NCBI RefSeq assembly: GCF_948472415.1
Contig: NZ_OX419519.1
Location: 1,674,001-1,738,000 of the forward strand
DNA length: 64,000 bases
From: Kitasatospora fiedleri
GTDB taxonomy: Bacteria; Actinomycetota; Actinomycetes; Streptomycetales; Streptomycetaceae
Reading direction: 5' to 3'
A model generated the notes under the pieces. The model ran no database searches. It was not told where the DNA came from and was given only the letters and a program-made list of their open reading frames with translations. Below are positions 1 to 64,000 of the stretch, one piece after another (position 1 is the first letter of the stretch; every line of letters starts with the position of its first letter). The position numbers and the translations under genes were made by a program.

Positions 1-1027
1 CCTGCCCCGGCCGCAGCTCGGTCGACGGGTAGGACGGCTGGTGCGGCGAGTCCGGGTGGTGCTGGGTCTCCAGCGCCACCCCGGCGTACGGGCCGTAGGC
101 CGTCCCGGACGGGCCGGTGACCGAGCCGTCGAAGCCGTTCGCGGTGTACACCTGGAGGCCCGGCTCGGTGGTCAGCACCTCCAGGGTGCGCCCGCTGCCC
201 GGGTCCGCCAGCAGCGCGGCCCGCACCGGCGGCCCGTCCGCGGGGCGCTCGCGCAGCACCCAGTTGTGGTCGTAGCCGCGGGAGGACTTCAGCTGCGGGT
301 GCTCCTCGGCGATGCCCGCGCCGATCGGCCGGGCGGTGGTGAAGTCGAACGGGGTGCCCGCCACCGGCTCGTACGGGCCGTACGGGATCTGCCGCTCGTC
401 CACCGGCGTGTACGCGTCCGCGTCGAGGGTCAGCAGGTGGCCCAGCACGTCGCCGCGGCCCTCGCCGGCCAGGTTGACGTAGGCGTGGTTGGTCAGGTTG
501 ACCACCGTCGGCTTGGTGGTCACCGCCCGGTAGGAGATCGTCAGCTCGGAGCCGGTGAGCGTGAAGTCGACCCGGACGTCCAGCGCGCCCGGGAAGCCCT
601 GGTCGCCGTCGGGCGAGTGCAGGTGCATCCGCACCCCGCCGGGGATCTCCTCGGCGTCCCACACCCGGTGCGCGAAGGAGTCGGGGCCGCCGTGCAGGGT
701 CACGCCGCCGCCGGTGGGCAGCAGCGGGTGGTCCTCGCCGTCGACAGTGATCCGGCTGTCCGCGATCCGGTTGGCGTACCGGCCGACGGTGGCCCCGTAG
801 TGCTTGGCCGGGCCTAGCAGGGTGCCCACGTCCCGGCTGGTGAGCAGCAGCTGGGCGGGGTTGCCGGAGCGGTCCGGGGCGGTCAGGGTGTGCAGCGCGG
901 CGCCCAGGGTGATCACGGTCGCCTCGACCGGGCCGGACCGCAGCGTCCAGCGCTCCAGCCCCATCCCGGCGCCGGAGTGGTCGTACGGTGCCCGGTGCAC
1001 CTCGGTGGGCGCGGCCGACGCGGTCAT
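1..1027 (-). CDS. galM: Aldose 1-epimerase (galactose mutarotase), 3' end cut by window edge
   Basis: The protein interconverts alpha and beta anomers of aldohexoses, a cytoplasmic step of galactose use. Reading leftward from ATG at 1027, the frame stays open to base 1. It contains the family landmarks GRYANRI (sugar-binding Arg), LTNHAYVNLAG (catalytic His), a YDHNWVL segment, and ALETQHHPD, which carries the Glu expected to act as catalytic base. Only the last few residues lie outside the window, so about 342 codons are visible, normal for GalM. Start choice: the first ATG of the frame, with a GGAGCAG-type ribosome site just upstream. The neighbour on the right reads the same way but is a regulator separated by about 100 bp, so no shared function is implied. 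Confidence 0.93.
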   Translation of the reverse strand, partial: MTASAAPTEVHRAPYDHSGAGMGLERWTLRSGPVEATVITLGAALHTLTAPDRSGNPAQLLLTSRDVGTLLGPAKHYGATVGRYANRIADSRITVDGEDHPLLPTGGGVTLHGGPDSFAHRVWDAEEIPGGVRMHLHSPDGDQGFPGALDVRVDFTLTGSELTISYRAVTTKPTVVNLTNHAYVNLAGEGRGDVLGHLLTLDADAYTPVDERQIPYGPYEPVAGTPFDFTTARPIGAGIAEEHPQLKSSRGYDHNWVLRERPADGPPVRAALLADPGSGRTLEVLTTEPGLQVYTANGFDGSVTGPSGTAYGPYAGVALETQHHPDSPHQPSYPSTELRPGQ

Positions 1028-1130
1028 GGGACTGCTCCTCAGTTCGTGATCACCCTGCCCGGTCAGCGTAGCCCGACCCGGCGCGCGGACCGGCGACCCG
1101 CCCCGCGCGCCGACAGGATCGGCCGAACCG

Positions 1131-4085
1131 TCAGTCGGGCTGCCCGGAGCCGTCGGCGGGCAGCCCGAGGGCGTCCGCGAGCCCCTCCGGGCCGGTGCCG
1201 AGCTTGCGGTGCACGGCGGCCAGCCGCTGCTTGACGATCCCCAGCGGGAGGCCCAGCTCCTCGGCGATCCGCTGCGGCGGCAGCGGCCGGACCGCGAGCC
1301 GGGCCACCTCCAGCTCGTGCGGGTTGAGGGTGTCCTTGGCCGGGGCCAGCGGGCGGCTCGGCTGCAGCCCGGCCGAGGAGAGCACGTTGCGGGCCCGCAC
1401 CTCCAGCCCGTCCGCGCCACAGTGCTTGGCCAGCTCCATGCCCTGGTACAGGTGTTCCGCGGCCTCCAGGCTGCGGCCGACCTGCACCAGCGCCGCGCCC
1501 AGGTCGACCAGGGCGTGCGCGTGCTCGTAGCCGGCCGGGGAGCGGCCCAGCCAGCCGACCGCCTCCTGGAGCAGCTCGACGGCGTGCGCGCCCTCCCAGA
1601 CGCTGGCGGCCAGCCGCAGCGCGGTGCCGATCGCGGACGGCGAACCGGACACCTTGGCCCGCTCCACCGCGTCCTCGCCGTTCTTCCGGGCGGACGGCAG
1701 GTCCTGGTGCGCCATCGCCACCGCCAGGTAGCCGGCCCACGGGGCGTGCACGGTGGAGCGCCAGCCGCGCTTGTCCAGCCGGGTGCCGGTCTCGGCGAGC
1801 ACCTCGACGGCCATCCCGTAGTCGCCGCGCGAGATCAGCAGCTTGCCGTAGATGGTGGCCACGTCGGGCAGCAGCAGCGCGGTCTGGTGGTACGGCGGCA
1901 GGAAGCGGTACTTGACCGCGATCTCCCACGCCTCGTGGTCGCGGCCGCGGGCCAGCAGGGTGTCGATCAGCGCGCCGACCAGGTTCCAGGTCAGCGGCAG
2001 GCCGGCGCCCATCCGGTCGGCGATCCGCAGGCCGCGGCGCAGGAAGTCCTCGGCCTCCGGGAGGAAGCCGCGGCGCAGCCGGGCGTAGCCCATCAGGAAG
2101 TAGGCGAAGCCGCGGTGCGCGCCGCTCCATCCGGCGATCTCGAACTCCAGGATGGCGGAGCTGAACAGCTTCTCGGCGCGGGCGAGTTCGTCGTTGTAGG
2201 CGAAGCACAGGCCGAGCAGCGCGGGCAGTTCGAAGTTCCAGGTGGTGTTGGTCCAGCCGAGGCCGCGCGGCAGCCGGCCGTCGACCAGGGCGTCCTCGGC
2301 GGCCCGCAGCGCCTCGGTGGCGCTGCCGCCCTGGAGCGTGAGGTCCCAGGCGTACAGCGCGCGGACCGGGCGGGCCACCTCGCTGTCCGGGTCGACCTCG
2401 GCGACCAGCCGGCGGACCCGCGCGGCGCGCCCGGGTCCGTCCTCCTCGTCCCGTTGCAGGGCGGTGTAGAGCAGGTGGGCGACCAGCAGCCGGACCCGGC
2501 CGGGGCCCTCCGGGGCGCGCTCGGACTCGTCCAGGCAGAGCGCGGCGGCCGCGCTCAGGTCGCCGCCGTGGGCGATCACCTCGGAGAGCCGGAACACCGC
2601 CTCGACCCGCAGGTCGGGGCTGAGGCCGTCCTCCATGTCGATGGCGCGGCGCAGTTGGTTGGCGGTGGCGCCGGGGTCGGTGAGCAGGCTGGCGCAGGCC
2701 AGCTCGTACAGCACCTCGGCCTGGTCCTCCTCGTCCGGCGGCTCGTTCAGGGCGCGCTCCAGACAGCGGCGGGCGGCCTCGGGGGCGCCGATGGCCAGGT
2801 TCTCGGCGGCGGCCCGGCGCAGTTTGCGCACGATGACGTCGTCGCCCTCCCCGGGGTGGGTCTCCAGCAGGTGGCGGGAGGAGGAGAGCAGCGAGCCGCC
2901 GCTGTTCTCGATCGCGGTGGCGGCCATGCCGTGCATGCCGGTGCGGACGGCGGGCGGGATCGACTGGTAGATCGAGGTGGCGATCAGCGGGTGGACGAAC
3001 TCCAGCCTGCCGTTGGGCTGGCTGGTGAGGACCCGCATCCGGCGCAGCACCTGGATCGACTCGGCGGCCTGCGCGGGGCCCTGCCCGCAGATCGTGGCGG
3101 CCAGCTCCTCCTTGATCTCGGTGCCGAGCAGCGCGGCGGCCCAGGCGAAGCGCAGCACGGTGGTGCCGAGCTTGTCGAGCCAGTAGTCCCGGCCCTCGCC
3201 GCGGGCGGCCGCGGCCAGGTCGCGCAGCCGGGGCGAGTTCTCCTCGACCGGTTCGAGGTTCTGGTCGCGGACCTCGCGCAGCAGCGCCACCGTGTCGTAC
3301 GGGGCGCCGGCGGTGACCGCCCAGACCTGGCGGCAGAACGCGTCGTCGGCCTCGGCGAACTCGCCGTGCACGATGGCGGCCACCGAGACCGGGTTGAGCG
3401 GCAGCAACTCGTGCTTGCGGGCGGCCCGTTCGTGGATCTGCTGGGCCAGCGCGCGGGCCTCGTCCTCGAACTCGTGCCGGTAGGCGAAGACCAGCAGCAC
3501 GGGCAGTTCGCGGGCGCGCACCGCGAAGGACGCCAGCCAGGTCAGCGACTCCTGGTCGACGGCGTGCAGGTCGTCGACGATCACCACCAGCGGGGCGCGC
3601 CGGGGCGCGAGCTGGGTGATGACGAAGTCCAGTCCGTCGCGGACGCTCTGCGGGTCGATCCGCTCGACCTCGTCGGACGGCGGGGCCAGTCCGATGGCCG
3701 GGGCGACGATGTTGTGCCAGCTGCCGAACACCTCCTCGACCTCGGCCTCGTCCAGGTCGCTGAGCACCGGCAGGAGCAGTTGCCGCAGCACCCGGAACGG
3801 CTCCCGGCGCTGGCGCTCGCTGCCCCGGGCGAACAGCACGGTCGAGTCCTGGCGGGCACCGGCGATCCGGCGGACCTGCTCCAGCATCGAGGTCTTGCCG
3901 ATGCCGGGCGAGCCGGAGAAGACCAGCAGCTCGCCGATCTTCAGGCCGCCCGCGGCGAATTCGCGGCACAGCCTGTCCACGGCCTGATCGACGGAACGCA
4001 GTTCCTGATCGCGTTCCCAAAGCCGCTGACCGACCGCGCCTGCGGCGGCCTCCCACTCCTGCGGCCCGTTCTGCTCTTCGGCCAC
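1131..4085 (-). CDS. LAL-type LuxR family ATP-binding transcriptional regulator
   Basis: A 984-residue STAND-type regulator: N-terminal AAA-like ATPase with Walker A GSPGIGKT (residues 58-65) and Walker B VVIVDDLH (about 167-173), a long helical TPR-like middle, and a C-terminal LuxR helix-turn-helix (about residues 920-965, NPHELEVARLAV...IAEELGLPLGIVKQRL). Size and order fit the large ATP-binding LuxR (LAL) class, which usually activates secondary metabolism or sugar genes. It is divergent from the terpene synthase at 4357, with 271 bp between the two starts, so control of that gene is a reasonable inference, not shown. The start ATG 4085 gives an N-terminus that runs straight into the ATPase. 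The signal that triggers it cannot be read from the sequence. Confidence 0.9.
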   Translation of the reverse strand: MAEEQNGPQEWEAAAGAVGQRLWERDQELRSVDQAVDRLCREFAAGGLKIGELLVFSGSPGIGKTSMLEQVRRIAGARQDSTVLFARGSERQRREPFRVLRQLLLPVLSDLDEAEVEEVFGSWHNIVAPAIGLAPPSDEVERIDPQSVRDGLDFVITQLAPRRAPLVVIVDDLHAVDQESLTWLASFAVRARELPVLLVFAYRHEFEDEARALAQQIHERAARKHELLPLNPVSVAAIVHGEFAEADDAFCRQVWAVTAGAPYDTVALLREVRDQNLEPVEENSPRLRDLAAAARGEGRDYWLDKLGTTVLRFAWAAALLGTEIKEELAATICGQGPAQAAESIQVLRRMRVLTSQPNGRLEFVHPLIATSIYQSIPPAVRTGMHGMAATAIENSGGSLLSSSRHLLETHPGEGDDVIVRKLRRAAAENLAIGAPEAARRCLERALNEPPDEEDQAEVLYELACASLLTDPGATANQLRRAIDMEDGLSPDLRVEAVFRLSEVIAHGGDLSAAAALCLDESERAPEGPGRVRLLVAHLLYTALQRDEEDGPGRAARVRRLVAEVDPDSEVARPVRALYAWDLTLQGGSATEALRAAEDALVDGRLPRGLGWTNTTWNFELPALLGLCFAYNDELARAEKLFSSAILEFEIAGWSGAHRGFAYFLMGYARLRRGFLPEAEDFLRRGLRIADRMGAGLPLTWNLVGALIDTLLARGRDHEAWEIAVKYRFLPPYHQTALLLPDVATIYGKLLISRGDYGMAVEVLAETGTRLDKRGWRSTVHAPWAGYLAVAMAHQDLPSARKNGEDAVERAKVSGSPSAIGTALRLAASVWEGAHAVELLQEAVGWLGRSPAGYEHAHALVDLGAALVQVGRSLEAAEHLYQGMELAKHCGADGLEVRARNVLSSAGLQPSRPLAPAKDTLNPHELEVARLAVRPLPPQRIAEELGLPLGIVKQRLAAVHRKLGTGPEGLADALGLPADGSGQPD

Positions 4086-4356
4086 GTCCGTCCCTCCGCC
4101 TCGCCGTCCGGCACTCCGTTCCCGACCTTAGCGCCGTCGCGGGCCGCGCGGGCGGCGTTCGTGCAGGCAGCGGCACCTGACGCAGGGTTAGACGGCAACG
4201 GCCGGGGCAAATCCCTTACCAGCCATGACATCTGACGATCCGATCGGATAACTTTCAGACCACAAAGGTGTAGTGGATCTTGGCCGGGGAAGGCCATCGC
4301 CGGGACCGCGCACCCTGATCAGCGGCGCACCGGAAACAGGCTGCACTGGAGACACG
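4086..4356. promoter_or_regulatory. Divergent promoter region between LAL regulator and terpene synthase
   Basis: 271 bp with no convincing gene, lying between two start codons that point apart, so both promoters must sit here. The stretch around 4205-4265 is A+T richer than the surroundings (for example ATAACTTTCAGACC near 4248), as expected for a promoter. I did not find a clear long palindrome that would mark an operator. Confidence 0.45.
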
Positions 4357-5400
4357 TTGGCTGCAATACCCCCGCTCTTCTGCCCCATCCCGTCCGGCCT
4401 GCACCCCGATCACGAAGCCGTCGGCAAGAGCACCGAACTCTGGCTCGAAACGATGGGCTTCGCCGCGGACGCGGAACGGCGGCGCCGTCTCCTCGCCATC
4501 GGCGCGCACGAGTTCGTCTGCCGGATAGCCAAGGACGCGGACGGCACCACCGGGCTGGAACTGGTCTCGCAGTGGCTGTGCAGCATGCTCACGCTGGACG
4601 ACGAGTGGGACACCGGCAGGCTCAGCCGGGACCCCTCCCGTGTACTCACCATAGCAGCCACACTACTGGCTGTTATCAATTCGCCGAATTCCCACCCGGA
4701 CGAGACCGACCTCTACGTCGCCTCGGTGCGCGACGTGTTCGCCCGGGCCCGCGACTGGGCCCCCGCCCTGTCGGTCAAGCGCTGGGCGGACAGCCAGCTG
4801 GAGTCCTTCATGGGCGCCGCCGCCATCGTCGCCTACCGCACCGAGCGCCGGCCGATGACGCTCTCCGAGTACCTGACCATCGGCCCGCTGGACCGCGGCA
4901 GCCGCTCCTGCATCGAGATCATCGAGGTCTGCGAGCGCACCGCCATTCCGCAGTCCCAGCTGGACTCGCCCCGGGTGCACGCGCTGACCGAGGCCGCCAA
5001 GTTCCTGGTGCTGGTCTCGGCCGACGTCTACTCCTTCCGCCGCGAGGACGACCACGGCGCGCTGGAGAGCAACATCGTGGACGCGCTCCAGCGGCACCTG
5101 GGCTGCGGCCGGGAGCGGGCCCTGCTGGAGGCCGCCGCCCTGCACGACCGCACCATGTGCCTGTTCCTCCGCCTCGCCGACCGCACCTCCCGCCGGGCCG
5201 GGGCCGAACTGCGGCGCTACATCCAGCAGTTGTCCAACCTGGTGAGCGGGAACCTGGAGTGGGGCTTCACCTCCGCCCGCTACACCGAGCGCACCCCCGG
5301 GACGCTCCCGACCGCCGAACGCGCCGAACGGCCCGCCGACGGCCGGCTCACCCCGCCGCCCTACCCCGAGATCGCCTGGTGGTGGGACCAGCTGTGGTGA
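4357..5400 (+). CDS. Class I terpene synthase (sesquiterpene-type cyclase family)
   Basis: Ionises a prenyl diphosphate (substrate unknown, C10 to C20) and cyclises it. TTG at 4357 is preferred because GGAGA lies four bases upstream and the N-terminus then begins AAIPPLFCPIPSGLHPD, the usual bacterial cyclase opening; an upstream ATG at 4273 in the same frame lacks that logic. The 347-residue protein has the metal-binding DDEWD (81-85), a YRTERRPMTLSEY segment with the diphosphate-sensor Arg, and the C-terminal RY pair (SARYTE). The second metal motif reads ADVYSFRRE (222-230) where the family has NDxxSxxxE, so the first Mg ligand Asn is Ala. Activity may be altered or lost. Divergent LAL regulator upstream. 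It is not part of the hopanoid operon 25 kb away. Confidence 0.85.
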   Translation: MAAIPPLFCPIPSGLHPDHEAVGKSTELWLETMGFAADAERRRRLLAIGAHEFVCRIAKDADGTTGLELVSQWLCSMLTLDDEWDTGRLSRDPSRVLTIAATLLAVINSPNSHPDETDLYVASVRDVFARARDWAPALSVKRWADSQLESFMGAAAIVAYRTERRPMTLSEYLTIGPLDRGSRSCIEIIEVCERTAIPQSQLDSPRVHALTEAAKFLVLVSADVYSFRREDDHGALESNIVDALQRHLGCGRERALLEAAALHDRTMCLFLRLADRTSRRAGAELRRYIQQLSNLVSGNLEWGFTSARYTERTPGTLPTAERAERPADGRLTPPPYPEIAWWWDQLW

Positions 5401-5461
5401 CGGCCGGCCCCGACGGACCGCTCCGGGCGCTCCGGGCACCGCTCGGGCCGTGACGCGCCGC

Positions 5462-5815
5462 TCAGGCCAGCAGCCGGGCCTTCGCCGCGGCGAACTCCTC
5501 CGGGGTGAGCAGCCCCTGCTGCGCCAGCTGCGCCAACCGGGCCAGCTTGTCCGCCACGTCCTCGCCACCGGGAGCAGGGGCGGCAGCGGGAGCGGCGGGC
5601 ACGGGTGCCGGCGCGGCCTGCTGCTGCGCGGCCCGGTCCTGCTCGGCCTGCAGCTCGGCGATCGCCTCGTCCTGGCCCCGCTCGTCGGCGGCCCGCCGGG
5701 CCCCGGCCCGGCCCGCGGCGTACGCGGCGCCGCCCACCACCAGCCCGCGGGCCAGCGGACGGCCCACCGGGCGGACCACCCGGACCGGCCGGATCGGCCT
5801 CATCGGTCGGAACAC
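5462..5815 (-). CDS. SHOCT-domain small protein
   Basis: 117 residues. The N-terminal part is basic (RPMRPIRPVRVVRP) with a short hydrophobic GLVVGGAAYAAG stretch, followed by an acidic coiled segment, an Ala/Pro linker and a C-terminal SHOCT motif (DKLARLAQLAQQGLLTPEEF, about residues 88-107). SHOCT modules are short oligomerisation or recruitment motifs; the protein has no catalytic domain. It sits 7 bp downstream of the gene at 5823, same strand, almost certainly one transcript; this DUF1269-like plus SHOCT pairing recurs in actinomycetes. Function unknown. Confidence 0.8.
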   Translation of the reverse strand: MFRPMRPIRPVRVVRPVGRPLARGLVVGGAAYAAGRAGARRAADERGQDEAIAELQAEQDRAAQQQAAPAPVPAAPAAAPAPGGEDVADKLARLAQLAQQGLLTPEEFAAAKARLLA

Positions 5816-5822
5816 GCCGTCC

Positions 5823-6251
5823 TCACTCTCCCGTCGCGACGCGCGCCTCGGCGGCGCGGACGGCCTCTTCGATGTTCTCCGGCGGAATGCGCACCCCGGA
5901 GGCGATCCGGCCGCCGACCGCGCGCAGCGCCGCGGCGGCCTCCTCGGCCCACAGGTGCTCGACCAGCACGATCAGCGCCGCGCTGCCGGGCTCCAGCAGT
6001 TCGGCCACCTCCTGGGCGTCCTCCGGCCCGATCAGCGGCAGCTCCTCCTCTTCCAGGCCCGCGACGCCCTGCAGGTGTTCGAAGTCGGTCAGCTCCCCGT
6101 AGGTCGCCTCGCCCCCGGCGTCCCGGACGACCGCCAGCGAGTCGATCACCCGGACCCCGGCCGCGTCCCGCAGCCGGACCAGCACACCGGCCGCCTCGGC
6201 GCTGACGGTCGCCTCCGGGAAGGTCAGGACGAGCAGTTCGGCCGGTCCCAT
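5823..6251 (-). CDS. DUF1269/DUF6325-like conserved protein
   Basis: 142 residues: MGPAELLVLTFPEATVSAEA opening, a middle GEATYGELTDFEHLQGV, then an ElePGSAALIVLVEHLWAEE segment typical of the small DUF1269-like/DUF6325 family, in which the conserved Glu-His and Trp are kept. No signal peptide or membrane span. It is followed at once by the SHOCT gene, so the two probably act together, perhaps at the membrane in stress response, but no biochemical role is established. Start ATG 6251 has AAGGGGG-like purines upstream. Confidence 0.75.
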   Translation of the reverse strand: MGPAELLVLTFPEATVSAEAAGVLVRLRDAAGVRVIDSLAVVRDAGGEATYGELTDFEHLQGVAGLEEEELPLIGPEDAQEVAELLEPGSAALIVLVEHLWAEEAAAALRAVGGRIASGVRIPPENIEEAVRAAEARVATGE

Positions 6252-6457
6252 CAGGAACCCCCTTCCGCGGGCGAATCCCCGGTGTTCCTCGTGTCGCGCA
6301 TATCGGGATCAGACCACACGGATGCCGCAGGGGCGCGGCACGCCACGCGGTCGGCGGACCGGACCGGGCTCCGGGTGGCCCAAGGCGGCTGGCGGACGGC
6401 GGCCCGCCGTGGTCCCGTCGAGGCAGGACAAGATCCACCGTCAAGGAGCCAGCCGCC

Positions 6458-6784
6458 ATGACCATCGCCGTCGACAAACTCTCCGACCCGGCCGTCCGCC
6501 GCCTGCTCGGCGCCGTCAACTCCGGTGACCGGGACGCCTTCTTCGCCGCCCTGACTGAGGACGCCACGATGTCCGACGACGGCTCGGAGCGCGACCTGGC
6601 GGACTGGGTCGACCGGGAGATCTTCTCCTCGCACGGGCACATCGAGGTGCAGACCGAGAAGTCCGGCGGCCGCGCCGTGGTCGCCGACTACCGCAACGAC
6701 ACCTGGGGCGAGATGCGCACCGCCTGGCGCTTCACCGTCGCCCCGGACGGCCGGGTCAGCCGCTTCGAGACCGGCCAGGCCTGA
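6458..6784 (+). CDS. NTF2-like (SnoaL-type) small protein
   Basis: 108 residues with the cone-shaped NTF2 pattern: a first helix (PAVRRLLGAVNSGDRDAFFAAL) leading into a strand-rich half (TWGEMRTAWRFTVAPDGRVSRFETGQA). Such proteins are either small enzymes (isomerases, hydrolases) or binding folds; no catalytic Asp-His arrangement is obvious here. Start ATG 6458 follows AAGGAG at 6444-6449 at good distance. It stands alone between oppositely oriented genes. Function unknown. Confidence 0.8.
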   Translation: MTIAVDKLSDPAVRRLLGAVNSGDRDAFFAALTEDATMSDDGSERDLADWVDREIFSSHGHIEVQTEKSGGRAVVADYRNDTWGEMRTAWRFTVAPDGRVSRFETGQA

Positions 6785-6851
6785 CGCCCGTCCCGGCCCC
6801 GTCCCGGCCCGTCCCGCTCCGCCCCTTCCCGCCCGCTCCCGGGCGCCGGTC

Positions 6852-8081
6852 TCAGCCCCGTTCCGCCAGGCACTGCCGGACGGCGGCGATCAGCGCCCGG
6901 GAGCGGACGTCCCCGGTGACGCCCGGCTGCATGCCGTTGGTGACGTAGCCGAAGCCGATGCCCAGCTCCGGGTCGGCGAAGCCCAGCGAACCGCCCCGGC
7001 CCGGGTGGCCGAAGCTCGCCGGGGAGGCCATCGGCGAGGTGCCGCCGTGCCGGAAGAAGCCCTGGCCGAAGGTGGTGTTGACGATCAGCACCCGGTCCGG
7101 GCCCTGCACCGAGGGGCCGGCCGCCTCGGCCAGCGTGCCGGGCTCGAACAGCGCGGGCAGCCGCTGCCCGGGCGCGTCGGCCCGGTCGGCGGCGCCGATC
7201 AGCGCCGCGTAGAACCGGGCCAGCGAACGGGCGGTGCCGATCCCGCCCGCGCCCGGCACCTCGACCGCCTGCACCGCCGGGTCGTTCAGGTCCACGCTGC
7301 TGCGCACCGCGCCGAACGAGCGGGCGGTCAGCGAGTGCGGGTCCCGGTAGGCGTCCAGCACGGACTGCTTGGGGCGCATCCGCATCCCGCCGGGGGCGAG
7401 CCGGGCCGCCTCCGGCGCGGGCAGGTCGACCAGCCGGCCGACCCGGCCGGCCGCGGCGGGGGGCAGGCCGATCCACAGGTCCAGGCCGAGCGGGGCGGCG
7501 ATCTCCTCCGCGAAGTACCGGCCCACGCTGCGGCCCCCGGCCCGCCGGACCACCTCGCCGACCAGCCAGCCGAAGGTCAGCGGGTGGTACCCGTGCGCGG
7601 TGCCGGGCTCCCAGGCGGGGGCCTGGGCGGCGACGGCAGCAGCGGCCGGCTCCCAGGCCAGCACGTCCTCGATCCGCAGCGGCACGTCCAGCGCGGGCAG
7701 CCCGGCCTGGTGCGAGAGCAGCCAGCGCACCGGCACCCGCCCCTTCCCGGCCTGCGCGAACTCCGGCCAGTAGGAGGCCACCGGCGCGTCCAGGTCGAGC
7801 AGCCCGCGCTGCGCGAGGTGCAGCGCGGCGGAGGCGGTCAGCCCCTTGGTGACGGACCGCAGCACCTGCGCCGTCCCCTCCTCCCAACCGACCGCCGGGG
7901 CCGGCCGGGCCCCGACCTCCGGCCGGGCGTCCCCGCCCCACAGGTCGACCACCTTCCGCCCGTCGAGGTACAGCGCGAAGGCCGCGCCCAACTCCCCGTA
8001 CTCCCGGAAGTTGCCCGCGAAAGCCTCCCGGACCGGCTCGAACCCGGCCGCCGCGAACCCCTGGATCTGCTGGTTCTCCAC
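6852..8081 (-). CDS. Serine beta-lactamase-like esterase / penicillin-binding-protein-like hydrolase
   Basis: 409 residues of the class C beta-lactamase/esterase fold. Catalytic Ser-Val-Thr-Lys (residues 76-79, SxxK) is intact; the YHPLTFGW segment near residue 166 supplies the Tyr, and a C-terminal GHPGRGGSLGF replaces the KTG motif as in EstB-type esterases. There is no signal peptide, so it is probably a cytoplasmic esterase or amidase rather than a drug-resistance enzyme. Monocistronic. Natural substrate unknown. Confidence 0.87.
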   Translation of the reverse strand: MENQQIQGFAAAGFEPVREAFAGNFREYGELGAAFALYLDGRKVVDLWGGDARPEVGARPAPAVGWEEGTAQVLRSVTKGLTASAALHLAQRGLLDLDAPVASYWPEFAQAGKGRVPVRWLLSHQAGLPALDVPLRIEDVLAWEPAAAAVAAQAPAWEPGTAHGYHPLTFGWLVGEVVRRAGGRSVGRYFAEEIAAPLGLDLWIGLPPAAAGRVGRLVDLPAPEAARLAPGGMRMRPKQSVLDAYRDPHSLTARSFGAVRSSVDLNDPAVQAVEVPGAGGIGTARSLARFYAALIGAADRADAPGQRLPALFEPGTLAEAAGPSVQGPDRVLIVNTTFGQGFFRHGGTSPMASPASFGHPGRGGSLGFADPELGIGFGYVTNGMQPGVTGDVRSRALIAAVRQCLAERG

Positions 8082-8157
8082 CCTTCCACCCTAGACAACC
8101 GCGCTCCCCCGCGATCACTTCGCGGTCCCCCGGGACCACTCCGCCGTCATTCCCCCC

Positions 8158-8508
8158 TCATTCCACCGTCCACCCGATGTGCCCGATGCCCGAGGAGTAG
8201 ACGGCGCAGTGGCCGGAGGACTCCTCGGTCCGGCCCGGCAGGGCCGTCACCGAGTTGCCCGTCACGTCCGGCGCCCAGCCGCAGACGATGTCGGCGTGGA
8301 AGGTGACCGGGGAGCCGGTGTTGTTGGTGCAGTCGACGCCTCCGTACAGCGGGTCGTTGTGGTGGATCCAGGTGGTGCAGTCCAGGCCCGAACGGACCGA
8401 CTCGACGGCAGCGGCGGCGGCCGGGGCCGGGGCGGCCGAGGCGGGCAGCGCGGTGCCGAGCGCGACCAGGGCGGCGGCGACGGACAGGGCGGCGGCGCGG
8501 TTCTTCAA
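8158..8508 (-). CDS. Small secreted cysteine-containing protein
   Basis: I take TTG at 8508 as start because GAGGAG sits five bases upstream; the open frame extends further 5' but without a ribosome site. The 116-residue product begins LKNRAAALSVAAALVALG followed by TALPASAAPA, a Sec signal peptide with an Ala-x-Ala cleavage site near residue 23. The mature part (about 90 residues) has four Cys (GLDCTTW, GVDCTNN, IVCGW, GHCAVY), enough for two disulfides. It resembles the many small secreted hypothetical proteins of streptomycetes; role unknown. Confidence 0.7.
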   Translation of the reverse strand: MKNRAAALSVAAALVALGTALPASAAPAPAAAAAVESVRSGLDCTTWIHHNDPLYGGVDCTNNTGSPVTFHADIVCGWAPDVTGNSVTALPGRTEESSGHCAVYSSGIGHIGWTVE

Positions 8509-8620
8509 CTCTGCTCCTCGGAAAGGTTCCTGACGTTCCGACCGGGTCATTCCCGGGCCGATCCCTGCGTATACCAACTCTTTCGGGTGACACCGCCGCG
8601 GACCACCGGCGCACGCCACA

Positions 8621-9214
8621 ATGGCGGACATGGACACTCCCGCCACCGGCCCGGCCGCCGACTCCGCCACCGGCCCCTTCACCGGCCCCTTCACCGGCCC
8701 CGCCACCAACCTCGACGAGATCCTCGACGTGGTCGACGAACAGGACCGGGTGCTGCGCACCGCCCCCCGCTCCGAGGTCTACCGCGACGGCCTGATCCAC
8801 CGCTGCGTCTTCGTCCTGGTCCGCGACCCGCGGGGCCGGATCTTCACCCACCGCCGCACCGACACCAAGGCGTTCGCCCCCGGCGCCCACGACTGCTTCG
8901 TCGGCGGCGTGGTCGGCGCCGGCGAGAGCTACCCCGAGGCCGCCGTCCGGGAGGCCGAGGAGGAGCTCGGCGTCAGCGGCATCCGCACCCGCCCGCTGTT
9001 CCGCTTCCTCTACACCGACGGCGACCGCTACAGCTGGTGGTCCGACGTCCACGCGGCCGAGTGGGACGGCCCGGTGCACCCCCAGGAGTCCGAGGTCGCC
9101 TGGTACGACTGGCTCACCGAGGAGCAGCTCGCCGAACGGCTCACCAGCTGGGAGTTCGTGCCGGACGGCCGCGAGGCGTACCGCCGCTACCTGGAGCGGC
9201 GCGCCACCGCCTGA
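8621..9214 (+). CDS. NUDIX hydrolase
   Basis: 197 residues. The Nudix box runs from about residue 96 to 118 (GVVGAGESYPEAAVREAEEE), matching Gx5Ex7REUxEExGU with all acidic metal ligands. Nudix enzymes cleave nucleoside diphosphates linked to another moiety. The form DEQDRVLRTAPRSEVYRDGLIHRCVFVLV upstream of the box is shared with the IPP-isomerase-like/YfcD branch, so exact substrate is open. The first 30 residues are low complexity with three TGPFTGP-type repeats; the ATG at 8630 is an equally good start. Divergent from the secreted-protein gene. Confidence 0.85.
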   Translation: MADMDTPATGPAADSATGPFTGPFTGPATNLDEILDVVDEQDRVLRTAPRSEVYRDGLIHRCVFVLVRDPRGRIFTHRRTDTKAFAPGAHDCFVGGVVGAGESYPEAAVREAEEELGVSGIRTRPLFRFLYTDGDRYSWWSDVHAAEWDGPVHPQESEVAWYDWLTEEQLAERLTSWEFVPDGREAYRRYLERRATA

Positions 9215-9310
9215 CCACCGCCCGCCCCGGCCTGCCGCCCCGGCGGCGCTCCCGCCGCTCCCCGGGCCCTCGTCGCCCCCGGCCGTGCCCGAAGAACTAG
9301 GGTGGGCCGC

Positions 9311-10102
9311 ATGGCTTCCCGTACGCCGCCCGCGGCCCCCCGCGCGGAGGAACAGCGTCCCGCCGCCCGCGCGCCCCGGCGGCGGCTGAGCGTCGACGAG
9401 CGCCGCGAGCAGCTGATCGCGGTGGCGCTCCAGCTGTTCTCGGACCGCGCGCCCGAGGACGTCTCGATCGACGACATCGCCGCCGCCGCGGGCGCCTCCC
9501 GCCCGCTGGTGTACCACTACTTCCCGGGCAAGCAAGCCCTGTACGAGGAGGCGCTGCGCCGGGCCGGGCGCGAGCTGGCCGGGCGGTTCGAGGAGCCCGG
9601 CGAGGGCCCGCTCTCCGAGCGGCTGTACCGCGTCATGGGCCGCTACCTCGACTTCGTGCAGTCCCACGCGGCCGGTTTCACCGCACTGCTGCGCGGCGGC
9701 TCGGTCGCCGCCAGCCCGGACGCGGACGCCGTCATCGACCAGGTCCGGCGGGCCGCGCAGGAGCAGATCCTGCTGCACCTCGGCGTCCCGGCGCCCAGCC
9801 CGGCCCTGCGCCGGACCGTCCGGGCCTGGATCGCCAACGCCGAGATCAGCTCGCTGGACTGGCTCTCCGACAGGCCCGTCCCGGTCGGGACGCTCCAGCT
9901 CCAGCTGGTCCAGGAACTGGTCGCGGCGCTCGCCGTCACCGCCACCCGCGACCCGGAACTGGCCGCCCTGCTCGGCGAGTTCTTCGCCACCGAACGCCCC
10001 GACGGCCCGACCGCCCGGCTGCTCCGCGACCTCGCCGCGACCTTCGCCGCCCCCGCCCTCACCGAGTCCCTGTTCCGGCTCGCCGCCCCGCCCGCCCCCT
10101 GA
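9311..10102 (+). CDS. TetR family transcriptional regulator
   Basis: N-terminal TetR helix-turn-helix: RREQLIAVALQLFSD, then EDVSIDDIAAAAGASRPLVYHYFPGKQALYEEAL, the standard recognition helix and YHYF signature, followed by a helical ligand/dimer domain (263 residues from ATG 9311; AGGGTGG lies six bases upstream of this ATG; the GTG at 9302 overlaps that ribosome site). The target is not obvious: the flanking genes are not convincingly linked. The family usually represses a neighbour and releases DNA on binding a small hydrophobic ligand. Confidence 0.88.
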   Translation: MASRTPPAAPRAEEQRPAARAPRRRLSVDERREQLIAVALQLFSDRAPEDVSIDDIAAAAGASRPLVYHYFPGKQALYEEALRRAGRELAGRFEEPGEGPLSERLYRVMGRYLDFVQSHAAGFTALLRGGSVAASPDADAVIDQVRRAAQEQILLHLGVPAPSPALRRTVRAWIANAEISSLDWLSDRPVPVGTLQLQLVQELVAALAVTATRDPELAALLGEFFATERPDGPTARLLRDLAATFAAPALTESLFRLAAPPAP

Positions 10103-10198
10103 CCTCCCGTCGCCCCCGGCCAACCCACCGTCCGCGCCGTCGCGGTCTGATAAGAATTGGCTGAACTGTCCACACCCGAGAACGAGGGGGCTCGGCGA

Positions 10199-12733
10199 AT
10201 GACGCAGGACGGCTTCGCCGCCGCAGACCGGATCACGGCCACGCTGGACGCGGCGTGCGCCGCACTTCTCGGCAGCCGCGCCACCCACTACCAGGCCGAC
10301 GCGCTCACCGCGTTCCGCCGCTCCGAACACCCCGCCGCCAAGGCCCTGTTCGGCCTGCGGATCAGCCAGATCGGCCCCGGCCTGCTCGCCGTGCCCCGGC
10401 TCGGCACCGTCGTCGAGGTGTCCGCCAACCGCCGTCCGAACGCCGCCGCCGGCCGCGAGGCCGTCCCGGTGCTGGCCCAGCGCTACGGGGCGTCGGCACT
10501 CGGGCTGACCGACGTGTCGGCGGCCTCCGCGCTGCGGCTGTCCGCCGAGCCGGTCGGGCTGGACGAGGAGGGCGTGGCCGGGTTCACCCGGGCGCTCGCC
10601 GCGCTCGCGGAGCCGAGGACGACGGTGGCGCCCGACGAGCTGCCGACCGGCTCGGGGTGGAGGCCCGGCTGGTGGTGCCGCCCGCGTTCCACACCCTGAC
10701 CGTCCGCGGCTCGGGCAACGCGCTCTCCGCGCACCTGGCGGAGACCGCCGAGGAGGTGTTCTCGGGCGGCACCCCGGCCGAGCGCAACGACTTCGCGGTG
10801 GTCGCGGCGATGCTGGCCGAGCGGTTCGCGGCGGCGGACGTCGCGTACGCGGGGGTCGGCGCCCTGCTGGTGAACGGCCGGCGCTCCCGGGTGTCGCTGG
10901 TGGTGTCGACCGTCCAGTGCGCCCAGCCGATCCAGGACCTGGCGGTGGACCTGTCCACCGAGCGCCCGTACGCCGAGGTGTGGACGGTGCTGCTGCCGTC
11001 CGGCCCGGCCGCGCTGCTGGTGGAGACCCGGGCCGTCCCCGCGCTGAAGGAGCTGCGGGACGAGAGCCCGAGCGGCCGGGTGGTGAGCACCGCGGTCGAG
11101 GCGTTCCTGCCGATGCCGGACGGGGCCACCGTGCTGACCGTCCAGCTGACCACCTCGGACACCGAGGACTGGGACGTGTACACCGAGGTCTTCGCGGACC
11201 TGCTCTGCACGGTCCAACTCGCTTGGGACGGCGTGGCGGTGGCCCCGACGCCGGTCCCGGTGGGCCGGACCGTCCCGGCGCAGCCGCCGGCCACGCCCGC
11301 ACCCGCGACGGTGCCCGCGCAGGCCGCCGCTCCGACCCCCGCTCCGACCGCGCCGGCGGCCCCGCCGGTGTCCCCGCCGGTGCAGGCCCCGGCACCGGTC
11401 GCCGCGCCCGAACAGCCCGACAGCCCGTCGGGGACGGCGGTGCGGGTACCGCCCTCCGACTTCAACCCGTTCGGCACCCCGGCCCCGGGCGACCTGCCCG
11501 CCCAGACCACCGCCTCCCCGGTGTTGGCCTCCACGGACGCGTTCGCCGCACCCGGCGCCGGCCCGGCCGCCGGGGAACGGGAGGAAGCGGACCCGACCAA
11601 GGGCCGGCTGGTCAACGTCCCGCCCCCGGACTTCAACCCCTTCGCCTCCACGGCCCCCAGCACCCCGGCCGCCCCCGTGGCCCCAGCTGCCGCCGACCCC
11701 TTCGCGGGCAGCGACCCCTTCGGCGCCCCGGCCCCGGCCCCCGCCGCGCCGGAACCGGCCCCCGAACAGGCCGACCCCACCAAGGGACGCCTCGTCAACG
11801 TCCCGCCGCCGGACTTCAACCCCTTCGCCGCAACCACCGCCCCCGCCACACCGGCCACCGGCGCCGAAGAGCGGGAGGAGGCGGACCCGACCAAGGGCCG
11901 CCTGGTCAAGGTCCCCCGGCCGACTTCAACCCCTTCGCCTCCGCCGCCCCCGCCGCCCCGGTCGCTCCCGCGACCCCGGCTCCGGCCGCCGACCCGTTCG
12001 CGGGCAGCGACCCCTTCGGCGCCCCGACCCCCGCCGCCGCCGCGCCGGAACCGGCCCCCGAACAGGCCGATCCCACCAAGGGACGCCTCGTCAACGTCCC
12101 GCCGCCCGATTTCAACCCCTTCGCCGCGGCCGCCCCCAGCACCACCAGCACCCCCGCCGAGGAGCCGGAGGAGGCCGACCCGACCAAGGGCCGCCTCGTC
12201 AAGGTCCCCCCGGCCGACTTCAACCCCTTCGCCTCCGCCGCCCCCGCGCCACCACCCCGGCCGCCCCCGCGACCCCGGCTCCCGCCCCCGCCCCGGTGGC
12301 ACCCGCCCCGCGTCCGGCGAGCGCCGACCCGTTCGGGACGACGCTCTCCTCCGAGCCGTCCGACCCGTTCGGCACCGTGGCCACGCCGTCTCCGAGCGCC
12401 CCGGCCGCGAACATCCCGCCGCGTCCGAGCGCCCCGCCCGTGGTCCCGGCCCCGGCCGCCCCGGCGGAGCCGGCGGACCCGACCAAGGGCCGGCTGGTCA
12501 ACGTCCCGCCGCCGGACTTCAACCCCTTCGCCGCAGCCGCCCCCGGCACCACCACCGCCGCCGAAGCCCCCGCCGAGGAGCCGGAGGAGGCCGACCCGAC
12601 CAAGGGCCGCCTCGTCAAGGTCCCGCCGCCGGACTTCAACCCCTTCGCCGCGGCGGCTCCGCGCAGCAACGCCCCGGCCCAGCCGGCGGCCCAGACCCCG
12701 CCGCCCCCGCCTGCGAGCAGCCCCTTCGGCTGA
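10199..12733 (+). pseudogene. DPTKGRLV/DFNPF repeat protein, frame broken at three homopolymers
   Basis: From ATG 10199 to TGA 12731-12733 the region reads as one protein of about 845 residues if one base is restored at each of three runs: GGGG 10654-10657, CCCCC 11913-11917 (the sister repeat has six C) and CCCC 12255-12258. As given, the frame moves each time by one base in the same direction, so the total length is still a multiple of three. The N-terminal 340 residues form a globular region of two similar-sized halves with no family I recognise. The rest is Pro/Ala-rich linker carrying seven exact-core repeats. No signal peptide or membrane span. It could be one intact gene with assembly errors, or a decaying gene. 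Hairpin terminator follows at 12753. Confidence 0.6.
11590..12655 (+). repeat. Seven DPTKGRLV(N/K)VPP(P/A)DFNPF peptide-repeat units
   Basis: Units begin at 11590, 11773, 11884, 12069, 12177, 12476 and 12593; a diverged unit (TAVRVPPSDFNPF) starts near 11430. The first two units read NVP, then KVP, NVP, KVP, NVP, KVP alternate, and the spacers are AP-rich with recurring DPFAGSDPFGAP blocks, so the array seems to have grown by duplicating unit pairs. The conserved Lys-Gly-Arg and Asp-Phe-Asn-Pro-Phe cores suggest a short linear binding motif presented many times. Confidence 0.8.
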
Positions 12734-12752
12734 TCCCGCACCCGTCCCACCG

Positions 12753-12781
12753 AACGGCGAGCCGGTCCCCGGCTCGCCGTT
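12753..12781 (+). terminator. Hairpin terminator after the repeat protein
   Basis: Inverted repeat with 13 bp perfect arms (AACGGCGAGCCGG, 12753-12765, and its complement 12769-12781) and a three-base loop, 19 bp after the stop codon. No T-tract, as is common in streptomycetes. Confidence 0.7.
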
Positions 12782-12840
12782 CGCCTTTCCGCCGACCCGT
12801 CAACCGGTCCGACCTGCCAGCCGGTCAGCCTGTCAGCCGG

Positions 12841-13178
12841 TCAGCCCGTCTCCACTGCCCGCCGGTCGTCGACTTCCTCGGCGAGCGAGGCCATCCGGTA
12901 GAGCGCGACGAAGTAGCCGGTGGCGTACGAGTCGGCGGCGAAGGCGGGCAGCAGGTCGGCGAGGAGGGCGAGGCGCTGACTCAGGTGCTCGCGGTGGCGG
13001 GTGGCGAGCGGGCCGTCGAGGGCGGCGGCGGTGCAGGCGGTGAGGGTGGTGGCGAGGGTGAGGAGGCACGTGCCGCCGGGTTCCCGGTCGTGCCAGCCCG
13101 GGGGAACCGCAGGGCCTCGAACTCCGCCAGGAGTTGTGCCAACAGTTCGATCTCACGTTCGAGCATGCCAATGATCAT
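12841..13178 (-). pseudogene. Small hypothetical protein with one frameshift
   Basis: Leftward reading from ATG 13178 gives MIIGMLEREIELLAQLLAEF and then loses a protein-like frame. Adding one C to the C-run (GGGGG 13100-13104 on the plus strand) restores a continuous 112-residue protein that passes through PPGWHDREPGG and a helical C-terminal half (SLAEEVDDRRAVETG) ending at TGA 12841-12843. All-helical, soluble, no known family. Whether the break is real or an assembly error cannot be told here. Confidence 0.5.
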
Positions 13179-13526
13179 GCCGCACCCACCGGCTCGATGG
13201 GAACGCGTGTCACACACATCATCCTCACGCACTCCCCGCCCCCGCCCGCGCCTGGCCCGTCCTCCCCCGCGACCGCGCCGCCGGAGGACCCGCCGCTCAA
13301 ACCCCCGACTCCCGTCCCCTTGCGGAAACTTCGGCGCGGTCCAGACCCATTGCCATTCCATTACCTGATCCCTACCCTCCGATGACACAGGACCTCCCGG
13401 GCTCCCCGACGGCCGAGGAGTCCGCCTCCCGCGCCCGCCCGCCAGGGCCCCGGCCGGGTCGCGGCCTGCCATCCGTACCTGCACGCGCACCTCTCCTCCC
13501 CCACAGGCAGTGGAGCCGTCCCGCGC
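13179..13526. promoter_or_regulatory. Upstream region of chitinase gene
   Basis: 348 bp without a convincing gene. It holds the start side of the leftward small gene and, at 13337-13348, a DasR-type palindrome (separate entry). The segment 13348-13380 is relatively A+T rich and could hold the chitinase promoter. Confidence 0.4.
13337..13348. promoter_or_regulatory. DasR-responsive element (dre-like) / chitinase direct-repeat operator
   Basis: The core GGTCCAGACC (13338-13347) matches the known dre consensus TGGTCTAGACCA in 9 of 10 core positions and keeps the GGTC...GACC palindrome. In Streptomyces DasR, a GntR repressor released by glucosamine phosphates, controls chitinases through this site. 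It lies about 180 bp upstream of the GTG start of the chitinase pseudogene, a normal place for such an operator. Confidence 0.65.
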
Positions 13527-15230
13527 GTGCCCCGCGCGGCGCCGCTCCCGGACAGGAGCCCCTTCCTGCGCAGACGTCGGTACCGCCTCCCCCTCCTCGC
13601 CGTCGGCAGCCTGCTCGCCCCGCTGCTGACGGTGTCCCGGCCGGCCGGGGCCGCGCACGCGGCCGAGCCCACCGCGGTCTTCCACCAGGACCAGGACTGG
13701 GGCACGGGTCACGGCGGCGGCTACACCGTCACCAACGCCGGCAGCGCCGCGATCAACGGCTGGACGCTGGAGTTCGACCTCCCCGCGAACCACACCCTCG
13801 GCGTGCTGTGGAACGCCACGTACACCGCCGCGGCCTCGCACGTCACGGTGAAGAACCAGAGCTGGCAGCCGCAGATCGCCCCCGGCGCCTCCTACGACTT
13901 CGGCTTCAACGTGGCCTACTCGGGCCCGTACGCCGAGCTGCGGAACTGCAAGCTGAACGGCCGGCCGGCCGTGCGACGGCGGTGGCGGCGACACCCAGCC
14001 GCCGACGGCCCCGGCCGGCGTCACCGCGACCCAGTCCGGCGCGGGCCGGGCCACGGTCTCCTGGACGGCGTCCACCGACAACGTCAAGGTCGCCGGGTAC
14101 GACGTGCACGAGGGCGGGACGCCGGCCCTGTTCGTCCCCGCCCCCGCCCCGCCCCCGCGGCGACGGTCTCCGGCCTGGCCCCGGACACCCCGTACACCTT
14201 CACCGTGAAGGCCCGGGACGCGGCGGGCAACACCTCGTCCGCCTCCCACCCGGTGACGGTCCGCACCGGCAAGGTCGACCCGCGGACCGGCCTGACCATC
14301 GGCTACTTCACCCAGTGGTCGGTGTACGCGCGCGGCTACAGCGTGAAGAAGCTGGACACCTCGGGCAGCGCCGCGCAACTCGACTACCTGAACTACGCGT
14401 TCGCCACCATCCACCCGTCCACCAAGCAGTGCTTCCTCACCAACAAGGCGGCGGGCAACGACTCCGACCCGAACGCGGGCGACGGCGCGGGCGACGCCTG
14501 GGCGGACTTCGGACGCGGCTGGGACGCGACCACCTCGGTGGCGGGCACGACCGACACCTGGGACCAGAAGCCGGCCGGCAACTTCAACCAGCTCAGGCAG
14601 CTCAAGGCCAAGTACCCGAACCTCAAGGTGCAGATCTCGCTGGGCGGTTGGTCCTACGGCAAGTGGTTCTCCGACGCGGCGGCCACCGACGCCTCGCGCA
14701 AGGCGCCGGTCTCCTCCTGCATCGACCTGGACTGGGAGTGGCCGAACTCGGAGGGCCACCTCGGCAACGTCGTCCGGCCCGCCGACAAGGCCAACTACAC
14801 CCTGCTGGTCCAGGAGTTCCGCCGCCGGCTGGACGCCCTCGGCGCGAGCACCGGCACGCACTACACGCTGAGCGCCTTCCTGCCCGCCGACCCGGCGAAG
14901 ATCACCGCGGGCATCGACATCCCGGGCCTGTTCGGGGCGTTCGACTTCGCCACCGTCCAGGGCTACGACCACCACGGCGCCTGGGAGACGACCACCAACC
15001 AGCAGTCCGCGCCGAAGGTCGCCGCCGGCGACCCGTCCGCCCCGGACCGGCGCTTCAGCTCCGAGATCGCCGTCAGCGCGTACCTGAACGGCGGCGCCCC
15101 GAAGTCGGAGCTGACGCTGGGCGTCCCGTTCTACGGCCGCGGCTGGACGGGTGTGCCGCGCGGCAGCACCAACGGCCTGTTCCAGCCCGCGACCGTGCTC
15201 GCCAACGGCCTGAAACAGCAGGCAGTTTGA
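13527..15230 (+). pseudogene. Decayed secreted GH18 chitinase (CBM2 - FnIII - GH18)
   Basis: A twin-Arg/Sec-like leader (FLRRRRYRLPLLAVGSLLAP...AHAAEP), a CBM2 cellulose/chitin-binding module (about residues 47-148), then frame loss. The FnIII module (DGGGGDTQPPTAPAG, SWTASTDNVKVAGYDV) is only read in frame +1 between about 13970 and 14150, after which the frame returns. The GH18 domain has SLGGWSYGKW, but a stretch of about 30 residues normally found before the active site is absent: SSC joins directly to IDLDWEWP, removing the first Asp of DxxDxDxE. The protein also ends at NGLKQQAV, about 90 residues before a normal GH18 end. Frameshifts plus deletion plus truncation mean it is very unlikely to be active. 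A GGCC triplication at the first break suggests slippage. Confidence 0.8.
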
Positions 15231-15272
15231 CGGAGCCGTCTACCGCATGAAGGAGTACGGCAACTCATCGCC

Positions 15273-15962
15273 TCAGGCGCGGCGTGCCAGGTGGACCACA
15301 TCGGGCACGCCGCGCTCGACCGGCACCTCCTCGGTCCGGACGTCGGTGAACCCGGCCTCCCGCAGCGCCCGTTCGAAGGCGGCGGACGGCTGGGCGCTCC
15401 ACACCGCCAGCACCCCGCCGGGGTTGAGCCGGGCGGCGGCGGAGGCCAGCCCGGCCGGGGCGTACAGGCGGCCGTTCTCGGTGCCGACCGTCCAGTCGGG
15501 GCCGTTGTCGACGTCGAGGCAGAGCGCGTCGTAGCGCTCCCCGTCCCGCCCGAGGTACTCGACCAGGTCGGTGTGCAGCACCTCCACCCGGGGGTCGTCC
15601 AGCGCCCCGGCGGAGAACGCGCCGAGCGGGCCGGTGCGGTGCCAGTCGATGATCGCCGCCTCGCGCTCGACCACCGCGATCCGCGCCCAGCGCGGCTCGG
15701 CGGCGGCGTGCGCCAGCGAGAAGCCGACGCCCAGCCCGCCGATCAGCACGCTGGGGCGCTCCACCGCCGCCAGCCCGTCCAACGCGGCCCGCACCAGCAG
15801 CCGTTCGGAGCGGCCGTCGACGGTGTCCATCAGGAAGCAGCCGTTCACGATGACCTCGCAGTGCTCCCCGCGCCGCCGCAGCACCACCTCGCCGCTCGCG
15901 CTCTCCCGCCGGTCGAGCACTTCGGCCTCGGACAGGCCCTGGCGGCTGGGCAGCACGGACAT
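15273..15962 (-). CDS. Spermidine-synthase-like methyltransferase-fold protein
   Basis: 229 residues, Rossmann-like fold of the spermine/spermidine synthase family: GGLGVGFSLA (nucleotide-binding glycine loop), VVEREAAIIDWHR (acidic end of strand 2), YDALCLDVDNGPDW (acidic loop). It lacks the longer N-terminal domain of true SpeE, so aminopropyl transfer to putrescine is not assured; a methyltransferase role is possible. Single gene, ending 7 bp after the remnant of the chitinase region. Start ATG 15962. Confidence 0.78.
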   Translation of the reverse strand: MSVLPSRQGLSEAEVLDRRESASGEVVLRRRGEHCEVIVNGCFLMDTVDGRSERLLVRAALDGLAAVERPSVLIGGLGVGFSLAHAAAEPRWARIAVVEREAAIIDWHRTGPLGAFSAGALDDPRVEVLHTDLVEYLGRDGERYDALCLDVDNGPDWTVGTENGRLYAPAGLASAAARLNPGGVLAVWSAQPSAAFERALREAGFTDVRTEEVPVERGVPDVVHLARRA

Positions 15963-16035
15963 GCGGCAACTCCTGGGAAGGTCGGCACCGGTCGTTGACC
16001 CACTGACCCTAACCGACCCGGCCGGTCACCGTGGG

Positions 16036-16893
16036 CTACCCCTGCGGATCGGGCGTGAACCCGGCCGGCGCGACCGGCGCGCCGCCCTTCACCTTCGGGC
16101 TGCGCCGCCCGCGCCGCTCCAGCCACTTGGCGAACCAGGAGAGCAGCAGACACATCCCGATGTAGACCGGGGCGATCACCATGACCACCGGGATGAACGG
16201 CAGGTCGTAGTCGAGGTTGGTGGCGATCAGCTTCCCGGCGTGCAGGAACTCCTCGTAGGTGATCAGGAACCCGAGCGAGGTGTCCTTGAGCGCCACGACC
16301 AGCTGGCTGACGATGGTCGGCAGCATCGCCCGGTTCGCCTGCGGCACCAGCACGTACGCCATCACCTGGGTCTTGCGCAGCCCCAGCGCGTACGCCGCCT
16401 CCCGCTGCCCCCCGGGCACCGCGAGCACCCCGGCCCGGAACACCTCGGCCAGCACCGAGCCGTTGTACAGCGTCAGCCCGGCGACCAGGGCCCACATCGG
16501 CGGCGCCTTGAGCGCGACGAAGATGAAGAAGATCATCACCAGCAGCGGCATCGCCCGGAAGAACTCCACCACCACGGTGGAGACCCAGCGCACCACCCGG
16601 TGCTCGGAGAGCCGCCCGGCGGCGAACAGCGCGCCGAAGGGCAGCGCGAACAGGGCCGTCCAGCCGAAGGCCTTCAGGGTGTTGGCCAGGCCGCGCAGCA
16701 GCAGTTCCTGGACGCCCTTGTACTCGAAGGGCATCCACTTCTGGTACGTGAACTGCTGGGTGTGGAACAGCATGTAGACCACCCAGCCGATCACCGCGAC
16801 GATCAGCAGCAGCGCCAGCCACCCGTACAGTCGGTGCCGGGCCAGCGCCTTCGGACCGGGGACGTCGTACAGCGCGGAGGACTCCACCGTCAT
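16036..16893 (-). CDS. gluD: Glutamate ABC transporter permease
   Basis: 285 residues with one N-terminal span (WLALLLIVAVIGWVVYMLF), a periplasmic-side insertion, and a BPD-type permease core of about five spans; the EAA loop reads GGQREAAYALGLRKTQVM. Order and homology match gluABCD of actinobacteria: uptake of glutamate across the membrane. It starts at ATG 16893, overlapping the stop of the preceding permease by four bases, so translation is coupled. Last gene of the operon. Confidence 0.92.
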   Translation of the reverse strand: MTVESSALYDVPGPKALARHRLYGWLALLLIVAVIGWVVYMLFHTQQFTYQKWMPFEYKGVQELLLRGLANTLKAFGWTALFALPFGALFAAGRLSEHRVVRWVSTVVVEFFRAMPLLVMIFFIFVALKAPPMWALVAGLTLYNGSVLAEVFRAGVLAVPGGQREAAYALGLRKTQVMAYVLVPQANRAMLPTIVSQLVVALKDTSLGFLITYEEFLHAGKLIATNLDYDLPFIPVVMVIAPVYIGMCLLLSWFAKWLERRGRRSPKVKGGAPVAPAGFTPDPQG

Positions 16894-17534
16894 CGGGACA
16901 CCGCCACCCGTCGTTCCAGCAGGTTGAACAGGGCGCTGATCGCCAGCGTCAGGACCAGGTACCCGAGCGCGATCCAGACGAAGGTCCAGACAATGCTGTA
17001 GCCCAGCTCGTTGAGGGTCCGGTAGGTGCCGAGCAGTTCGACCACGCTGAACGACCCGGCGATCGCGGTGTTCTTCGCCAGCGCGATCATCACGCTGCCC
17101 AACGGGGCGACCACCGCCCGGTACGCCTGCGGCAGGATCACCAGGCCCAGCGTCTGGGTGAAGGTCAGGCCCAGGCTGCGGGCCGCCTCGCCCTGCCCGA
17201 CCGGCACCGTGTTCACCCCGGAGCGCAGCGTCTCGCAGACGAACGCCGAGGTGTAGCAGCCCAGCGCGAGCACCGCGAAGGTGAAGAACGGCAGCGTGAT
17301 GTCGAACCGGGGCAGGCCCAGCACCACGATGAAGAACAGCAGCGTCAGCGGCGTGTTGCGCAGCACCGTCACCCACCCGGTGCCGAACGCCCGCAGCGGC
17401 TTGACCGGCGACACCCGGAAGCCCGCGACCACCACCCCGAGCACCAGCGCCAGCGCCGCGCTCACCAGGGTCAGCCACAGCGTGCCGAGGAACCCGTGCC
17501 AGTACGTGGACCAGTTGTCGGTCAGGACGTTCAC
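16890..17534 (-). CDS. gluC: Glutamate ABC transporter permease
   Basis: 214 residues, five or so membrane segments (FLGTLWLTLVSAALALVLGV; VTVLRNTPLTLLFFIVVLG; TFAVLALGCYTSAFVCETLR), with the EAA motif GQGEAARSLGLTFTQTL that contacts the ATPase. Pairs with GluD to form the channel. It begins 14 bp after the binding-protein gene and overlaps gluD by four bases (ATGA). Confidence 0.92.
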   Translation of the reverse strand: MNVLTDNWSTYWHGFLGTLWLTLVSAALALVLGVVVAGFRVSPVKPLRAFGTGWVTVLRNTPLTLLFFIVVLGLPRFDITLPFFTFAVLALGCYTSAFVCETLRSGVNTVPVGQGEAARSLGLTFTQTLGLVILPQAYRAVVAPLGSVMIALAKNTAIAGSFSVVELLGTYRTLNELGYSIVWTFVWIALGYLVLTLAISALFNLLERRVAVSR

Positions 17535-17548
17535 CTGTCCTCCTCCCT

Positions 17549-18469
17549 CTACTGGTACCGGTCGACGGCCGGCGGCTCGGGCGCGGGCACCCCGGACAGG
17601 CCGAGCGTCGCCTCGTACGCCTTCTTCCAGTCGCCGTTCTGCTCGTGCCGCTCCAGCGCGTCGTCCAGTGCCAGGCGCAGCGCGGTGTCGTTCTTCGGCA
17701 CGCCGATGCCGTACGGCTCGGTGGAGAACGGCTGCCCGGCGATCTTCAACTCGTCCGGGACCTTCGCCGCGTAGCCCTGCAGGATCGCGTTGTCGGTGGT
17801 CACCGCGTCGACCTGGCCGGTGATCAGGTTGTCCACGCAGGCCGAGTAGGTGTCGTAGCCGATCAGCTCGGCCTTCGGGTAGTCCTGCTGGATGCGCTGG
17901 TACGGGGTCGCCCCGGCGGCCGAGCAGACCTTCCGCCCGGCCAGGTCCTGCGGCCCGTCGATCCCGGTCTCGTCCTTGCGGACCAGCAGGGACTGTCCGG
18001 CGATGAAGTACGGCCCGGCGAAACCGACCAGCTTCTTGCGGTTGTCGTTGATGGTGTAGGTGCCCACGTAGTAGTCGACCTGTCCGTTCTGCAGCGCCGT
18101 CTCGCGGTTGGCGGAGGCGATGGTGCGGAACTCGATCTGCTCCGGGGCGAAGCCCAGGTCGGCACCGACCATCTTGGCGATCTCGATGTCGAAGCCGGAG
18201 TACTCGCCGGTCGCCGGGTTCTTCTGCCCCAGGTACGGCTGGTCCTCCTTGACGCCCACCACCAGGTGGCCGCGGGCGCGGGCCGCGTCCAGGGTCGGCG
18301 AGCCGGTGACGGCGTCGCCGCCGCGCACCTGGTAGCTGGGCAGCGCGCCGGCCTGCGGGCCCTTCGGCGGCGGGGTGCCCTCCTTGCCGCAGCCGGACAG
18401 GCCCGCCAGCACCGCCAGCACTGCGAGCACCGCGAGCAGCGGCACGAGGCGTCTCCTCACCCGGACCAC
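17549..18469 (-). CDS. gluB: Glutamate-binding lipoprotein of ABC transporter
   Basis: 306 residues. Lipoprotein signal peptide with lipobox LSGC (Cys at about 27) anchors it outside the membrane. The mature part is a family-3 solute-binding protein: VGVKEDQPYLGQKNPATGEY, GFDIEIAKMVGADLG, FRTIASANRETALQNGQVD, then DAVTTDNAIL. It captures glutamate (or a close amino acid) for GluCD. Start could be MVRVRR at 18469 or the GTG codon three triplets in. Two bases separate its start from the stop of gluA. Confidence 0.92.
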   Translation of the reverse strand: MVRVRRRLVPLLAVLAVLAVLAGLSGCGKEGTPPPKGPQAGALPSYQVRGGDAVTGSPTLDAARARGHLVVGVKEDQPYLGQKNPATGEYSGFDIEIAKMVGADLGFAPEQIEFRTIASANRETALQNGQVDYYVGTYTINDNRKKLVGFAGPYFIAGQSLLVRKDETGIDGPQDLAGRKVCSAAGATPYQRIQQDYPKAELIGYDTYSACVDNLITGQVDAVTTDNAILQGYAAKVPDELKIAGQPFSTEPYGIGVPKNDTALRLALDDALERHEQNGDWKKAYEATLGLSGVPAPEPPAVDRYQ

Positions 18470-18470
18470 C

Positions 18471-19292
18471 TCAGTGCTTCAGGATCTTGGAGAGGAAGTC
18501 CCGGGCCCGTTCGCTGCGCGGGTCGGCGAAGAACTCCTCGGGGACGCGGTCCTCGACGATCCGGCCGTCCGCCATGAACACCACGCGGTTGGCGGCCGAC
18601 CGGGCGAAGCCCATCTCGTGGGTCACCACCACCATGGTCATGCCCTCGGCGGCCAGCGAGCGCATGACCTCCAGCACCTCGTTGATCATCTCGGGATCGA
18701 GCGCGGAGGTCGGCTCGTCGAACAGCAGCGCCTTCGGGTCCATCGCCAGCGCCCGGGCGATCGCCACCCGCTGCTGCTGGCCGCCGGACAGCTGCGCCGG
18801 GTACTTGGCCGCGTGCGCCTCCAGCCCGACCCGCTCCAGCAGTTGGCGGCCCTTGGCCTCCGCCTCGGCCTTCCCGCGCTTGCGGACCTTGACCTGGGCC
18901 AGCGTCACGTTCTGCAGCACCGTCTTGTGCGCGAACAGGTTGAAGGACTGGAACACCATCCCCACCTCGGCGCGCAGCTTCGCCAGGCCCTTGCCCTCCG
19001 CGGGCAGCGGCTGCCCCTCGATCAGGATGCTGCCGCTCTCCACCGTCTCCAGCCGGTTGATCGCCCGGCACAGCGTGGACTTGCCCGATCCGGAGGGGCC
19101 GATCACCACCACGACCTCGCCTCGGCCCACCACCAGGTCGATGTCCTGGAGCACGTGCAGCTGCCCGAAGTGCTTGTTCACGCCGCGAAGTTCGATCAGC
19201 GGTTCCCCCACCGGACCGCCCGGCACCCCTTCCGGCACCCCTTCCGGCACCCCTTCCGGTGACGCCCCGGCGCCCTCCCCCGGGGCCGTCAC
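18471..19292 (-). CDS. gluA: Glutamate ABC transporter ATP-binding protein
   Basis: Start GTG 19292 is chosen because it overlaps the TGA of the preceding gene (GTGA). 273 residues; ABC ATPase with Walker A GPSGSGKST, Q-loop VFQSFNLF, signature LSGGQQQR, Walker B LLFDEPTSALD and switch His VTHEMGF: full set, amino-acid importer class. The N-terminus carries three PEGV repeats coded by a 12 bp tandem repeat and absent from typical GluA, so the true start may be downstream, near the conserved LIELRGVNKHFG. Confidence 0.9.
   Translation of the reverse strand: MTAPGEGAGASPEGVPEGVPEGVPGGPVGEPLIELRGVNKHFGQLHVLQDIDLVVGRGEVVVVIGPSGSGKSTLCRAINRLETVESGSILIEGQPLPAEGKGLAKLRAEVGMVFQSFNLFAHKTVLQNVTLAQVKVRKRGKAEAEAKGRQLLERVGLEAHAAKYPAQLSGGQQQRVAIARALAMDPKALLFDEPTSALDPEMINEVLEVMRSLAAEGMTMVVVTHEMGFARSAANRVVFMADGRIVEDRVPEEFFADPRSERARDFLSKILKH
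19222..19257. repeat. Three tandem copies of a 12 bp unit inside gluA
   Basis: GGCACCCCTTCC occurs three times in a row (minus strand codes EGVP repeats). Being in frame it changes only the length of the N-terminal tail; a likely slippage hot spot. Confidence 0.85.
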
Positions 19293-19537
19293 CTGGCGCG
19301 CCGCCCCTTCAGCAGCCAGCCCAGCGCCGTCCCGGCCAGCAGCGTCGCCAGCAGTGCGATCCACAGCGGGCAGGTGACGGTGAACACCCAGAACTGGATC
19401 CTCACCTTCTCCAGGTTGGCGAACAGGAACCAGATCGCCAGCACCACGATGACGCCGATCCCGATGTACCGGGTCGGAATCCCCGCGATCTCGTTGCGCT
19501 GGGTGCCTGACGGAGAACCACCTGATGTCTTGGTCAC
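19289..19537 (-). CDS. LapA (DUF1049)-domain small membrane protein
   Basis: 82 residues from GTG 19537. A short basic N-terminus (TRYIG) leads into two membrane segments (IGVIVVLAIWFLFANLEKV and CPLWIALLATLLAGTALGWLL) ending GRRAR, the LapA-like arrangement, where the NLEKVRIQFWVF hinge is diagnostic. Its stop overlaps the start of gluA by four bases, so it is the first gene of that operon in this genome. Role unknown; family members affect envelope assembly in other bacteria. Confidence 0.78.
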   Translation of the reverse strand: MTKTSGGSPSGTQRNEIAGIPTRYIGIGVIVVLAIWFLFANLEKVRIQFWVFTVTCPLWIALLATLLAGTALGWLLKGRRAR

Positions 19538-19722
19538 CCCCGCAGTCTGCGCCCGCCCCGCCCACCGGCCACCGCGCCACCCCGCCGCCGGCCGCCATTC
19601 ACCCGCCCGTTCACCCGTCCGCGCCACATCCCCGCCGGGGCGGCCCCCGGCGGGCGGCGGACGGGTGGTGCGGCGGCGGGGCCCGCCCACTGGACCGCCG
19701 CCCCTCCCGTCGGGCCGTCACC

Positions 19723-19784
19723 TCTCCCCGGGTCTCCTCGGATATCTCCCCGGATCTCCCCGGATCTCCTCGGGTCTCCCCGGG
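19723..19784. repeat. Imperfect tandem repeat of a 10 bp unit
   Basis: About six copies of TCTCC(C/T)CGG(G/A) follow one another in the 250 bp gap between the LapA gene start and the end of the ABC exporter gene. The rest of that gap (19538-19722) holds no convincing gene. Confidence 0.75.
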
Positions 19785-19787
19785 CCG

Positions 19788-21560
19788 CTACCTCTCGTCG
19801 CGCCAGGACCGCCAGAGCGCCGCGTACGGCCCGCCGGAGGCCACCAGCTCCGGGTGCGGCCCGTACTCGGTGATCCGACCCTGCTCGACCACCGCGATCA
19901 CGTCGGCGTCGTGCGCGGTGTGCAGGCGGTGGGCGATCGCCACCACGGTGCGCCCGGCCAGCACCCGGGACAGCGAGCGCTCCAGGTGCCGGGCCGCCCG
20001 CGGGTCGAGCAGCGAGGTGGCCTCGTCCAGCACCAGGGTGTGCGGGTCGGCCAGCACCAGCCGGGCCAGCGCCAGTTGCTGGGCCTGGGCGGGCGTCAGC
20101 GCGGCGCCGCCGGAGCCGACCTCGGTGTCCAGCCCGTCCGGCAGCGCGTCCACCCACTCCTCGGCGTCGACCGCGGCCAGCGCGGCCCGCAGCTCGGTGT
20201 CGTCGGCCTCCGCCCGGGCCAGGTGCAGGTTGTCCCGCAGGGTGCCGACGAAGACGTGGTGCTCCTGGTTGACCAGCGCGACCTCGGTGCGCACCCGCTC
20301 GGCCGGCATCCGCGACAGCTGGGCCCCGCCGAGCGTGACCAGGCCCCGGCCCGGCGCGTAGATGCCCGCCAGCAGCCGGCCCAGCGTCGACTTGCCCGCC
20401 CCCGACGGCCCGACCAGGGCCACCCGGCTGCCCGGCTCGACGTCCAGCGTGATGTCGCGCAGCACGTCCGCCCCCTCGTGGTAGCCGAAGCTGACCTCCC
20501 GGGCCTCGACCCGGCGGCCGTCCGGGCGCAGCGCCGCGTCGGTCTCCGGCTCGGCGACCTCGTGGACGCCGACCAGCCGGGCCAGCGAGGTCTGCCCGAC
20601 CTGCAACTCGTCGTACCAGCGCAGGATTCGGGAGACCGGGTGCACCAGCGCCTGGGCGTACAGCACGCCGGTGGTCAGCCGGCCCGGGCTGACCCAGCCG
20701 TGCAGGGCGAACAGCCCGCCCAGCACCAGGGTGCCGAGCACGGCCAGCGCGTAGGTGCCGTCCACGGTGGGGAACCAGACGCTGCGCAGCCACAGCGTGT
20801 ACCGCTCCCAGGAGACCCACTCGCGGATCTTCCGGTCGGTCAGCTGCACCCGGCGGTCGCCGAGCCGCAGCGCCTCGACCGTCCGCCCGGCGTCGACCGT
20901 CTCGGCGAGCACGGTGTTGACCGCCGCGTACCCGGCCGACTCGTTGCGGTAGGACTGCGGGGCCCGGCGGAAGTACCACCGGGAGGTGAAGAACAGCAGA
21001 GGCAGGCCGAGCACGGCGGTGGCGGCCAGCAGCGGCGAGGTGACCAGCAGCGCGCCGAGCACCAGCGCCACCGAGACCACGGCGACCACCAGTTCGGGCA
21101 CCGCGTCGCGCACCGAGCGGGCCAGCCGGTCGATGTCGGTGGTGCCCCGGGAGACCAGGTCCCCGGTGCCGGCCCGCTCCAGCACGCCGAGCGGCAGCGC
21201 CACCGAGCGGACCAGGAAGTCCTCCCGCAGGTCGGCCAGCGCCTCCTCGCCGAGCACGCTGCCGCGCAGCAGCGACAGCCCGGTGAACACCGACTGCACC
21301 ACCAGCGCGGCCAGGTACCACCCGATCGCGGCGGCGATCCGCCCGCCGCCGCTCCCCGCCGACAGCGACTGCACCAGCGACCCGAGCACCGCCGGCCCGA
21401 CCAGCCCGGCCACCGTCGCCGTCCCGTGCAGCGCCACCACCGCCGCCAGGCCCCCGCGGTGCCGCCGCAGCAGCATCCGCCCGTACGCCCGCACGGCCGC
21501 GGTGGAGCCGACCGGCAGCGTGGTGGCCGGCCCCTGTTCGTGGATCTTCGGGGGCTTCAC
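19788..21560 (-). CDS. ABC exporter half-transporter with degenerate signature motif
   Basis: 590 residues: six-span type I exporter domain (about 30-320) fused to an ATPase domain. Walker A GPSGAGKST, Q-loop VNQEHHVF, Walker B TLVLDEATS and switch His IAHRL are normal, but the signature reads LTPAQAQ rather than LSGGQ. The preceding gene on the strand (21700-23691) supplies the opposite set, so the two must form a heterodimer with one working ATP site. Substrate unknown (lipid, peptide or drug). About 140 bp separate the two genes. Confidence 0.88.
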   Translation of the reverse strand: MKPPKIHEQGPATTLPVGSTAAVRAYGRMLLRRHRGGLAAVVALHGTATVAGLVGPAVLGSLVQSLSAGSGGGRIAAAIGWYLAALVVQSVFTGLSLLRGSVLGEEALADLREDFLVRSVALPLGVLERAGTGDLVSRGTTDIDRLARSVRDAVPELVVAVVSVALVLGALLVTSPLLAATAVLGLPLLFFTSRWYFRRAPQSYRNESAGYAAVNTVLAETVDAGRTVEALRLGDRRVQLTDRKIREWVSWERYTLWLRSVWFPTVDGTYALAVLGTLVLGGLFALHGWVSPGRLTTGVLYAQALVHPVSRILRWYDELQVGQTSLARLVGVHEVAEPETDAALRPDGRRVEAREVSFGYHEGADVLRDITLDVEPGSRVALVGPSGAGKSTLGRLLAGIYAPGRGLVTLGGAQLSRMPAERVRTEVALVNQEHHVFVGTLRDNLHLARAEADDTELRAALAAVDAEEWVDALPDGLDTEVGSGGAALTPAQAQQLALARLVLADPHTLVLDEATSLLDPRAARHLERSLSRVLAGRTVVAIAHRLHTAHDADVIAVVEQGRITEYGPHPELVASGGPYAALWRSWRDER

Positions 21561-21699
21561 GGCGTGCTCCTTCGGTTTCGACCGCGGTTGCGGCGACGAC
21601 TACGGCCACGGCTGCGGCCACAGCTACGACTGCGGATCGGCCGGACGTCCGGACGGCGGTCGGCCGCCGGGGCGGATCGGGAGCCGGACGGGTGCCCGC
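21561..21699. repeat. Spacer with GGC/CAC/TAC-type triplet-periodic sequence
   Basis: The gap between the two exporter genes contains a run (about 21572-21640) built from alternating TGCGG, CTACG and CCACGG units with a strict three-base rhythm. It reads as a Gly/Cys/His/Tyr-rich peptide on the plus strand (GCGDDYGHGCGHSYDCG) and as Arg/Ser-rich on the minus strand. No start or ribosome site supports a gene; it may be a degenerated triplet expansion. Confidence 0.4.
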
Positions 21700-23691
21700 T
21701 CACTCCGCACCCCCCGGCAGCGCCGAGCCCACCGGCACCTCGGCCGCCTCCGCCGGACCGCCCGGCCCCACCGCCCCCGGCGCGCCCACCGGCTCCGGCG
21801 CGCCGGTCTCCGGCGGCGCGCTCTCGTCCCGGGTGACGACGGCCCGGTAACGCGGCTCGGCGGCCATCAGCTCGCGGTGGGTGCCGGTGGCGGCGACCCG
21901 GCCCCGCTGGAGCAGCAGGACGGTGTCGGCCTGGTCGAGCAGCAGCGGGCTGGTGGCGAAGACCACCGTGGTGCGCCCGGCCCGCAGTTCGCGCAGGCCC
22001 GCGGCGATCCGCGCCTCGGTGTGGGCGTCGACGGCGCTGGTCGGCTCGTCGAGCACCAGCACCGGCGGGTCGGCCACCAGCGCGCGGGCCAGCGCGAGGC
22101 GCTGGCGCTGGCCGCCGGAGAGCGAGCGGCCGCGCTCGGTGATCCGGGCCGCCATCGGGTCGCCCGCGCATTCGGGCGAGCCCTCGACCAGCGCCTCCAG
22201 CGCGTCCTGCGCGCGGGCGGCGGCCAGCGCCTCGGCGGGTCCGATCCGGCCGGAGCGGGGGACGTCGAACAGGTCGGCCAGGGTGCCGGAGAGCAGTACC
22301 GGCTCCTTGTCGTGGACCAGCACCGCCGCCCGGACGGCGGCCAGCGGCACCCCGTCCAGGGCGACCCCGCCGAGCCGGACGGAGGGCTTGGCCCGCTCGC
22401 CCTCGGCGAGCACCGGCCGCCCGCCGAGCCGGGCCGCCAACTCCCCCGCCGCGTCCGGGTCCCCGCAGACCACGGCGGTCAGCCGACCGGCCCGGACGGT
22501 CAGCCCGCTGACCGGGTCGTGCAGGTCCGACCGCGCGGCCCGGCGCACCAACTCCGCCACCCCGGCCGAGCCGGCCGCCACCCCCGCGCCGTCCACGTCC
22601 ACCGCCCCGTCCGAGCCGGCCCCGCCCGGCACGTCAACGCCGCCCGCGCCGACCCGATCTGACGCTCCGTCACCACCACCCCCGGTCGCCCCGCCCTCGC
22701 GGGTCAGCGAGAGCACCTTGACCGCCCGCCCGGCGGAGACCCGGGCGACGCTCCAGGCGTGCGCGGCCTCACCGATCACCCGCAGCGGGGCGGCGAGGAA
22801 GGCGGTGGCACCGTAGACGGCGATCAGCTCGCCGACGCCGATCGACCCGTCGAGGGCCAGCCGGGCGCCGTACCAGGTGACGCCGATGACGAACAGGCCG
22901 GGCAGCAGCACCTCCTGGGCCTGCATCACCGCCCAGGTGCGGGCGGTGCGGACGGCGGCGGCCCGGACCCGCTGGGAGGCGGCCCGGTAGCGGCGCAGGA
23001 ACAACTCCTCGCCGCCGATGCCGCGCAGCACCCGCAGCCCGGCCACGGTGTCGGCGGCCAACTCGGAGGCCCGGCCGCCGAGCGCCCGCTGCTCGGTGTA
23101 GCGCCGCTCGAACGGCCCGAGCAGCGGCCACACCGCGGCGGCCAGCACGGGCACCCCGAGCAGCACGGCCAGCCCGAGGCCGGGCTGGCGCCACAGCACC
23201 ACGGCGCTGACGCCGAGCCAGGCCAGCACCGCGCCGCGCAACCGGGCGGTGAGCTCGACGTACCAGCCGATCTTCTCGACGTCGCCGCTGGAGACGGCGA
23301 CGATCTCGCCGGTGGCGATCCGCCGGCTCAGGCCGCCGCCCAGCGCGGAGGCCTGGCGGGCCACCAACTGGCGGACCTGGGAGGCGGCGTGGATCCAGTT
23401 CCACACCACCTGGCGGTGCACCAGCACCGTCATCGCGGTCTGCGTGGCGGACAGCAGCAGGGCGAGCAGCCCGGCCGTCAGCAGGGCGCGGGTGTCCCGG
23501 TCGACGACGGCCTGGACGCCGCGGCCGACCGCGACGGGCAGCGCGGCCATCGAGCCGAGCTCCAGGGTGCACCACAGCGTGGCGAGCGACTGGCCCCGGC
23601 GCTGGGCCCGGCCGAGCCAGCGCAGGAATCCGAGCGGTGAACTGAGGTCCGGGCTGCCGGGATCGGACAGCGGAAGGGGGACGAGCGGCAT
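21700..23691 (-). CDS. ABC exporter half-transporter with dead nucleotide site
   Basis: 663 residues from ATG 23691 (GGAGCGACC just upstream). Type I exporter membrane domain, an acidic Gly/Ala-rich insert (GGATGGGGDGASDRVGAGGV region), then an ATPase domain whose Walker A is lost (CGDPDAAGEL; no Lys), whose Q-loop Gln is replaced (VLVHDKEPV) and whose switch His is missing (VFATSPLL), while signature SLSGGQRQR and Walker B VLVLDEPTS are perfect. It complements the neighbour exactly: one consensus and one dead ATP site. First gene of the pair. Confidence 0.88.
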   Translation of the reverse strand: MPLVPLPLSDPGSPDLSSPLGFLRWLGRAQRRGQSLATLWCTLELGSMAALPVAVGRGVQAVVDRDTRALLTAGLLALLLSATQTAMTVLVHRQVVWNWIHAASQVRQLVARQASALGGGLSRRIATGEIVAVSSGDVEKIGWYVELTARLRGAVLAWLGVSAVVLWRQPGLGLAVLLGVPVLAAAVWPLLGPFERRYTEQRALGGRASELAADTVAGLRVLRGIGGEELFLRRYRAASQRVRAAAVRTARTWAVMQAQEVLLPGLFVIGVTWYGARLALDGSIGVGELIAVYGATAFLAAPLRVIGEAAHAWSVARVSAGRAVKVLSLTREGGATGGGGDGASDRVGAGGVDVPGGAGSDGAVDVDGAGVAAGSAGVAELVRRAARSDLHDPVSGLTVRAGRLTAVVCGDPDAAGELAARLGGRPVLAEGERAKPSVRLGGVALDGVPLAAVRAAVLVHDKEPVLLSGTLADLFDVPRSGRIGPAEALAAARAQDALEALVEGSPECAGDPMAARITERGRSLSGGQRQRLALARALVADPPVLVLDEPTSAVDAHTEARIAAGLRELRAGRTTVVFATSPLLLDQADTVLLLQRGRVAATGTHRELMAAEPRYRAVVTRDESAPPETGAPEPVGAPGAVGPGGPAEAAEVPVGSALPGGAE

Positions 23692-24095
23692 GGTCGCTCC
23701 GTTACGGGGACGGGACGGGCAGGGGAACGCCCGGACGGGACGGAACAGGACAGGGAGCAGGGAGAGCAGGGAGGACGTCCGGGCGGGGCGGCGGCCCGGC
23801 CGGGGGAACACGGGCGGGCGGCGTCGGTCGGCCGGGCCCGGTGCGGGCTCCGGCGCGTCGGAGGTGCGCGGCGGAAGGCGTGGTCAGCTCGTCACATGCG
23901 GTGAGCCTGGCCGTCACGCTGTGACGCACGCAACAGGTTTTCCGGCGGATCGGCCCGATCCGGCCGTCGGCCCCGTCCACTTTCATCCGTTCCGGGAACT
24001 CTCCGGTGCGGGGAATAAGCCGGAGTTCACCGCCGTTGCCACCGCTCCGGAAGCAGAGAAGCAGAAGCCAACCGCAACCGAAGGGCACTCCTTCC
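23692..24095. other. 404 bp divergent spacer
   Basis: Holds the promoters of the exporter pair (leftward) and the aldo/keto reductase (rightward). 23700-23790 is a purine-rich plus strand (GGGACGG, GGACAGGGAGCAGGGAGAGC). A small palindrome GTCACGCTGTGAC lies near 23912. No supported gene. Confidence 0.4.
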
Positions 24096-25006
24096 GTGAC
24101 CAGCACCCCCGCAGTACCCCCGACCACCTCGACCCCCTCGGCCGGGGCGGTCCCCGCGGTCCCCTCGATCGCACTGAACAACGGCGTGCGAATCCCGCAG
24201 CTCGGCTTCGGCGTCTGGCAGGTGCCGGACGAAGAGGCCGTCCCGACGGTGCGCACCGCGCTGGAGGCCGGCTACCGCTCGATCGACACCGCCGCGGTCT
24301 ACGAGAACGAGACGGGCACCGGCCAGGCGATCGCCGAGTCCGGCGTGGCCCGCGACGAGCTGTTCGTGACCACCAAGCTGTGGAACTCCGGCACCGTCGA
24401 CTGGTCCGGCGAGCAGGGCCGCGGCCGGGTGCTGCGCGCCTTCGACGAGTCGCTCGGCCGCCTCGGCCTCGACCGGCTGGACCTGTACCTGATCCACTGG
24501 CCGCGCCCGATGCACGGCAACACCTTCCTGAACATCTGGCGCGCCTTCGAGCAGCTGCACGCCGAGGGCCGGGTCCGCGCGATCGGCGTCTCGAACTTCC
24601 GGGTGCCGGACCTGGAGCTGCTGCTCAAGGAGGCCGAGGTGAAGCCGGCGCTCAACCAGATCGAGCTGCACCCCTACTTCCCGCAGGCCGAGCTGCGCGC
24701 CCTGCACGCCGAGCACGGCATCGCCACCGAGGCGTGGAGCCCGCTGGGCCAGGGCAAGGACCTGCTGGCCGAGCCCGCCCTGCTGGCCGTCGCCGCCAAG
24801 CACGGCCGCACCGCGGCCCAGGTGGTGCTGCGCTGGCACCTGCAGTCCGGCGTGATCGCCATCCCGAAGTCGGTCACCCCGCCCGCATCCGGGAGAACCT
24901 GGACGTCACGGGCTTCGAGCTGGACGCCGAGGACCTGGCCGCGATCGACGGGATCGCCACCGGGCAGCGGATCGGCCCGGACCCGGCCGCCTTCGACTGG
25001 AACTGA
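24096..25006 (+). pseudogene. Aldo/keto reductase, frame broken near the C-terminus
   Basis: NADPH-dependent carbonyl reductase of the AKR5 (2,5-diketo-gluconate reductase) type. From GTG 24096: ALNNGVRIPQLGFGVWQVPD, the catalytic Asp (SIDTAAVYENE) and Tyr, Lys in VTTKLWN, His in LYLIHWPRP, and ALNQIELHPYF, all in order. At CCCC 24877-24880 one C appears missing: the next 42 residues, TPARIRENLDVTGFELDAED to DPAAFDWN, continue in the other frame and give a normal 303-residue enzyme. The cofactor-phosphate RIREN motif lies in that part, so as written the protein would lose NADPH binding. Probably a sequencing error. Confidence 0.85.
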
Positions 25007-25052
25007 CGCCCCGTCCGCTGACGCAGAGTCAGCAGGGAGCGGGTCCGTGAAC

Positions 25053-25094
25053 GTCGGAAGGGGCCGACACCCGAGGGTGTCGGCCCCTTCCGAC
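25053..25094. terminator. Bidirectional hairpin terminator
   Basis: 19 bp perfect inverted repeat (GTCGGAAGGGGCCGACACC, 25053-25071; complement at 25076-25094) with a CGAG loop, between two genes that converge (reductase from the left, MarR from the right). No T-tract. Confidence 0.85.
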
Positions 25095-25170
25095 ACGTCC
25101 CGGGCGGTGCCGCGTGACCGTCCGGGGCGCGGTCGCCGCCCGAACGACCGGGCGACGCTTTGCAGAATCG

Positions 25171-26067
25171 TTACAGCCGGGCCGCCTTCGCGAGCAGGGC
25201 GAGCGCCTGCGCGTGCTCCTGCGGCTCCAGCGGGGAGAGCAGCGCCTCCTGGACCTCGCGGACCCCGGCGGTGGAGCGGTGCAGCAGCTCCTGGCCGGTC
25301 GGGGAGAGCGAGAGCAGGTTGCGGCGCCCGTCCGAGGGGTCGCGGCGGCGCAGCACCAGGCCGCGCCGGACCAGCCGGCTGACCATCTCGGCCATCGTCG
25401 CCTTGTCCAGCGAGGCCAGCTCGCCGACCGTGCGCTGGTCGGCGCCCGGCTCGGTCTCCAGCGCGTCCAGCACCGCGTACTGAGGTGCCGTCAGGTCGGT
25501 GCCGACCTTCTCCGACCAGAGCTTGGTGTGCACCTGCTGGGCGACCCGGATCAGGTAGCCGATGGCCCGCTGGGCGTCCAGCGTGGGCCGGGCGTCCCCC
25601 ATCACGGCGACCGCGGAGGGCTCCAGCCGGGCTATCCGGGCCATCACCCGGACGATCTCCTGCTGCTCCTCGGGGCTGAGCGGCTCGAACAGGGTCCGCT
25701 GGACCCGGACCACGCCGCCGGTCGCCTCGCGGACGGCCTGAGCGCCGTTCTGCGAGAGGGCCAGCAGCTTGCGCCGGCCGTCGGCCGGGTCCCGGCGGCG
25801 GAGCACCAGGCCCCGCCGGACCAGCCGGGCGACCATCTCGGCCATGGTCGCCTTGTCGAGCGAGGCCCGTTCGCCGACCGTGCGCTGGTCGGCTCCGGGC
25901 TCCAGGGCCAGTACCAGCAGCACCGCGAACTGCGGGGCCGTCAGCTCGGTACCGACGTATTCGGACCACAAGCGGGTGTGCACCTGCTGGGCCACGCGGA
26001 TGAGGTGACCGGGCGACTGCTGCAGTCGGCCGGGCACGCGGGTTGTCGGGATCTCCCCCAGCACCAT
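25171..26067 (-). CDS. Tandem double-domain MarR family regulator
   Basis: 298 residues from ATG 26067 that consist of two MarR domains joined head to tail. Both halves carry LIRVAQQVHT(R/K)LWSE, the winged-helix core GADQRTVGE(R/L)ASLDKATMAEMV(A/S)RLVRRGLVLRRRDP and the wing D(P/S)DGRR, and are about two thirds identical. MarR proteins normally bind palindromic DNA as homodimers of a single-domain chain, so this one may be a covalent pseudo-dimer. The short N-terminal leader (TTRVPGRLQQSPGH) resembles the linker before the second domain (PTLDAQRAIGY), which supports a gene duplication and fusion. It faces fabG across 411 bp and may control it and itself. Confidence 0.9.
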   Translation of the reverse strand: MVLGEIPTTRVPGRLQQSPGHLIRVAQQVHTRLWSEYVGTELTAPQFAVLLVLALEPGADQRTVGERASLDKATMAEMVARLVRRGLVLRRRDPADGRRKLLALSQNGAQAVREATGGVVRVQRTLFEPLSPEEQQEIVRVMARIARLEPSAVAVMGDARPTLDAQRAIGYLIRVAQQVHTKLWSEKVGTDLTAPQYAVLDALETEPGADQRTVGELASLDKATMAEMVSRLVRRGLVLRRRDPSDGRRNLLSLSPTGQELLHRSTAGVREVQEALLSPLEPQEHAQALALLAKAARL

Positions 26068-26478
26068 GAAATCCGTCCCGGTGTCACGCCCGGGTGTGTG
26101 TGGGACACCCGAGCGGGGCAGTAACGGCGAGTGAGCATCCCGCTGTGAGTGAGGACGCGCCGGCCGTGCAGCCGGTGGCTGCTGGCGCACACTATACAAA
26201 CGGTCGGCCTGGACTGGCAGGTAGGGGCGCAGAGTAGTCGCAGGTTCGGCGAAGTTGGCATATTTCCCCCGTATGTCGGGTCCACGACCAATCCGGTTCA
26301 CCCGCTCGGCCGCTTCTCGCCCTCACCCTCCGTCACCTGCGGCGCTGCCCCTGGTCGGAAACCCTACCCGTCGGTAAGGTTGCCGGGCTGCGCTGTGCGC
26401 ACCCCCTTTATTTCTCATCCACGGGTCACCGGCCCGCGCCGGTCCCGTCGTCCGACTTCGAGAGAGACGAGTACGAAG
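26068..26478. promoter_or_regulatory. Divergent control region with CGGGTGT/ACACCCG palindrome
   Basis: 411 bp between the MarR fusion and fabG. An inverted repeat CGGGTGT (26091-26097) and ACACCCG (26105-26111) with a seven-base spacer lies 24 bp upstream of the MarR start, where an autoregulatory operator is expected. Around 26190-26275 the region is A+T richer (CACTATACAAACGG, CATATTTCCCCCGTATG). No convincing gene. Confidence 0.5.
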
Positions 26479-27264
26479 ATGACCGAGCAGAGCACGTCCG
26501 TGACCGCCGACGCTCCGGTGCGGGTGGCCGTCGTGACGGGTGCGGCCCGTGGGATCGGAGCGGCCACCGCGCTCCGGCTGGCCGCGGACGGTTACGCCGT
26601 CGCCGTGGTCGACCTGGCGGAGGACGCCGCCAAGGACACCGTCGAGGCGATCGAGGCCGCGGGCGGCCGCGCGCTGGCCGTCGGCGCGGACGTCTCGGAC
26701 GCGGAGCAGGTGCAGGCCGCGGTGGACCGGATCGCCGCCGAGCTGGGCACCCCGGTGGTGCTGGTGAACAACGCGGGCGTGCTCCGCGACAACCTGCTGT
26801 TCAAGATGTCCGAGTCGGACTGGGACACCGTGATGAACGTCCACCTCAAGGGCGCCTTCCTGATGACCCGCGCGGTGCAGAAGCACATGGTGGCGGCCGG
26901 TTTCGGCCGGATCGTCAACCTCTCCTCCTCCTCCGCCCAGGGCAACCGCGGCCAGGCCAACTACTCGGCCGCCAAGGCCGGCCTGCAGGGCTTCACCAAG
27001 ACCCTGGCGATCGAGCTCGGCAAGTTCGGCGTCACCGCCAACGCGGTCGCCCCCGGCTTCATCGCCACCGACATGACCGCGGCCACCGCGGCCCGGGTCG
27101 GCATGGAGTTCGAGGCGTTCAAGCAGGCCGCCGCCTCCGCCATCCCGGTCCAGCGGGTCGGCGTGCCGGACGACATCGCGCACACCATCTCCTTCCTGGC
27201 CTCCGAGGGTGCCGGCTTCGTCTCCGGCCAGGTCATCTACGTCGCGGGCGGCCCGCTCGACTAG
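26479..27264 (+). CDS. fabG: 3-oxoacyl-ACP reductase-like SDR
   Basis: 261 residues. Classical short-chain dehydrogenase: cofactor loop TGAARGIG (20-27), LVNNAGVL, catalytic Ser in VNLSSSSAQG, Tyr162 and Lys166 in YSAAK, and C-terminal SGQVIYVAGG typical of FabG. It reduces 3-oxoacyl thioesters with NADPH. The enzyme sits outside the main fatty-acid locus, under apparent control of a divergent MarR, so it may serve a degradative or specialised pathway. ATG 26479 follows GAGAGAGACGAG at 26459-26470. Confidence 0.87.
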   Translation: MTEQSTSVTADAPVRVAVVTGAARGIGAATALRLAADGYAVAVVDLAEDAAKDTVEAIEAAGGRALAVGADVSDAEQVQAAVDRIAAELGTPVVLVNNAGVLRDNLLFKMSESDWDTVMNVHLKGAFLMTRAVQKHMVAAGFGRIVNLSSSSAQGNRGQANYSAAKAGLQGFTKTLAIELGKFGVTANAVAPGFIATDMTAATAARVGMEFEAFKQAAASAIPVQRVGVPDDIAHTISFLASEGAGFVSGQVIYVAGGPLD

Positions 27265-27436
27265 TCGGACGGCCGGACGGGCGGCGCGCGACACGCCCGC
27301 GGCGCGTTCGTGGTGCGCCGCCCGGGGCCCGGGTCCAGACTCGATGGCAGACCTCCCGCCGCCGGCCCGGCGGCGGGCGCGCCCCGTCGGAGGGGCCGGG
27401 CCGGTCCCTCCGACGCTCCACCCACGGAGGATCTTG

Positions 27437-27628
27437 ATGACCGATTCCACGGACAGCGAGTCCATGCCGACGCCCGACAACCTGCTGCACACCGGGGCCG
27501 AGCACCCGGTCGACCCCGAGGACCTGGTGATGGCCTCGGGGCGCACCCCCACCCCGAAGCTGCTCGCGAAGGCCAAGAAGCAGCTGGAGGAGCAGGGCGC
27601 GGCGGCCGTCGAGCGGCTGCTGCCCTGA
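27437..27628 (+). CDS. Small conserved hypothetical protein
   Basis: 63 residues with an acidic N-terminal half (DSTDSESMPTPDNLLHTGAE, VDPEDLVMASGRTPTP) and a basic/acidic helix (KLLAKAKKQLEEQGAAAVERLLP). A perfect GGAGG lies six bases before ATG 27437. Small streptomycete protein of unknown role; no membrane or metal motif. Followed by a large hairpin. Confidence 0.75.
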   Translation: MTDSTDSESMPTPDNLLHTGAEHPVDPEDLVMASGRTPTPKLLAKAKKQLEEQGAAAVERLLP

Positions 27629-27651
27629 ACCCGGCGCCGCCCGTTCGAATC

Positions 27652-27710
27652 GGCGGCCGATTTCCCGGAAGCGACCCGGAAGTGACCTGGGTCACGGGAA
27701 ATCGGCCGCC
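27652..27710 (+). terminator. Nested inverted repeat / terminator
   Basis: 15 bp arms GGCGGCCGATTTCCC (27652-27666) and its complement (27696-27710) enclose a second palindrome GTGACCTGGGTCAC (27682-27695). Located 24 bp after the stop codon of the small gene, so termination is the simplest role; the inner palindrome could also bind a protein. Confidence 0.65.
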
Positions 27711-27845
27711 TCATTCGTTCCCGCACTACCCTCCGGCCTATTGGAGAAACCGCCGGAATGCGGCGCTCCGGAGCGCCGGGGAGCGTGATTTCCCCCACCC
27801 TCCGCCCCTTTCCCCCGCCGCGGCCCCGGGGGTTGAACTGCCGCT

Positions 27846-28955
27846 ATGGAGAACCCGGGGACGACACGTCACCGCCGGGTGACAGATCGGCCGAATAGCC
27901 CGGGTCTCTCCGGGCCGACCGGTAATGTCGAGGCCGTGCCAGCCAAGCCCGAATCCCCCGAGCAACCGATATCGACCGCACCGCGCACGGTTCCGGTCCG
28001 ATCCGGACACGGTTCCCTCACCGGAACGACCGATTCCGCGCTCCCGTCGATCAGTCGGCGGCACGCCCTGCTCTTCGGCCTGGTCGGGGTGCTCTACCTG
28101 GCGGTGGTCCTGGCCATCCTGTACGACTCCCCGCTGGTCGACCTGGACTGGTCCCTGCAGCAGCTGCGGCCGTACCGGCAGTGGCCCGGGGCGCTGCCCT
28201 ACCTCGACATCTGGGTGATCGCCGGACAGCGCGGCCCGACCGCGATCGCGGCCTGCCTGTGGCTGGGCTGGCGCTGCTACCGCGCGCACTCCGCCCGGCC
28301 GCTGCTGGTGATGGGGATGGCGCTGCTGCTGCTGAACGTCACGGTCGGCGGGGTGAAGATCCTGACCGGCCGGTTGGGCCCGCACTACGCGCACTACGTG
28401 GGCTCGCCCGAGCTGTTCTCCGGCGGCAGCATCTTCCCCTCGGGACACACCGCGAACGCCGTGGTCACCTGGGGCGTGCTGGCCTACCTGGCCACCCGCT
28501 GGCGGCGCACCGGCACCGTGCTGGCCGGGCTCACCGCGGCCTCGATCGGGCTGACCACCGTCTACCTGGGCACCCACTGGATCTCGGACGTGTTCGCGGG
28601 CTGGGCGGCGGGCGCGCTGGTGCTGCTCTCGCTGCCGCTGGCCGAGCCGGCCGTCGCCGCGCTGGACCGGCGGGTGCTGGCCGCCTGGCACCGGGAGGGC
28701 CGCTTCGCCCGCCCGGCCGCCGCGCCCCGGCCCCGCCCGACGGCGGCGGCCCGCCCGGCGTGGCCGCCGCACCCGCTGCCGTCCTCAGCTCAGCCCGCCC
28801 AGGCGCGCTCCACCACGCCGTCGCACACCGTCAGGTTGAGCCGGTCCGAGCGGTACTCCATGGTCAGCAGCGCCTCCGGCGCCAGCACCCGCACGGTGCG
28901 CCAGCCGCGCTCGGCAGCCAGTGCCCGGGCCGGTTCCACCGGCAGCCCCGGGTAG
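27846..28955 (+). CDS. PAP2-family membrane phosphatase
   Basis: Membrane lipid phosphatase with about six spans (HALLFGLVGVLYLAVVLAIL onward) and the phosphatase motifs KILTGRLGPHY, IFPSGHTANA (catalytic His) and TVYLGTHWISD (HxxxD). Likely substrates are undecaprenyl, phosphatidyl or diacylglycerol phosphates. The hydrophilic N-terminus of about 70 residues may be shorter if GTG at 27936 is the real start. The last 50 residues (from about 28790) overlap the opposite-strand gene and look unlike a PAP2 tail, so the real C-terminus may be shorter or a frameshift may exist. Confidence 0.8.
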   Translation: MENPGTTRHRRVTDRPNSPGLSGPTGNVEAVPAKPESPEQPISTAPRTVPVRSGHGSLTGTTDSALPSISRRHALLFGLVGVLYLAVVLAILYDSPLVDLDWSLQQLRPYRQWPGALPYLDIWVIAGQRGPTAIAACLWLGWRCYRAHSARPLLVMGMALLLLNVTVGGVKILTGRLGPHYAHYVGSPELFSGGSIFPSGHTANAVVTWGVLAYLATRWRRTGTVLAGLTAASIGLTTVYLGTHWISDVFAGWAAGALVLLSLPLAEPAVAALDRRVLAAWHREGRFARPAAAPRPRPTAAARPAWPPHPLPSSAQPAQARSTTPSHTVRLSRSERYSMVSSASGASTRTVRQPRSAASARAGSTGSPG

Positions 28956-28975
28956 TCGTCCAGCCGGTCGTCCAT
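28790..28975 (-). CDS. I78-family peptidase inhibitor-like small protein
   Basis: 61 residues matching the I78 (potato-inhibitor-like) pattern: ALAAERGWRTVRVLAPEALLTMEYRSDRLNL then VERAW. The conserved Gly-Trp, Val-Arg-Val, Met/Thr-x-Asp/Glu-Tyr-Arg and Arg-Leu-Asn are all present. No signal peptide, so it may act in the cytoplasm or be exported another way. Its 3' half overlaps the 3' end of the PAP2 gene on the other strand. Confidence 0.72.
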   Translation of the reverse strand: MDDRLDDYPGLPVEPARALAAERGWRTVRVLAPEALLTMEYRSDRLNLTVCDGVVERAWAG

Positions 28976-29055
28976 CGTCCCGCCTCCCCGTTCCCGAAAG
29001 GGTGGTGCCCCGCGAGGGGTCCTACCCTGGAAGGGTACGAGGGAGGCGGTTGCGT

Positions 29056-29331
29056 ATGCGGCGGGCCAGGACGCCGAAGGTGTGGCGGAGCGGGAGCGAG
29101 CCGGTCACCGCGCGCAGTGACCTGAAGCTGCGGTTCCTGCTGTCGGTGCTGTTCGTGCCGTTCTTCGCGCTGTGCACGGCCGGGTTCGCGGTGTGGGCCG
29201 CGCTGGCCTCCCCGCACGGCGCGCCCAGCAGCGGGACGCTGGTGGTGTTCGCGGTGGGCTGCGGGGTGCTGACCCTGGTGGCGGCGGCGGACCTGTGGGT
29301 CGTGGTGCGCCGCCGCCGCACCGAGCTGTGA
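29056..29331 (+). CDS. DUF6343-like two-span membrane protein
   Basis: 91 residues: a polar N-terminus (GSEPVTARSDLKLR), two membrane segments (FLLSVLFVPFFALCTAGFAVWAAL and TLVVFAVGCGVLTLVAAADLWVVV), then RRRRTEL. The arrangement and the SEPVTARSDL motif are those of a small actinobacterial family. GGGAGG lies upstream of ATG 29056. Converges with the hopanoid operon end. Function unknown. Confidence 0.75.
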   Translation: MRRARTPKVWRSGSEPVTARSDLKLRFLLSVLFVPFFALCTAGFAVWAALASPHGAPSSGTLVVFAVGCGVLTLVAAADLWVVVRRRRTEL

Positions 29332-29367
29332 GCCCGCGGCGCCGTCAGGCCGGTGCCGCGGGCCCGG

Positions 29368-30759
29368 TCAGCGCGAGCCGACCGCCTGCTTGACCAGGGT
29401 CCGCCCGAAGTCCCACATCAGGCCGCTGCCGCGGTGGGCGTCGTCCATCACCTCGGTGAAGGCGTCGACGAAGCGGTCGACCTCCTTCTCGGTGACGATC
29501 AGCGGCGGGATCAGCTTGATCACCTCCAGGTGGTCGCCGGAGACCTGGGTGAGGATACGGTGCCGCTGGAGCAGCGGGACGACCACCATCTGTGCGAACA
29601 GGCCCTTGCGGGCGGCCTGCAGCGCCGTCCAGCCGGTGCGCAGCTTGAGCGACTTGGGGCGGCCGAACTCGATGCCGATCATCAGCCCGCGCCCGCGCAC
29701 CTCGGCGAGCAGCTCGTACCGCTCGGTCAGCGCCGCCAGCCTGGTCCGGAACAGCTCGCCGACCTTCGCGGCGTTCTCCACCACGCCCTCCTGCCGCATC
29801 ACGTGCAGGGTGGCCAGGCCGGCCGCCATCGCCTGGGCGTTGGAGCCGAAGCTGGCGGAGTGGACCAGCACCCGGTCCATCGAGGAGTACACCTTCTCGA
29901 AGATCCACGACTTGCCGAGCGTCGCCCCGATCGGCACGTACCCGCCGGAGAGCGCCTTGGCGGCGCACACCAGGTCGGGGTGGACGCCCTCCTCGGCCTG
30001 GTAGGCGAAGAAGGTGCCGGTGCGGCCGACGCCGGTCTGTACCTCGTCGCAGATCAGCAGCGCCTTGTGCTCGTGCAGCAGCGCCTGGGCGGCGGCCAGC
30101 CAGCCGGGCGGCGGGGCGAGCACGCCCTTGCCCTGGATCGGCTCGACGATCAGCGCCGCGACGTCGCCCTTCTTGAGCTCCTTCTTCAGCGCGGCCAGGT
30201 CGCCGAGCGGGACCGGGGTGTCGGGCAGCAGCGGGTCGAAGCCCTTGCGGAAGCCGCCCTCGCCGTTGACGGACAGCGAGCCGGCGGTCAGGCCGTGGAA
30301 GGCGTGGTCGCAGTACAGGACGCGGCGCTTCCCGGTGGCGTACCGGGCGAACTTGAGCGCCGTCTCGACCGCCTCGGTGCCGCTGTTGCCGAAGAACACC
30401 CGGTCCAGGCCGGGCGCGTGGGCGATCAGCTGCTCGGCGAGCAGGCCGGGCAGCGGGGAGCAGTCGAAGCGGGTCAGGTCGGCCGTCTCCAGCTCCATCA
30501 CCTGCTCGATCGCGGACCGGACGGCGGGGTGGTGCCGGCCGAGCGCGAAGATGCCGAAGCCGGCGAGCATGTCGAGGTACTCGTTGCCCTCGGCGTCGTA
30601 GAAGTACGGGCCTTTGGCGCGTTCGTAGTACCGGTCGAAGCCGATGGTGTGCAGCATCCGGGGCAGCTGCGGGTTGAGGTAGCGGGCGTGCAGTTCGTAG
30701 CGCTCGCCGCCCCGGGCGTCGAGCAGGGCGGCGAGGTCGAGCGGTTCGGCCTGGGTCAC
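29368..30759 (-). CDS. hpnO: Hopanoid side-chain PLP aminotransferase (HpnO)
   Basis: 463 residues from GTG 30759 (TTGGAGC ribosome site). Class III PLP aminotransferase: GNSGTEAVETALKFAR, ICDEVQTGVGRTG (Asp and Gln near the cofactor), and the Schiff-base Lys in CAAKALSGGYVPIGA. As the final gene of a hopanoid operon it is expected to turn ribosylhopane-derived aldehyde into aminobacteriohopanetriol, as in S. coelicolor. It ends the operon, 36 bp short of the convergent membrane protein gene. Confidence 0.88.
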   Translation of the reverse strand: MTQAEPLDLAALLDARGGERYELHARYLNPQLPRMLHTIGFDRYYERAKGPYFYDAEGNEYLDMLAGFGIFALGRHHPAVRSAIEQVMELETADLTRFDCSPLPGLLAEQLIAHAPGLDRVFFGNSGTEAVETALKFARYATGKRRVLYCDHAFHGLTAGSLSVNGEGGFRKGFDPLLPDTPVPLGDLAALKKELKKGDVAALIVEPIQGKGVLAPPPGWLAAAQALLHEHKALLICDEVQTGVGRTGTFFAYQAEEGVHPDLVCAAKALSGGYVPIGATLGKSWIFEKVYSSMDRVLVHSASFGSNAQAMAAGLATLHVMRQEGVVENAAKVGELFRTRLAALTERYELLAEVRGRGLMIGIEFGRPKSLKLRTGWTALQAARKGLFAQMVVVPLLQRHRILTQVSGDHLEVIKLIPPLIVTEKEVDRFVDAFTEVMDDAHRGSGLMWDFGRTLVKQAVGSR

Positions 30760-30778
30760 GCTGGTTCGCTCCAATCGG

Positions 30779-32704
30779 TCACTTGCGCGGCACCCTGGGC
30801 CGGTACTCCTGGGCGCCGCTCCGCGTGCCGGGCAGCAGGCGGCGGGCGTAGGCGGCGGTCTGGGCGGCGACGCCGGTGCCGGTGAGCCCGATCTCCTCGA
30901 GGATCTCACCGCGCGAGGCGTGCGCCAGGAACTCCTGCGGGATGCCCAGGTCGCGCAGCGGGGTGTCGACCTCGGCGTCCCGCATGGCCTGGGCGACGGC
31001 CGCGCCGACGCCGCCGGCCCGGCCGTTGTCCTCGACGGTGACCACCATCCGGTGCGCGGCGGCCAGCGCGACGAGGGCGGGGTCGACCGGCTTGACCCAG
31101 CGCGGGTCGACCACGGTGGCGGTGATCCCGTCGGCGGCCAGCAGCGCGGCGGCGTCCAGGCAGGCGGCGGCCATCGGGCCGACGGCGACCAGCAGCACGT
31201 CGGGGCTGGGCCCGGTGCGGGCCAGCACGTCGACGCCGCCGATCCGCTCGACCGCCGGGATCGCGGGCCCGAGGTCGCCCTTGGGGAAGCGCACCACGGT
31301 GGGGGCGTCCTCGACGGCGACGGCCTCGCGGAGCTGTTCGCGCAGCCGGTCGGCGTCGCGCGGGGCGGCCAGCCGCAGCCCGGGGACGACCTGGAGGACC
31401 GACATGTCCCACATGCCGTTGTGCGAGGCCCCGTCGTTGCCGGTGACCCCGGCCCGGTCGAGCACGAAGGTGACGCCCAGCCGGTGCAGCGCGACGTCCA
31501 TCAGCACCTGGTCGAAGGCCCGGTTCAGGAAGGTCGCATAGACCGCGACGACCGGGTGCAGCCCGCCGGTGGCCAGGCCCGCGGCGGAGGCCACCGCGTG
31601 CTGCTCGGCGATCCCGACGTCGTAGGTGCGCCCGGGGTGGGCCGCGGCGAACGGGCCGAGCCCGACCGGGTGCAGCATCGCGGCGGTGATCGCCACGATG
31701 TCGGGCCGCTCGGCGCCGAGCGCGAGCATCTCCTGCCCGAACACGGACGTCCAGGAGGCGCCGGCGGACGGGGAGACCGGCAGGCAGGTGTACGGGTCGA
31801 TCGGGCCCACCGCGTGGAAGCGGTCGGCCTCGTCCTGCTCGGCGGGCCGGTAGCCGCGGCCCTTGACGGTCAGGCAGTGCACGATGACGGGCCCGCCGAA
31901 GTGCCGGGCCTGGCGCAGCGCCTGCTCGACGGCGGCGATGTCGTGGCCGTCGATCGGGCCGAGGTACTTGAGGCCGAGGTCCTCGAACATGCCCTGCGGG
32001 GCGAAGGCGTCCTTGAAGCCCTTCTTGGCGCCGTGCAGCGCGTCGAACAGCGGCGGTCCGACCACCGGGGTGCGCTGGAGGGCGTCCTTGCCCCAGGCGA
32101 GGAAGCGCTCGTAGCCGCGGGTGGTGCGCAGGGTGGCGAGGTGGTGGGCCAGGCCGCCGATGGTCGGCGCGTAGGAGCGCTCGTTGTCGTTGACGACGAT
32201 GACCAGCGGGCGGTCCTCGGCCTCGGCGATGTTGTTGAGCGCCTCCCAGGCCATGCCGCCGGTGAGCGCGCCGTCGCCGATCACCGCGACGGTGCAGCGG
32301 TCGACGCCGAGCAGCTGGTTGGCCTTGGCGATGCCGTCGGCGTAGCCGAGCGCGGTGGAGGCGTGCGAGTTCTCGATCAGGTCGTGCTCGGACTCGGCCC
32401 GCGAGGGGTAGCCGGACAGGCCGTCCTTGGCGCGCAGCCGGCCGAAGTCCTGCCGGCCGGTGAGCAGCTTGTGGACGTACGCCTGGTGGCCGGTGTCCCA
32501 CAGCACGCGGTCGTGCGGGGAGTCGAAGACCCGGTGCAGGGCGATGCTGAGCTCGACCACGCCGAGGTTGGGGCCGAGGTGGCCGCCGGTGCGGGTGACG
32601 GCGTCGATCAGGAAGTCGCGGATCTCGTCGGCGAGCAGCGGCAGCTGCTCGGGGTGCAGGCTTCGGAGGTCGGCGGGCCCGGTGATCCGGCTCAGCAGTG
32701 GCAT
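30779..32704 (-). CDS. dxs: 1-deoxy-D-xylulose-5-phosphate synthase
   Basis: 641 residues. Condenses pyruvate and glyceraldehyde 3-phosphate with thiamine diphosphate, the first step of the MEP isoprenoid route. It contains [12 protein letters not shown], the TPP motif [18 protein letters not shown], the YLGPIDGHD segment, the pyrimidine domain ([14 protein letters not shown]) and the C-terminal transketolase domain ([14 protein letters not shown]). A second dxs in a hopanoid operon increases supply of C5 units for squalene. 124 bp separates it from hpnH. Confidence 0.93.
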
Positions 32705-32828
32705 GGCGTACCCCTCACGGCTGGTTCGGTGTGCGTGGACTGTCGGTGTCCAGCCTGCGGCCCGGCGGTCGCGGTCGCCTGTCGGCGTGGGCCGCCCGCG
32801 CGGGCGCGGGCGGCCGGCTGACGGCCGG

Positions 32829-33854
32829 TCAGACCGCCTTGGGCGAGGCGAGCGTCTCGCGGGCGGCGCGGATCGACTCCTTGAGCGAGCCCATGGTGGC
32901 GAGCACCGCGGTCGGCTCGTAGCCGCAGTGGGCCATGCAGTTGTCGCAGCGCGGGTCGCGGCCGCGGCCGTACTTGTCCCAGTCGGTCTTCTCGATCAGT
33001 TCGCGGTAGGTGGGGACGTAGCCGTCCGACATCAGGTAGCAGGGGCGCTGCCAGCCGAACAGCGAGTAGTTGGGGATGCCCCAGGCGGTGCACTCGAAGT
33101 CGACCTTGCCCTCCAGGAAGTCCAGGAAGAGCGGGCTGTGGTTGAGCCGCCAGCGCCGCCGGTTGCCGCCGGCGAACGCCGTGCGGAACAGCTCGCGGGT
33201 CTGCTCGACGCCGAGGAAGTGCTCCTGGTCGGGGGCCTTCTCGTAGGCGTAGGCCGGGGAGATCATCATCTCGTCGACCTTGAGGTCGTCGTTGAGGAAG
33301 TCCAGCACCTCGACCACGGTCTGCGCGGTGTCGGTGTTGAAGAAGGTCGAGTTGGTGGTGACCCGGAAGCCCCGCCGCTTGGCCTCCTTGATCGCCTCGA
33401 CCGCCTCCGCGAACGTCCCCTCCTTGGCCACCGAGGCGTCGTGCCGCTCCTCCAGGCCGTCGATGTGGACGGCGAAGGTGAAGTACGGCGAAGGGGTGAA
33501 CTTCTCCAGCTTCTTGCGCAGCAGCAGGGCGTTGGTGCACAGGAAGACGTACTTGCGGCGGGCCACCAGCTGGCGGACGATCTCGTCGATCTGGGGGTGC
33601 ATCAGCGGCTCGCCGCCGGCGATGGAGACCATCGGGGCCCCGCACTCCAGGACCGCGCCGACCGCCTGGGCGACCGGCATCCGCTGCTTGAGGACGCCCG
33701 CCGGGTGCTGGATCTTCCCGCAGCCCTCGCACTTGAGGTTGCAGGCGAACAGCGGCTCCAGCTCGACGATGAGCGGGAACTTCTTCCGGCCCCTGATCTT
33801 CTGCTGCATGAGGTAGGTGGACACGCGGACGGTCTGGCGCAGCGGCATGGCCAT
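32829..33854 (-). CDS. hpnH: Radical SAM hopanoid C33-adenosyl transferase (HpnH)
   Basis: 341 residues. CNLKCEGC (Cys38, Cys42, Cys45) is the radical SAM Cx3Cx2C cluster motif. [12 protein letters not shown] and a Cys-rich C-terminal end ([14 protein letters not shown]) complete the HpnH fold. It adds an adenosyl group to diploptene, creating adenosylhopane, the start of extended hopanoids. Starts three bases after the stop of hpnG, hence translationally linked. Confidence 0.93.
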
Positions 33855-33857
33855 GGC

Positions 33858-34525
33858 TTAGCTCGCCTCCTGGGGGAGCGTCGAGGGCTGTGGGTTCGTC
33901 GGCTGGGCGGGCGCGGCAACGGCCTGCCGGTGCCACGCGGTGAGGGCGGGGACGGCGGCGCGCAGGGTCCGCCAGGCCTGCACCCCGGCGGGCAGGGTGC
34001 CGGGGCGGATCAGTTCCCGCTCGGGGGTGTCGACCACCACCCGCAGCACGGCCGCGGGCAGGTCGGGGGCGTGCGCGGCCCGGGCGGCCAGCACGGCGGC
34101 GGCCTCCATGTCGACGGCGAGCGCGCCCTCGCGGTGCAGCCGGGCCCGTTCGGCGCCGCGCACCACGTGGTCGGCGGTGCGGTGGGTGCCGAGGTGGACC
34201 CGCAGGCCGGCCTCCTCCAGGGCGGTGGCCAGCGCGGGTGCGGAGGCCAGCGGGTGGTCGCCGCCCTCGGCGTCGGTGACCCGGTCGGCGACGATCACCT
34301 CGCCGGGGCGCACCCCGGGCCCGAGCGCGGCGCCGAACCCGGCGACCAGCAGCGCGCCGTAGCCGCCGGCGTCGAGCAGGGCGGCGGCCTGCCGCCCGGC
34401 GGCCCGGCGGCCCATGCCGGTGCGGGTCAGCACCGGGGGCCGCCGACCGCGCCGGACCAGTCACCGCCGCGCAGCGCCCAGGCTTCGGGCCCGAGCGCGC
34501 ACAGCACCAGCAGCGGGGCGCTCAC
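33858..34525 (-). pseudogene. hpnG: Adenosylhopane nucleoside phosphorylase (HpnG), one-base frame break
   Basis: Cleaves adenine from adenosylhopane. The body (190 residues) has the phosphorylase marks GYGALLVAGFGAAL, DRVTDAEGGDHPLA and VDMEAAAVLAARA (purine-binding Met-Glu). Reading from the coupled GTG 34525, SAPLLVLCALGPEAWALRGG runs 32 codons and stops at TGA; adding one C at the run GGGGG 34435-34439 joins it to VLTRTGMGRRAAG of the main frame. So the gene is either whole with a missing base in the assembly, or truncated to an internal GTG 34433. Same pattern as other breaks in this window. Confidence 0.8.
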
Positions 34526-34602
34526 GCGTCCGCCCCGGTCTCGTGGGGCGGGCGCTCCGCGCCCGCGGTCCCTTCGATGATGGGCTCACTCCGTTCGCTC
34601 AT
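34522..34602 (-). CDS. 26-residue coupled micro-ORF between shc and hpnG
   Basis: ATG 34602 overlaps the stop of shc (ATGA), and its own stop (34522-34524) overlaps the GTG of hpnG (GTGA). The peptide begins MSERSEPIIEGTAG and is hydrophilic, acidic at the end (PPHETGADA), no cysteine, no span. It fills the whole 74 bp gap and links translation of its neighbours. Whether the peptide itself works or merely passes ribosomes on is unknown; I do not recognise it. Confidence 0.5.
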   Translation of the reverse strand: MSERSEPIIEGTAGAERPPHETGADA

Positions 34603-36557
34603 CGTTCACCCGCTCGGCCGAGCGGGGCGTCGTGCACGTAGCGGCCGAGCGCGGTGACCGGGAAGACCAGCCGGTACAGGTGGTAGTTGATGGAGAAGTC
34701 CCAGGGGAAGCCGGTGCCGGTGAACTGTGGTTCGTCCCACGTCCCGTCGCCGCGCTGGGTGGCGGTGAGCCAGGCGACGCCGCGGGCGACCGGCTCGGAG
34801 TCGCGCTCGCCGGCCGCGAGCAGCGCCATCAGCGCCCAGGCGGTCTGCGAGGCGGTGGACTCGCCGCGGCCGGCCCAGGTGGCCGGGTCCTCGTAGGAGC
34901 GCATGTCCTCGCCCCAGCCGCCGTCCGGGTTCTGCCGGTCGGTCAGCCAGGCGACGGCGCGCCGGACGGCGGGGTGGCCGGGGGCGATCCCGGCGGCGAT
35001 CAGCGCGGGCACCACCGAGCCGGTGCCGTAGATGTAGTTGGTGCCCCAGCGGCCGAACCAGGAGCCGTCCGCCTCCTGGTGGCGCAGCAGCCAGGCGACG
35101 CCGCGCCGGGTGCGCGGGTCCCGGGCGCGGCCGGTCTCGGCGAGCATCTCCACCACGTGCGCGGTGACGTCCGCCGAGGGCGGGTCGATGACCTCGCCGA
35201 AGTCGCAGAACGGGAGCTTGTTGGGGAGCTTGCTGGTGTTGTCGGCGTCGAAGGCCCCCCAGGCGCCGTCCTTGGACTGCATGCCGAGGTTCCAGCGGAC
35301 GGCCCGCTCGACGGCGCCGTCCAGCCGGGCGGCGTCGGGGTGGTCGATCCGGCGCAGCGCGAGGACCACCTCGGCGGTGTCGTCCACGTCCGGGTAGGTG
35401 TCGTTCTCGAACTCGAAGGCCCAGCCGCCGGGGGCCAGCCGGGGGCGCTTGACGGCCCAGTCGCCGCGGGTGGTGATCTCCTCGTCGAGCATCCAGCCGC
35501 CGGCCCGGACCAGCGCGGGGTGGTCGCCGGGCAGTCCGGCGTCGCGCAGCGCGATGGCGGCCAGGCAGGTGTCCCAGACCGGGGACTGGCAGGCCTCCAG
35601 CCAGCGCTTGCCGTCCTCGGTGTGGACGGTGAAGGAGTCGAAGGCGGCGAGTCCGGCCTTCATCACCGGGTGGTCGAGCCGGTAGCCGAGCAGCCGCAGG
35701 GCGATCAGCGAGTAGACGGCGGGCGGCTGGATGCCGCCCCAGCAGCCGTCGGCCTCCTGCCGCTCGATGATCCAGCCGGCGGCCTGCCGCAGCGCCAGGC
35801 GGCGCACCGGCTTGATGGCGTGCCGGTGGTAGCGGTGCATCAGCTGGTCGAGCCGCTGGAACAGGCCGTCCCAGGTGTGTGGAGGGGCCAGCGGGCGCTC
35901 GGGGTACGGGTTCGCCGGGTCGGTGTGCAGCTCGGTGAGGCCGAACGGGGCGGGGCGGACCGGGCGGTGCGCGGAGACCACGGTGAGCGGGACGATGGTC
36001 TGCCGGGCCCACTGGCCGAAGGAGTAGATGTTCAGCGGTGCCCAGCTGGGCAGGAACAGCACCTCGGGCGGCAGCTCGGGGAGCTTCTCCCAGGGCCACC
36101 AGCCGAACAGGGCGAGCCAGATCCGGGTGAACACCCGGCTGGCGGCGATGCCGCCGCGCTCGCGGACGAAGGCGGCGGCGGCCCGCATGTGCGGGGCGTC
36201 CGGCGCGTCCCCGGCGAGCCGGAGGGCGACGTACGCCTCGACGGTGGTGGAGAGTTCGGGCGGGCCGCCGTGGAAGGTGGCCCAGGTGCCGTCCTCCCGC
36301 TGGCGGGAACGGACCCAGGCCGCGGTGGCCCGGGTCTGCTCCTCGGTGCGGATGCCCAGGAACTCCCTGAGCAGCAGGTCTTCGGCGTCCATGGTGACGT
36401 TGGTCTCCAGGTCGCCCTTCCACCAGCCGTCGGCGTGCTGGAGTGACAGCAGGTGTGCGGTGGCACGGCTGAGCGCCGCCGCGGGTGAGGAATCGTCAGA
36501 TCGTGTTAAGGCAACTGAGGTTTGGGGTCCGAGCCTTCCACCCGCGGTTGCTGTCAC
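34599..36557 (-). CDS. shc: Squalene-hopene cyclase
   Basis: 652 residues, the usual length. The catalytic acid motif DVDDT (390-394) is intact; several QW repeats (QHADGWWKGDL, RQEADGCWGGI, QSKDGAWGAF, QEADGSWFGRW, QNPDGGWGED, QRGDGTWDE) stabilise the barrel. Cyclises squalene to hopene and hopanol at the membrane surface. Downstream of the polyprenyl synthase with 7 bp between, upstream of the micro-ORF with four-base overlap: a tight operon. Confidence 0.96.
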   Translation of the reverse strand: MTATAGGRLGPQTSVALTRSDDSSPAAALSRATAHLLSLQHADGWWKGDLETNVTMDAEDLLLREFLGIRTEEQTRATAAWVRSRQREDGTWATFHGGPPELSTTVEAYVALRLAGDAPDAPHMRAAAAFVRERGGIAASRVFTRIWLALFGWWPWEKLPELPPEVLFLPSWAPLNIYSFGQWARQTIVPLTVVSAHRPVRPAPFGLTELHTDPANPYPERPLAPPHTWDGLFQRLDQLMHRYHRHAIKPVRRLALRQAAGWIIERQEADGCWGGIQPPAVYSLIALRLLGYRLDHPVMKAGLAAFDSFTVHTEDGKRWLEACQSPVWDTCLAAIALRDAGLPGDHPALVRAGGWMLDEEITTRGDWAVKRPRLAPGGWAFEFENDTYPDVDDTAEVVLALRRIDHPDAARLDGAVERAVRWNLGMQSKDGAWGAFDADNTSKLPNKLPFCDFGEVIDPPSADVTAHVVEMLAETGRARDPRTRRGVAWLLRHQEADGSWFGRWGTNYIYGTGSVVPALIAAGIAPGHPAVRRAVAWLTDRQNPDGGWGEDMRSYEDPATWAGRGESTASQTAWALMALLAAGERDSEPVARGVAWLTATQRGDGTWDEPQFTGTGFPWDFSINYHLYRLVFPVTALGRYVHDAPLGRAGER

Positions 36558-36564
36558 TCTTACG

Positions 36565-37638
36565 TCACCTCTCTCTGACCACCACGAATTCGGCGAGTGC
36601 GACGAAGTGCTCGCGCACCTCGTCGGCCATGGGCACCTCGCCGAGGGCGGCGAGGGCGGTGTCGTACTGGCGGCGGGCCTCTTCCTGCGTCCAGGCCCGG
36701 CCGCCGGCCTGCTCGATCAGCGCGGCGCGGGCGGCGAGCACCTGCTCGCTCTCCTCGCCGCGGCCGGTCGGGTCGGCCAGCTGTGCGGCCAGCTCGCGGG
36801 AGGCGGCGCCCCCCTCGGCCAGCGCGGCGCACACCGGCAGCGACTTCTTGCGCGACCGGAGGTCGCTCCAGTGCGGCTTGCCGGTCACTTCGGTGGCGCC
36901 CCAGATGCCCAGCAGGTCGTCCACCGCCTGGAACGCCAGGCCCAGGTGGTAGCCGTACCGCTGGAGCGCGCCGGAGACCCGGTCGTCGGCCCCGGCCAGC
37001 ACGGCGCCGATCGCGGCCGAGGCCGCCAGCAGGGCGCCGGTCTTGCCGCCCTCCATGGCCAGGCACTCCTCGACCGTCACGACGTCGCGCTGTTCGAACG
37101 AGACGTCCAGCGCCTGGCCGTCGATCAGCCCCCGGGTGGCGGTGGTGATCAGCCGGACCGCGCGGGCGGCGTCGGCCGGGTCGGCCCCGCCGGTCACCGC
37201 GGCGTCCAGCAGGACCTCGGTGCCGAGGGTGGCGAGCGCGTCGCCGACCAGCACGGCCTGGGCCGGGCCGAACACCGTCCAGGCGGTGGCCCGGTGCCTG
37301 CGTGTCTCGTCACCGTCCATCAGATCATCATGGAGCAGCGAGAAATTGTGCACCAGCTCCACCGACACGCCGCCCGGTACGCCCACCCGCGCGTCGGCGC
37401 CCACCGCCTCGGCCGACAGCAGGGCCAGCGCCGGGCGCACGGCCTTGCCGCCGTCGCCCGCGGCCGGCCGGCCGTCCCGGTCGATCCAGCCGAAGTGGTA
37501 GGCGGCGACGGTGTCCATCGGTGCCGCCAAACGGGCGATGGCCGCGCGCATCGGCGGCGTGCAGAGCGTGCGTCCGCGCGCCAGCAGGTCCAGGACGGTC
37601 GGGGTGTCCTCGACCGTCGAGCCGGTGCGTGCCTCCAC
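36565..37638 (-). CDS. All-trans polyprenyl diphosphate synthase (FPP/GGPP type)
   Basis: 357 residues from GTG 37638 (GAGAGGGA six bases upstream). First Asp-rich motif LLHDDLMDGD, second motif FQAVDDLLGIWG, GGKTGALLAASAA and the isopentenyl-site GGKAVRPALALLSAE are all present. Makes farnesyl (or longer) diphosphate from C5 units, feeding HpnCDE. A small residue occupies the place before the first DDxxD, so chain length may exceed C15; substrate length cannot be fixed by eye. Between hpnE and shc. Confidence 0.88.
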   Translation of the reverse strand: MEARTGSTVEDTPTVLDLLARGRTLCTPPMRAAIARLAAPMDTVAAYHFGWIDRDGRPAAGDGGKAVRPALALLSAEAVGADARVGVPGGVSVELVHNFSLLHDDLMDGDETRRHRATAWTVFGPAQAVLVGDALATLGTEVLLDAAVTGGADPADAARAVRLITTATRGLIDGQALDVSFEQRDVVTVEECLAMEGGKTGALLAASAAIGAVLAGADDRVSGALQRYGYHLGLAFQAVDDLLGIWGATEVTGKPHWSDLRSRKKSLPVCAALAEGGAASRELAAQLADPTGRGEESEQVLAARAALIEQAGGRAWTQEEARRQYDTALAALGEVPMADEVREHFVALAEFVVVRER

Positions 37639-37724
37639 GTGCGTTCCCTCTCGGTGCGTCCGCCCGGCCGCGGCGGGCGGCCGTCCGGTTGTGGTGTCGG
37701 TGGTCGGGGAGTGGGGGCTCGGCG

Positions 37725-39122
37725 TCATCGGGGCCACCGCCCGTCCCCCCGGTCGACCGGGAGCCGGCCGTGGCCGGACAGGGCGGCGTCGGCGGCGGCG
37801 TGGCCGCTGCGCACCGCGCCCTCCATGGTGGCCGGCCAGCCGGTGGCCGTCCACGACCCGGCGAGCAGGATGCCGGGCAGGTCGGTGCGCGCGCCGGGGC
37901 GCAGCCGGGCGGTGCCGGGCGCCGGGTCGAAGGTGGCGGTGCGCTCCCGGGTGACGAAGAAGTCCAGCACCCCGGCGCCGCGGGCCGCGGGCAGCAGCCG
38001 CTCCAGCTCCGGCAGGTAGCGGGCGCGCAGCTCGGCGACCGGCAGGTCGATCTCGTCCTCGGCGGCGGACTGCGAGAGCGCCAGGTACTGGGCGCCGGGG
38101 ACGGCCAGGCCGGAGTGCCGGGTGCGGTCGAAGACGAACTGCACCGGGGAGCCGAGCGCCGCGAAGAACGGGCGGCGGATCAGCGGCCGGTCGTAGACCA
38201 CGTGCACGTTGAGGATCGGGGCGGTGCCGAAGTCGGCCAGCCGCCGCTGGTCGGGGATCGCGCCGGGCGGCAGCAGGGCGGCCGCGGTGTCCTGGGCGCC
38301 GGCCAGCACCACGGTGTCGGCGGTGAGCAGTTCGCCGCCCTCCAGCCGGACGGCGTGCGGTTCGGCGGCCTTCAGCTCGGCGGCCCGGGTGCGCAGCAGC
38401 ACCCGGACGCCGGCCCGCTCCAGCTCGGCCAGCGCCCGGTCGTGGTGGATCTCGCCGAGCGGGACGGCGGCGGTGCCGATGTCGGCGGCGCCGGGGTCGG
38501 AGAGCAGGCCGGTCTTGAACACCATCGCGGCCAGCGCCATCGAGGTGCGGTCGGCGGTGGCGTTCAGGGTGGCCACGCCGACCAGGTCCCAGACGGCGGC
38601 CACGGTGGCCGGGGTCTGGCCGTGCCGGCGCAGCCAGTCGCCGAAGGAGACGTCGTCCAGCGCCGGGTCGGCGAGGTCGAGCCGCTGCAGGGCGAGCGCG
38701 CCGCGCACCACCCGCAGCCGGTCGGCCGGGCCCAGGTGGCGGTAGGTGGCCAGGCTGCCGGCCAGGTGCAGCGGGACGGGCAGGTCGGCGCGGCGCAGCC
38801 GGCCCAGGGTGCGGGTGCCGTCGGGGGCGAGGGCGAGCACCGGGACGTCCAGCCGGGGCTGGATCTCGACCAGCCGGTCGGCGCCGAGCCGGTCGACCAG
38901 GCCGCGGTAGGCGGTGCAGCAGCGCAGGTAGACGTGCTGGCCGTTGTCCACGGTCAGTTCGCCGCGCTTGAAGGAGAAGGCCAGGCCGCCGAGCCGGGGC
39001 CGGGCCTCCAGCAGGGTGGTGCGCACGCCCGCGTCGGCCAGGCGGAGGGCGGCGGTGATCCCGGCCAGGCCGCCGCCGACGACCACGGCGGTGCGCTCGC
39101 GCGGCGCTGTCGGCGTGCTCAT
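37725..39122 (-). CDS. hpnE: FAD-dependent presqualene reductase / desaturase (HpnE)
   Basis: 465 residues from ATG 39122. Rossmann FAD loop VVVGGGLAGITAALRLADAG, then GLAFSFKRGELTVDNGQHVYLRCC and the C-terminal LLAGSWTATGWPATMEGAVRSG, all diagnostic of HpnE. It reduces hydroxysqualene to squalene. Together with HpnC and HpnD it replaces eukaryotic squalene synthase. Confidence 0.93.
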   Translation of the reverse strand: MSTPTAPRERTAVVVGGGLAGITAALRLADAGVRTTLLEARPRLGGLAFSFKRGELTVDNGQHVYLRCCTAYRGLVDRLGADRLVEIQPRLDVPVLALAPDGTRTLGRLRRADLPVPLHLAGSLATYRHLGPADRLRVVRGALALQRLDLADPALDDVSFGDWLRRHGQTPATVAAVWDLVGVATLNATADRTSMALAAMVFKTGLLSDPGAADIGTAAVPLGEIHHDRALAELERAGVRVLLRTRAAELKAAEPHAVRLEGGELLTADTVVLAGAQDTAAALLPPGAIPDQRRLADFGTAPILNVHVVYDRPLIRRPFFAALGSPVQFVFDRTRHSGLAVPGAQYLALSQSAAEDEIDLPVAELRARYLPELERLLPAARGAGVLDFFVTRERTATFDPAPGTARLRPGARTDLPGILLAGSWTATGWPATMEGAVRSGHAAADAALSGHGRLPVDRGDGRWPR

Positions 39123-39216
39123 CGGCCCTCCCGGACGGCAGTGGACGGTGGGCACAACAACGTGCGCATGCCTCGTGATTCCCTGTTGACACAGCGTGAC
39201 AGAACTGGCGCGAGAA

Positions 39217-40119
39217 TCAAGAACGCCCTCCGGCGAGCCCGGACAGTGCCACGTACGCCTTCTCCCAGCCGGGCAGCGAGACCCGACCGCGGAGCACCGA
39301 GTGTGGGTCGGCGGCGATCCGGCCGAGCAGGCGGTGGTAGATGCCGGCCATCGCGGCGGTGGCGGCGCGGCTGCGGCGGTCGAGCATCGGCAGCAGCCGC
39401 AGGCCCTCCTCGAAGGCGCGCTGGGCGCGTTCGGCCTCGAAGGCGACCAGGCCGGCGAAGTCGGCGTCGGCCGGGAGGGCGGCCGGGGCGAAGCCCGCCC
39501 GGCAGCCGAACCGGTCCAGGTCCTCGGTGGGCAGGTAGGTGCGGCCGTTCAGGGCGTCCTCGCGCAGGTCGCGCAGGATGTTGGTGAGCTGCAGGGCCAG
39601 GCCCAGGGTGTCGGCGTACTCGGCGCCGCGCTCCCACTCGTCGCAGCCGTAGACGCCCAGCGAGAGCCGGCCGATCGAGCCGGCCACGCAGCGGCAGTAG
39701 ACCTTGAGCTCGTCGTAGGTGCGGTACTCGACGCCCTTGAGGTCCATCTCGACGCCGTCGATCAGCTCGTCGAAGCCGTCGAGCGGGATCGGGAAGCGGC
39801 GGGCCGCGTCGGCCAGCGCGACCTTGATCGGGTCGGTGTCCTCCTCGGCGACGGCGCCCGCCCGGACCTCGTCCAGCAGGGCGCGGGTGCGGGCCAGTGC
39901 CTCGGCCTTCTGCCCGTCGGGCAGTTCGCCGTCGCCGATGTCGTCGACCCGGCGGGCCAGCGCGTACAGCGCCGACATCGCCAGCCGCTTGGCCTCGGGC
40001 AGCAGCCGGATGCCGTAGCTGAAGTTGCGGGCCTGTAGGGCGGTGACCGCCTCGCAGTACCGGTACGCCGCCATGACCGGCGCGGACGCCAGTGGTGATG
40101 CCCCCACGCGGGCGCTCAC
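39217..40119 (-). CDS. hpnD: Presqualene diphosphate synthase (HpnD)
   Basis: 300 residues. Trans-isoprenyl transferase: the first motif ALARRVDDIGDGEL and the second TNILRDLREDALNGRTYLP are intact, with CRCVAGSIGRLSLGV. Joins two FPP molecules into presqualene diphosphate. Start codon overlaps the end of hpnC by four bases. An internal ATG in APVMAAYRY may be an alternative start, because the first residues (SARVGASPLA) are not conserved in the family. Confidence 0.93.
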   Translation of the reverse strand: MSARVGASPLASAPVMAAYRYCEAVTALQARNFSYGIRLLPEAKRLAMSALYALARRVDDIGDGELPDGQKAEALARTRALLDEVRAGAVAEEDTDPIKVALADAARRFPIPLDGFDELIDGVEMDLKGVEYRTYDELKVYCRCVAGSIGRLSLGVYGCDEWERGAEYADTLGLALQLTNILRDLREDALNGRTYLPTEDLDRFGCRAGFAPAALPADADFAGLVAFEAERAQRAFEEGLRLLPMLDRRSRAATAAMAGIYHRLLGRIAADPHSVLRGRVSLPGWEKAYVALSGLAGGRS

Positions 40120-41084
40120 CTTCCCTTCACGAAGAGTGCCGCCGCCCGGCCGGCCAGGCGGCGCTTGTCGGGCTTCGCCCGGTGCGCGAGCACGTCGAAC
40201 CCGACCGCCTCGACGGCGTCCAGGGCCGCGTACCCGCCGGCGGTGAATCCCGCCAGCAGCAGTCGGAGCCTCCCGTGAACCGTACCCACCAGGGGCGCGC
40301 CGCGGTCGAGCAGGGTCCGGGCCCGGCTCGCCTCCCAGGCGACCAGCTGGCGCACGCCGCGGGAGGCGGTGTCGGCGGCGAGGTCGCGCTCGGTGACGCC
40401 GAAGGCCGCCAGGTCCTCCAGCGGGAGGTAGATCCGGCCGCGGTCGAGGTCCTCGGCGACGTCCTGGAGGTGCTCGACGATCTGCAGCGCGGTGCAGATC
40501 GCGTCGGACAGCTCGATCCGCTCCGGGGTGGCCCGGCCGGCCAGCGCCAGCACCAGGCGGCCGACCGGGTCGGCGGAGAGCGTGCAGTAGTGGCGCAGGT
40601 CCGCGTAGCCGGGGTAGCGGGTGGTGGTCTGGTCCACCCGGTTGGCCTCGATCAGCCGGCGGAACGGCTCGGGGGTGACGGCGTGCCGCTCGATCAGCGG
40701 GACCAGCCGGCGCATCAGCGGGTGCCGGGGCTCGGCCGGGTCGGTGCCCAGGACGGTGCCGTGCGGGGACCGGTCGCCGCCGAGGGCGGTGGCGAAGGCG
40801 CGGTCGAGGTCGCGCTCCAGGCCGTCGAGCAGGGCGAGCCGGAAGCCCTCGTCCGCGGGCGCGCCCGGCACGTCCAGCAGCCGGGCGACGGCGGCCGGGT
40901 CGGCGAGGTCGCCGTCCCCCGCGTCGTCGACCAGGCGGGCGAAGCCGTAGACCGCCATCAGGTCGCCGCGCCAGGCGGCGGGCAGGAAGCCGGGGGCGAC
41001 CGGGAAGTTCTCCAGGTCGGCCTTGTCCAGCGTCACCGCCATTGTCTGGTTATCTGACTTAGTTGAATCCGACACTGCCGTCAC
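40116..41084 (-). CDS. hpnC: Hydroxysqualene synthase (HpnC)
   Basis: 322 residues. Squalene/phytoene synthase fold, with FARLVDDAGDGD and EHLQDVAEDLDRGRIYLP as the two diphosphate-binding motifs, and the typical HpnC opening ENFPVAPGFLPAAWR. Converts presqualene diphosphate to hydroxysqualene. Start is uncertain: GTG 41084, GTG 41075 (GGGGGAG at better distance) or ATG 41042. First gene of the leftward hopanoid operon; a strong hairpin at 41155-41217 isolates it from the operon upstream. Confidence 0.92.
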   Translation of the reverse strand: MTAVSDSTKSDNQTMAVTLDKADLENFPVAPGFLPAAWRGDLMAVYGFARLVDDAGDGDLADPAAVARLLDVPGAPADEGFRLALLDGLERDLDRAFATALGGDRSPHGTVLGTDPAEPRHPLMRRLVPLIERHAVTPEPFRRLIEANRVDQTTTRYPGYADLRHYCTLSADPVGRLVLALAGRATPERIELSDAICTALQIVEHLQDVAEDLDRGRIYLPLEDLAAFGVTERDLAADTASRGVRQLVAWEASRARTLLDRGAPLVGTVHGRLRLLLAGFTAGGYAALDAVEAVGFDVLAHRAKPDKRRLAGRAAALFVKGR

Positions 41085-41154
41085 TCCCCCGTTCTACACC
41101 GGGCCGCACCGCCACCGCGCCACGGACACGCTTCCGCCACCGCGCCTTCACCCG

Positions 41155-41217
41155 CCGCACGGCGCAGGGCCGGTGCCCGGGGAGCCGCTCCCCGCGCACC
41201 GGCCCTGCGCCGTGCGG
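41155..41217 (-). terminator. Very stable hairpin between the surface-polymer and hopanoid operons
   Basis: Arms of 22 bp (41155-41176 and 41196-41217) pair perfectly, beginning GCACGGCGCAGGGCCGGTGC on the left arm; the loop itself contains a CGGGGAG/CTCCCCG hairpin. It lies just after the last gene (ends 41229, reading left) and before hpnC, so it ends the upstream transcript and shields the next promoter. Confidence 0.85.
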
Positions 41218-41228
41218 TCCGCCCCCGC

Positions 41229-42035
41229 TCAGGGGCGCTCGCCCTTCTCGTAGCGGCGGACCACCTCGTCGGTGTGCCCGTCCATGATCAGCTCGCCGTG
41301 CTCGATCCAGATTGTGCGCTCGCAGACCTCGCGGATCGCGTTGTTGTCGTGGCTGACCAGGAAGACCGTGCCGGCCTCCTTGCGCAGCTCGTTGATCCGG
41401 GCCTTGGAGCGCTGCTGGAAGCCCTGGTCACCGGTGGCGAGCGCCTCGTCGATCAGCAGCACGTCGTGGGTCTTCGCCGCCGCGATGGAGAACCGCAGGC
41501 GGGCGCCCATGCCGGAGGAGTAGGTGCGCATCGGCAGCGAGATGAAGTCGCCCTTCTCGTTGATGCCCGAGAAGTCGACGATGTTCTGGTAGCGCTTGCG
41601 CACCTGGGCCGGGGACATGCCCATCGCCAGGCAGCCCAGCACCACGTTGCGCTCGCCGGTCAGCTCGTTCATCAGCGCCGCGTTGACGCCCAGCAGTGAG
41701 GGCTGGCCGTTGGTGTAGATGCCGCCCCGCTCGGTCGGCAGCAGGCCGGCGATGGCCGCCAGCATGGTCGACTTGCCGGAGCCGTTGGAGCCGATCAGGC
41801 CGATCGCCTCGCCCCTGTAGGCGGTGAAGCTGATGCCCCGCACGGCGTGCACCTCGCGGACGCCGGAGGCGCGCTTGCGGGTGAGGATGCGGCTCAGCGC
41901 CGAGGTGGCGCTGCCCTTGCCGGAGCCCGCGCCGTGCACCCGGTAGACGATGTGCACGTCGTCGACGACCACGGTGGGCTGGCGCGTCATGTCGGCGTCC
42001 TGGACGTAGGTCTTGGTCAGGTCGGTGTCAGCCAC
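41229..42035 (-). CDS. Teichoic-acid/polysaccharide ABC exporter ATPase (TagH/Wzt-like)
   Basis: 268 residues. ATPase of the polysaccharide exporter type: Walker A GLIGSNGSGKST, signature YSSGMGARLRF (variant typical of Wzt/TagH), Walker B VLLIDEALATGD, switch His VSHDNNAIR. No C-terminal carbohydrate domain. Pairs with the permease that overlaps its start by eight bases. Exports a lipid-linked polymer. Confidence 0.9.
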   Translation of the reverse strand: MADTDLTKTYVQDADMTRQPTVVVDDVHIVYRVHGAGSGKGSATSALSRILTRKRASGVREVHAVRGISFTAYRGEAIGLIGSNGSGKSTMLAAIAGLLPTERGGIYTNGQPSLLGVNAALMNELTGERNVVLGCLAMGMSPAQVRKRYQNIVDFSGINEKGDFISLPMRTYSSGMGARLRFSIAAAKTHDVLLIDEALATGDQGFQQRSKARINELRKEAGTVFLVSHDNNAIREVCERTIWIEHGELIMDGHTDEVVRRYEKGERP

Positions 42036-42969
42036 GGCCGTACTCCTCCTCGGCCTTCCAGAAGAAGACGAATCCGATGACGAACAGCCCGACGCCCCAG
42101 GCGATGCCGTACGTCCACTGGTGCGGGGGCAGGGACTGGTGCACCGGCTGGTGCGGGTTGTAGATGACGGGGGCGAAGGCGTGCCGGAGCAGGTTCATGT
42201 AGACCGACGCCGGGTTGACGTCGCAGAGCACCTGGATCACGCGCGGCCAGGAGCTGACCCGGTCCTGGATGCTGAACATCACGCCGGACAGGAACATCCA
42301 CGCCCGCATCACGAACGGGATGAGCTGGGAGATGTCACTGGTCTTGGCGCCGATCCGGGCGAAGACCAGCGAGACGCCGGTGTTGAACAGCGTCTGCAGG
42401 AGCAGTGCCGGGATGATCAGCAGCCAGGTCGGGCCCGGGGTGATGCCGGCCGCCAGCACCGTCACCACCAGCACCACCATCGAGATCAGCAGCTGCTGCA
42501 GCTGGATCACGGTGAAGGCGATCGGCAGGCTGGCGCGCGGGAAGTGCAGCGCCCGGATCAGGCCGAGGTTGTCGGAGATCGCCCGGGTGCCGGACTGCAC
42601 CGCGTTCTGGGTGAACTGGAAGATGAAGACGCCGATGCACAGCCAGGCGATGTAGGTGCCGTCCGGGAAGCCTTCCTTGCTCCGCAGGATGACGCCGAAG
42701 ACCAGGTAGAACACGCCGCAGTTGAGCAGCGGGGTCACCACCTGCCAGAGCTGGCCGAGCTTGGCGTCGGTGTACTGGGCCACCAGGCGGGCGGTGGCGA
42801 AGGCCCAGATGAAGTGGCGTCGCGCCCAGAGCTGCTTGGTGTACGCGAACAGACCAGGCCGGGCACCGCTCACCGACAGGCCGTACCTGTCCGCGAGCTG
42901 CTTGGGGGTCAGGCCCGCGTCCGCACCCCTGGGGGCCGAGGGGCTGACGGGTTCACTCACTGTCGACAC
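42028..42969 (-). CDS. Polysaccharide/teichoic-acid ABC exporter permease (TagG/Wzm-like)
   Basis: 313 residues with about six spans of the ABC-2 class (FATARLVAQYTDAKLGQLW, LLNCGVFYLVFGVILRS, LLISMVVLVVTVLAAGI, MFLSGVMFSIQ, WGVGLFVIGFVFFWK). QYTDAKLGQLWQVVTPLL is the conserved TagG segment. Overlaps the ATPase gene and lies 134 bp downstream of the glycosyltransferase. Carries the product of the upstream enzymes across the membrane. Confidence 0.9.
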   Translation of the reverse strand: MSTVSEPVSPSAPRGADAGLTPKQLADRYGLSVSGARPGLFAYTKQLWARRHFIWAFATARLVAQYTDAKLGQLWQVVTPLLNCGVFYLVFGVILRSKEGFPDGTYIAWLCIGVFIFQFTQNAVQSGTRAISDNLGLIRALHFPRASLPIAFTVIQLQQLLISMVVLVVTVLAAGITPGPTWLLIIPALLLQTLFNTGVSLVFARIGAKTSDISQLIPFVMRAWMFLSGVMFSIQDRVSSWPRVIQVLCDVNPASVYMNLLRHAFAPVIYNPHQPVHQSLPPHQWTYGIAWGVGLFVIGFVFFWKAEEEYGRG

Positions 42970-43103
42970 ATTCGTCCTTCACGCGGGATCGGTCGGGGCG
43001 GCCGGTCGACGGGGGTCCGCCGGCCTGCGCCGAGGGGGATCCACTGGATCACGGGGGTCCGGCCGGTGTTGCTCACCGACCGGGCGATCAAGCACTGATC
43101 CAA

Positions 43104-43988
43104 TCAGATGATCGGAGGTCGGCCTAGTCTGGTCAGACGCCAGACCGTACGCCATCGCATGGGCCGCCGCGGACCGCAGGGCTCGCGGAAGCCCGCCCGG
43201 AAACCGCCCAGCCAGGCCCTCAGCCCCTCGGCGGAGGGACGGCGGGCCACCGTGAGCAGGAACCAGGTTCCCAAGTAGAGAGGCACCAGCGGGGCCGGAA
43301 GGTTCCGCCGGGCCAGCCAGACCCGGTTGCGGGCCACGTTGTGGAAGTACGCGGCGTGCCGGGCCGGGGAGGTCGCCGGGTGGTGCAGGACGACGTCCGG
43401 GCGGTAGTCGATCGACCAGCCGGCGTCCAGCGCCCGCCAGGCCAGGTCGGTCTCCTCGTGGGCGTAGAAGAACTCCGCGGGCAGCTGGCCGGCCTGCGGG
43501 AAGACCGCGCTGCGCACCGCGCTGGCGCCGCCCAGGAAGGTGGTCACCCGGGAGCCGTGCATCGGGTCGCTGGCCCGCAGCCGGGGCACGTGGCGGCGCT
43601 GGGTGGTGCCGGTCTCCGGGTCGGCGATCCGGAACGAGACGATGCCCAGCGCCGGGTCGGCGGTGAACGCCTCGCGCAGCAGCTTCGCCGAGTCGGTGTT
43701 CGGCAGCAGGCCGTCGTCGTCCAGGAAGAGCACCGCGTCGACGTCCCGGCCGTCCGGGCCGAACAGCTCGATGCCGACGTTGCGGCCGCCCGGGATGCCG
43801 AGGTTCTCGGGCAGCTCGACGCTGCGCACGCCCTCGGGCAGGACCGGCAGCGGGGCGCCGTTGCCGACCACCGCGAGCTCCACCGGCGGGCCCTGCTGGG
43901 CGCGCACCGACTCGATCAGGGCGTTCAGCTCGGCGGGCCGGTTGCCCATCGTGATGATGACCGCGCCGAGGCGGAAGTCGTCGCTCAC
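43104..43988 (-). CDS. Family 2 glycosyltransferase
   Basis: 294 residues from GTG 43988, overlapping the stop of the preceding gene by four bases. GT-A fold: GAVIITMGNRPAELNALIESV, NLGIPGGRNVGIEL, and DAVLFLDDDGLLP (metal-binding Asp triad). After the catalytic domain there is a basic membrane-proximal tail (GFREPCGPRRPMRWRTVWRL). Transfers a sugar from a nucleotide donor to an acceptor made by this operon; donor unknown. Confidence 0.88.
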   Translation of the reverse strand: MSDDFRLGAVIITMGNRPAELNALIESVRAQQGPPVELAVVGNGAPLPVLPEGVRSVELPENLGIPGGRNVGIELFGPDGRDVDAVLFLDDDGLLPNTDSAKLLREAFTADPALGIVSFRIADPETGTTQRRHVPRLRASDPMHGSRVTTFLGGASAVRSAVFPQAGQLPAEFFYAHEETDLAWRALDAGWSIDYRPDVVLHHPATSPARHAAYFHNVARNRVWLARRNLPAPLVPLYLGTWFLLTVARRPSAEGLRAWLGGFRAGFREPCGPRRPMRWRTVWRLTRLGRPPII

Positions 43989-44815
43989 CGCAGCCTGCTG
44001 GAGAGCACGATGGACAGCAGGTGCAGGACGGTCTGGAGCACCGCGATGGCGGCCAGCACCACGACGGCGAGCCGGGTGAAGAACAGGTCGCCGCGGACCG
44101 CGTCGGCGATGCCGGCGGCCAGGATGAACAGCGACGCCTCGACCGCGCCGACCAGGCGGTGGAACTTGAGCAGCGAGGCGGCCCGGCGGGCCTTGGCGAC
44201 CGCGGTCGAGCGCGGCACCGAGGCGCTGTCCTCGACGGCGGTCAGGCCGGAGCGGGCCCGGGCCACGTCCACCAGGTCGGTCTCGGACTTGATCAGGATC
44301 GCGCCGAGCGCGGCCAGCGTGCCCAGGAAGGCCCACTGCCAGGCGGCGTGCGCGCCCTCGCGGTGGAACAGGTCGGCGGCCCGCAGGCCCAGGCCGGTGA
44401 GCAGCGCGGCCTCGGACATGTAGTGGCCGACCCGGTCCAGGTAGACGCCGGTCAGCGAGGTCTGCCGGCGCCAGCGGGCCACCTCGCCGTCCACGCAGTC
44501 CAGCAGCAGGTAGACCTGGATCAGCAGGGCGCCGAGGATCGCGCCGGCCAGGCCCGGGACCAGCAGGGCGACGCCGGCCAGGATGCCGGTGAGCATCATC
44601 AGGTAGGTCAGGCCGTTGGGCGTGATCACCGTGAAGGTCGACAGGACCCGGGTGATCCGCAGCGAGATCCGCCGCATGTAGAGGCGGCCCGCCCAGTGCT
44701 CCGCGCTACGGCGCTGCAGCATGCCCTCGGGGTGGATCACCGCCCGCAGTTCCTCGATCGACGGGCGCCGGGTGAGGTCGACCGGCGGGCGTTCAGCTGT
44801 TGACGGCTTGGACAT
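43985..44815 (-). CDS. CDP-alcohol phosphatidyltransferase, last Asp replaced
   Basis: 276 residues, about six spans. The CAPT motif is DCVDGEVARWRRQTSLTGVY followed by LDRVGH: the first two Asp, AR and the third Asp are kept, but the fourth Asp (the presumed base in DxxDGxxARx8GxxxDxxxD) is His. So it is either a subfamily with a changed centre or a weak enzyme. Family members join CDP-activated alcohols to an alcohol or phosphate acceptor. Overlaps the dehydrogenase gene by 23 bp and the glycosyltransferase by four. Confidence 0.85.
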   Translation of the reverse strand: MSKPSTAERPPVDLTRRPSIEELRAVIHPEGMLQRRSAEHWAGRLYMRRISLRITRVLSTFTVITPNGLTYLMMLTGILAGVALLVPGLAGAILGALLIQVYLLLDCVDGEVARWRRQTSLTGVYLDRVGHYMSEAALLTGLGLRAADLFHREGAHAAWQWAFLGTLAALGAILIKSETDLVDVARARSGLTAVEDSASVPRSTAVAKARRAASLLKFHRLVGAVEASLFILAAGIADAVRGDLFFTRLAVVVLAAIAVLQTVLHLLSIVLSSRLR

Positions 44816-45854
44816 AGTCGGCGTACGCGTCCCTGATGTCTGTGACGGAGAGGTCGAGGTGTTCGAGGATGGTGAAGCGCCCCGGTCTGGTGTTCGGAGC
44901 GTAGTGCACCGCTTCGGTGAACTCCGCCTCGGTGAAGCCGAGCTGATCGGCGGTCACCGGCAGGCCGTGGAAGCGCAGGCGCTCCACGATCAGTCCGGAC
45001 AGGTCCCGCTCGCCCCGCAGGTGGCAGGCGAAGGCCGCGCCGAGGCCGACCTGTTCGCCGTGCTGGCCGGGTCGCTTGGGGTGCAGCTCGACCAGGGCGT
45101 GCGAGATCTCGTGGCAGGCGCCCGAGCTGGGCCGGGTGCTGCCCGCGATGTTCATCGCGATGCCGGACAGTACCAGGGCTTCCGCCAGCGTCGTCAGCAG
45201 GTCCGGGTCCTCCAGGGTGCCCGGGTGCCGGAGCAGGTTCTCGCCGGCCGAGCGGGCCATCGCCACGGCCAGTCCGTCGACCGGTTCGCCGGTGACCGCG
45301 TGCGAGAGCTCCCAGTCCGCGCAGGCGGAGATGTTGGAGACCGCGTCGCCGATCCCGCCCGCCACGAACCGCTTCGGGGCCTTGGCGATCACGTCCAGGT
45401 CGACGATGATGCCGATCGGGCTGGGCACCCCGTAGGAGCCGCGCCCGGCGTCGTTGTCCAGGGTGGAGACCGGGGAGCACAGGCCGTCGTGGGCCAGGTT
45501 GGTGGCGACCGCGACCACCGGCAGGCCGACCCGGGCCGCGGCGTACTTCGCCACGTCGATGATCTTGCCGCCGCCGAGGCCGACCAGCGCGTCGTAGTGG
45601 CCGCGGCGGATCTCGTCGGTCAGCCGCACCGCGCTGTCCAGGGTGCCGTCGGCGACCCGGTACCAGTCGGCGCCGGGCAGCGCCGGCTCCAGGCGCTCGC
45701 GCAGCAGCTCGCCGGAGCCGCCGCTGATCGCCACCGCGATCCGGCCGCCGGCCGACAGCCGCTGGTCGGCGAGGATGCCGCCGAGCGAGTCCAGGGCGCC
45801 CGCGCGGATCTCCACGAAGACCGGCGAGGGCACCAGGCGGGTCAGTACCGGCAC
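44793..45854 (-). CDS. sn-Glycerol-1-phosphate dehydrogenase-like (AraM/EgsA) enzyme
   Basis: 353 residues from GTG 45854. Iron/zinc dehydrogenase fold: LVGLGGGKIIDVAKYAA (cofactor loop), VATNLAHDGLCSPVS (metal-binding Asp), SSGACHEISHALVELHP and the GQHGEQVGLGA (His ligands). The HDGxxSP segment is the hallmark of glycerol-1-phosphate dehydrogenases, which reduce dihydroxyacetone phosphate to G1P, the archaeal stereochemistry. In bacteria such enzymes are rare (Bacillus AraM). It overlaps the cytidylyltransferase gene by 13 bp, so the two are probably coupled. Confidence 0.82.
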   Translation of the reverse strand: MPVLTRLVPSPVFVEIRAGALDSLGGILADQRLSAGGRIAVAISGGSGELLRERLEPALPGADWYRVADGTLDSAVRLTDEIRRGHYDALVGLGGGKIIDVAKYAAARVGLPVVAVATNLAHDGLCSPVSTLDNDAGRGSYGVPSPIGIIVDLDVIAKAPKRFVAGGIGDAVSNISACADWELSHAVTGEPVDGLAVAMARSAGENLLRHPGTLEDPDLLTTLAEALVLSGIAMNIAGSTRPSSGACHEISHALVELHPKRPGQHGEQVGLGAAFACHLRGERDLSGLIVERLRFHGLPVTADQLGFTEAEFTEAVHYAPNTRPGRFTILEHLDLSVTDIRDAYADYVQAVNS

Positions 45855-46597
45855 GCGATCTCCCGGGCCTTGGCCAGGTCCTCGTGGTTGTCGACCTCGA
45901 CCCAGGAGACCTCGCCGATCGGCTGCACGTCGACGGTCAGGCCGCGGTCGACCATCTCCTGGTAGCCGTCCTCGTAGTACAGCTGCGGGTCGCGCTCGTA
46001 GACCGCCTTCAGCGCGTCGGCCAGGGCGTCGGCGGCGGACGGGTTGATCACGGTGACGCCGATGTACTCGCCGGTGGCGTCCAGCGGGTCCATCAGCTTG
46101 GTGATCCGGCGCACCCCCAGCTCGGGGTCGACGACGACCTTCATCTCCTCGTCGGCGAGCTTCTTCACGGTGTCCAGCGCGAGCAGGATGCCGGGGGCCC
46201 GGCCCTCCTTGGTCCGGCGGTCGTTGCCGTCCAGCATGGTGCGCTGCACCGAGGCCGGGTGCACGGTGTCGCCGTTGGCCAGCAGCAGGCCCTCGGCGAA
46301 CAGCTCGCGGGCGCACCAGAGCGAGTAGGCGTTGTTCCACTCCTCGGCCTTGTCGTTCTCGACCAGGGTGAGCTTGACGCCGTACTTGCGCTCCAGCGCC
46401 TCCCGGCGCTCGCGGACCGCCTCCTGGCGGTAGCCCACCACGATCGCCGCCTCGCGCAGGCCGACCTCGGCGAAGTTCCCCAGGGTCAGGTCGAGCACCG
46501 TCCGCTCCCCGTCCACCGGCACCAGCGCCTTGGGCAGGGTGTCGGTGTAGGGGCGGAGCCGGCGGCCGGCGCCGGCGGCCAGGACGAGGCCGATCAT
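45842..46597 (-). CDS. LicC/phosphocholine-cytidylyltransferase-like nucleotidyltransferase
   Basis: 251 residues from ATG 46597 (GGAG six bases upstream; a GTG start at 46609 is the alternative). Sugar-NTP transferase fold: GLVLAAGAGRRLRPYTDTLP with PKALVPVDG, AIVVGYRQEAV, GLLLANGDTVHP (Asp metal site), and VSWVEVDNHEDL. Activates an alcohol or sugar phosphate as NDP derivative; given its partners, CDP-glycerol-like from G1P is an attractive inference. First gene of the leftward operon. Confidence 0.85.
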   Translation of the reverse strand: MIGLVLAAGAGRRLRPYTDTLPKALVPVDGERTVLDLTLGNFAEVGLREAAIVVGYRQEAVRERREALERKYGVKLTLVENDKAEEWNNAYSLWCARELFAEGLLLANGDTVHPASVQRTMLDGNDRRTKEGRAPGILLALDTVKKLADEEMKVVVDPELGVRRITKLMDPLDATGEYIGVTVINPSAADALADALKAVYERDPQLYYEDGYQEMVDRGLTVDVQPIGEVSWVEVDNHEDLAKAREIACRY

Positions 46598-47064
46598 GCG
46601 GGACTCCACGTTCTCTCGGGTGCCGCGGGCGCCGATCCGGACCGGTCGTTCCGGATCGGTCGGTGCCGTGCGGGCCTGGTGCGGCCGCGGCTGCGGCGCG
46701 CCGAGCGGGCGGCCGCTGCGGGCCGCCCGGTGTCACTGATGGTAGGCGACCTCGGCGACCTGCCAGAACGCGGGCCCGCACGGCGCCGGTGATCGTTCGG
46801 GGGAAGTCGGTGAACGTCCGGTGACCGGGGTGGACCGCCGGTCGAACACTTCTGCCGGTGGTCCCGTCCTCCCGCCCCGGGGTGTGCGTCGCGGCCCCGC
46901 GACGGGTGGGGCATGCGGCAGACTTGGGCCCCGACGCCGTCGCCCGGACCGGCCGGTCCGGGCCGACGCGCGTGCAGCCGACCCCAAGGACCGGGGCGGG
47001 CAGCCGCGGACCGCACGGCCCGGGCGGCGGCCCCGGTCCACGTGCCGAAAGGGGCATTGTGCCC
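46598..47064. promoter_or_regulatory. 467 bp divergent spacer between the polymer operon and idi
   Basis: No convincing gene or long palindrome. It must hold the promoters for both directions. It is very G+C rich with a moderately A+T richer stretch near 46730-46760 (CACTGATGGTAGGCG). Confidence 0.35.
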
Positions 47065-47670
47065 ATGAGCCCTGCCGTCAGCCCGACCGAGCCCCTCTCG
47101 CCGGAACTGGCTCCCCCGCCCTCGGCCGCGCCCGGCGAGATCCTGCTGGAACTGGTCGACGACGACGGCGCGACCATCGGGACCGGCGAGAAGCTCTGGG
47201 CGCACCAGCAGCCGGGCCGGCTGCACCGGGCGTTCTCGGTCTTCCTCTTCGACCGCCAGGGCCGGCTGCTGCTCCAGCGCCGGGCCCTCGGCAAGTACCA
47301 CTCCCCCGGCGTCTGGTCGAACACCTGCTGCGGCCACCCCTACCCGGGCGAGCAGCCCTTCACCGCCGCCGCCCGCCGCACCGCGGAGGAGCTGGGCGCC
47401 GCGCCGGCCCTGCTCTGCGAGGCGGGCACCGTCCGCTACGACCTGCCCGACGAGGCGTCCGGGCTGATCGAGCGGGAGTGGAACCACCTGTTCGTCGGGC
47501 TGGTCACCGCCGAGCTGGAGCCGGACCCGGAGGAGATCGAGGACACCCGGTTCGTGACCGCGGCGGAGCTGCGCGAGCTGCGGGCCGGGAAGCCGTTCTC
47601 GGTGTGGTTCGAGACGGTCTTCGAGGCCGCGCTGCCGGGCATCCGGGAGATCGCCGGGCACGACTGGTAG
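47065..47670 (+). CDS. idi: Isopentenyl-diphosphate delta-isomerase type 1
   Basis: 201 residues from ATG 47065 (GTG 47059 with AAAGGGG four bases upstream is the alternative). Nudix-type isomerase: KLWAHQQPGRLHRAFSVFLF, LLQRRALGKYHSPGVWSNTC and CGHP (Cys and metal His), RRTAEELG, then EREWNHLF with the catalytic Glu. Interconverts IPP and DMAPP, so it completes C5 supply for hopanoids made by the operon on the left (dxs, hpnCDE, shc). Synteny with the hopanoid cluster is known from S. coelicolor. Confidence 0.94.
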   Translation: MSPAVSPTEPLSPELAPPPSAAPGEILLELVDDDGATIGTGEKLWAHQQPGRLHRAFSVFLFDRQGRLLLQRRALGKYHSPGVWSNTCCGHPYPGEQPFTAAARRTAEELGAAPALLCEAGTVRYDLPDEASGLIEREWNHLFVGLVTAELEPDPEEIEDTRFVTAAELRELRAGKPFSVWFETVFEAALPGIREIAGHDW

Positions 47671-47704
47671 GAGCGGCCCCGGCCCGTCCGGTCGGGTGGC
47701 CGTC

Positions 47705-48244
47705 TCAGTTGTCGTCGTCGGGGTCGGCCTCCGGGCCCGCCCCGGCGGCGGGCAGCGGCAGGCTGGCCCAGATCACCTTGCCGCCGTCCTCGGTGCGCTC
47801 CACGTCGCACTCGCCGCCCGCCTGCAGGGTGATGCTCTTGACCAGCAGCAGCCCGCGCCCGCCCGGCCGGGCCGGGTCGTTCTCCTGCGCCTTGGGGCGG
47901 TACGGGTGGCCGTCCACCACCGAGATCCGCACCCGGTCCGCGCCGATGGCCAGCTCGCACACCACCTCGGGCGAGAGCACCGCCGCGTGCGTGACGGCGT
48001 TGGAGACCAGCTCGGAGACGATCAGCAGCAGGTCGTCCACCAGCTCCTGGTAGCGCTCCCCCGCCATCCCCTGGGCCAGCAGCCGGTCGCGCACCGCGTG
48101 CCGGGTGCGCGGCACCGACGCCTCGTGGGAGAGCGCCGAGAAGCGCCACACCCCGGTCTCCGGGGCCGGCGCGGGCCGGGGACCGGGCGCGCGGCCCGGC
48201 CACCAGCTCGCGGCGTCGGGGACCGCCTTGTCCGTCTGTTCCAC
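47705..48244 (-). CDS. ATP-binding (anti-sigma / histidine-kinase-like ATPase) protein
   Basis: 179 residues from GTG 48244. HATPase_c domain: LLIVSELVSNAVTHA (N box), ISVVDGHPYRP (G1 box variant) and GGRGLLLVKSITLQAG (G2), followed by an acidic tail ending DPDDDN. Short stand-alone ATPase of the serine-kinase anti-sigma class, very numerous in streptomycetes, usually paired with sigma factors or STAS anti-anti-sigma factors not found beside it here. The target is unknown. Confidence 0.83.
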   Translation of the reverse strand: MEQTDKAVPDAASWWPGRAPGPRPAPAPETGVWRFSALSHEASVPRTRHAVRDRLLAQGMAGERYQELVDDLLLIVSELVSNAVTHAAVLSPEVVCELAIGADRVRISVVDGHPYRPKAQENDPARPGGRGLLLVKSITLQAGGECDVERTEDGGKVIWASLPLPAAGAGPEADPDDDN

Positions 48245-48698
48245 TGCATGCCGCCCTTCACGCGGTGACGGGAGGCTCCCGCGCCGGGATCCGACCGGCG
48301 GCGGCTGTCGGGAATCGGGCGTTCCGCTCAAGGCTCCCTGGTGCACAGAGGCTAGGAGAGCACTCCCCGGCGACCCGCACCGGGACTGGAACTACGCGTG
48401 TCGTGAAGGTTCCCGACCGATTCGGTACGCGTTCTGCGCCGTCCTGGCCGGTACCGTCCCGCCGCGGGCCCACTGTTGCCGCCAGAACGCCCGTCCGAAA
48501 TCGCCCGCGCCCCCGCCCACCAGCGCAATCACCCGCCGGGCCACCGCCTCGCCGCCCGGCTTGTCCGGTTCCGTCCCGTTCGCCGCGCGGCGGCCGTCCC
48601 GGCCCCCTAAAACGCAGGTGAGAAGCACTCCCCGGGCCTGGTAGTGTTCTCTCTGTCGCCAGGGGGCAGCCGCGAGGAAGCCCTGAGGTGAACACCCG
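48245..48698. other. 454 bp spacer before the tRNA gene
   Basis: No convincing gene. The last 60 bp probably hold the tRNA promoter: a TAGTGT hexamer lies near 48641, but no clean -35 is seen. Otherwise plain G+C-rich sequence. Confidence 0.35.
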
Positions 48699-48786
48699 GT
48701 CCGGGTGGCGGAATGGCAGACGCGCTAGCTTGAGGTGCTAGTGCCCTTTATCGGGCGTGGGGGTTCAAGTCCCCCCTCGGACACCA
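48699..48786 (+). tRNA. tRNA-Leu (anticodon GAG)
   Basis: 88 nt including an encoded CCA. Acceptor stem GTCCGGG pairs with CTCGGAC (one G-T pair), anticodon arm GCTAGCTTGAGGTGCTAG gives GAG (reads CUC), a long variable arm as required for class II tRNA-Leu, and T arm GGGGGTTCAAGTCCCCC. The 3' end (from 48763) belongs to the attachment core of the integrated element, so the element preserves the tRNA. Confidence 0.95.
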
Positions 48787-48788
48787 GC
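48763..48788 (+). repeat. attL core: tRNA-Leu 3' end
   Basis: 26 bp GTTCAAGTCCCCCCTCGGAC plus ACCAGC, identical at 59301-59326. The core starts in the T arm of the tRNA and ends 2 bp after the encoded CCA, the usual target of tyrosine integrases. Confidence 0.9.
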
Positions 48789-48792
48789 ACAG

Positions 48793-48816
48793 ACCCCTGT
48801 TGATCAGGGGTTTTTT
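48793..48816 (+). terminator. Intrinsic terminator after tRNA-Leu
   Basis: Stem ACCCCTG (48793-48799), loop TTGAT, complement CAGGGGT (48805-48811), then TTTTT. A second version of it (with TCGAT loop and less T-rich tail) follows attR at 59331-59349, so the homology between the two element ends runs past the 26 bp core. Confidence 0.85.
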
Positions 48817-48834
48817 GCTTTTCCGGGCAGTGGC

Positions 48835-48855
48835 GTGACCAACCACGTGACCAAC
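48835..48855. promoter_or_regulatory. Integrase arm-type sites, left
   Basis: GTGACCAAC occurs at 48835-48843 and again at 48847-48855, starts 12 bp apart. A matching pair (GTGACCAAC, ATGACCAAC; 59161-59169 and 59172-59180) lies just inside the right end. Paired short repeats just inside both core sites are what tyrosine integrases use as arm sites. The recombination role is an inference. Confidence 0.6.
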
Positions 48856-48874
48856 GGCCCAGGAAGTCCCCTGG

Positions 48875-50119
48875 TCAGACCAGGGATGTGAGGCCAATTC
48901 GGCCGGCGCTTGATGCCGCCAGCTTCTTCGCTCCCTCGGCACGACGGCGGCCGTAGCGAGCCATCGTGTAGCCCGGCGAGTGGTGCCGGGCGTTGGCGGA
49001 GACCTCTACCGGATTCTCGTGGTTGTCGAGGTCGTTTGTGATCTTCGATGCCCGCAAGTCGTGCAACCGGAAGTCTTCCGGCAGGCGCATGCGGTTGCGG
49101 GCCGTCCGCCATCGGGCCGACACCTTCTCCGGGTCCTGGGGCCCTCCGGCCTCCTTGCCCTTGTGGAGTTTGAACCCGTCCCGGGCGAAGACCAGGCCGT
49201 GGTCCACCCAGGCCGCCCCGAGAAGAGCCCTCTCCTGCCGCTGGCGCTCCCGCTGCCACTTGAGGACGTTCATCAGGGCCTGGTCCACGTAGATGACGGC
49301 GTTGTCGTCGCCGTCCTTGGTGAGCTTCCGGAGCCGGTAGGTGTTGCCCTCCTCGACCACCACCCAGGCCAGTTCGATGGAGCCCTCATCCCAGTTGATG
49401 AGGTCCCACATCCAGCCCAGGACTTCGCTGCGGCGGCACGAGGTGGCCGCGTAGGCGGTCCACAGCGGGGCGTCCCGCAGGCAGTGATGAGTCAGCCCGT
49501 CGTCACAGGCCCGGTTCCCGCACGGCTTCCATATCTCGGCGAGGAACTGCGCCGTCTCCTGGTCGTTGAGGGTCGGGAAGTCCGGCTCTGCCGCCTTGAT
49601 CTGACGCTCTGTCGGAGGGTTGGCGGTGTGCGCCGGGTTGACCTTCAGCAGCCGCCTCGGACCGGTGATGGTCTCGAAGGCCGCAGAGATGGCGTTGTGG
49701 ATGTGGCGGACCGACTTCGGCCCAAGCGGCTTGCCCTTGTTGGTCGGGCACGGCTGGGTCTCCAGCATCCGGTAGAAGTCGTCCAGCCTCTCGTCCGTCA
49801 CCTCCACCACCTTCTCCTCTCCTATGTGGGGCTTGATGTGCAGCCTCACCTTCGGCTCGTAGCCCTTGGTAGTCGTCTTCTCTCCCCGGTGCTTGGACAG
49901 CCACCGGTCCATGAGCTGAGCCACGGTCATGTCCGAACGCGGGGTGAGGTCGCCTTCCTCGTGCTCGGTGTGCCACTTGCGAAGAGCCCTCTCCGCCTCG
50001 GTCTTGGTGCCGTACTCGCGGCCTATCCAGTGCCTCTCCTTCTTTCCGGTCGCCGGGTTGAGGTGTAGCGGGGTGCGCACTCCCCAGGTGTTGGGCCTCC
50101 CCTTGCGCGGGATCTCCAC
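48875..50119 (-). CDS. int: Tyrosine recombinase integrase
   Basis: 414 residues. N-terminal DNA-binding part (TWGVRTPLHLNPATGKKERH), a SAM-like core-binding domain (about 60-160: TVAQLMDRWLSKHRGEKTT), then the catalytic domain with Arg229 in TSCRRSEVLG, HDLR (His353, Arg356), His379/His380 in ARHHSPGYT and Tyr389 in MARYGRR. A Cys/His cluster (CGNRACDDGLTHHC) is inserted before the first Arg and may bind zinc; it is unusual but found in actinobacterial integrases. Lies next to attL. The first base after its stop region is 87 bp from the core. Confidence 0.95.
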   Translation of the reverse strand: MEIPRKGRPNTWGVRTPLHLNPATGKKERHWIGREYGTKTEAERALRKWHTEHEEGDLTPRSDMTVAQLMDRWLSKHRGEKTTTKGYEPKVRLHIKPHIGEEKVVEVTDERLDDFYRMLETQPCPTNKGKPLGPKSVRHIHNAISAAFETITGPRRLLKVNPAHTANPPTERQIKAAEPDFPTLNDQETAQFLAEIWKPCGNRACDDGLTHHCLRDAPLWTAYAATSCRRSEVLGWMWDLINWDEGSIELAWVVVEEGNTYRLRKLTKDGDDNAVIYVDQALMNVLKWQRERQRQERALLGAAWVDHGLVFARDGFKLHKGKEAGGPQDPEKVSARWRTARNRMRLPEDFRLHDLRASKITNDLDNHENPVEVSANARHHSPGYTMARYGRRRAEGAKKLAASSAGRIGLTSLV

Positions 50120-50159
50120 CGGAGTCCCCCGAGCCCGTTTCCGCGCTTCGCCACTTCTG

Positions 50160-50726
50160 CTACTGCTCCTCTTGTTCGTTCTGCCATTCGGCGAGCAACG
50201 TGCTTGCCTTGGCGGTGAGTTGTTTGCCGTCCCACAGGCCCAGTTCCCGGGCGCGCCTGACGCGCTCGGACATGGTGGCCTTGCCGATGCCCAGGCGGGC
50301 CGCCAACTCGCCCTGGGGGGCGGTGGTGCCGGTTGCCCTCATACGGACCAGTTCGGCCACCAGCAGTGCGTAGTCCTGGTCGGTGCGACAGCGCTCCGGG
50401 ACCGGCCAGGGTCGAGCAGTGTCATGCTCGGCCGCACGGGCCATCTCGGCACGGGCCTGGGCCTTGATCTCCGCGAAGGGGATCTGCCGCAGCAGGCTCG
50501 CCGGAATGCCGTCCGTTTCCAGCGCCTGGGCCATGGCCTGATCGATCTCCTCGTCACTGCCGCCGACGGCCAGCCGGATGGTCAGCTCAGACGGGCCGGT
50601 GAACGGGGCTCCCGAGGGGCATCGGGCCGCCACCCGCCAGGGCCCGTAGAAGCCGAGCCACACCAGGTCATCGCCCTGTCGCTGCCACTCGGGCTGTGGG
50701 TCAGGTTCGTTTGTTCGTGAAGTCAT
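50160..50726 (-). CDS. Element-encoded protein with C-terminal winged helix-turn-helix
   Basis: 188 residues from ATG 50726. The N-terminal two thirds (LVWLGFYGPWRVAARCPSG, ELTIRLAVGGSDEEIDQAM) match no family I know. The end is a HTH: TAPQGELAARLGIGKATMSERVRRARELGLW. It is followed at 40 bp by int, so it may control excision or integration, or be a general silencer of the element. Role otherwise unknown. Confidence 0.7.
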   Translation of the reverse strand: MTSRTNEPDPQPEWQRQGDDLVWLGFYGPWRVAARCPSGAPFTGPSELTIRLAVGGSDEEIDQAMAQALETDGIPASLLRQIPFAEIKAQARAEMARAAEHDTARPWPVPERCRTDQDYALLVAELVRMRATGTTAPQGELAARLGIGKATMSERVRRARELGLWDGKQLTAKASTLLAEWQNEQEEQ

Positions 50727-50890
50727 GGCACGACCATAGATCATCCCGAACATCCTGCGCCAGGTTCGGACAAGTGACACGCATCACCGATAATGAACTT
50801 GCTGCCACATGTTCGGAAGTGGTGTGGTGAGGACAGGCCGGAGAACGGCCACAGAAGACGCCCACCATCGGGACACAGCGAGGAGCGCAC

Positions 50891-51061
50891 TTGGGCAACA
50901 GCCTCATGACCGTGGACGAGGTAGCCAACTACCTCAACCGCCCCAAGAGTTGGGTCTACGCCAACTGGCGGGAGGCGGGCATCCCGTTCCGCAGGGTCGG
51001 GCAGGCACTCCGGTGCCGGCCGAAGGACCTCGAAGCCTGGGTGGACCGGCAGGCCGCGTAG
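50891..51061 (+). CDS. xis: Excisionase-like HTH_17 (MerR-type) small protein
   Basis: 56 residues. TTG 50891 is chosen for AGGAG five bases upstream; ATG 50906 is the inner option. MTVDEVANYLNRPKSWVYAN, then REAGIPFRRVGQALRCRPKDLEAWVDRQAA, is the standard excisionase/DNA-binding fold with tyrosine-tryptophan recognition helix and winged segment. Divergent from the HTH/integrase pair, as expected for a switch region. Confidence 0.8.
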   Translation: MGNSLMTVDEVANYLNRPKSWVYANWREAGIPFRRVGQALRCRPKDLEAWVDRQAA

Positions 51062-51402
51062 CGGCAACCCAGCCTGGGCCACTCCCTCTTCCATGAACTC
51101 TGAAGCCGCCCCTTTGAAGGGCGGACACAGAACCACTACCTGAACATGTCTCGGCCGCTCTCGGGGGCGGCCAGAACAGTAGTCATGTGGGGGGTATATA
51201 GAACCCCCACATAAAAGATGTATGTGTCAATCCACGGGCAGATGGATGCCTTCGCCGAAAGAGTGGGACACCTCACATCTAGCTGAACTGGTGTCCATTC
51301 GGAGCCCTCCTGACACATACATCCTAAGTGAGAGTTAGTTAGCCCCAATCAGCCCCGGCCCACCATCCCCCGGGGCCCGTCCACTTCTACTGGAGGTTCA
51401 CC
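51062..51402. promoter_or_regulatory. Control region before the capsid module, with hairpin and 13 bp inverted repeat
   Basis: 341 bp, the most A+T-rich part of the left half of the element, with no gene. Features: hairpin ATGTGGGGG (51185-51193) / CCCCCACAT (51204-51212) with TATATA in its loop; inverted repeat GATGTATGTGTCA at 51217-51229 and its complement at 51311-51323. Likely holds the late promoter and operators. Confidence 0.6.
51217..51323. repeat. 13 bp inverted repeat pair (GATGTATGTGTCA)
   Basis: Plus-strand copy at 51217-51229; complement at 51311-51323. A third copy of the 12 bp ATGTATGTGTCA lies in direct orientation at 53139-53150, beyond the capsid genes. Three exact 12-mers in 2 kb of lower-G+C sequence are not expected by chance. 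Confidence 0.75.
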
Positions 51403-51765
51403 CTGACCGAGAACCAGACCGAAACCGCGGAGCAGGCACCCGCCGAGGCACCGCAGGCCCCCGACTCTTCCCAGGCCATCTGGGAGGAGGTTCACCGCGA
51501 GTTCGCCGTTCGGCTGGCCCAGGCCGAGATCAAGCTCCAGGCGGCCCAGGAGGGCGTGAAAATTCCTGATGGCCTGATGGATCTCATTGACCCGTCAAAG
51601 CTCCTCGGAGAGGGCGGCCAGCCCCTTCAGGAGGCCATTGACGTTCTCCTGTCCGCAGCTCGCGCCAACAGCGAACCGGAGTTCGCCCAACTCGCGGGTG
51701 CCGGTTACCACCGGGGCGGAGCCCCGTCCTTCCCTTCCGTTTCACTCGACGCCCGCAAGCGCTGA
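51403..51765 (+). CDS. Putative scaffold-like protein, probable CTG start
   Basis: 120 residues if started at CTG 51403: GGAGG lies at perfect distance (six bases, 51392-51396) and the frame is open, whereas the first in-frame ATG (51577) would remove half the protein. Sequence: acidic Glu/Gln/Pro/Ala leader (TENQTETAEQAPAEAPQAP), a long amphipathic helix (IWEEVHREFAVRLAQAEIKL, QAAQEG) and a shorter polar tail. Size, acidity, helix and place just before the capsid gene resemble phage scaffolding proteins, but no family match can be claimed. Confidence 0.6.
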   Translation: MTENQTETAEQAPAEAPQAPDSSQAIWEEVHREFAVRLAQAEIKLQAAQEGVKIPDGLMDLIDPSKLLGEGGQPLQEAIDVLLSAARANSEPEFAQLAGAGYHRGGAPSFPSVSLDARKR

Positions 51766-51779
51766 AAGGAATTTCTGAC

Positions 51780-52094
51780 ATGACCGATACCACGAACAGC
51801 ACCGAGGCGATGCGCGCAGAAGCTTCCCGCGCGTATGCAATCAGGCTGGCCATCATTGAGATCCGGACTGCGGCCAAGCTGCTCGGTGCTCACGTTCCGG
51901 ACAGCTACCTCCAGTACCTCGATTATTCGAAGATTTGCAACGCCGACGGAACGGTCCGAGCCGATGCGGTGGCCGAGATCATTGAGCCTTTCGCCCCGCC
52001 CAAGGAGCCGGTATTCGCCCAGGATCTCGGCCTGGGCCGCCAAGGCGGATTCACCCACTACCAGATGAAGCCCTATGACGTTCGCAACCGATAA
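51780..52094 (+). CDS. Small capsid-module protein, unknown
   Basis: 104 residues, ATG 51780 with GAAAGGA upstream. One likely long helix (AYAIRLAIIEIRTAAKLLG) followed by a short conserved-looking ending (GGFTHYQMKPYDVRN). No recognised family. Lies 14 bp after the scaffold-like gene and 15 bp before the coat gene, in one operon, so it probably belongs to the particle or its assembly (decoration, head completion or size control). Confidence 0.6.
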   Translation: MTDTTNSTEAMRAEASRAYAIRLAIIEIRTAAKLLGAHVPDSYLQYLDYSKICNADGTVRADAVAEIIEPFAPPKEPVFAQDLGLGRQGGFTHYQMKPYDVRNR

Positions 52095-52109
52095 CCAGAA
52101 AGAGGCCAT

Positions 52110-53015
52110 ATGACCTACACGTACCAGAGCCCCGGCACTACAACCTTCATTCCCGAAATCTGGGATGCCGCACTTATCGAACAGTTCGACCCTCTGCTCG
52201 TATGGGCATCGGATATCGTCGCTAACCGGAAGTATGAAGGGGCCATCAAGAAGCAGGGTGACACTGTCCACATCAACAGCCTTTCGACTCCGACCGTGGG
52301 TGACTACAAGCTGCCGGATGGCATGACGGCCCAGCGGCCGGAGACGGTCGAGCAGAAGCTCGAAATCACCGAGGCAAAGTATCTACAGCTGCTGGTGGAA
52401 GACATTGAGCGCATCCAGGTAGCTGGGGCCATGGACACCCCGATCAACCGGCAGATGGTGCGCGCCCTGGCCCGGGAGGCCGATGCTTTCATGGGCCGCG
52501 TCATCGCCTCCACAGCCACCCCCATGCCCAACGTTAAGGCCACCACCGGAAGCGCCCCTCAGGCGCTCTACAGCGCCGTCCTGGACATGATGCTGGCCTT
52601 GGACGACCACGACATCCCTGACGGCCGCTACGTGGTCGTCTCGCCCCGCGTGAAGCGATTCCTGGTCGAGCATCCGGCGATTGCGAACGCCGGGGCCTAC
52701 GGTGAGGCCGGGGTGACCGCGAACGGCGTCGTGGCGCGCCTGGCGGGATTCACGGTCCTGTCCACCACGGCCATGCCCCAGGGCGCTGATATTGTGGCCG
52801 GACACTCCGAATTTGCCACGTTCGCTTCCCAGTTCAATGGCTTCCGGCAGGGCCTCAGCGAGAAGTACCGGGCGAATTTCATTGACACACTTCATTTGTT
52901 CGGTGGCCGCATCGTTCGGTATCCCGGCCTGGACACCCCGAAGCCTGACCGCACATACGATGAACTTCTTCCGACTAAGGGAATCGTCAAGGCCGCCGTC
53001 GAGTGGCCTGCCTGA
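52110..53015 (+). CDS. P22-coat-like phage major capsid protein (HK97 fold)
   Basis: 301 residues. TFIPEIWDAALIEQFDPLLV, GDTVHINSLSTPTVGDYKL and ITEAKYLQLLVEDIERIQVAG, then MVRALAREADAFMGRVI are the conserved blocks of the coat family of actinophages (N-arm, E-loop region, spine helix), with LAGFTVLSTTAMPQGADIVAGHSEFATFASQFN near the end as the A-domain. No protease or delta-domain is fused. An encapsulin is less likely because its cargo loop and size differ. Strong terminator follows. It is the only structural protein I can identify in the element. Confidence 0.88.
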   Translation: MTYTYQSPGTTTFIPEIWDAALIEQFDPLLVWASDIVANRKYEGAIKKQGDTVHINSLSTPTVGDYKLPDGMTAQRPETVEQKLEITEAKYLQLLVEDIERIQVAGAMDTPINRQMVRALAREADAFMGRVIASTATPMPNVKATTGSAPQALYSAVLDMMLALDDHDIPDGRYVVVSPRVKRFLVEHPAIANAGAYGEAGVTANGVVARLAGFTVLSTTAMPQGADIVAGHSEFATFASQFNGFRQGLSEKYRANFIDTLHLFGGRIVRYPGLDTPKPDRTYDELLPTKGIVKAAVEWPA

Positions 53016-53026
53016 CAGTAGGAATT

Positions 53027-53060
53027 GATAAGGGCCCCGCCATCCGGCGGGGCCCTTATC
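53027..53060 (+). terminator. Strong terminator after the capsid gene
   Basis: 15 bp perfect stem (GATAAGGGCCCCGCC, 53027-53041; complement 53046-53060), loop ATCC, followed by TTTATTT. Starts 11 bp after the stop codon. Confidence 0.9.
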
Positions 53061-53138
53061 TTTATTTGCGGCCCGGCAACTTGGCTCGGGCAACTCCAGA
53101 TCGGCCGGCCAGCAGGAACAGGCATGCCCGCGGGCGCT

Positions 53139-53150
53139 ATGTATGTGTCA
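53139..53150 (+). repeat. Third ATGTATGTGTCA copy
   Basis: Exact 12-mer in direct orientation to the 51218-51229 copy; the two enclose the capsid operon and its terminator. Confidence 0.75.
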
Positions 53151-53206
53151 GATCCTCAACTATCGGCCGCCAGAGAGTGAAACTGAGACCGACACCACAC
53201 ATTTGA

Positions 53207-53596
53207 TGGAAAGTTCGATGACTCTCAGCCTTAAATCTGCCCCACATTTTCATTGAATTCGACTCTGGTGCACCCCATTGCCACGAGTGGCATCCCCGAA
53301 GAACTCAAGGACGGGGGCGCTTGTGAACTTGTGAAAATTTGAAACCCGTACACGGTGCGAGGAAGGCACCCCCGGTGGGTCCACATTCCTTCCAATCAAG
53401 CATTACCCCCATATGCTTTATCATGTAGTTATCTAGAAGAAATGCAGTCGTGATGGCAATCTGAGGTCTGCGTGGCGTTTCGGGTGGGATGATCGAGTTG
53501 TTCGCCGGTCGGGCCGGTGGGCGCGAATCGCAGCCGTAAGTGCAAGGCTCCGGCTGAATCACTGGAACTCTCTCCACAAAGGAATGAAGAAACCCC
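53207..53596. promoter_or_regulatory. 390 bp A+T-rich non-coding region
   Basis: No convincing gene. Local base composition is A+T rich for this genome (for example TTGTGAAAATTTG at 53329, CCATATGCTTTATCATGTAG near 53410), with a short TGCCAC/GTGGCA hairpin near 53280. Such a region between the capsid and replication modules may contain the replication origin or the promoter of the BRCT-Lsr2 gene. Confidence 0.45.
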
Positions 53597-54340
53597 ATGC
53601 GCACGACTGTCCTGGTACCTGTTGAGCGTGTCTTCTGCGATGCCCACATAGCTCGGGACGGCAGCGAAGTAGCAGCAGTGGAGTCCCTGACTCTCGCCGG
53701 TCACGCATGGGACCTGTGCCCGGAACACTGCGCTGTCTTCAGCCGCTACCTGCTGGATGCGCTGGGCGTACCGGCCGAGCCCGGCACCGTTGCCGTGGAG
53801 CCGGAGGCCGCTGACACCGTCGTAGTGCAGGACGACCAGGACGACACCGAAGAGGACATGACCGAGGCTGAGCCGGAGGTTCGTCCAACCGTGCTGGTGT
53901 CCGGGGAGATCCCGGGGTACGAGTGGGACGACGCCAGGGAAGCAGTCCGCAACCTGGGCTATGAGGTGGTGGGGCGTGCCGACTCCAGCACCGTACTGAT
54001 CATCTGCGGTGAGGGCGCGGAGCGGGCAACCAAGAAGCTGCAAGACGCAGTTGAGTTCGGCATCCCGTGCTTCGACGCGACCCGTCCAGGTGCGTTCCGT
54101 GACGCTGTGTGCGCTGGAGAGTTCAAGGGCGGTGACCCGCTCCCCCAGCCGGTTCGCAAGGACGCTCAGGCCGTGATGAGCGACCGTGAGCGCAACCGCA
54201 TGATCCGCGCCTGGGCGCACGCCAACGGGTACAACCTGCCCGCCAAGGGGCGCATCCCGATCAACATCACCCAGGCATGGCGGGCGGCCAACACCACGCG
54301 GAGCACGTCCACCGCCCCGGAATCCCTCTCAGCAGCCTGA
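53597..54340 (+). CDS. BRCT domain plus Lsr2-type DNA-binding domain protein
   Basis: 247 residues in three parts. Residues 10-50 carry CDAH (14-17) and CPEH (41-44), a likely zinc site. An acidic linker (70-95) leads to a BRCT-like domain (97-170: TVLVSGEIPGYEWDDAREAV, NLGYEVVGRADSSTVLIICG, then FGIPCFD). The C-terminal 200-232 is the DNA-binding domain of Lsr2 (RNRMIRAWAHANGYNLPAKG then RIPINITQAW), with the AT-hook-like KGRIP turn. Lsr2 silences A+T-rich foreign DNA; BRCT modules read DNA ends or phosphopeptides. It may silence the element or host phage genes, or protect DNA ends. Confidence 0.8.
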   Translation: MRTTVLVPVERVFCDAHIARDGSEVAAVESLTLAGHAWDLCPEHCAVFSRYLLDALGVPAEPGTVAVEPEAADTVVVQDDQDDTEEDMTEAEPEVRPTVLVSGEIPGYEWDDAREAVRNLGYEVVGRADSSTVLIICGEGAERATKKLQDAVEFGIPCFDATRPGAFRDAVCAGEFKGGDPLPQPVRKDAQAVMSDRERNRMIRAWAHANGYNLPAKGRIPINITQAWRAANTTRSTSTAPESLSAA

Positions 54341-54421
54341 CCCTGTTCTGACCGTACGTCACCCACGGCGGCCGGAAGGGCTCCGGCCGCCCCTTGCAAG
54401 CAACCAACTGGAGAGAGCGGC

Positions 54422-55774
54422 ATGAGCACCATCACCCTGTACGGCCCCATCGGACGGGCCGTCGAGAAGGTTAGCCCGTACGTGGAGTGCGATCCGATCG
54501 GTATCTACGTGGCGGCGCTCAGCATGTGGTCCGCCGCCATCGGGCAGCGGGTCAAGGTATCCAGCCGGAGCAACTCCCGTCCCGCGCTGGTGTGGTCGGC
54601 CTTGGTGGGCGGTACCGGCAAGGGCAAGGGCACCGCGCTGCGGGCCGCTCAGCACATCGTGCGCCCGGCCATCGGCCGGTTCCTCGAAGTGAACACCACC
54701 TCCGGCATCACCTCCGGCGCTTCCCTGGTCAACTACCTGGCTGAGCAGGCAGAGGCCACGGAGGAGACGGAGGCCGGACGGGACGTGCGGGCCCTGGTCG
54801 TCGAAGAGGAGTGGTCCGAGGTGCTGCGCCGGGTGAGGCGTGACCCGTCATTCACGGCCAAGCTGCGGAGTGCCTGGGACGGTGCGGCGATAAGGAACAC
54901 CACGAAAGAAGGTGCTCAGGCCGTGGAGGACCCGGCCGTGGTGCTGCACACCCACATCACCCCTTCCGACTGGACCAAGTACGTCGGTGACACCGAGGCG
55001 GCCGGAGGGTCCTACAACCGCATCATGCCCTTCACCCTGCGCTCGGTCCCGATGCTGGACGACGAGTCGTCCACTCTGCCGGAGGTGAACGGCTGGGACC
55101 TTGCCGACGCCTACGCCTGGGCCGCCGCCCGCAACCGCGTGATCAGCCTCGGAGAGGACGCCCGACAGCTCTGGAAGACCATCCGCCGCTACGCCCGCAT
55201 CATCTCCGAGACCTTGCCCGAGAGCCAGGCCGTCTACGTCGAGCGCACCGCCGAACAAACCATCCGGGTGGCGGCCTGCCTCGCCGCTTCCGAGCAGTCC
55301 GAGACCATCACCCACGCCCGACTGTCCGCCGCGTTCTCCCTCGTGCGCCACAGCGTCCGCTGCGCGGTCGGCATCACCGGCGGCGCTGAGGCCACCAAGC
55401 CCACCCGCCGGATACCTACCCTGGCGGAGAAGGTCCGGGCCCGCATCGAGATGCACGGCGGCCGGGCACGGTCCTCCGAACTGCTGCCGTTCGTCGGTGC
55501 CACCGCCGAAGAGGTCAAGGCACTGCCCGGGGTGAAGGTCACCCTTGACCGCTCCGGCCTGGGCCGCCCGGCCACCGTCTACACCCTCTCCGACGACCAG
55601 CCCGGTCACGCTCCGCTCGGCCGGCCGCGAACCCAGCGTGACGAACCCGCGGCCACGGTCGTCCGTATCGACACCTACCGCCCGGCCACACCTGCCAACC
55701 CGACGCCCGCCCACGCGCCCTCACTCCGCCCACAACCGACCACGGCGGTAAACCCGTTCCTGTCCCTGCTCTAA
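54422..55774 (+). CDS. DUF3987-like P-loop replication protein
   Basis: 450 residues. Walker A GGTGKGKGT (63-71) and an acidic strand end LVVEEEW (125-131) that can act as Walker B; later RIMPFTLRSVPML and DLADAYAWAAARNRVISL fit the DUF3987/primase-helicase family on plasmids and satellites. The last 90 residues are a winged-helix piece (VRARIEMHGGRARSSELLPF) and a Pro-rich tail. As the only P-loop gene besides nothing else in the element, it is the best candidate for autonomous replication. Terminator follows. Confidence 0.72.
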   Translation: MSTITLYGPIGRAVEKVSPYVECDPIGIYVAALSMWSAAIGQRVKVSSRSNSRPALVWSALVGGTGKGKGTALRAAQHIVRPAIGRFLEVNTTSGITSGASLVNYLAEQAEATEETEAGRDVRALVVEEEWSEVLRRVRRDPSFTAKLRSAWDGAAIRNTTKEGAQAVEDPAVVLHTHITPSDWTKYVGDTEAAGGSYNRIMPFTLRSVPMLDDESSTLPEVNGWDLADAYAWAAARNRVISLGEDARQLWKTIRRYARIISETLPESQAVYVERTAEQTIRVAACLAASEQSETITHARLSAAFSLVRHSVRCAVGITGGAEATKPTRRIPTLAEKVRARIEMHGGRARSSELLPFVGATAEEVKALPGVKVTLDRSGLGRPATVYTLSDDQPGHAPLGRPRTQRDEPAATVVRIDTYRPATPANPTPAHAPSLRPQPTTAVNPFLSLL

Positions 55775-55784
55775 CGCTCGAAGC

Positions 55785-55819
55785 AAAGAAGCCCCGGCCA
55801 ACAAGGCCGGGGCTTCTTT
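55785..55819. terminator. Bidirectional terminator between DUF3987 gene and DUF397 gene
   Basis: 15 bp perfect stem (AAAGAAGCCCCGGCC, 55785-55799; complement 55805-55819), loop AACAA, CATTT after. Two converging genes end on either side. Confidence 0.9.
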
Positions 55820-55833
55820 CATTTGGTGCTGCT

Positions 55834-56043
55834 TCAGACCTCGCCGAACTCGCCAGCGGTAGCGGCAGTGACGAAGGCCGCCCAGGCTGCGGCCGGGAAC
55901 ACCAGAACCGGCCCCTGCGGGTCCTTGGAGTCCCGGACATGGCCCGGGTGAAGGTCGTCCACCTCGACGCAACCCCCCTGACCATTCGAGTATGACGATT
56001 TGCGCCAGGCAGTAGCAGTGTCAGGGAGGTCATGCTGCGGCAT
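55834..56043 (-). CDS. DUF397 small protein
   Basis: 69 residues from ATG 56043. WRKSSYSNGQGGCVEVDDLHPGHV, then VRDSKDPQGPVLVFP and WAAFVTA, is the DUF397 pattern. Overlaps the DUF5753 regulator gene by 14 bp. In streptomycetes these two form partner pairs (as in WhiJ/BldB-type systems) in which the small protein modulates the DNA-binding partner, sometimes toxin-antitoxin-like. Confidence 0.88.
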   Translation of the reverse strand: MPQHDLPDTATAWRKSSYSNGQGGCVEVDDLHPGHVRDSKDPQGPVLVFPAAAWAAFVTAATAGEFGEV

Positions 56044-56866
56044 CGCGTTCCGTTTCCTTCCGTACATCACGGATCAAGGCCAGGGTTTCCTGTTGCCCAA
56101 GGGCGTTGACCTGGAGTCGATCGTATCGGCTGAGCCATGTAGACACGGTGTCGGCATCCTGCTCCAAGTATCCACGCTGCAACGTCTCCGTGTATCCGAC
56201 CATCGCCCGGTTCGGAAGAGTCAGGATCGTCACCGGGTGGGACAGAGGTCGGTCTTCTGCGAGGTGTCGAGGCGCGATTTGGAGGACCACGTTCGGCCGG
56301 GCACTCAGCGCTTCGAGGTGGCGGAGCTGTTGAACCATGACTGCCGTCCCGCCGATCGGACGTCGCAGGGCCGCTTCGTCCAGCACCACGTGTATGGGCG
56401 TGCCAGCGTCCAACTTGAGCTGACGCCGAGCCAGTAGGGCAAGTCGCTCATCAGCCTGTGCGCGTGTTGACTCGCCCCGCCGAACTGCGGCGTCCTCGTA
56501 CGCGGCGCTGTACCCCGGTTCTTGCAACATGCCAGGCACAAGATCACTTTCGAAGATCCGCATGCCAATCGCGCGCTGCTCAAGCGGCAGGTACTCCGGG
56601 AAGCCGGGCAACAGCGAGCCCCTGCGCCAGCTCCAGTAGAGGAGCAGGAGCGTGCCGTCAGTTTCAAGGGCGGCATCGACCAGCTCTACGAATTTTAAAC
56701 TCGGGGACTGTTTGGCTCCTTCCACATTCGAGATGTAGACGTTGCTGTACTGGATCGCTCGGGCAAGCTCTACTTGGGTCAAGCCCCGCACCTCCCTTGA
56801 CCTGGTGAGTTGCACGGCTAGGGCATGCAGCGGAGATAACGTTGGATCAACTGTTCGGCGCACCAA
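56030..56866 (-). CDS. XRE-family HTH regulator with DUF5753 domain
   Basis: 278 residues from TTG 56866 (AGGAG seven bases upstream; GTG 56863 is also possible). N-terminal Cro/cI HTH (QLTRSREVRGLTQVELARAI, IQYSNVYISNVEGAKQSPSL) then the DUF5753 ligand-like domain (YLPLEQRAIGMRIFESDLVP, GMLQEPGYSA, and ALRRPIGGTAVMVQQLRHL). Partner of the DUF397 gene. The divergent promoter contains a near-perfect palindrome. Likely controls the right-hand genes of the element. Confidence 0.88.
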   Translation of the reverse strand: MVRRTVDPTLSPLHALAVQLTRSREVRGLTQVELARAIQYSNVYISNVEGAKQSPSLKFVELVDAALETDGTLLLLYWSWRRGSLLPGFPEYLPLEQRAIGMRIFESDLVPGMLQEPGYSAAYEDAAVRRGESTRAQADERLALLARRQLKLDAGTPIHVVLDEAALRRPIGGTAVMVQQLRHLEALSARPNVVLQIAPRHLAEDRPLSHPVTILTLPNRAMVGYTETLQRGYLEQDADTVSTWLSRYDRLQVNALGQQETLALIRDVRKETERDAAA

Positions 56867-56876
56867 GAGTGTTCTC

Positions 56877-56910
56877 CTTTTAAAGTCCAGACAACTAGAG
56901 ACTTCAAAAG
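56877..56910. promoter_or_regulatory. Candidate operator of the DUF5753 regulator
   Basis: CTTTTAAAGTC (56877-56887) and GACTTCAAAAG (56900-56910) pair in 10 of 11 positions across a 12 bp spacer. The left arm overlaps the ribosome site of the regulator, so binding would block its own expression and that of the divergent gene at 56996. Confidence 0.55.
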
Positions 56911-56995
56911 CTACCGGCTCTGCGGCGGAACGTCGATGCTTGAGGCACAGAGAGCGACGAAGCGGAGCATCAGCGAGCGAGACGGGTACGCCACC

Positions 56996-57481
56996 ATGAC
57001 CATGACCAACTCCCTGCTTGACCAGTTGGACCATCAGAGACGGGCCCTTGCTCAGAGGGCGTACGAGGGCGTGCAGGAGGCCCTTCGCTCGGCCGGCATC
57101 CGGCTTCCGTCGCTGGCGGTGGAGAAGACGGTCACCGGTGAGTACCTGGTGCAGCTCGGCGGCGTCGTTCCGGACGTGGCCGGCAGACTCGCATCGGTCG
57201 CCTGGACCGGGGCCCCGTACCTGCGGGCCGCGGAGGGCGAGGAGTTCGCCGAGCCGGTCATGCAGTTCTGGACCCCCGAACAGGGCGAGCTGCTGGTGGA
57301 GGTGGGAACGGAGCGCCTGGGCGAGTTCTCCCGAATGAATGAATCGGGGGAACTGGTACTCATCCCGGCCGACGGGGGCGAGCCGTGGAGCGTCGGGCGA
57401 ACCTCGGTGCGTCACCCCCGAGTCGATGACCTGGTGCGGGCGGGGTTCATCCGGCCCAGGGCCAGCAGACTGACGGGGTGA
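56996..57481 (+). CDS. Element-encoded protein of unknown function
   Basis: 161 residues from ATG 56996. Helical N-terminus (LDQLDHQRRALAQRAYEGVQ), then beta-rich segments (VEKTVTGEYLVQLGGVVPDV, YLRAAEGEEFAEPVMQFWTP) and a polar end. No domain recognised. It faces the DUF5753 gene over the palindrome and runs directly into the next small gene, seven bases later; part of an early operon. Confidence 0.6.
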   Translation: MTMTNSLLDQLDHQRRALAQRAYEGVQEALRSAGIRLPSLAVEKTVTGEYLVQLGGVVPDVAGRLASVAWTGAPYLRAAEGEEFAEPVMQFWTPEQGELLVEVGTERLGEFSRMNESGELVLIPADGGEPWSVGRTSVRHPRVDDLVRAGFIRPRASRLTG

Positions 57482-57487
57482 TCGCCC

Positions 57488-57814
57488 GTGGCAATCGATC
57501 TGGCTTCGGTGCTGGCGGTCGGCCGACCGCCAGTGGTGCCGAAGTGCCTGAGGTGGTCAGCGGGCTGGTGCTGGCGGTGTCGACTGGTACGGGACGTAGC
57601 GCCCGCCGGAGCGGTCACCACGGAGTCCGGCGGTGAGCTGGCGCTGTTCCTCTGCCGCTGGCACTGGGCCGAGATGGAACAGGATATGACGGCTGTAGTT
57701 GAGCACCATCGCCATGAGAGGCGCATCGAGACGTCTCGACTCGCCGATTGGTCAGCTTCTGCGGCGCGTGCGCGCTCCACTCAATCCTCCGAAGCCGATT
57801 TCTTGACCACCTGA
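57488..57814 (+). CDS. Small Cys/Trp-containing protein of unknown function
   Basis: 108 residues from GTG 57488. A possible zinc knuckle, PKCLRWSAGWCWRCRLVRD followed by LFLCRWHW, is the only motif; the rest is polar. Neighbours suggest an early function. Not recognised. Confidence 0.5.
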   Translation: MAIDLASVLAVGRPPVVPKCLRWSAGWCWRCRLVRDVAPAGAVTTESGGELALFLCRWHWAEMEQDMTAVVEHHRHERRIETSRLADWSASAARARSTQSSEADFLTT

Positions 57815-57836
57815 GTTTCCGCGAGGAGCAACATCG

Positions 57837-58052
57837 ATGGGCAGGCCCCCATTTCCCGAGCCCTCAAACAAAGAGCGCGAGCAGTGGATTAAGCGCTACC
57901 AATCCGGGGAATCGATGAATTCCATATCCATATCCACTGGCCGCTCTTACAGGTGGATTCGAATGTGGTTCAAGACATGGGGCGTCCCCTTGCGAGGAAA
58001 GGCAGAGGCGAACTCCTTGAGGTGGAAGCGGCAGCACAACCGCACCTCATGA
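57837..58052 (+). CDS. Small HTH protein (first of two paralogues)
   Basis: 71 residues. EQWIKRYQSGESMNSISIST then GRSYRWIRMWFKTWGVPLRG is a helix-turn-helix of the resolvase/sigma-region type, alone in the chain. The next gene is a diverged copy. Such mini HTH proteins in satellites can act as repressors or replication control factors. Confidence 0.65.
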   Translation: MGRPPFPEPSNKEREQWIKRYQSGESMNSISISTGRSYRWIRMWFKTWGVPLRGKAEANSLRWKRQHNRTS

Positions 58053-58086
58053 TCTGATTCCATTGGATAAAACTCATCGAGGAACC

Positions 58087-58341
58087 ATGGCTTTGGCAAC
58101 CGCAGAAACCAAGACTCGCGTCCCCCAGCCTCGTCGGCCCGATCCCACGCCCGAGCAGCGCGCGGAGTGGACTGAGCGCTACAACGGCGGGGAGACGATG
58201 CAGAGCGTGGCGAGTTCGATCGGCTGCTCGGAGAACTGGCTGAAAGCCTGGTTCAGGCGTTGGGGCGTTCACGTCCGGGGCCGGGAGGAAGCGCAGCGGC
58301 TGAGCTGGTCCCAGCGACACCCGGAAGCTTCTTCTCTCTGA
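58087..58341 (+). CDS. Small HTH protein (second paralogue)
   Basis: 84 residues from ATG 58087. Basic N-terminus, then AEWTERYNGGETMQSVASSI and GCSENWLKAWFRRWGVHVRG. Aligns with the gene at 57837 over the whole HTH (ERY.GGE.M.S.a...G.s..W.k.WF..WGV..RG). Tandem duplication with divergence suggests two DNA sites or a heterodimer. Confidence 0.65.
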   Translation: MALATAETKTRVPQPRRPDPTPEQRAEWTERYNGGETMQSVASSIGCSENWLKAWFRRWGVHVRGREEAQRLSWSQRHPEASSL

Positions 58342-58348
58342 TTCGACT

Positions 58349-58673
58349 TCCGCCAGTCCCACCTGGCGGAGGGGTGCGCATGCGGATGCGTACCCGGCCG
58401 TCCTGGTGCCTTCCCCTTGGCAGACCAGGACGGCCGCCATTACTCCCGTTCCGGCCCCGTGTGCAACGCGCCTTCGCGCGGTTCGTCCTGGCTGGACCGG
58501 TAACAAGCTCCGCCCATCATCCTTGTGTGGGCGGGGGGTCGAACCTCTGAGGTCGCATGGGGATGAGGAACAGGGTTCGACACCACGTCCGCCCCGGAGC
58601 TGCTGGAACCTCCGGGGCGGACACCAAATCTCCCGTCCCGGCTGCTGATCTGCCAAGACCCGGCCGGGACGGG
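58349..58673. repeat. Array of five distinct hairpins in a 370 bp gap
   Basis: Perfect stems: TCCGCCAG (58349-58356 with 58363-58370), GGCCGTCCTGGT (58396-58407 with 58424-58435), CCGCCCA (58510-58516 with 58528-58534), GTCCGCCCCGGAG (58587-58599 with 58610-58622) and CCCGTCCCGGC (58632-58642 with 58663-58673). Different sequences, so not a duplicated terminator. Could be terminators of tiny genes, a structured RNA, or an origin/packaging signal. Confidence 0.65.
58380..58550 (+). CDS. Possible 56-residue basic peptide, weak
   Basis: ATG 58380 has GGAGGGG at good distance, but the frame is Arg/Pro rich (MRMRTRPSWCLPLGRPGR) and overlaps two of the hairpins, so it may be only a chance frame. 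Listed for completeness. Confidence 0.2.
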   Translation: MRMRTRPSWCLPLGRPGRPPLLPFRPRVQRAFARFVLAGPVTSSAHHPCVGGGSNL

Positions 58674-58711
58674 GCACCATCGCACCACTCCGCCAACAGA
58701 AAGGATGGATC

Positions 58712-58906
58712 ATGGCAGTTGCTGCGTTGGACGCGCCCGCGAACACCAGCTCCGCACGTACGCTGGACAAGAACCACCGCCGAGCCACTGCGGACGGCAC
58801 CACCCCGTGTAGCCCGTGCGGCGGGACCGGGTGGACCACCGACAGCGACGGCATGCGCTGGCAGTGCACGTCATGCGGCGGGCAAGGGCGCATCGAGCAC
58901 AACTAG
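58712..58906 (+). CDS. DnaJ-type zinc-ribbon small protein (first)
   Basis: 64 residues, ATG 58712 preceded by AAAGGATGG. Two CxxCGGxG motifs (PCSPCGGTGWTT and CTSCGGQGRIEHN) that in DnaJ bind zinc; here only one ribbon is present after a polar N-terminus. No J-domain. Confidence 0.65.
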   Translation: MAVAALDAPANTSSARTLDKNHRRATADGTTPCSPCGGTGWTTDSDGMRWQCTSCGGQGRIEHN

Positions 58907-58925
58907 GGGCAAGAAAGGATCAGTA

Positions 58926-59093
58926 ATGTACTGCGGGAAATGCAAGGGATTTGGCTATATCGAGGAAGTTCTCGACAACCCCCTCAGCCCCGAAGAACAG
59001 CGATTGCAGCCCAAAAGGGAGCAGCCTCAGGTTCTCCAGTGGGTCTGTGAAGACTGTGACGCAACCGGGCAGGCACCCGCACGACGTAGCTGA
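58926..59093 (+). CDS. DnaJ-type zinc-ribbon small protein (second)
   Basis: 55 residues from ATG 58926 (AGAAAGGATCAG upstream). CGKCKGFGYIEE, then WVCEDCDATGQAPA, gives CxxC pairs 37 residues apart. Its neighbour at 58712 has the same architecture, so the two are likely to share one function, perhaps a partner for a host chaperone or regulator. Confidence 0.65.
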   Translation: MYCGKCKGFGYIEEVLDNPLSPEEQRLQPKREQPQVLQWVCEDCDATGQAPARRS

Positions 59094-59414
59094 TCCTTGC
59101 CGTCCCGGGCCCCGTCCGCACGAGCAGTAGCGGGCGGGGCTCTGTCGTGCGTCGGGTCACGTGACCAACCCATGACCAACAGCGGTCCGAAGCACTCGGA
59201 AACGCCCAGGTCGGGCCAGGAAGCCAAGTGGTCGGGTAGGCGGGTCCTTAGAGGCGTTTTCGCAGGTCAGAACTAACAAAGGCTGGTGCCCGAGGCGAGA
59301 GTTCAAGTCCCCCCTCGGACACCAGCGAAGACCCCTGTCGATCAGGGGTCTTCTTGCTTTTCCGGGTGGTGACGGCGGGGCCGGCCACTTACCGACCGGT
59401 GGCCGGCCCCGCCG
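59094..59414. other. Right end of the element and junction
   Basis: Contains the right arm sites (59161-59180), the attR core (59301-59326) and a copy of the tRNA terminator. No gene. Confidence 0.7.
59301..59326 (+). repeat. attR core
   Basis: 26 bp identical to the tRNA-Leu 3' end at 48763-48788, followed by ACCCCTGTCGATCAGGGGT, the copy of the terminator hairpin with a few differences. The tRNA itself is not duplicated. Confidence 0.9.
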
Positions 59415-59690
59415 TCACCAGTCGTCGTCCCTGGTGGGTACGCCGCCCACTTCGAGCCAGAGGTACTCCCGGCCCTGGGTCCTGCGGTGGCCGAAGCGGT
59501 CGCCCTTGGCGAGGACGCCGAGGACGGCCGTGGTCGACTCGCGGTCGTCGGTTCCGCGGACGCGGACGGCCACGCGGACCGCGCCGCCCCCGGTCCAGGT
59601 CACCGAGGGGCGTTCACCCAGCAACGTGCTTAATTCCGCGGCGAGTTCACCGGCCTTCGCCCGTGCCGCCCGCAACTCCTCGTCAGCCAC
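59415..59690 (-). CDS. Hypothetical protein
   Basis: 91 residues from GTG 59690. N-terminal coiled-coil-like helix (ADEELRAARAKAGELAAELS) then beta-rich WTGGGAVRVAVRVRG and EYLWLEVGGVP. No family recognised; lies just outside attR and is probably the chromosomal neighbour of the tRNA. Read leftward, ends 26 bp after the tRNA terminator copy. Confidence 0.55.
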   Translation of the reverse strand: MADEELRAARAKAGELAAELSTLLGERPSVTWTGGGAVRVAVRVRGTDDRESTTAVLGVLAKGDRFGHRRTQGREYLWLEVGGVPTRDDDW

Positions 59691-59815
59691 AGACGTGCAT
59701 CGTAGGGGTTCGGGAGGGGCGGCAGCACCTGTCGGGCGGACGGTGGTGGACCGCCGGGGCCGGTGTCCGGGACGGGGGTCGGAGCCGCCGCTCCGGACAC
59801 CGGGGGGGTGGCTGT

Positions 59816-60574
59816 TCACCAGGGGATGGGGCCGCCCTCGGTGAGGAAGGAGCGGTCGGGGAGTTCGTCGGCCGGGGTGGTGGCGAGGCGCAGGACGGCG
59901 GCGGCGCCCTCCTCGGCGGTCCTGGTGCCGGTGTGGTTGTTCATGTCGGTGGCGACGAAGCCCGGGGAGACCGCGTGGACGGTGACGCCGCTGTCGCGGA
60001 GGGCGGCCGCGTAGAGCACGGTGGCCATGTTCAGGCCGGCCTTGGAGACGTTGTAGGGGAGCAGGTCGGGGCGGCCGGGCGGGGTGCCGGGGCCGGTGCG
60101 GGCGAAGGTGGCGAGCGAGCTGGTCAGGTTGACCACCCGGCCGGACGCCTTGCGCAGCAGCGGGAGCAGGGCCTGGGTGACCGCGAACGGGCCGACCAGG
60201 TTGGTCTCCAGGACGGCGCGCAGGTCGTCGACGGTCAGGTCCTCGACCGGGCGCAGGGTGCCGCGCGGGATGCCGGTGATGCCGGCGTTGTTGACCAGCA
60301 GGTCGAGCCGGTCGGACTCGGCGGCGACCGCCTCGGCGGCGGCCCGGACCGAGTCGTGGTCGGTGACGTCGAGCCGCAGCGGGCGGACGTCGCCGGCGGC
60401 GGCCAGTTCGGCGGCCGTCCGCCGGCCGCGCTCCTCGTCGCGGGCGGCGGCGAACACGGTGTAGCCGCGTTCGGCCAGCTGCCGGGCGATCTCCCGGCCC
60501 AGGCCGCGGGTCGCGCCGGTGACCAGGGCCACCGGCGCGACCGCGCCGCTCGGACCGCCGGGGGCGGTCGTCAC
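59816..60574 (-). CDS. Short-chain dehydrogenase/reductase
   Basis: 252 residues from GTG 60574, overlapping the MFS stop by four bases. Cofactor loop TGATRGLG, LLVNNAGITG, catalytic Ser in NLTSSLATF, Tyr and Lys in YNVSKAG; C-terminal DELPDRSFLTEGGPIPW as in carbonyl-reductase-like SDRs. Substrate unknown; coupling to an exporter and a di-iron enzyme suggests a small metabolite pathway. Confidence 0.87.
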   Translation of the reverse strand: MTTAPGGPSGAVAPVALVTGATRGLGREIARQLAERGYTVFAAARDEERGRRTAAELAAAGDVRPLRLDVTDHDSVRAAAEAVAAESDRLDLLVNNAGITGIPRGTLRPVEDLTVDDLRAVLETNLVGPFAVTQALLPLLRKASGRVVNLTSSLATFARTGPGTPPGRPDLLPYNVSKAGLNMATVLYAAALRDSGVTVHAVSPGFVATDMNNHTGTRTAEEGAAAVLRLATTPADELPDRSFLTEGGPIPW

Positions 60575-62034
60575 CGGGCGCCCTCCTTGGCCTTGTCGCC
60601 GGCGGGCGCGGCCGGGGCGGCGGGGGCCGGGGCGGCCGGCGGGGTCAGTTTCAGCCAGATGAAGCTGACCACCAGGGCCAGGGCGACCACCACGGTGCAG
60701 AAGATGTAGACGTTGCGGTAGGAGTCCAGGGTGTGGCCGCCGTCCGCGGTGGCGCTGTTCTGCATGATGACGGCGAGGGCGGCGATGCCGAGGGCGCCGC
60801 CGAACTGCCGGGAGGTGGTGTTGACGCCGCTGCCGACCGCGAACTTGGTCGGCGGGGCGGAGAACGCGGCGGCGCTGGAGGTGCCCATGGTGGTGGCGCC
60901 CATGCCGATGCCGACGATGAAGCCGGCCGGCAGCCAGAGCGCGAGGAAGGCCGCGTGGCTGGTGAGGCCGAAGATCATCAGGAAGCCGCAGGCCAGGATC
61001 GCCACCAGGCCGAGCAGGGTGACGCCGCGCGGGCCGCCGATCTTCGGGGCGATCTTGCCCATGTTGAGGGCCGCGACGGAGGCGAAGATGGCGCCGGGGG
61101 TCATCGCCAGGCCGGCCTGCATCTCGGAGTACCGCCACAGGTCGGTGATGTAGAGCACGCCGACCAGCAGCCACGGGTACTGGGCCATGCCGTAGAGCAG
61201 CGAGACCACGTTGGTGGCGGCGAAGCCCCCGTTGCGGAACAGCGACATCTCGACGGCGGGCACCGGGTGGCTGGTGGAGCGCAGCAGCGCCAGGGCGAGG
61301 GCGGCCAGGCCGGCCACCAGCACCACGACGGTCTTGACGGACAGCCAGCCCCAGGTCACGCCCTCGGTGACGCCGAGGGTGAGCAGGCCGACGCCGACCG
61401 CCATCAGCACGGTGCCCAGCGGGTCGGGCAGCCGGGAGCCCTCCGGGCGGGGGGCCGGGGCGAGCAGGCGCAGCGCCGAGACGGTGAGCAGGACGCCGAA
61501 GGGCAGGTTGATGTAGAACACCGAGCGCCAGCCGAGCTGGTCGACCAGGATGCCGCCGACGGTCGGGCCGACGGCGGCGGCCAGCGCGGAGGCCGCGCTC
61601 CACAGGCCGATCGACTTGACCCGGCCGTCGGCCGGGCCGTCGAGCAGCAGGATGGCGAGCGAGGCGGGGATCATCGCCGCCGCGCCGATGCCCTGGAGCA
61701 TCCGCATGCCGATCAGCACCGGGATGTTCGGGGCGAGGGCGCAGAGCAGCGAGGCGACGGTGAAGGCGCCGATGCCGAAGACGAACAGGCGCCGTCGGCC
61801 GAGCACGTCGGCGAGCCGGCCCGCGGGGGCCAGCAGCGCGGCGAACATGACCGCGTACCCGGTGATGACCCAGGAGAGCTGTGTCAGCGACGCGGCCGGG
61901 AAGTCGTGGTGGAGCTTGGGAACGGCCAGGTTGGTGACGGTCGAGTCGAGCATCGCGAGGAAGGTTCCTCCCGACGCCGTCAGGGTCACCAGCCGGTACT
62001 CCCGCGCGGTGCGGGTGGGTGCGGGCGTCGTCAC
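60571..62034 (-). CDS. MFS drug exporter (EmrB/QacA, 14 spans)
   Basis: 487 residues. Starts VTLTASGGTFLAMLDSTVTNL (motif D1 of DHA2), with GYAVMFAALLAPAGRLADVLGRRRLF (motif A), and AVGPTVGGILVD (motif C). About fourteen membrane segments in pairs. Proton-driven efflux; overlaps the SDR gene, so both are made together. 63 bp after the di-iron gene stop side, same strand. Confidence 0.9.
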   Translation of the reverse strand: MTTPAPTRTAREYRLVTLTASGGTFLAMLDSTVTNLAVPKLHHDFPAASLTQLSWVITGYAVMFAALLAPAGRLADVLGRRRLFVFGIGAFTVASLLCALAPNIPVLIGMRMLQGIGAAAMIPASLAILLLDGPADGRVKSIGLWSAASALAAAVGPTVGGILVDQLGWRSVFYINLPFGVLLTVSALRLLAPAPRPEGSRLPDPLGTVLMAVGVGLLTLGVTEGVTWGWLSVKTVVVLVAGLAALALALLRSTSHPVPAVEMSLFRNGGFAATNVVSLLYGMAQYPWLLVGVLYITDLWRYSEMQAGLAMTPGAIFASVAALNMGKIAPKIGGPRGVTLLGLVAILACGFLMIFGLTSHAAFLALWLPAGFIVGIGMGATTMGTSSAAAFSAPPTKFAVGSGVNTTSRQFGGALGIAALAVIMQNSATADGGHTLDSYRNVYIFCTVVVALALVVSFIWLKLTPPAAPAPAAPAAPAGDKAKEGAR

Positions 62035-62097
62035 TGCTTGGTACTCCTGTGTCGTGGACGCGGGCGGGGCGGTCGGCCCCCCGGAGGTGGCGCGCGG

Positions 62098-63183
62098 TCA
62101 GTCCTCTTCGCGCGCACCGAGCTTGATGGCCTGTTCGACCTGGAGGATGCGGGCCCGGTCGAGGTCGCCGGCGATCTTCTCGTCCTGTTCCATCAGCGAC
62201 TCGATGTCGTGGTTCTCGTAGCCGATGATGCCGATGTCGGCGAAGGTCGCCCGCATCTTGTCGCCGAACAGGCCGATGTCCTTGAGGGTCGGCACTATGC
62301 GGGAGAACAGGTGGCTCTGGAAGGTCTTGAAGTGCACCGAGTTCTTCATGAACTCCATGCACTCGTCGGCGTCGACGTCGAGGTTGCGCCAGACCTCCTC
62401 GCCGATGAACCGCTGCCGCATCAGGTGGCAGGCCTCGGTGCAGAACTCCTCGCGCTCGGCCCGCTCGGCGGAGGTGAGGTGCGGGTAGTAGTCGCGCAGC
62501 GCGAGCCGGCCGAAGGCGACGTGGCGGGCCTCGTCCTGCATGACGTAGGTGTTGAGGGCCTGGGCGAGCGGCTCGGTGGCGGTGTCGCGGATCAGGCCGA
62601 AGGCCGCCAGCGCGAGGCCCTCGATCAGCACCTGCATGCCGAGGTAGGTCATGTCCCAGCGGGAGTCGGAGATGACGTCGTTCAGCAGGGCCTTGAGGCC
62701 GGGGTTGATCGGGTAGGCGAGCTGGAGCTTCTCGCGCAGGTAGCGGGAGTAGACCTCGACGTGCCGGGCCTCGTCCATCACCTGGGTCGCCGCGTAGAAC
62801 TTGGAGTCCAGGTCGGGCACGGTGTGGACGATCTTCGAGGAGCAGATCAGCGCGCCCTGCTCGCCGTGCAGGAACTGGGAGAACTGCCAGGCCGTCAAGT
62901 GGTGGCGCACGGTGCCGCGTTCGGCCTGGCTGAGCTTGTCCCAGACCCGGGAGCCGTAGATCGCGATGGTCTGCTCAGGGACGCCCATCGGGTCGTTGAC
63001 GTCGACCTCGATGGACCAGTCGAGGCGGTCGGCGGCGTCCCACTGCTTCTGCTTGCCCTTCTCGTACAGGTTGAGCAGGCGGTCACGGCCTTCGTCGTAC
63101 TCCCAGTCGAAGACCGTGGTGGCGCCACCGGGGACCTCCCACCTCGTCTGTTCGACCGGGAGTGCGTACATGCGAGTGCTCAC
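62098..63183 (-). CDS. R2-like ferritin-fold di-iron enzyme
   Basis: 361 residues (ATG 63171 is an alternative start). All six iron ligands of the four-helix di-iron oxidase/ribonucleotide-reductase R2 fold can be placed: Glu108 (HGEQGAL), Glu138-x-x-His141 (DEARHVEVY), Glu188 (LIEGLALAAF) and Glu218-x-x-His221 (DEARHVAFG). N-terminal segment FDWEYDEGRDRLLNLYEKGK. A function in oxygen-dependent hydroxylation, N-oxygenation or aldehyde decarbonylation is likely; the exact chemistry is open. Leftward operon with MFS and SDR genes. Confidence 0.85.
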   Translation of the reverse strand: MSTRMYALPVEQTRWEVPGGATTVFDWEYDEGRDRLLNLYEKGKQKQWDAADRLDWSIEVDVNDPMGVPEQTIAIYGSRVWDKLSQAERGTVRHHLTAWQFSQFLHGEQGALICSSKIVHTVPDLDSKFYAATQVMDEARHVEVYSRYLREKLQLAYPINPGLKALLNDVISDSRWDMTYLGMQVLIEGLALAAFGLIRDTATEPLAQALNTYVMQDEARHVAFGRLALRDYYPHLTSAERAEREEFCTEACHLMRQRFIGEEVWRNLDVDADECMEFMKNSVHFKTFQSHLFSRIVPTLKDIGLFGDKMRATFADIGIIGYENHDIESLMEQDEKIAGDLDRARILQVEQAIKLGAREED

Positions 63184-63422
63184 GAGTTCCCCTCCAGGGA
63201 AAGGCTGGCCGGGCGGTCACGGCCGCGCTGCCGAGGGCAGCCCGAGTACGCGTCAAGTCTGGATCAACCCTGTGCGGCGGGGCAGTGGGGATTACCCTGG
63301 GGTACGGAGTTCCCGGGTCCGGCGAACCCCGGGGTTCCCTCCCGTACCGGAGGTGCGGGCCGCCGGAACGGACCGGGAGGCGCTCGATCGACGTGGCCGA
63401 AACGACCTACGGGGAGAGTCGT
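63184..63422. promoter_or_regulatory. Divergent control region of the di-iron gene and LuxR regulator
   Basis: 239 bp between two starts that point apart. Contains CCCGGGGTTCCC-like short inverted motifs around 63300-63345 and AACGACCTACGGGGAGAG before ATG 63423 as ribosome site. No long palindrome was found. Confidence 0.4.
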
Positions 63423-64000
63423 ATGAGCAGCACAGGGAACGATCACCGGCGCCGACGAACCGGCGTCGGCCGGACGGTGGCCGGGGCGGAGCCGGCACAG
63501 ACCCGGAACGGCGCTCCCCTGGTGGGGCGCGGCCGGGTGCTGGAGGCGCTGGGCGGGGCGTTGGACCGGCTGGTGGCCCGGGGGGGCACGGCCCTGGTCA
63601 AGGTGACCGGCGACGCCGGCGTGGGCCGGAGCACGGTGCTGGGCGAGTTCTCCCGGATCGCCCGCGCCGCGGAGGCCGTGGTGCTCAGTTTCCGTACCGC
63701 GGAGGAGCGTTCGGAGATCCCGCTGGGCACCTTCGCGGAGGGCATGACCGGGCTGGAGGAGCTGCCCGGGCTCTCCGGGGTGTCGGGCGGCCAGGTGGTG
63801 CGCAGGTCGCTGGACGCCTACCCGCCGGGCCCGCTGGTCCTGGTGATGGACGACCTGCACATGGCCGATCCGCAGTCCGTCGAGACCCTGGCCGACCTGT
63901 TACGGCACCCGCCCCGGCCGTCGACGCTGTTCGTCCTCGGGTACCGCGACCGGCAGAACACCGGCGCGCTGCTGCGGGCCCTGGGCGGCCGGGCCAAGGA
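63423..64000 (+). CDS. LuxR/LAL-type regulator, N-terminal part; 3' end beyond window
   Basis: 193 residues visible; the frame runs off the right edge. ATP-binding STAND regulator: PLVGRGRVLEALGGALDRLV opening, P-loop GDAGVGRST where the Lys of GxxxxGK(S/T) is Arg, and Walker B LVLVMDDLHMADP. Leu160 is coded by TTA (63900-63902), a codon read only by bldA tRNA in streptomycetes, so the protein is probably made late in development. Divergent from the di-iron operon and a likely regulator of it. Confidence 0.8.
   Translation, partial: MSSTGNDHRRRRTGVGRTVAGAEPAQTRNGAPLVGRGRVLEALGGALDRLVARGGTALVKVTGDAGVGRSTVLGEFSRIARAAEAVVLSFRTAEERSEIPLGTFAEGMTGLEELPGLSGVSGGQVVRRSLDAYPPGPLVLVMDDLHMADPQSVETLADLLRHPPRPSTLFVLGYRDRQNTGALLRALGGRAK

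Follow-up and report, generated by a model that had tools for sequence, protein, structure and literature searches.

A mobile element in a streptomycete chromosome with its own coat and scaffold genes and a phage-type cos site, most likely a phage satellite

How could a 10.5-kb integrative element that encodes a virus coat, but no recognisable portal, terminase or tail, move between cells? This question is raised by an island in Kitasatospora fiedleri (RefSeq assembly GCF_948472415.1, contig NZ_OX419519.1), found in a stretch of 64,000 nucleotides (positions 1,674,001 to 1,738,000 of the forward strand; hereafter the window, whose own numbering is used throughout). A first-pass annotation had proposed that the island is a capsid-only phage satellite that makes its own coat and uses helper portal, tail and packaging. 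The analysis supports this view, and the satellite and helper-packaging parts gained independent support. However, the annotation missed the decisive feature, a helper-type cos site, and “capsid-only” should read “shell-only” because scaffold genes are present too. The element most likely spreads by putting its DNA into home-made shells that an infecting phage fills and gives tails, although that the coat alone makes the shell, and every step in the cell, is still inference.

The island is real and intact. It sits in a tRNA-Leu(GAG) gene (48699-48786, + strand, identified with ARAGORN) and is bounded by an exact 26-nt repeat: attL at 48763-48788 (the 3′ end of the tRNA) and attR at 59301-59326, giving an element of 10,538 bp within 48763-59326, with lower GC than the flanks. 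A same-species genome (G011) has the empty site, with both flanks contiguous around one core copy. The same gene block and both att sites occur in other species, which argues against chance: elements at this tRNA with both att sites measure 10.50-11.24 kb (7 of 7). In other elements (L005, L007 and L012) the terminal repeats were 14-18 nt, and in L008, L010 and L013 there were none; their sizes were not used.

The left part of the element combines integration and shell genes. A tyrosine integrase with a GTG start (48875-50119, − strand) matches phrog_1 (2e-37), with Pfam PF00589 below its cutoff, and is 63-83% identical in sister elements at this tRNA. It is followed by an HTH protein, probably a regulator, whose start codon is uncertain (50160-50780, − strand; Phage_CI_repr HTH 4e-4, below cutoff; phrog_11473 1e-4; 84% in sister element L066), and by an excisionase-like HTH_17 protein (50891-51061, +; PF12728 1.2e-11; 94% in L066). 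Two scaffold paralogs lie upstream of the coat. Scaffold paralog B (51780-52094, +) has a weak PHROG hit (phrog_4708, E 0.0055) and matches the annotated scaffold of Streptomyces phage Success (34%, E 3.5e-6). Scaffold paralog A (51403-51765, +) has no such hit of its own; it is tied to the family by its homolog in L066 (62% over full length), which does match Success scaffold (1.4e-8; the B-type copy of L066, 3.7e-17). Paralog A seems to start at CTG behind GGAGG, and its L066 homolog starts at TTG behind AGGAGG at the matching place. The major coat protein (52110-53015, +; 301 aa) is of P22/HK97 type: it matches the major head protein family phrog_267 (1.6e-40) and Pfam Phage_capsid_4 (1.4e-7, above cutoff). 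Structure prediction from 18 coat sequences was poor (mean pLDDT 49) and no fold search was made, but a profile search matched PDB 8e16, major capsid protein gp6, over residues 11-271 (E 1e-28). A three-copy motif around scaffold and coat is absent from L066 and was not taken as a family-wide operator.

The right part carries replication-type and regulatory genes. A BRCT-like plus Lsr2 DNA-binding domain protein (53597-54340, +; Lsr2_DNA-bd 6e-10; BRCT 4e-4, just below cutoff) has a homolog in the cos-bearing contig L028. A DUF3987 P-loop replication protein (54422-55774, +; PF13148 1.7e-14; phrog_3022 DNA primase 7e-12) is 86% identical in L066 and has 30-46% homologs in 6 cos-bearing phage loci. 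Next come a DUF397 protein (55834-56061, −; PF04149 1.6e-24), an XRE-DUF5753 regulator (56030-56839, −; DUF5753 4e-38, HTH_31 5e-11) and an unknown 161-aa protein (56996-57481, +) with no Pfam hit up to E 1 and one chance-level PHROG hit (E 0.48). The remaining small genes encode two HTH proteins (57837-58052, +, HTH_58 1.4e-7; and 58090-58341, +, phrog_664 DNA binding 2.9e-6, with Pfam hits below cutoff) and, tentatively, two zinc-ribbon-like proteins (58712-58906 and 58926-59093, both +), each with a DnaJ_CXXCXGXG hit below cutoff, the second also with phrog_6060 (E 0.001). A PADLOC search gave only HTH and methyltransferase-fragment hits and no defence system.

Is anything of a complete virion hidden among these genes? 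Of 17 structural and lysis proteins of Success, 15 match none of the 24 sequences compared, and only scaffold and coat do. No relative of the portal, TerL, TerS, connectors, tail or endolysin of Success was found in the window, and none was found by Pfam and PHROGs profile searches in the 16 window ORFs scanned. The closest relatives are not full prophages but elements of the same make and size, and they are under purifying selection: core dN/dS against L066 is 0.11-0.30 (0.13 for the coat), with scaffold B at 0.43.

The main clue to packaging lies in non-coding DNA at 53344-53410. A blastn search with 53330-53430 gave weak hits to 8 phage records, and the one to Success (E 3) lies at positions 1-37, its terminus. 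Joining the ends of the Success record gives the same three parts as in the element: a left arm, ACCCGTACAC (53344-53353, +; the presumed TerS-binding part, helper type); a cut site, cosN, CACCCCCGGTG (53367-53377, +; a hyphenated dyad with a presumed 11-nt overhang); and a conserved right box, ATTACCCCC (53402-53410, +). The Success record ends at the left edge of the matching dyad. The pattern ACCCGTACACNNNNNNAGGNNNGCRCCCC hits 12 IMG/VR contigs, all of 43.8-60.0 kb, and 12 of 12 encode a Success-like TerL (62-88%); in these contigs the left arm is part of the search pattern. In 394 Streptomycetaceae genomes the pattern hits 6 times and the reversed control 0: 4 hits are in these elements (including the window), 1 is in genome G086, which has an 80% TerL about 30 kb away, and 1 is a remnant. 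A cos-plus-integrase remnant (G053:C52) could not be placed. The dyad matches in 34 of 35 rows, but 20 of these were anchored on the cut-site letters themselves. In the 15 rows whose right half was free to differ (the 12 contigs, Success, L014 and L015), 14 keep the partner, 7 as CAC/GTG and 7 as CGC/GCG; L025 fails.

Some sister elements encode a small terminase (TerS), and its presence is linked to the form of the cos site. PHROGs labels this gene, which lies behind the coat, “minor tail protein” (phrog_226), but the label was rejected: Pfam calls it Terminase_7 (above cutoff in 3 members, slightly below in 2), and it aligns to the annotated TerS of Success (29%). In 21 of 21 elements TerS status goes with the cos left arm: 13 without TerS have the phage arm (the same letters in 13 of 13) and 8 with TerS have another arm, while the cut site is kept. 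These include three newly fetched elements that fitted a prediction written down before their sequence was read, as well as L008 and L010, both kept although their coats are identical. The independence of this association is limited: TerS and cos are neighbours and can move as one cassette, the tree-aware pair test has only 4 and 3 supported independent switches (p 0.125 and 0.25), and the scaffold tree forces only one. The TerS-type arm was found in 4 genomes and in 2 IMG/VR contigs, both satellites of this family and no phage. Two further TerS-bearing elements, G180 and G376, were found by their cos arm and are not among the 21; they have a 236-aa protein in place of scaffold and coat, with no family and no match in phage records.

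Taken as the best reading, held with fairly good confidence, these findings imply a cos-type integrative satellite. A Success-like phage would enter, the element would excise and replicate with its own DUF3987 protein, and its coat and scaffold would build a shell (probably smaller than the helper's) into which the helper portal is recruited. Helper TerS and TerL would then recognise and cut the element's cos and fill the shell with its DNA, and helper tails would complete the particle. Sister elements with their own TerS have a different left arm but keep the cut site, so they would still use helper TerL. No induction, excision, particle or packaging has been shown, and the helper of this strain is unseen: the host genome has no second exact match of the cos pattern (which can miss sites, as it misses those of G027 and L012), and its two TerLs are 35-39% identical to that of Success. 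Fit to a helper portal is also assumed, given that helper coats match this coat only in pieces of 21-31% identity in 11 of 13 records and not at all in two (G072 and G080). Moreover, since G180 and G376 share the backbone but do without scaffold and coat, the coat is not essential for this way of life.

The most serious alternative, possible though less likely, is that the coat does not form a shell alone but co-assembles with the helper coat (for instance as pentamers), making small mixed shells and blocking the helper, as Ccm does in SaPIbov5. The degree of divergence is the same: Ccm is 24% identical to phi12 CP (PMC8569155), and this coat is 24% identical to Success MCP. The arrangement is also the same (a coat homolog plus a phage cos site, with no portal or TerL), Ccm could not form capsids alone (PMC5052747), and the coatless G180 and G376 presumably use helper coat. 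Unlike SaPIbov5, however, the coat-bearing elements bring a scaffold beside the coat, with a match in each of the 18 relatives, and P22-type coats probably assemble with scaffold; neither point excludes mixing. It is unlikely that the shell serves only interference with phages or as a compartment, with the element moving by other means or no longer moving. Coat proteins can act as interferers (Ccm blocks phi12; PMC5052747), but a conserved packaging signal and a TerS gene in part of the family make no sense without packaging.

Two other readings are very improbable. Coat and scaffold are homologous to phage ones and stand in phage order, as expected of a deletion remnant of a prophage, but the recurrence of the block at the same size in other species, the intact att sites, the low dN/dS and the empty site in the same species all speak against decay. 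Among the coat relatives found, those of 69-85% lie in such elements and the others are at most 32% identical, although two of the underlying scans reach close relatives only. An autonomous tiny virus with an unrecognised portal and motor could draw on several small unknown ORFs, including the 161-aa protein, which has no convincing family hit. Yet no ORF of 400 aa or more is left that is not an assigned gene or antiparallel to one, and the cos signal goes with one particular terminase clade.

How does the element compare with known systems? The cos-type SaPIs (SaPIbov4/5) with Ccm are also integrative, with a phage cos site, a distant homolog of the helper coat and no portal or TerL, but separate scaffold genes are present here, Ccm works inside a mixed shell, and here TerS-bearing and TerS-less sister elements share one cut site. 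A specific attachment site, part of the definition of PICIs (PMC6092414), is present. Capsid-forming PICIs (cf-PICIs) likewise have their own coat, with helper tails expected, but they encode coat, protease, portal, connectors, TerS, TerL and HNH (PMC10690885); here only coat and scaffold were recognised, with TerS and HNH in part of the sister elements. The MulchRoom and MiniFlayer satellites of Streptomyces phages share the host group and have their own coat and scaffold; they carry TerS, TerL, portal and adapter and lack a recognised primase (PMC10690885), whereas this element has a DUF3987 replication protein and none of the former by Pfam, PHROGs and Success relatives (MulchRoom and MiniFlayer proteins were not themselves used as queries). 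Success, a 57-kb complete phage with host S. lividans, shares the cos site, homologous scaffold and coat, and a tyrosine recombinase, and is the proposed helper type rather than a satellite. The family was not found in print in the openly accessible literature searched.

The element fills a gap between satellites that remodel a helper's coat (SaPI, P4, PLE) and those that make a whole head (cf-PICI): here only the shell is private, and portal, motor and tail must fit a coat about 24% identical to the helper's. Comparing non-coding DNA with phage genome ends can find a helper where coat similarity cannot, and it points to a plausible helper group for which an isolated phage exists. The family is also a natural experiment on what TerS reads, with two cos arms and one cut site. 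A broader reading, perhaps slightly more likely than not, is a distinct family of streptomycete satellites built from exchangeable virion modules on one backbone. In this view the shell module is either scaffold plus coat (a chimaeric particle with helper portal, motor and tail) or the 236-aa protein, and packaging specificity is a cassette: either the helper's cos arm read by helper TerS or a private arm with the satellite's own TerS, all cut at one site by the same helper TerL.

The window lies in an 8.07-Mb genome, where a tRNA-Leu(GAG) gene at 48699-48786 is followed by a 10.5-kb block of lower GC. The block ends at 59301 with a second copy of the 26 bases at 48763. A genome of the same species (G011) has the left and right flanks side by side around a single core copy, which is the empty site. 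The first-pass annotation had placed the island at 48763-59326, and these coordinates are exact. The genes are, in order, an integrase (-), an HTH protein (-), a xis-like HTH_17 protein (+), two scaffold paralogs (+), the coat (+), a BRCT/Lsr2 protein (+), a DUF3987 P-loop replication protein (+), DUF397 and XRE-DUF5753 (-), and small HTH and zinc-ribbon-like ORFs at the right end. The coat is a full-length head protein: it matches phrog_267 at 1.6e-40 and, as an 18-sequence profile, PDB 8e16 major capsid protein at 1e-28 over residues 11-271. The genes before it are scaffolds. Scaffold B matches the annotated scaffold of Streptomyces phage Success at 3.5e-6, and the two scaffold copies of L066 (a sister element) match it at 3.7e-17 and 1.4e-8, one of them being the 62% homolog of scaffold A. 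Many relatives, L066 among them, carry an ORF of about 200 aa, of several families, between xis and scaffold, while the window has only a 340-bp spacer there (51062-51402). The sequence TGTATGTGTCA occurs at 51219-51229, 51311-51321 and 53140-53150, twice facing each other before the scaffold genes and once behind the coat. It is absent from L066, but one-mismatch single copies were found before the scaffold in four relatives (loci L006, L008, L009 and L010), and it could be an operator. To ask what is missing, seventeen structural and lysis proteins of Success (TerS to endolysin) were searched against 24 sequences (the window twice, as a 16-kb cut and as 64 kb, L066 and 21 other loci). Scaffold matched 22 of them and MCP 24; the other 15 proteins matched none at E 1e-3.

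The element belongs to a family and is not a wreck. One scan of the genome collection, which reaches close relatives only, gave 16 loci with 69-76% coat identity, all titled Streptomyces, and IMG/VR gave two short contigs. At E 1e-3 these 18 loci have the coat in 18, DUF3987 and Lsr2/BRCT in 17 (locus L004 ends before them), a scaffold in 17 (L014 only by Success scaffold), xis in 15, the window's type of integrase in 9 and hth in 6, and the order is the same wherever the genes are present. Among 70 genomes of the window's genus, two (G000 and G027) have the element and a third (G048) has a 32% capsid with two in-frame TGA; in a family-wide sample, 7 of 394 genomes have the coat at E 1e-60 (8 loci). 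Seven elements with both att sites in this tRNA (the window, L006, L009, L011, L014, L017 and L066) measure 10,500 to 11,235 bp, although in four of them the right core has one or two mismatches; two at other sites measure 11,129 and 11,301 bp by repeats of 22 and 29 nt. In locus L012 (15174-20857), from S. griseocarneus, there are two copies of a DUF6879/XRE-type regulator pair, the second outside the likely element end. For the window against L066, dN/dS is 0.11 for xis, 0.13 for the coat, 0.20 for hth, 0.23 for DUF3987, 0.27 for scaffold A, 0.29 for Lsr2/BRCT, 0.30 for int and 0.43 for scaffold B. A profile-guided scan of IMG/VR found coats of 73-75% and of 26-30% and none between, and the nearest coat in a phage record is 31%.

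Reading the stretch behind the coat in the relatives showed a conserved non-coding block, AAACCCGTACAC-(6)-AGG-(3)-GCACCCCCGGTGGGTCC-...-ATTACCCCC (window 53342-53410). Against 50,697 phage records it gave weak matches to 8; the match to Success (E 3) fell on record positions 1-37, the end of the linear genome. The record's two ends, joined, read ...AAACCCGTACACGATGGAAGGAAGG/CGCCCCCTGCGGTCC...ATTACCCCC. This is a cos site. We then tested this in three ways. The pattern ACCCGTACACNNNNNNAGGNNNGCRCCCC occurs in 12 IMG/VR contigs, each 43.8-60.0 kb, and 12 of 12 encode a TerL 62-88% identical to that of Success (in five, G072, G073, G077, G078 and G079, the match is in pieces, and G072, G079 and G081 have in-frame stops). 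In 394 family genomes the pattern occurs 6 times and, read backwards, never: it was found in the elements of four genomes (G000, G240, G245 and G382), in G086, where an 80% TerL (with two in-frame TAG) lies about 30 kb away, and in G053. In this last genome (locus L065, 3566-4684) the helper-type cos stands beside a C-terminal integrase fragment (74%), which could not be placed, and a degenerate att core: this is a remnant of another element. Finally, the presumed cut site keeps two-fold symmetry: of the 15 rows whose right half was not part of the anchor, 14 keep the partner, 7 as CAC/GTG and 7 as CGC/GCG, with satellites L014 and L015 among the latter, while locus L025 does not. The Success record ends at the left edge of this dyad, so an 11-nt overhang CACCCCCGGTG (53367-53377) is inferred for the window.

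In several sister elements a gene of about 113 aa follows the coat. Pfam calls it Terminase_7, small terminase subunit, above cutoff in three elements and slightly below in two more. PHROGs files it under phrog_226 'minor tail protein', but the Success protein annotated TerS, next to TerL, aligns to it (29%, E 1e-5 pairwise), and the members of phrog_226 seen here (for example L024 5368-5793 and L009 11018-11356) are TerS-like, so the family is probably mislabelled. Interestingly, elements without this gene have the helper's left arm ACCCGTACAC, while elements with it have GATTGGCRAAC there (L009 with one mismatch) and keep the cut site and right box. Before reading six newly retrieved loci we predicted that G372, G405 and G245:C28 (contig C28 of G245) should carry TerS and that G240, G245:C11 and G382 should not. 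All six did so; three of them proved to be contigs already seen, leaving three new tests. The total is 21 of 21: 13 TerS-less elements with the phage arm and 8 TerS-bearing elements with the other. On the coat and DUF3987 trees TerS changes six times, four and three of them on well-supported branches, the arm with it each time, and on the scaffold tree of 17 rows it changes four times with one forced. The pair test cannot reach significance at that number (p 0.125 and 0.25). TerS and cos are neighbours, so exchange as one cassette is likely and is part of our claim.

A search for the TerS-type arm hit two IMG/VR contigs, both satellites of this family, and no phage; it also hit 4 of 388 family genomes and, read backwards, none. 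Two of the four genomes, G245 and G372, have known TerS-bearing elements. The other two, G180 and G376, carry xis, TerS (70-77% to known ones), Lsr2/BRCT and DUF3987 around the cos but neither scaffold nor coat of this family. In that place stands a 236-aa protein (L122 7477-8187 and L123 8019-8726, the loci of these two elements) that is 91% identical between the two, is without family and has no match in phage records. Its sequence is charged and helix-like, and it is perhaps a capsid-remodelling protein. In G180 an HNH endonuclease follows TerS, and the G376 element measures 13,139 bp by a 28-nt repeat. The shell module, too, is thus exchangeable: coatless sisters presumably use, and perhaps remodel, a helper coat. 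This supports the satellite reading and shows that the coat is not indispensable.

While the integration unit, gene content, cos kinship, TerS/cos matching and selection are shown, the way the element works is inferred. Most likely, on entry of a Success-like phage, the element excises and replicates, builds shells from its own coat and scaffold, takes in helper portal, and is cut and packaged at cos by helper terminase, with helper tails completing the particle. The coat has 301 residues; Success MCP has 346, and in 10 of the 11 records in which a helper coat was matched the open frame is 347-390 (G073 505). That the shell is smaller is likely but unproven. The window's left flank also shares CTTGTGA-N-CTTGTGAA with Success, while that of L066 does not. 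The host genome has no second exact cos match and its two TerLs are 35-39% identical to Success, so a helper from outside is presumed.

The serious alternative is a Ccm-like mixed shell. SaPIbov5 also has a helper cos site and a coat homolog 24% identical to the helper's, which takes the pentamer places (PMC8569155) and cannot make capsids alone (PMC5052747). The scaffold genes here argue for a shell of its own but do not prove it. Prophage decay, an autonomous tiny virus and a non-packaging role are unlikely. Related arrangements are already known: cos-type SaPIs have Ccm, cf-PICIs have whole heads, and MulchRoom and MiniFlayer are Streptomyces satellites with TerS, TerL, portal, coat and scaffold (PMC10690885). 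A satellite with coat plus scaffold only, or this family, was not found in the openly accessible literature that we searched.

Success-like TerL matches break at the same two places, near residues 72-82 and 171-183, in several records (G043, G056, G072, G073, G077, G078 and G079), which could reflect frameshifts, inserts or something programmed. One phage (L067, from G080) has a TerL 88% and a tape measure 79% identical to Success but an MCP of only 25%: its head module has been exchanged next to a kept terminase. Six cos-matched phage loci (L028, L029, L031, L032, L033 and L035) encode a DUF3987 homolog, and one an Lsr2/BRCT homolog, of the element's proteins; replication genes are shared between satellite and helper group.
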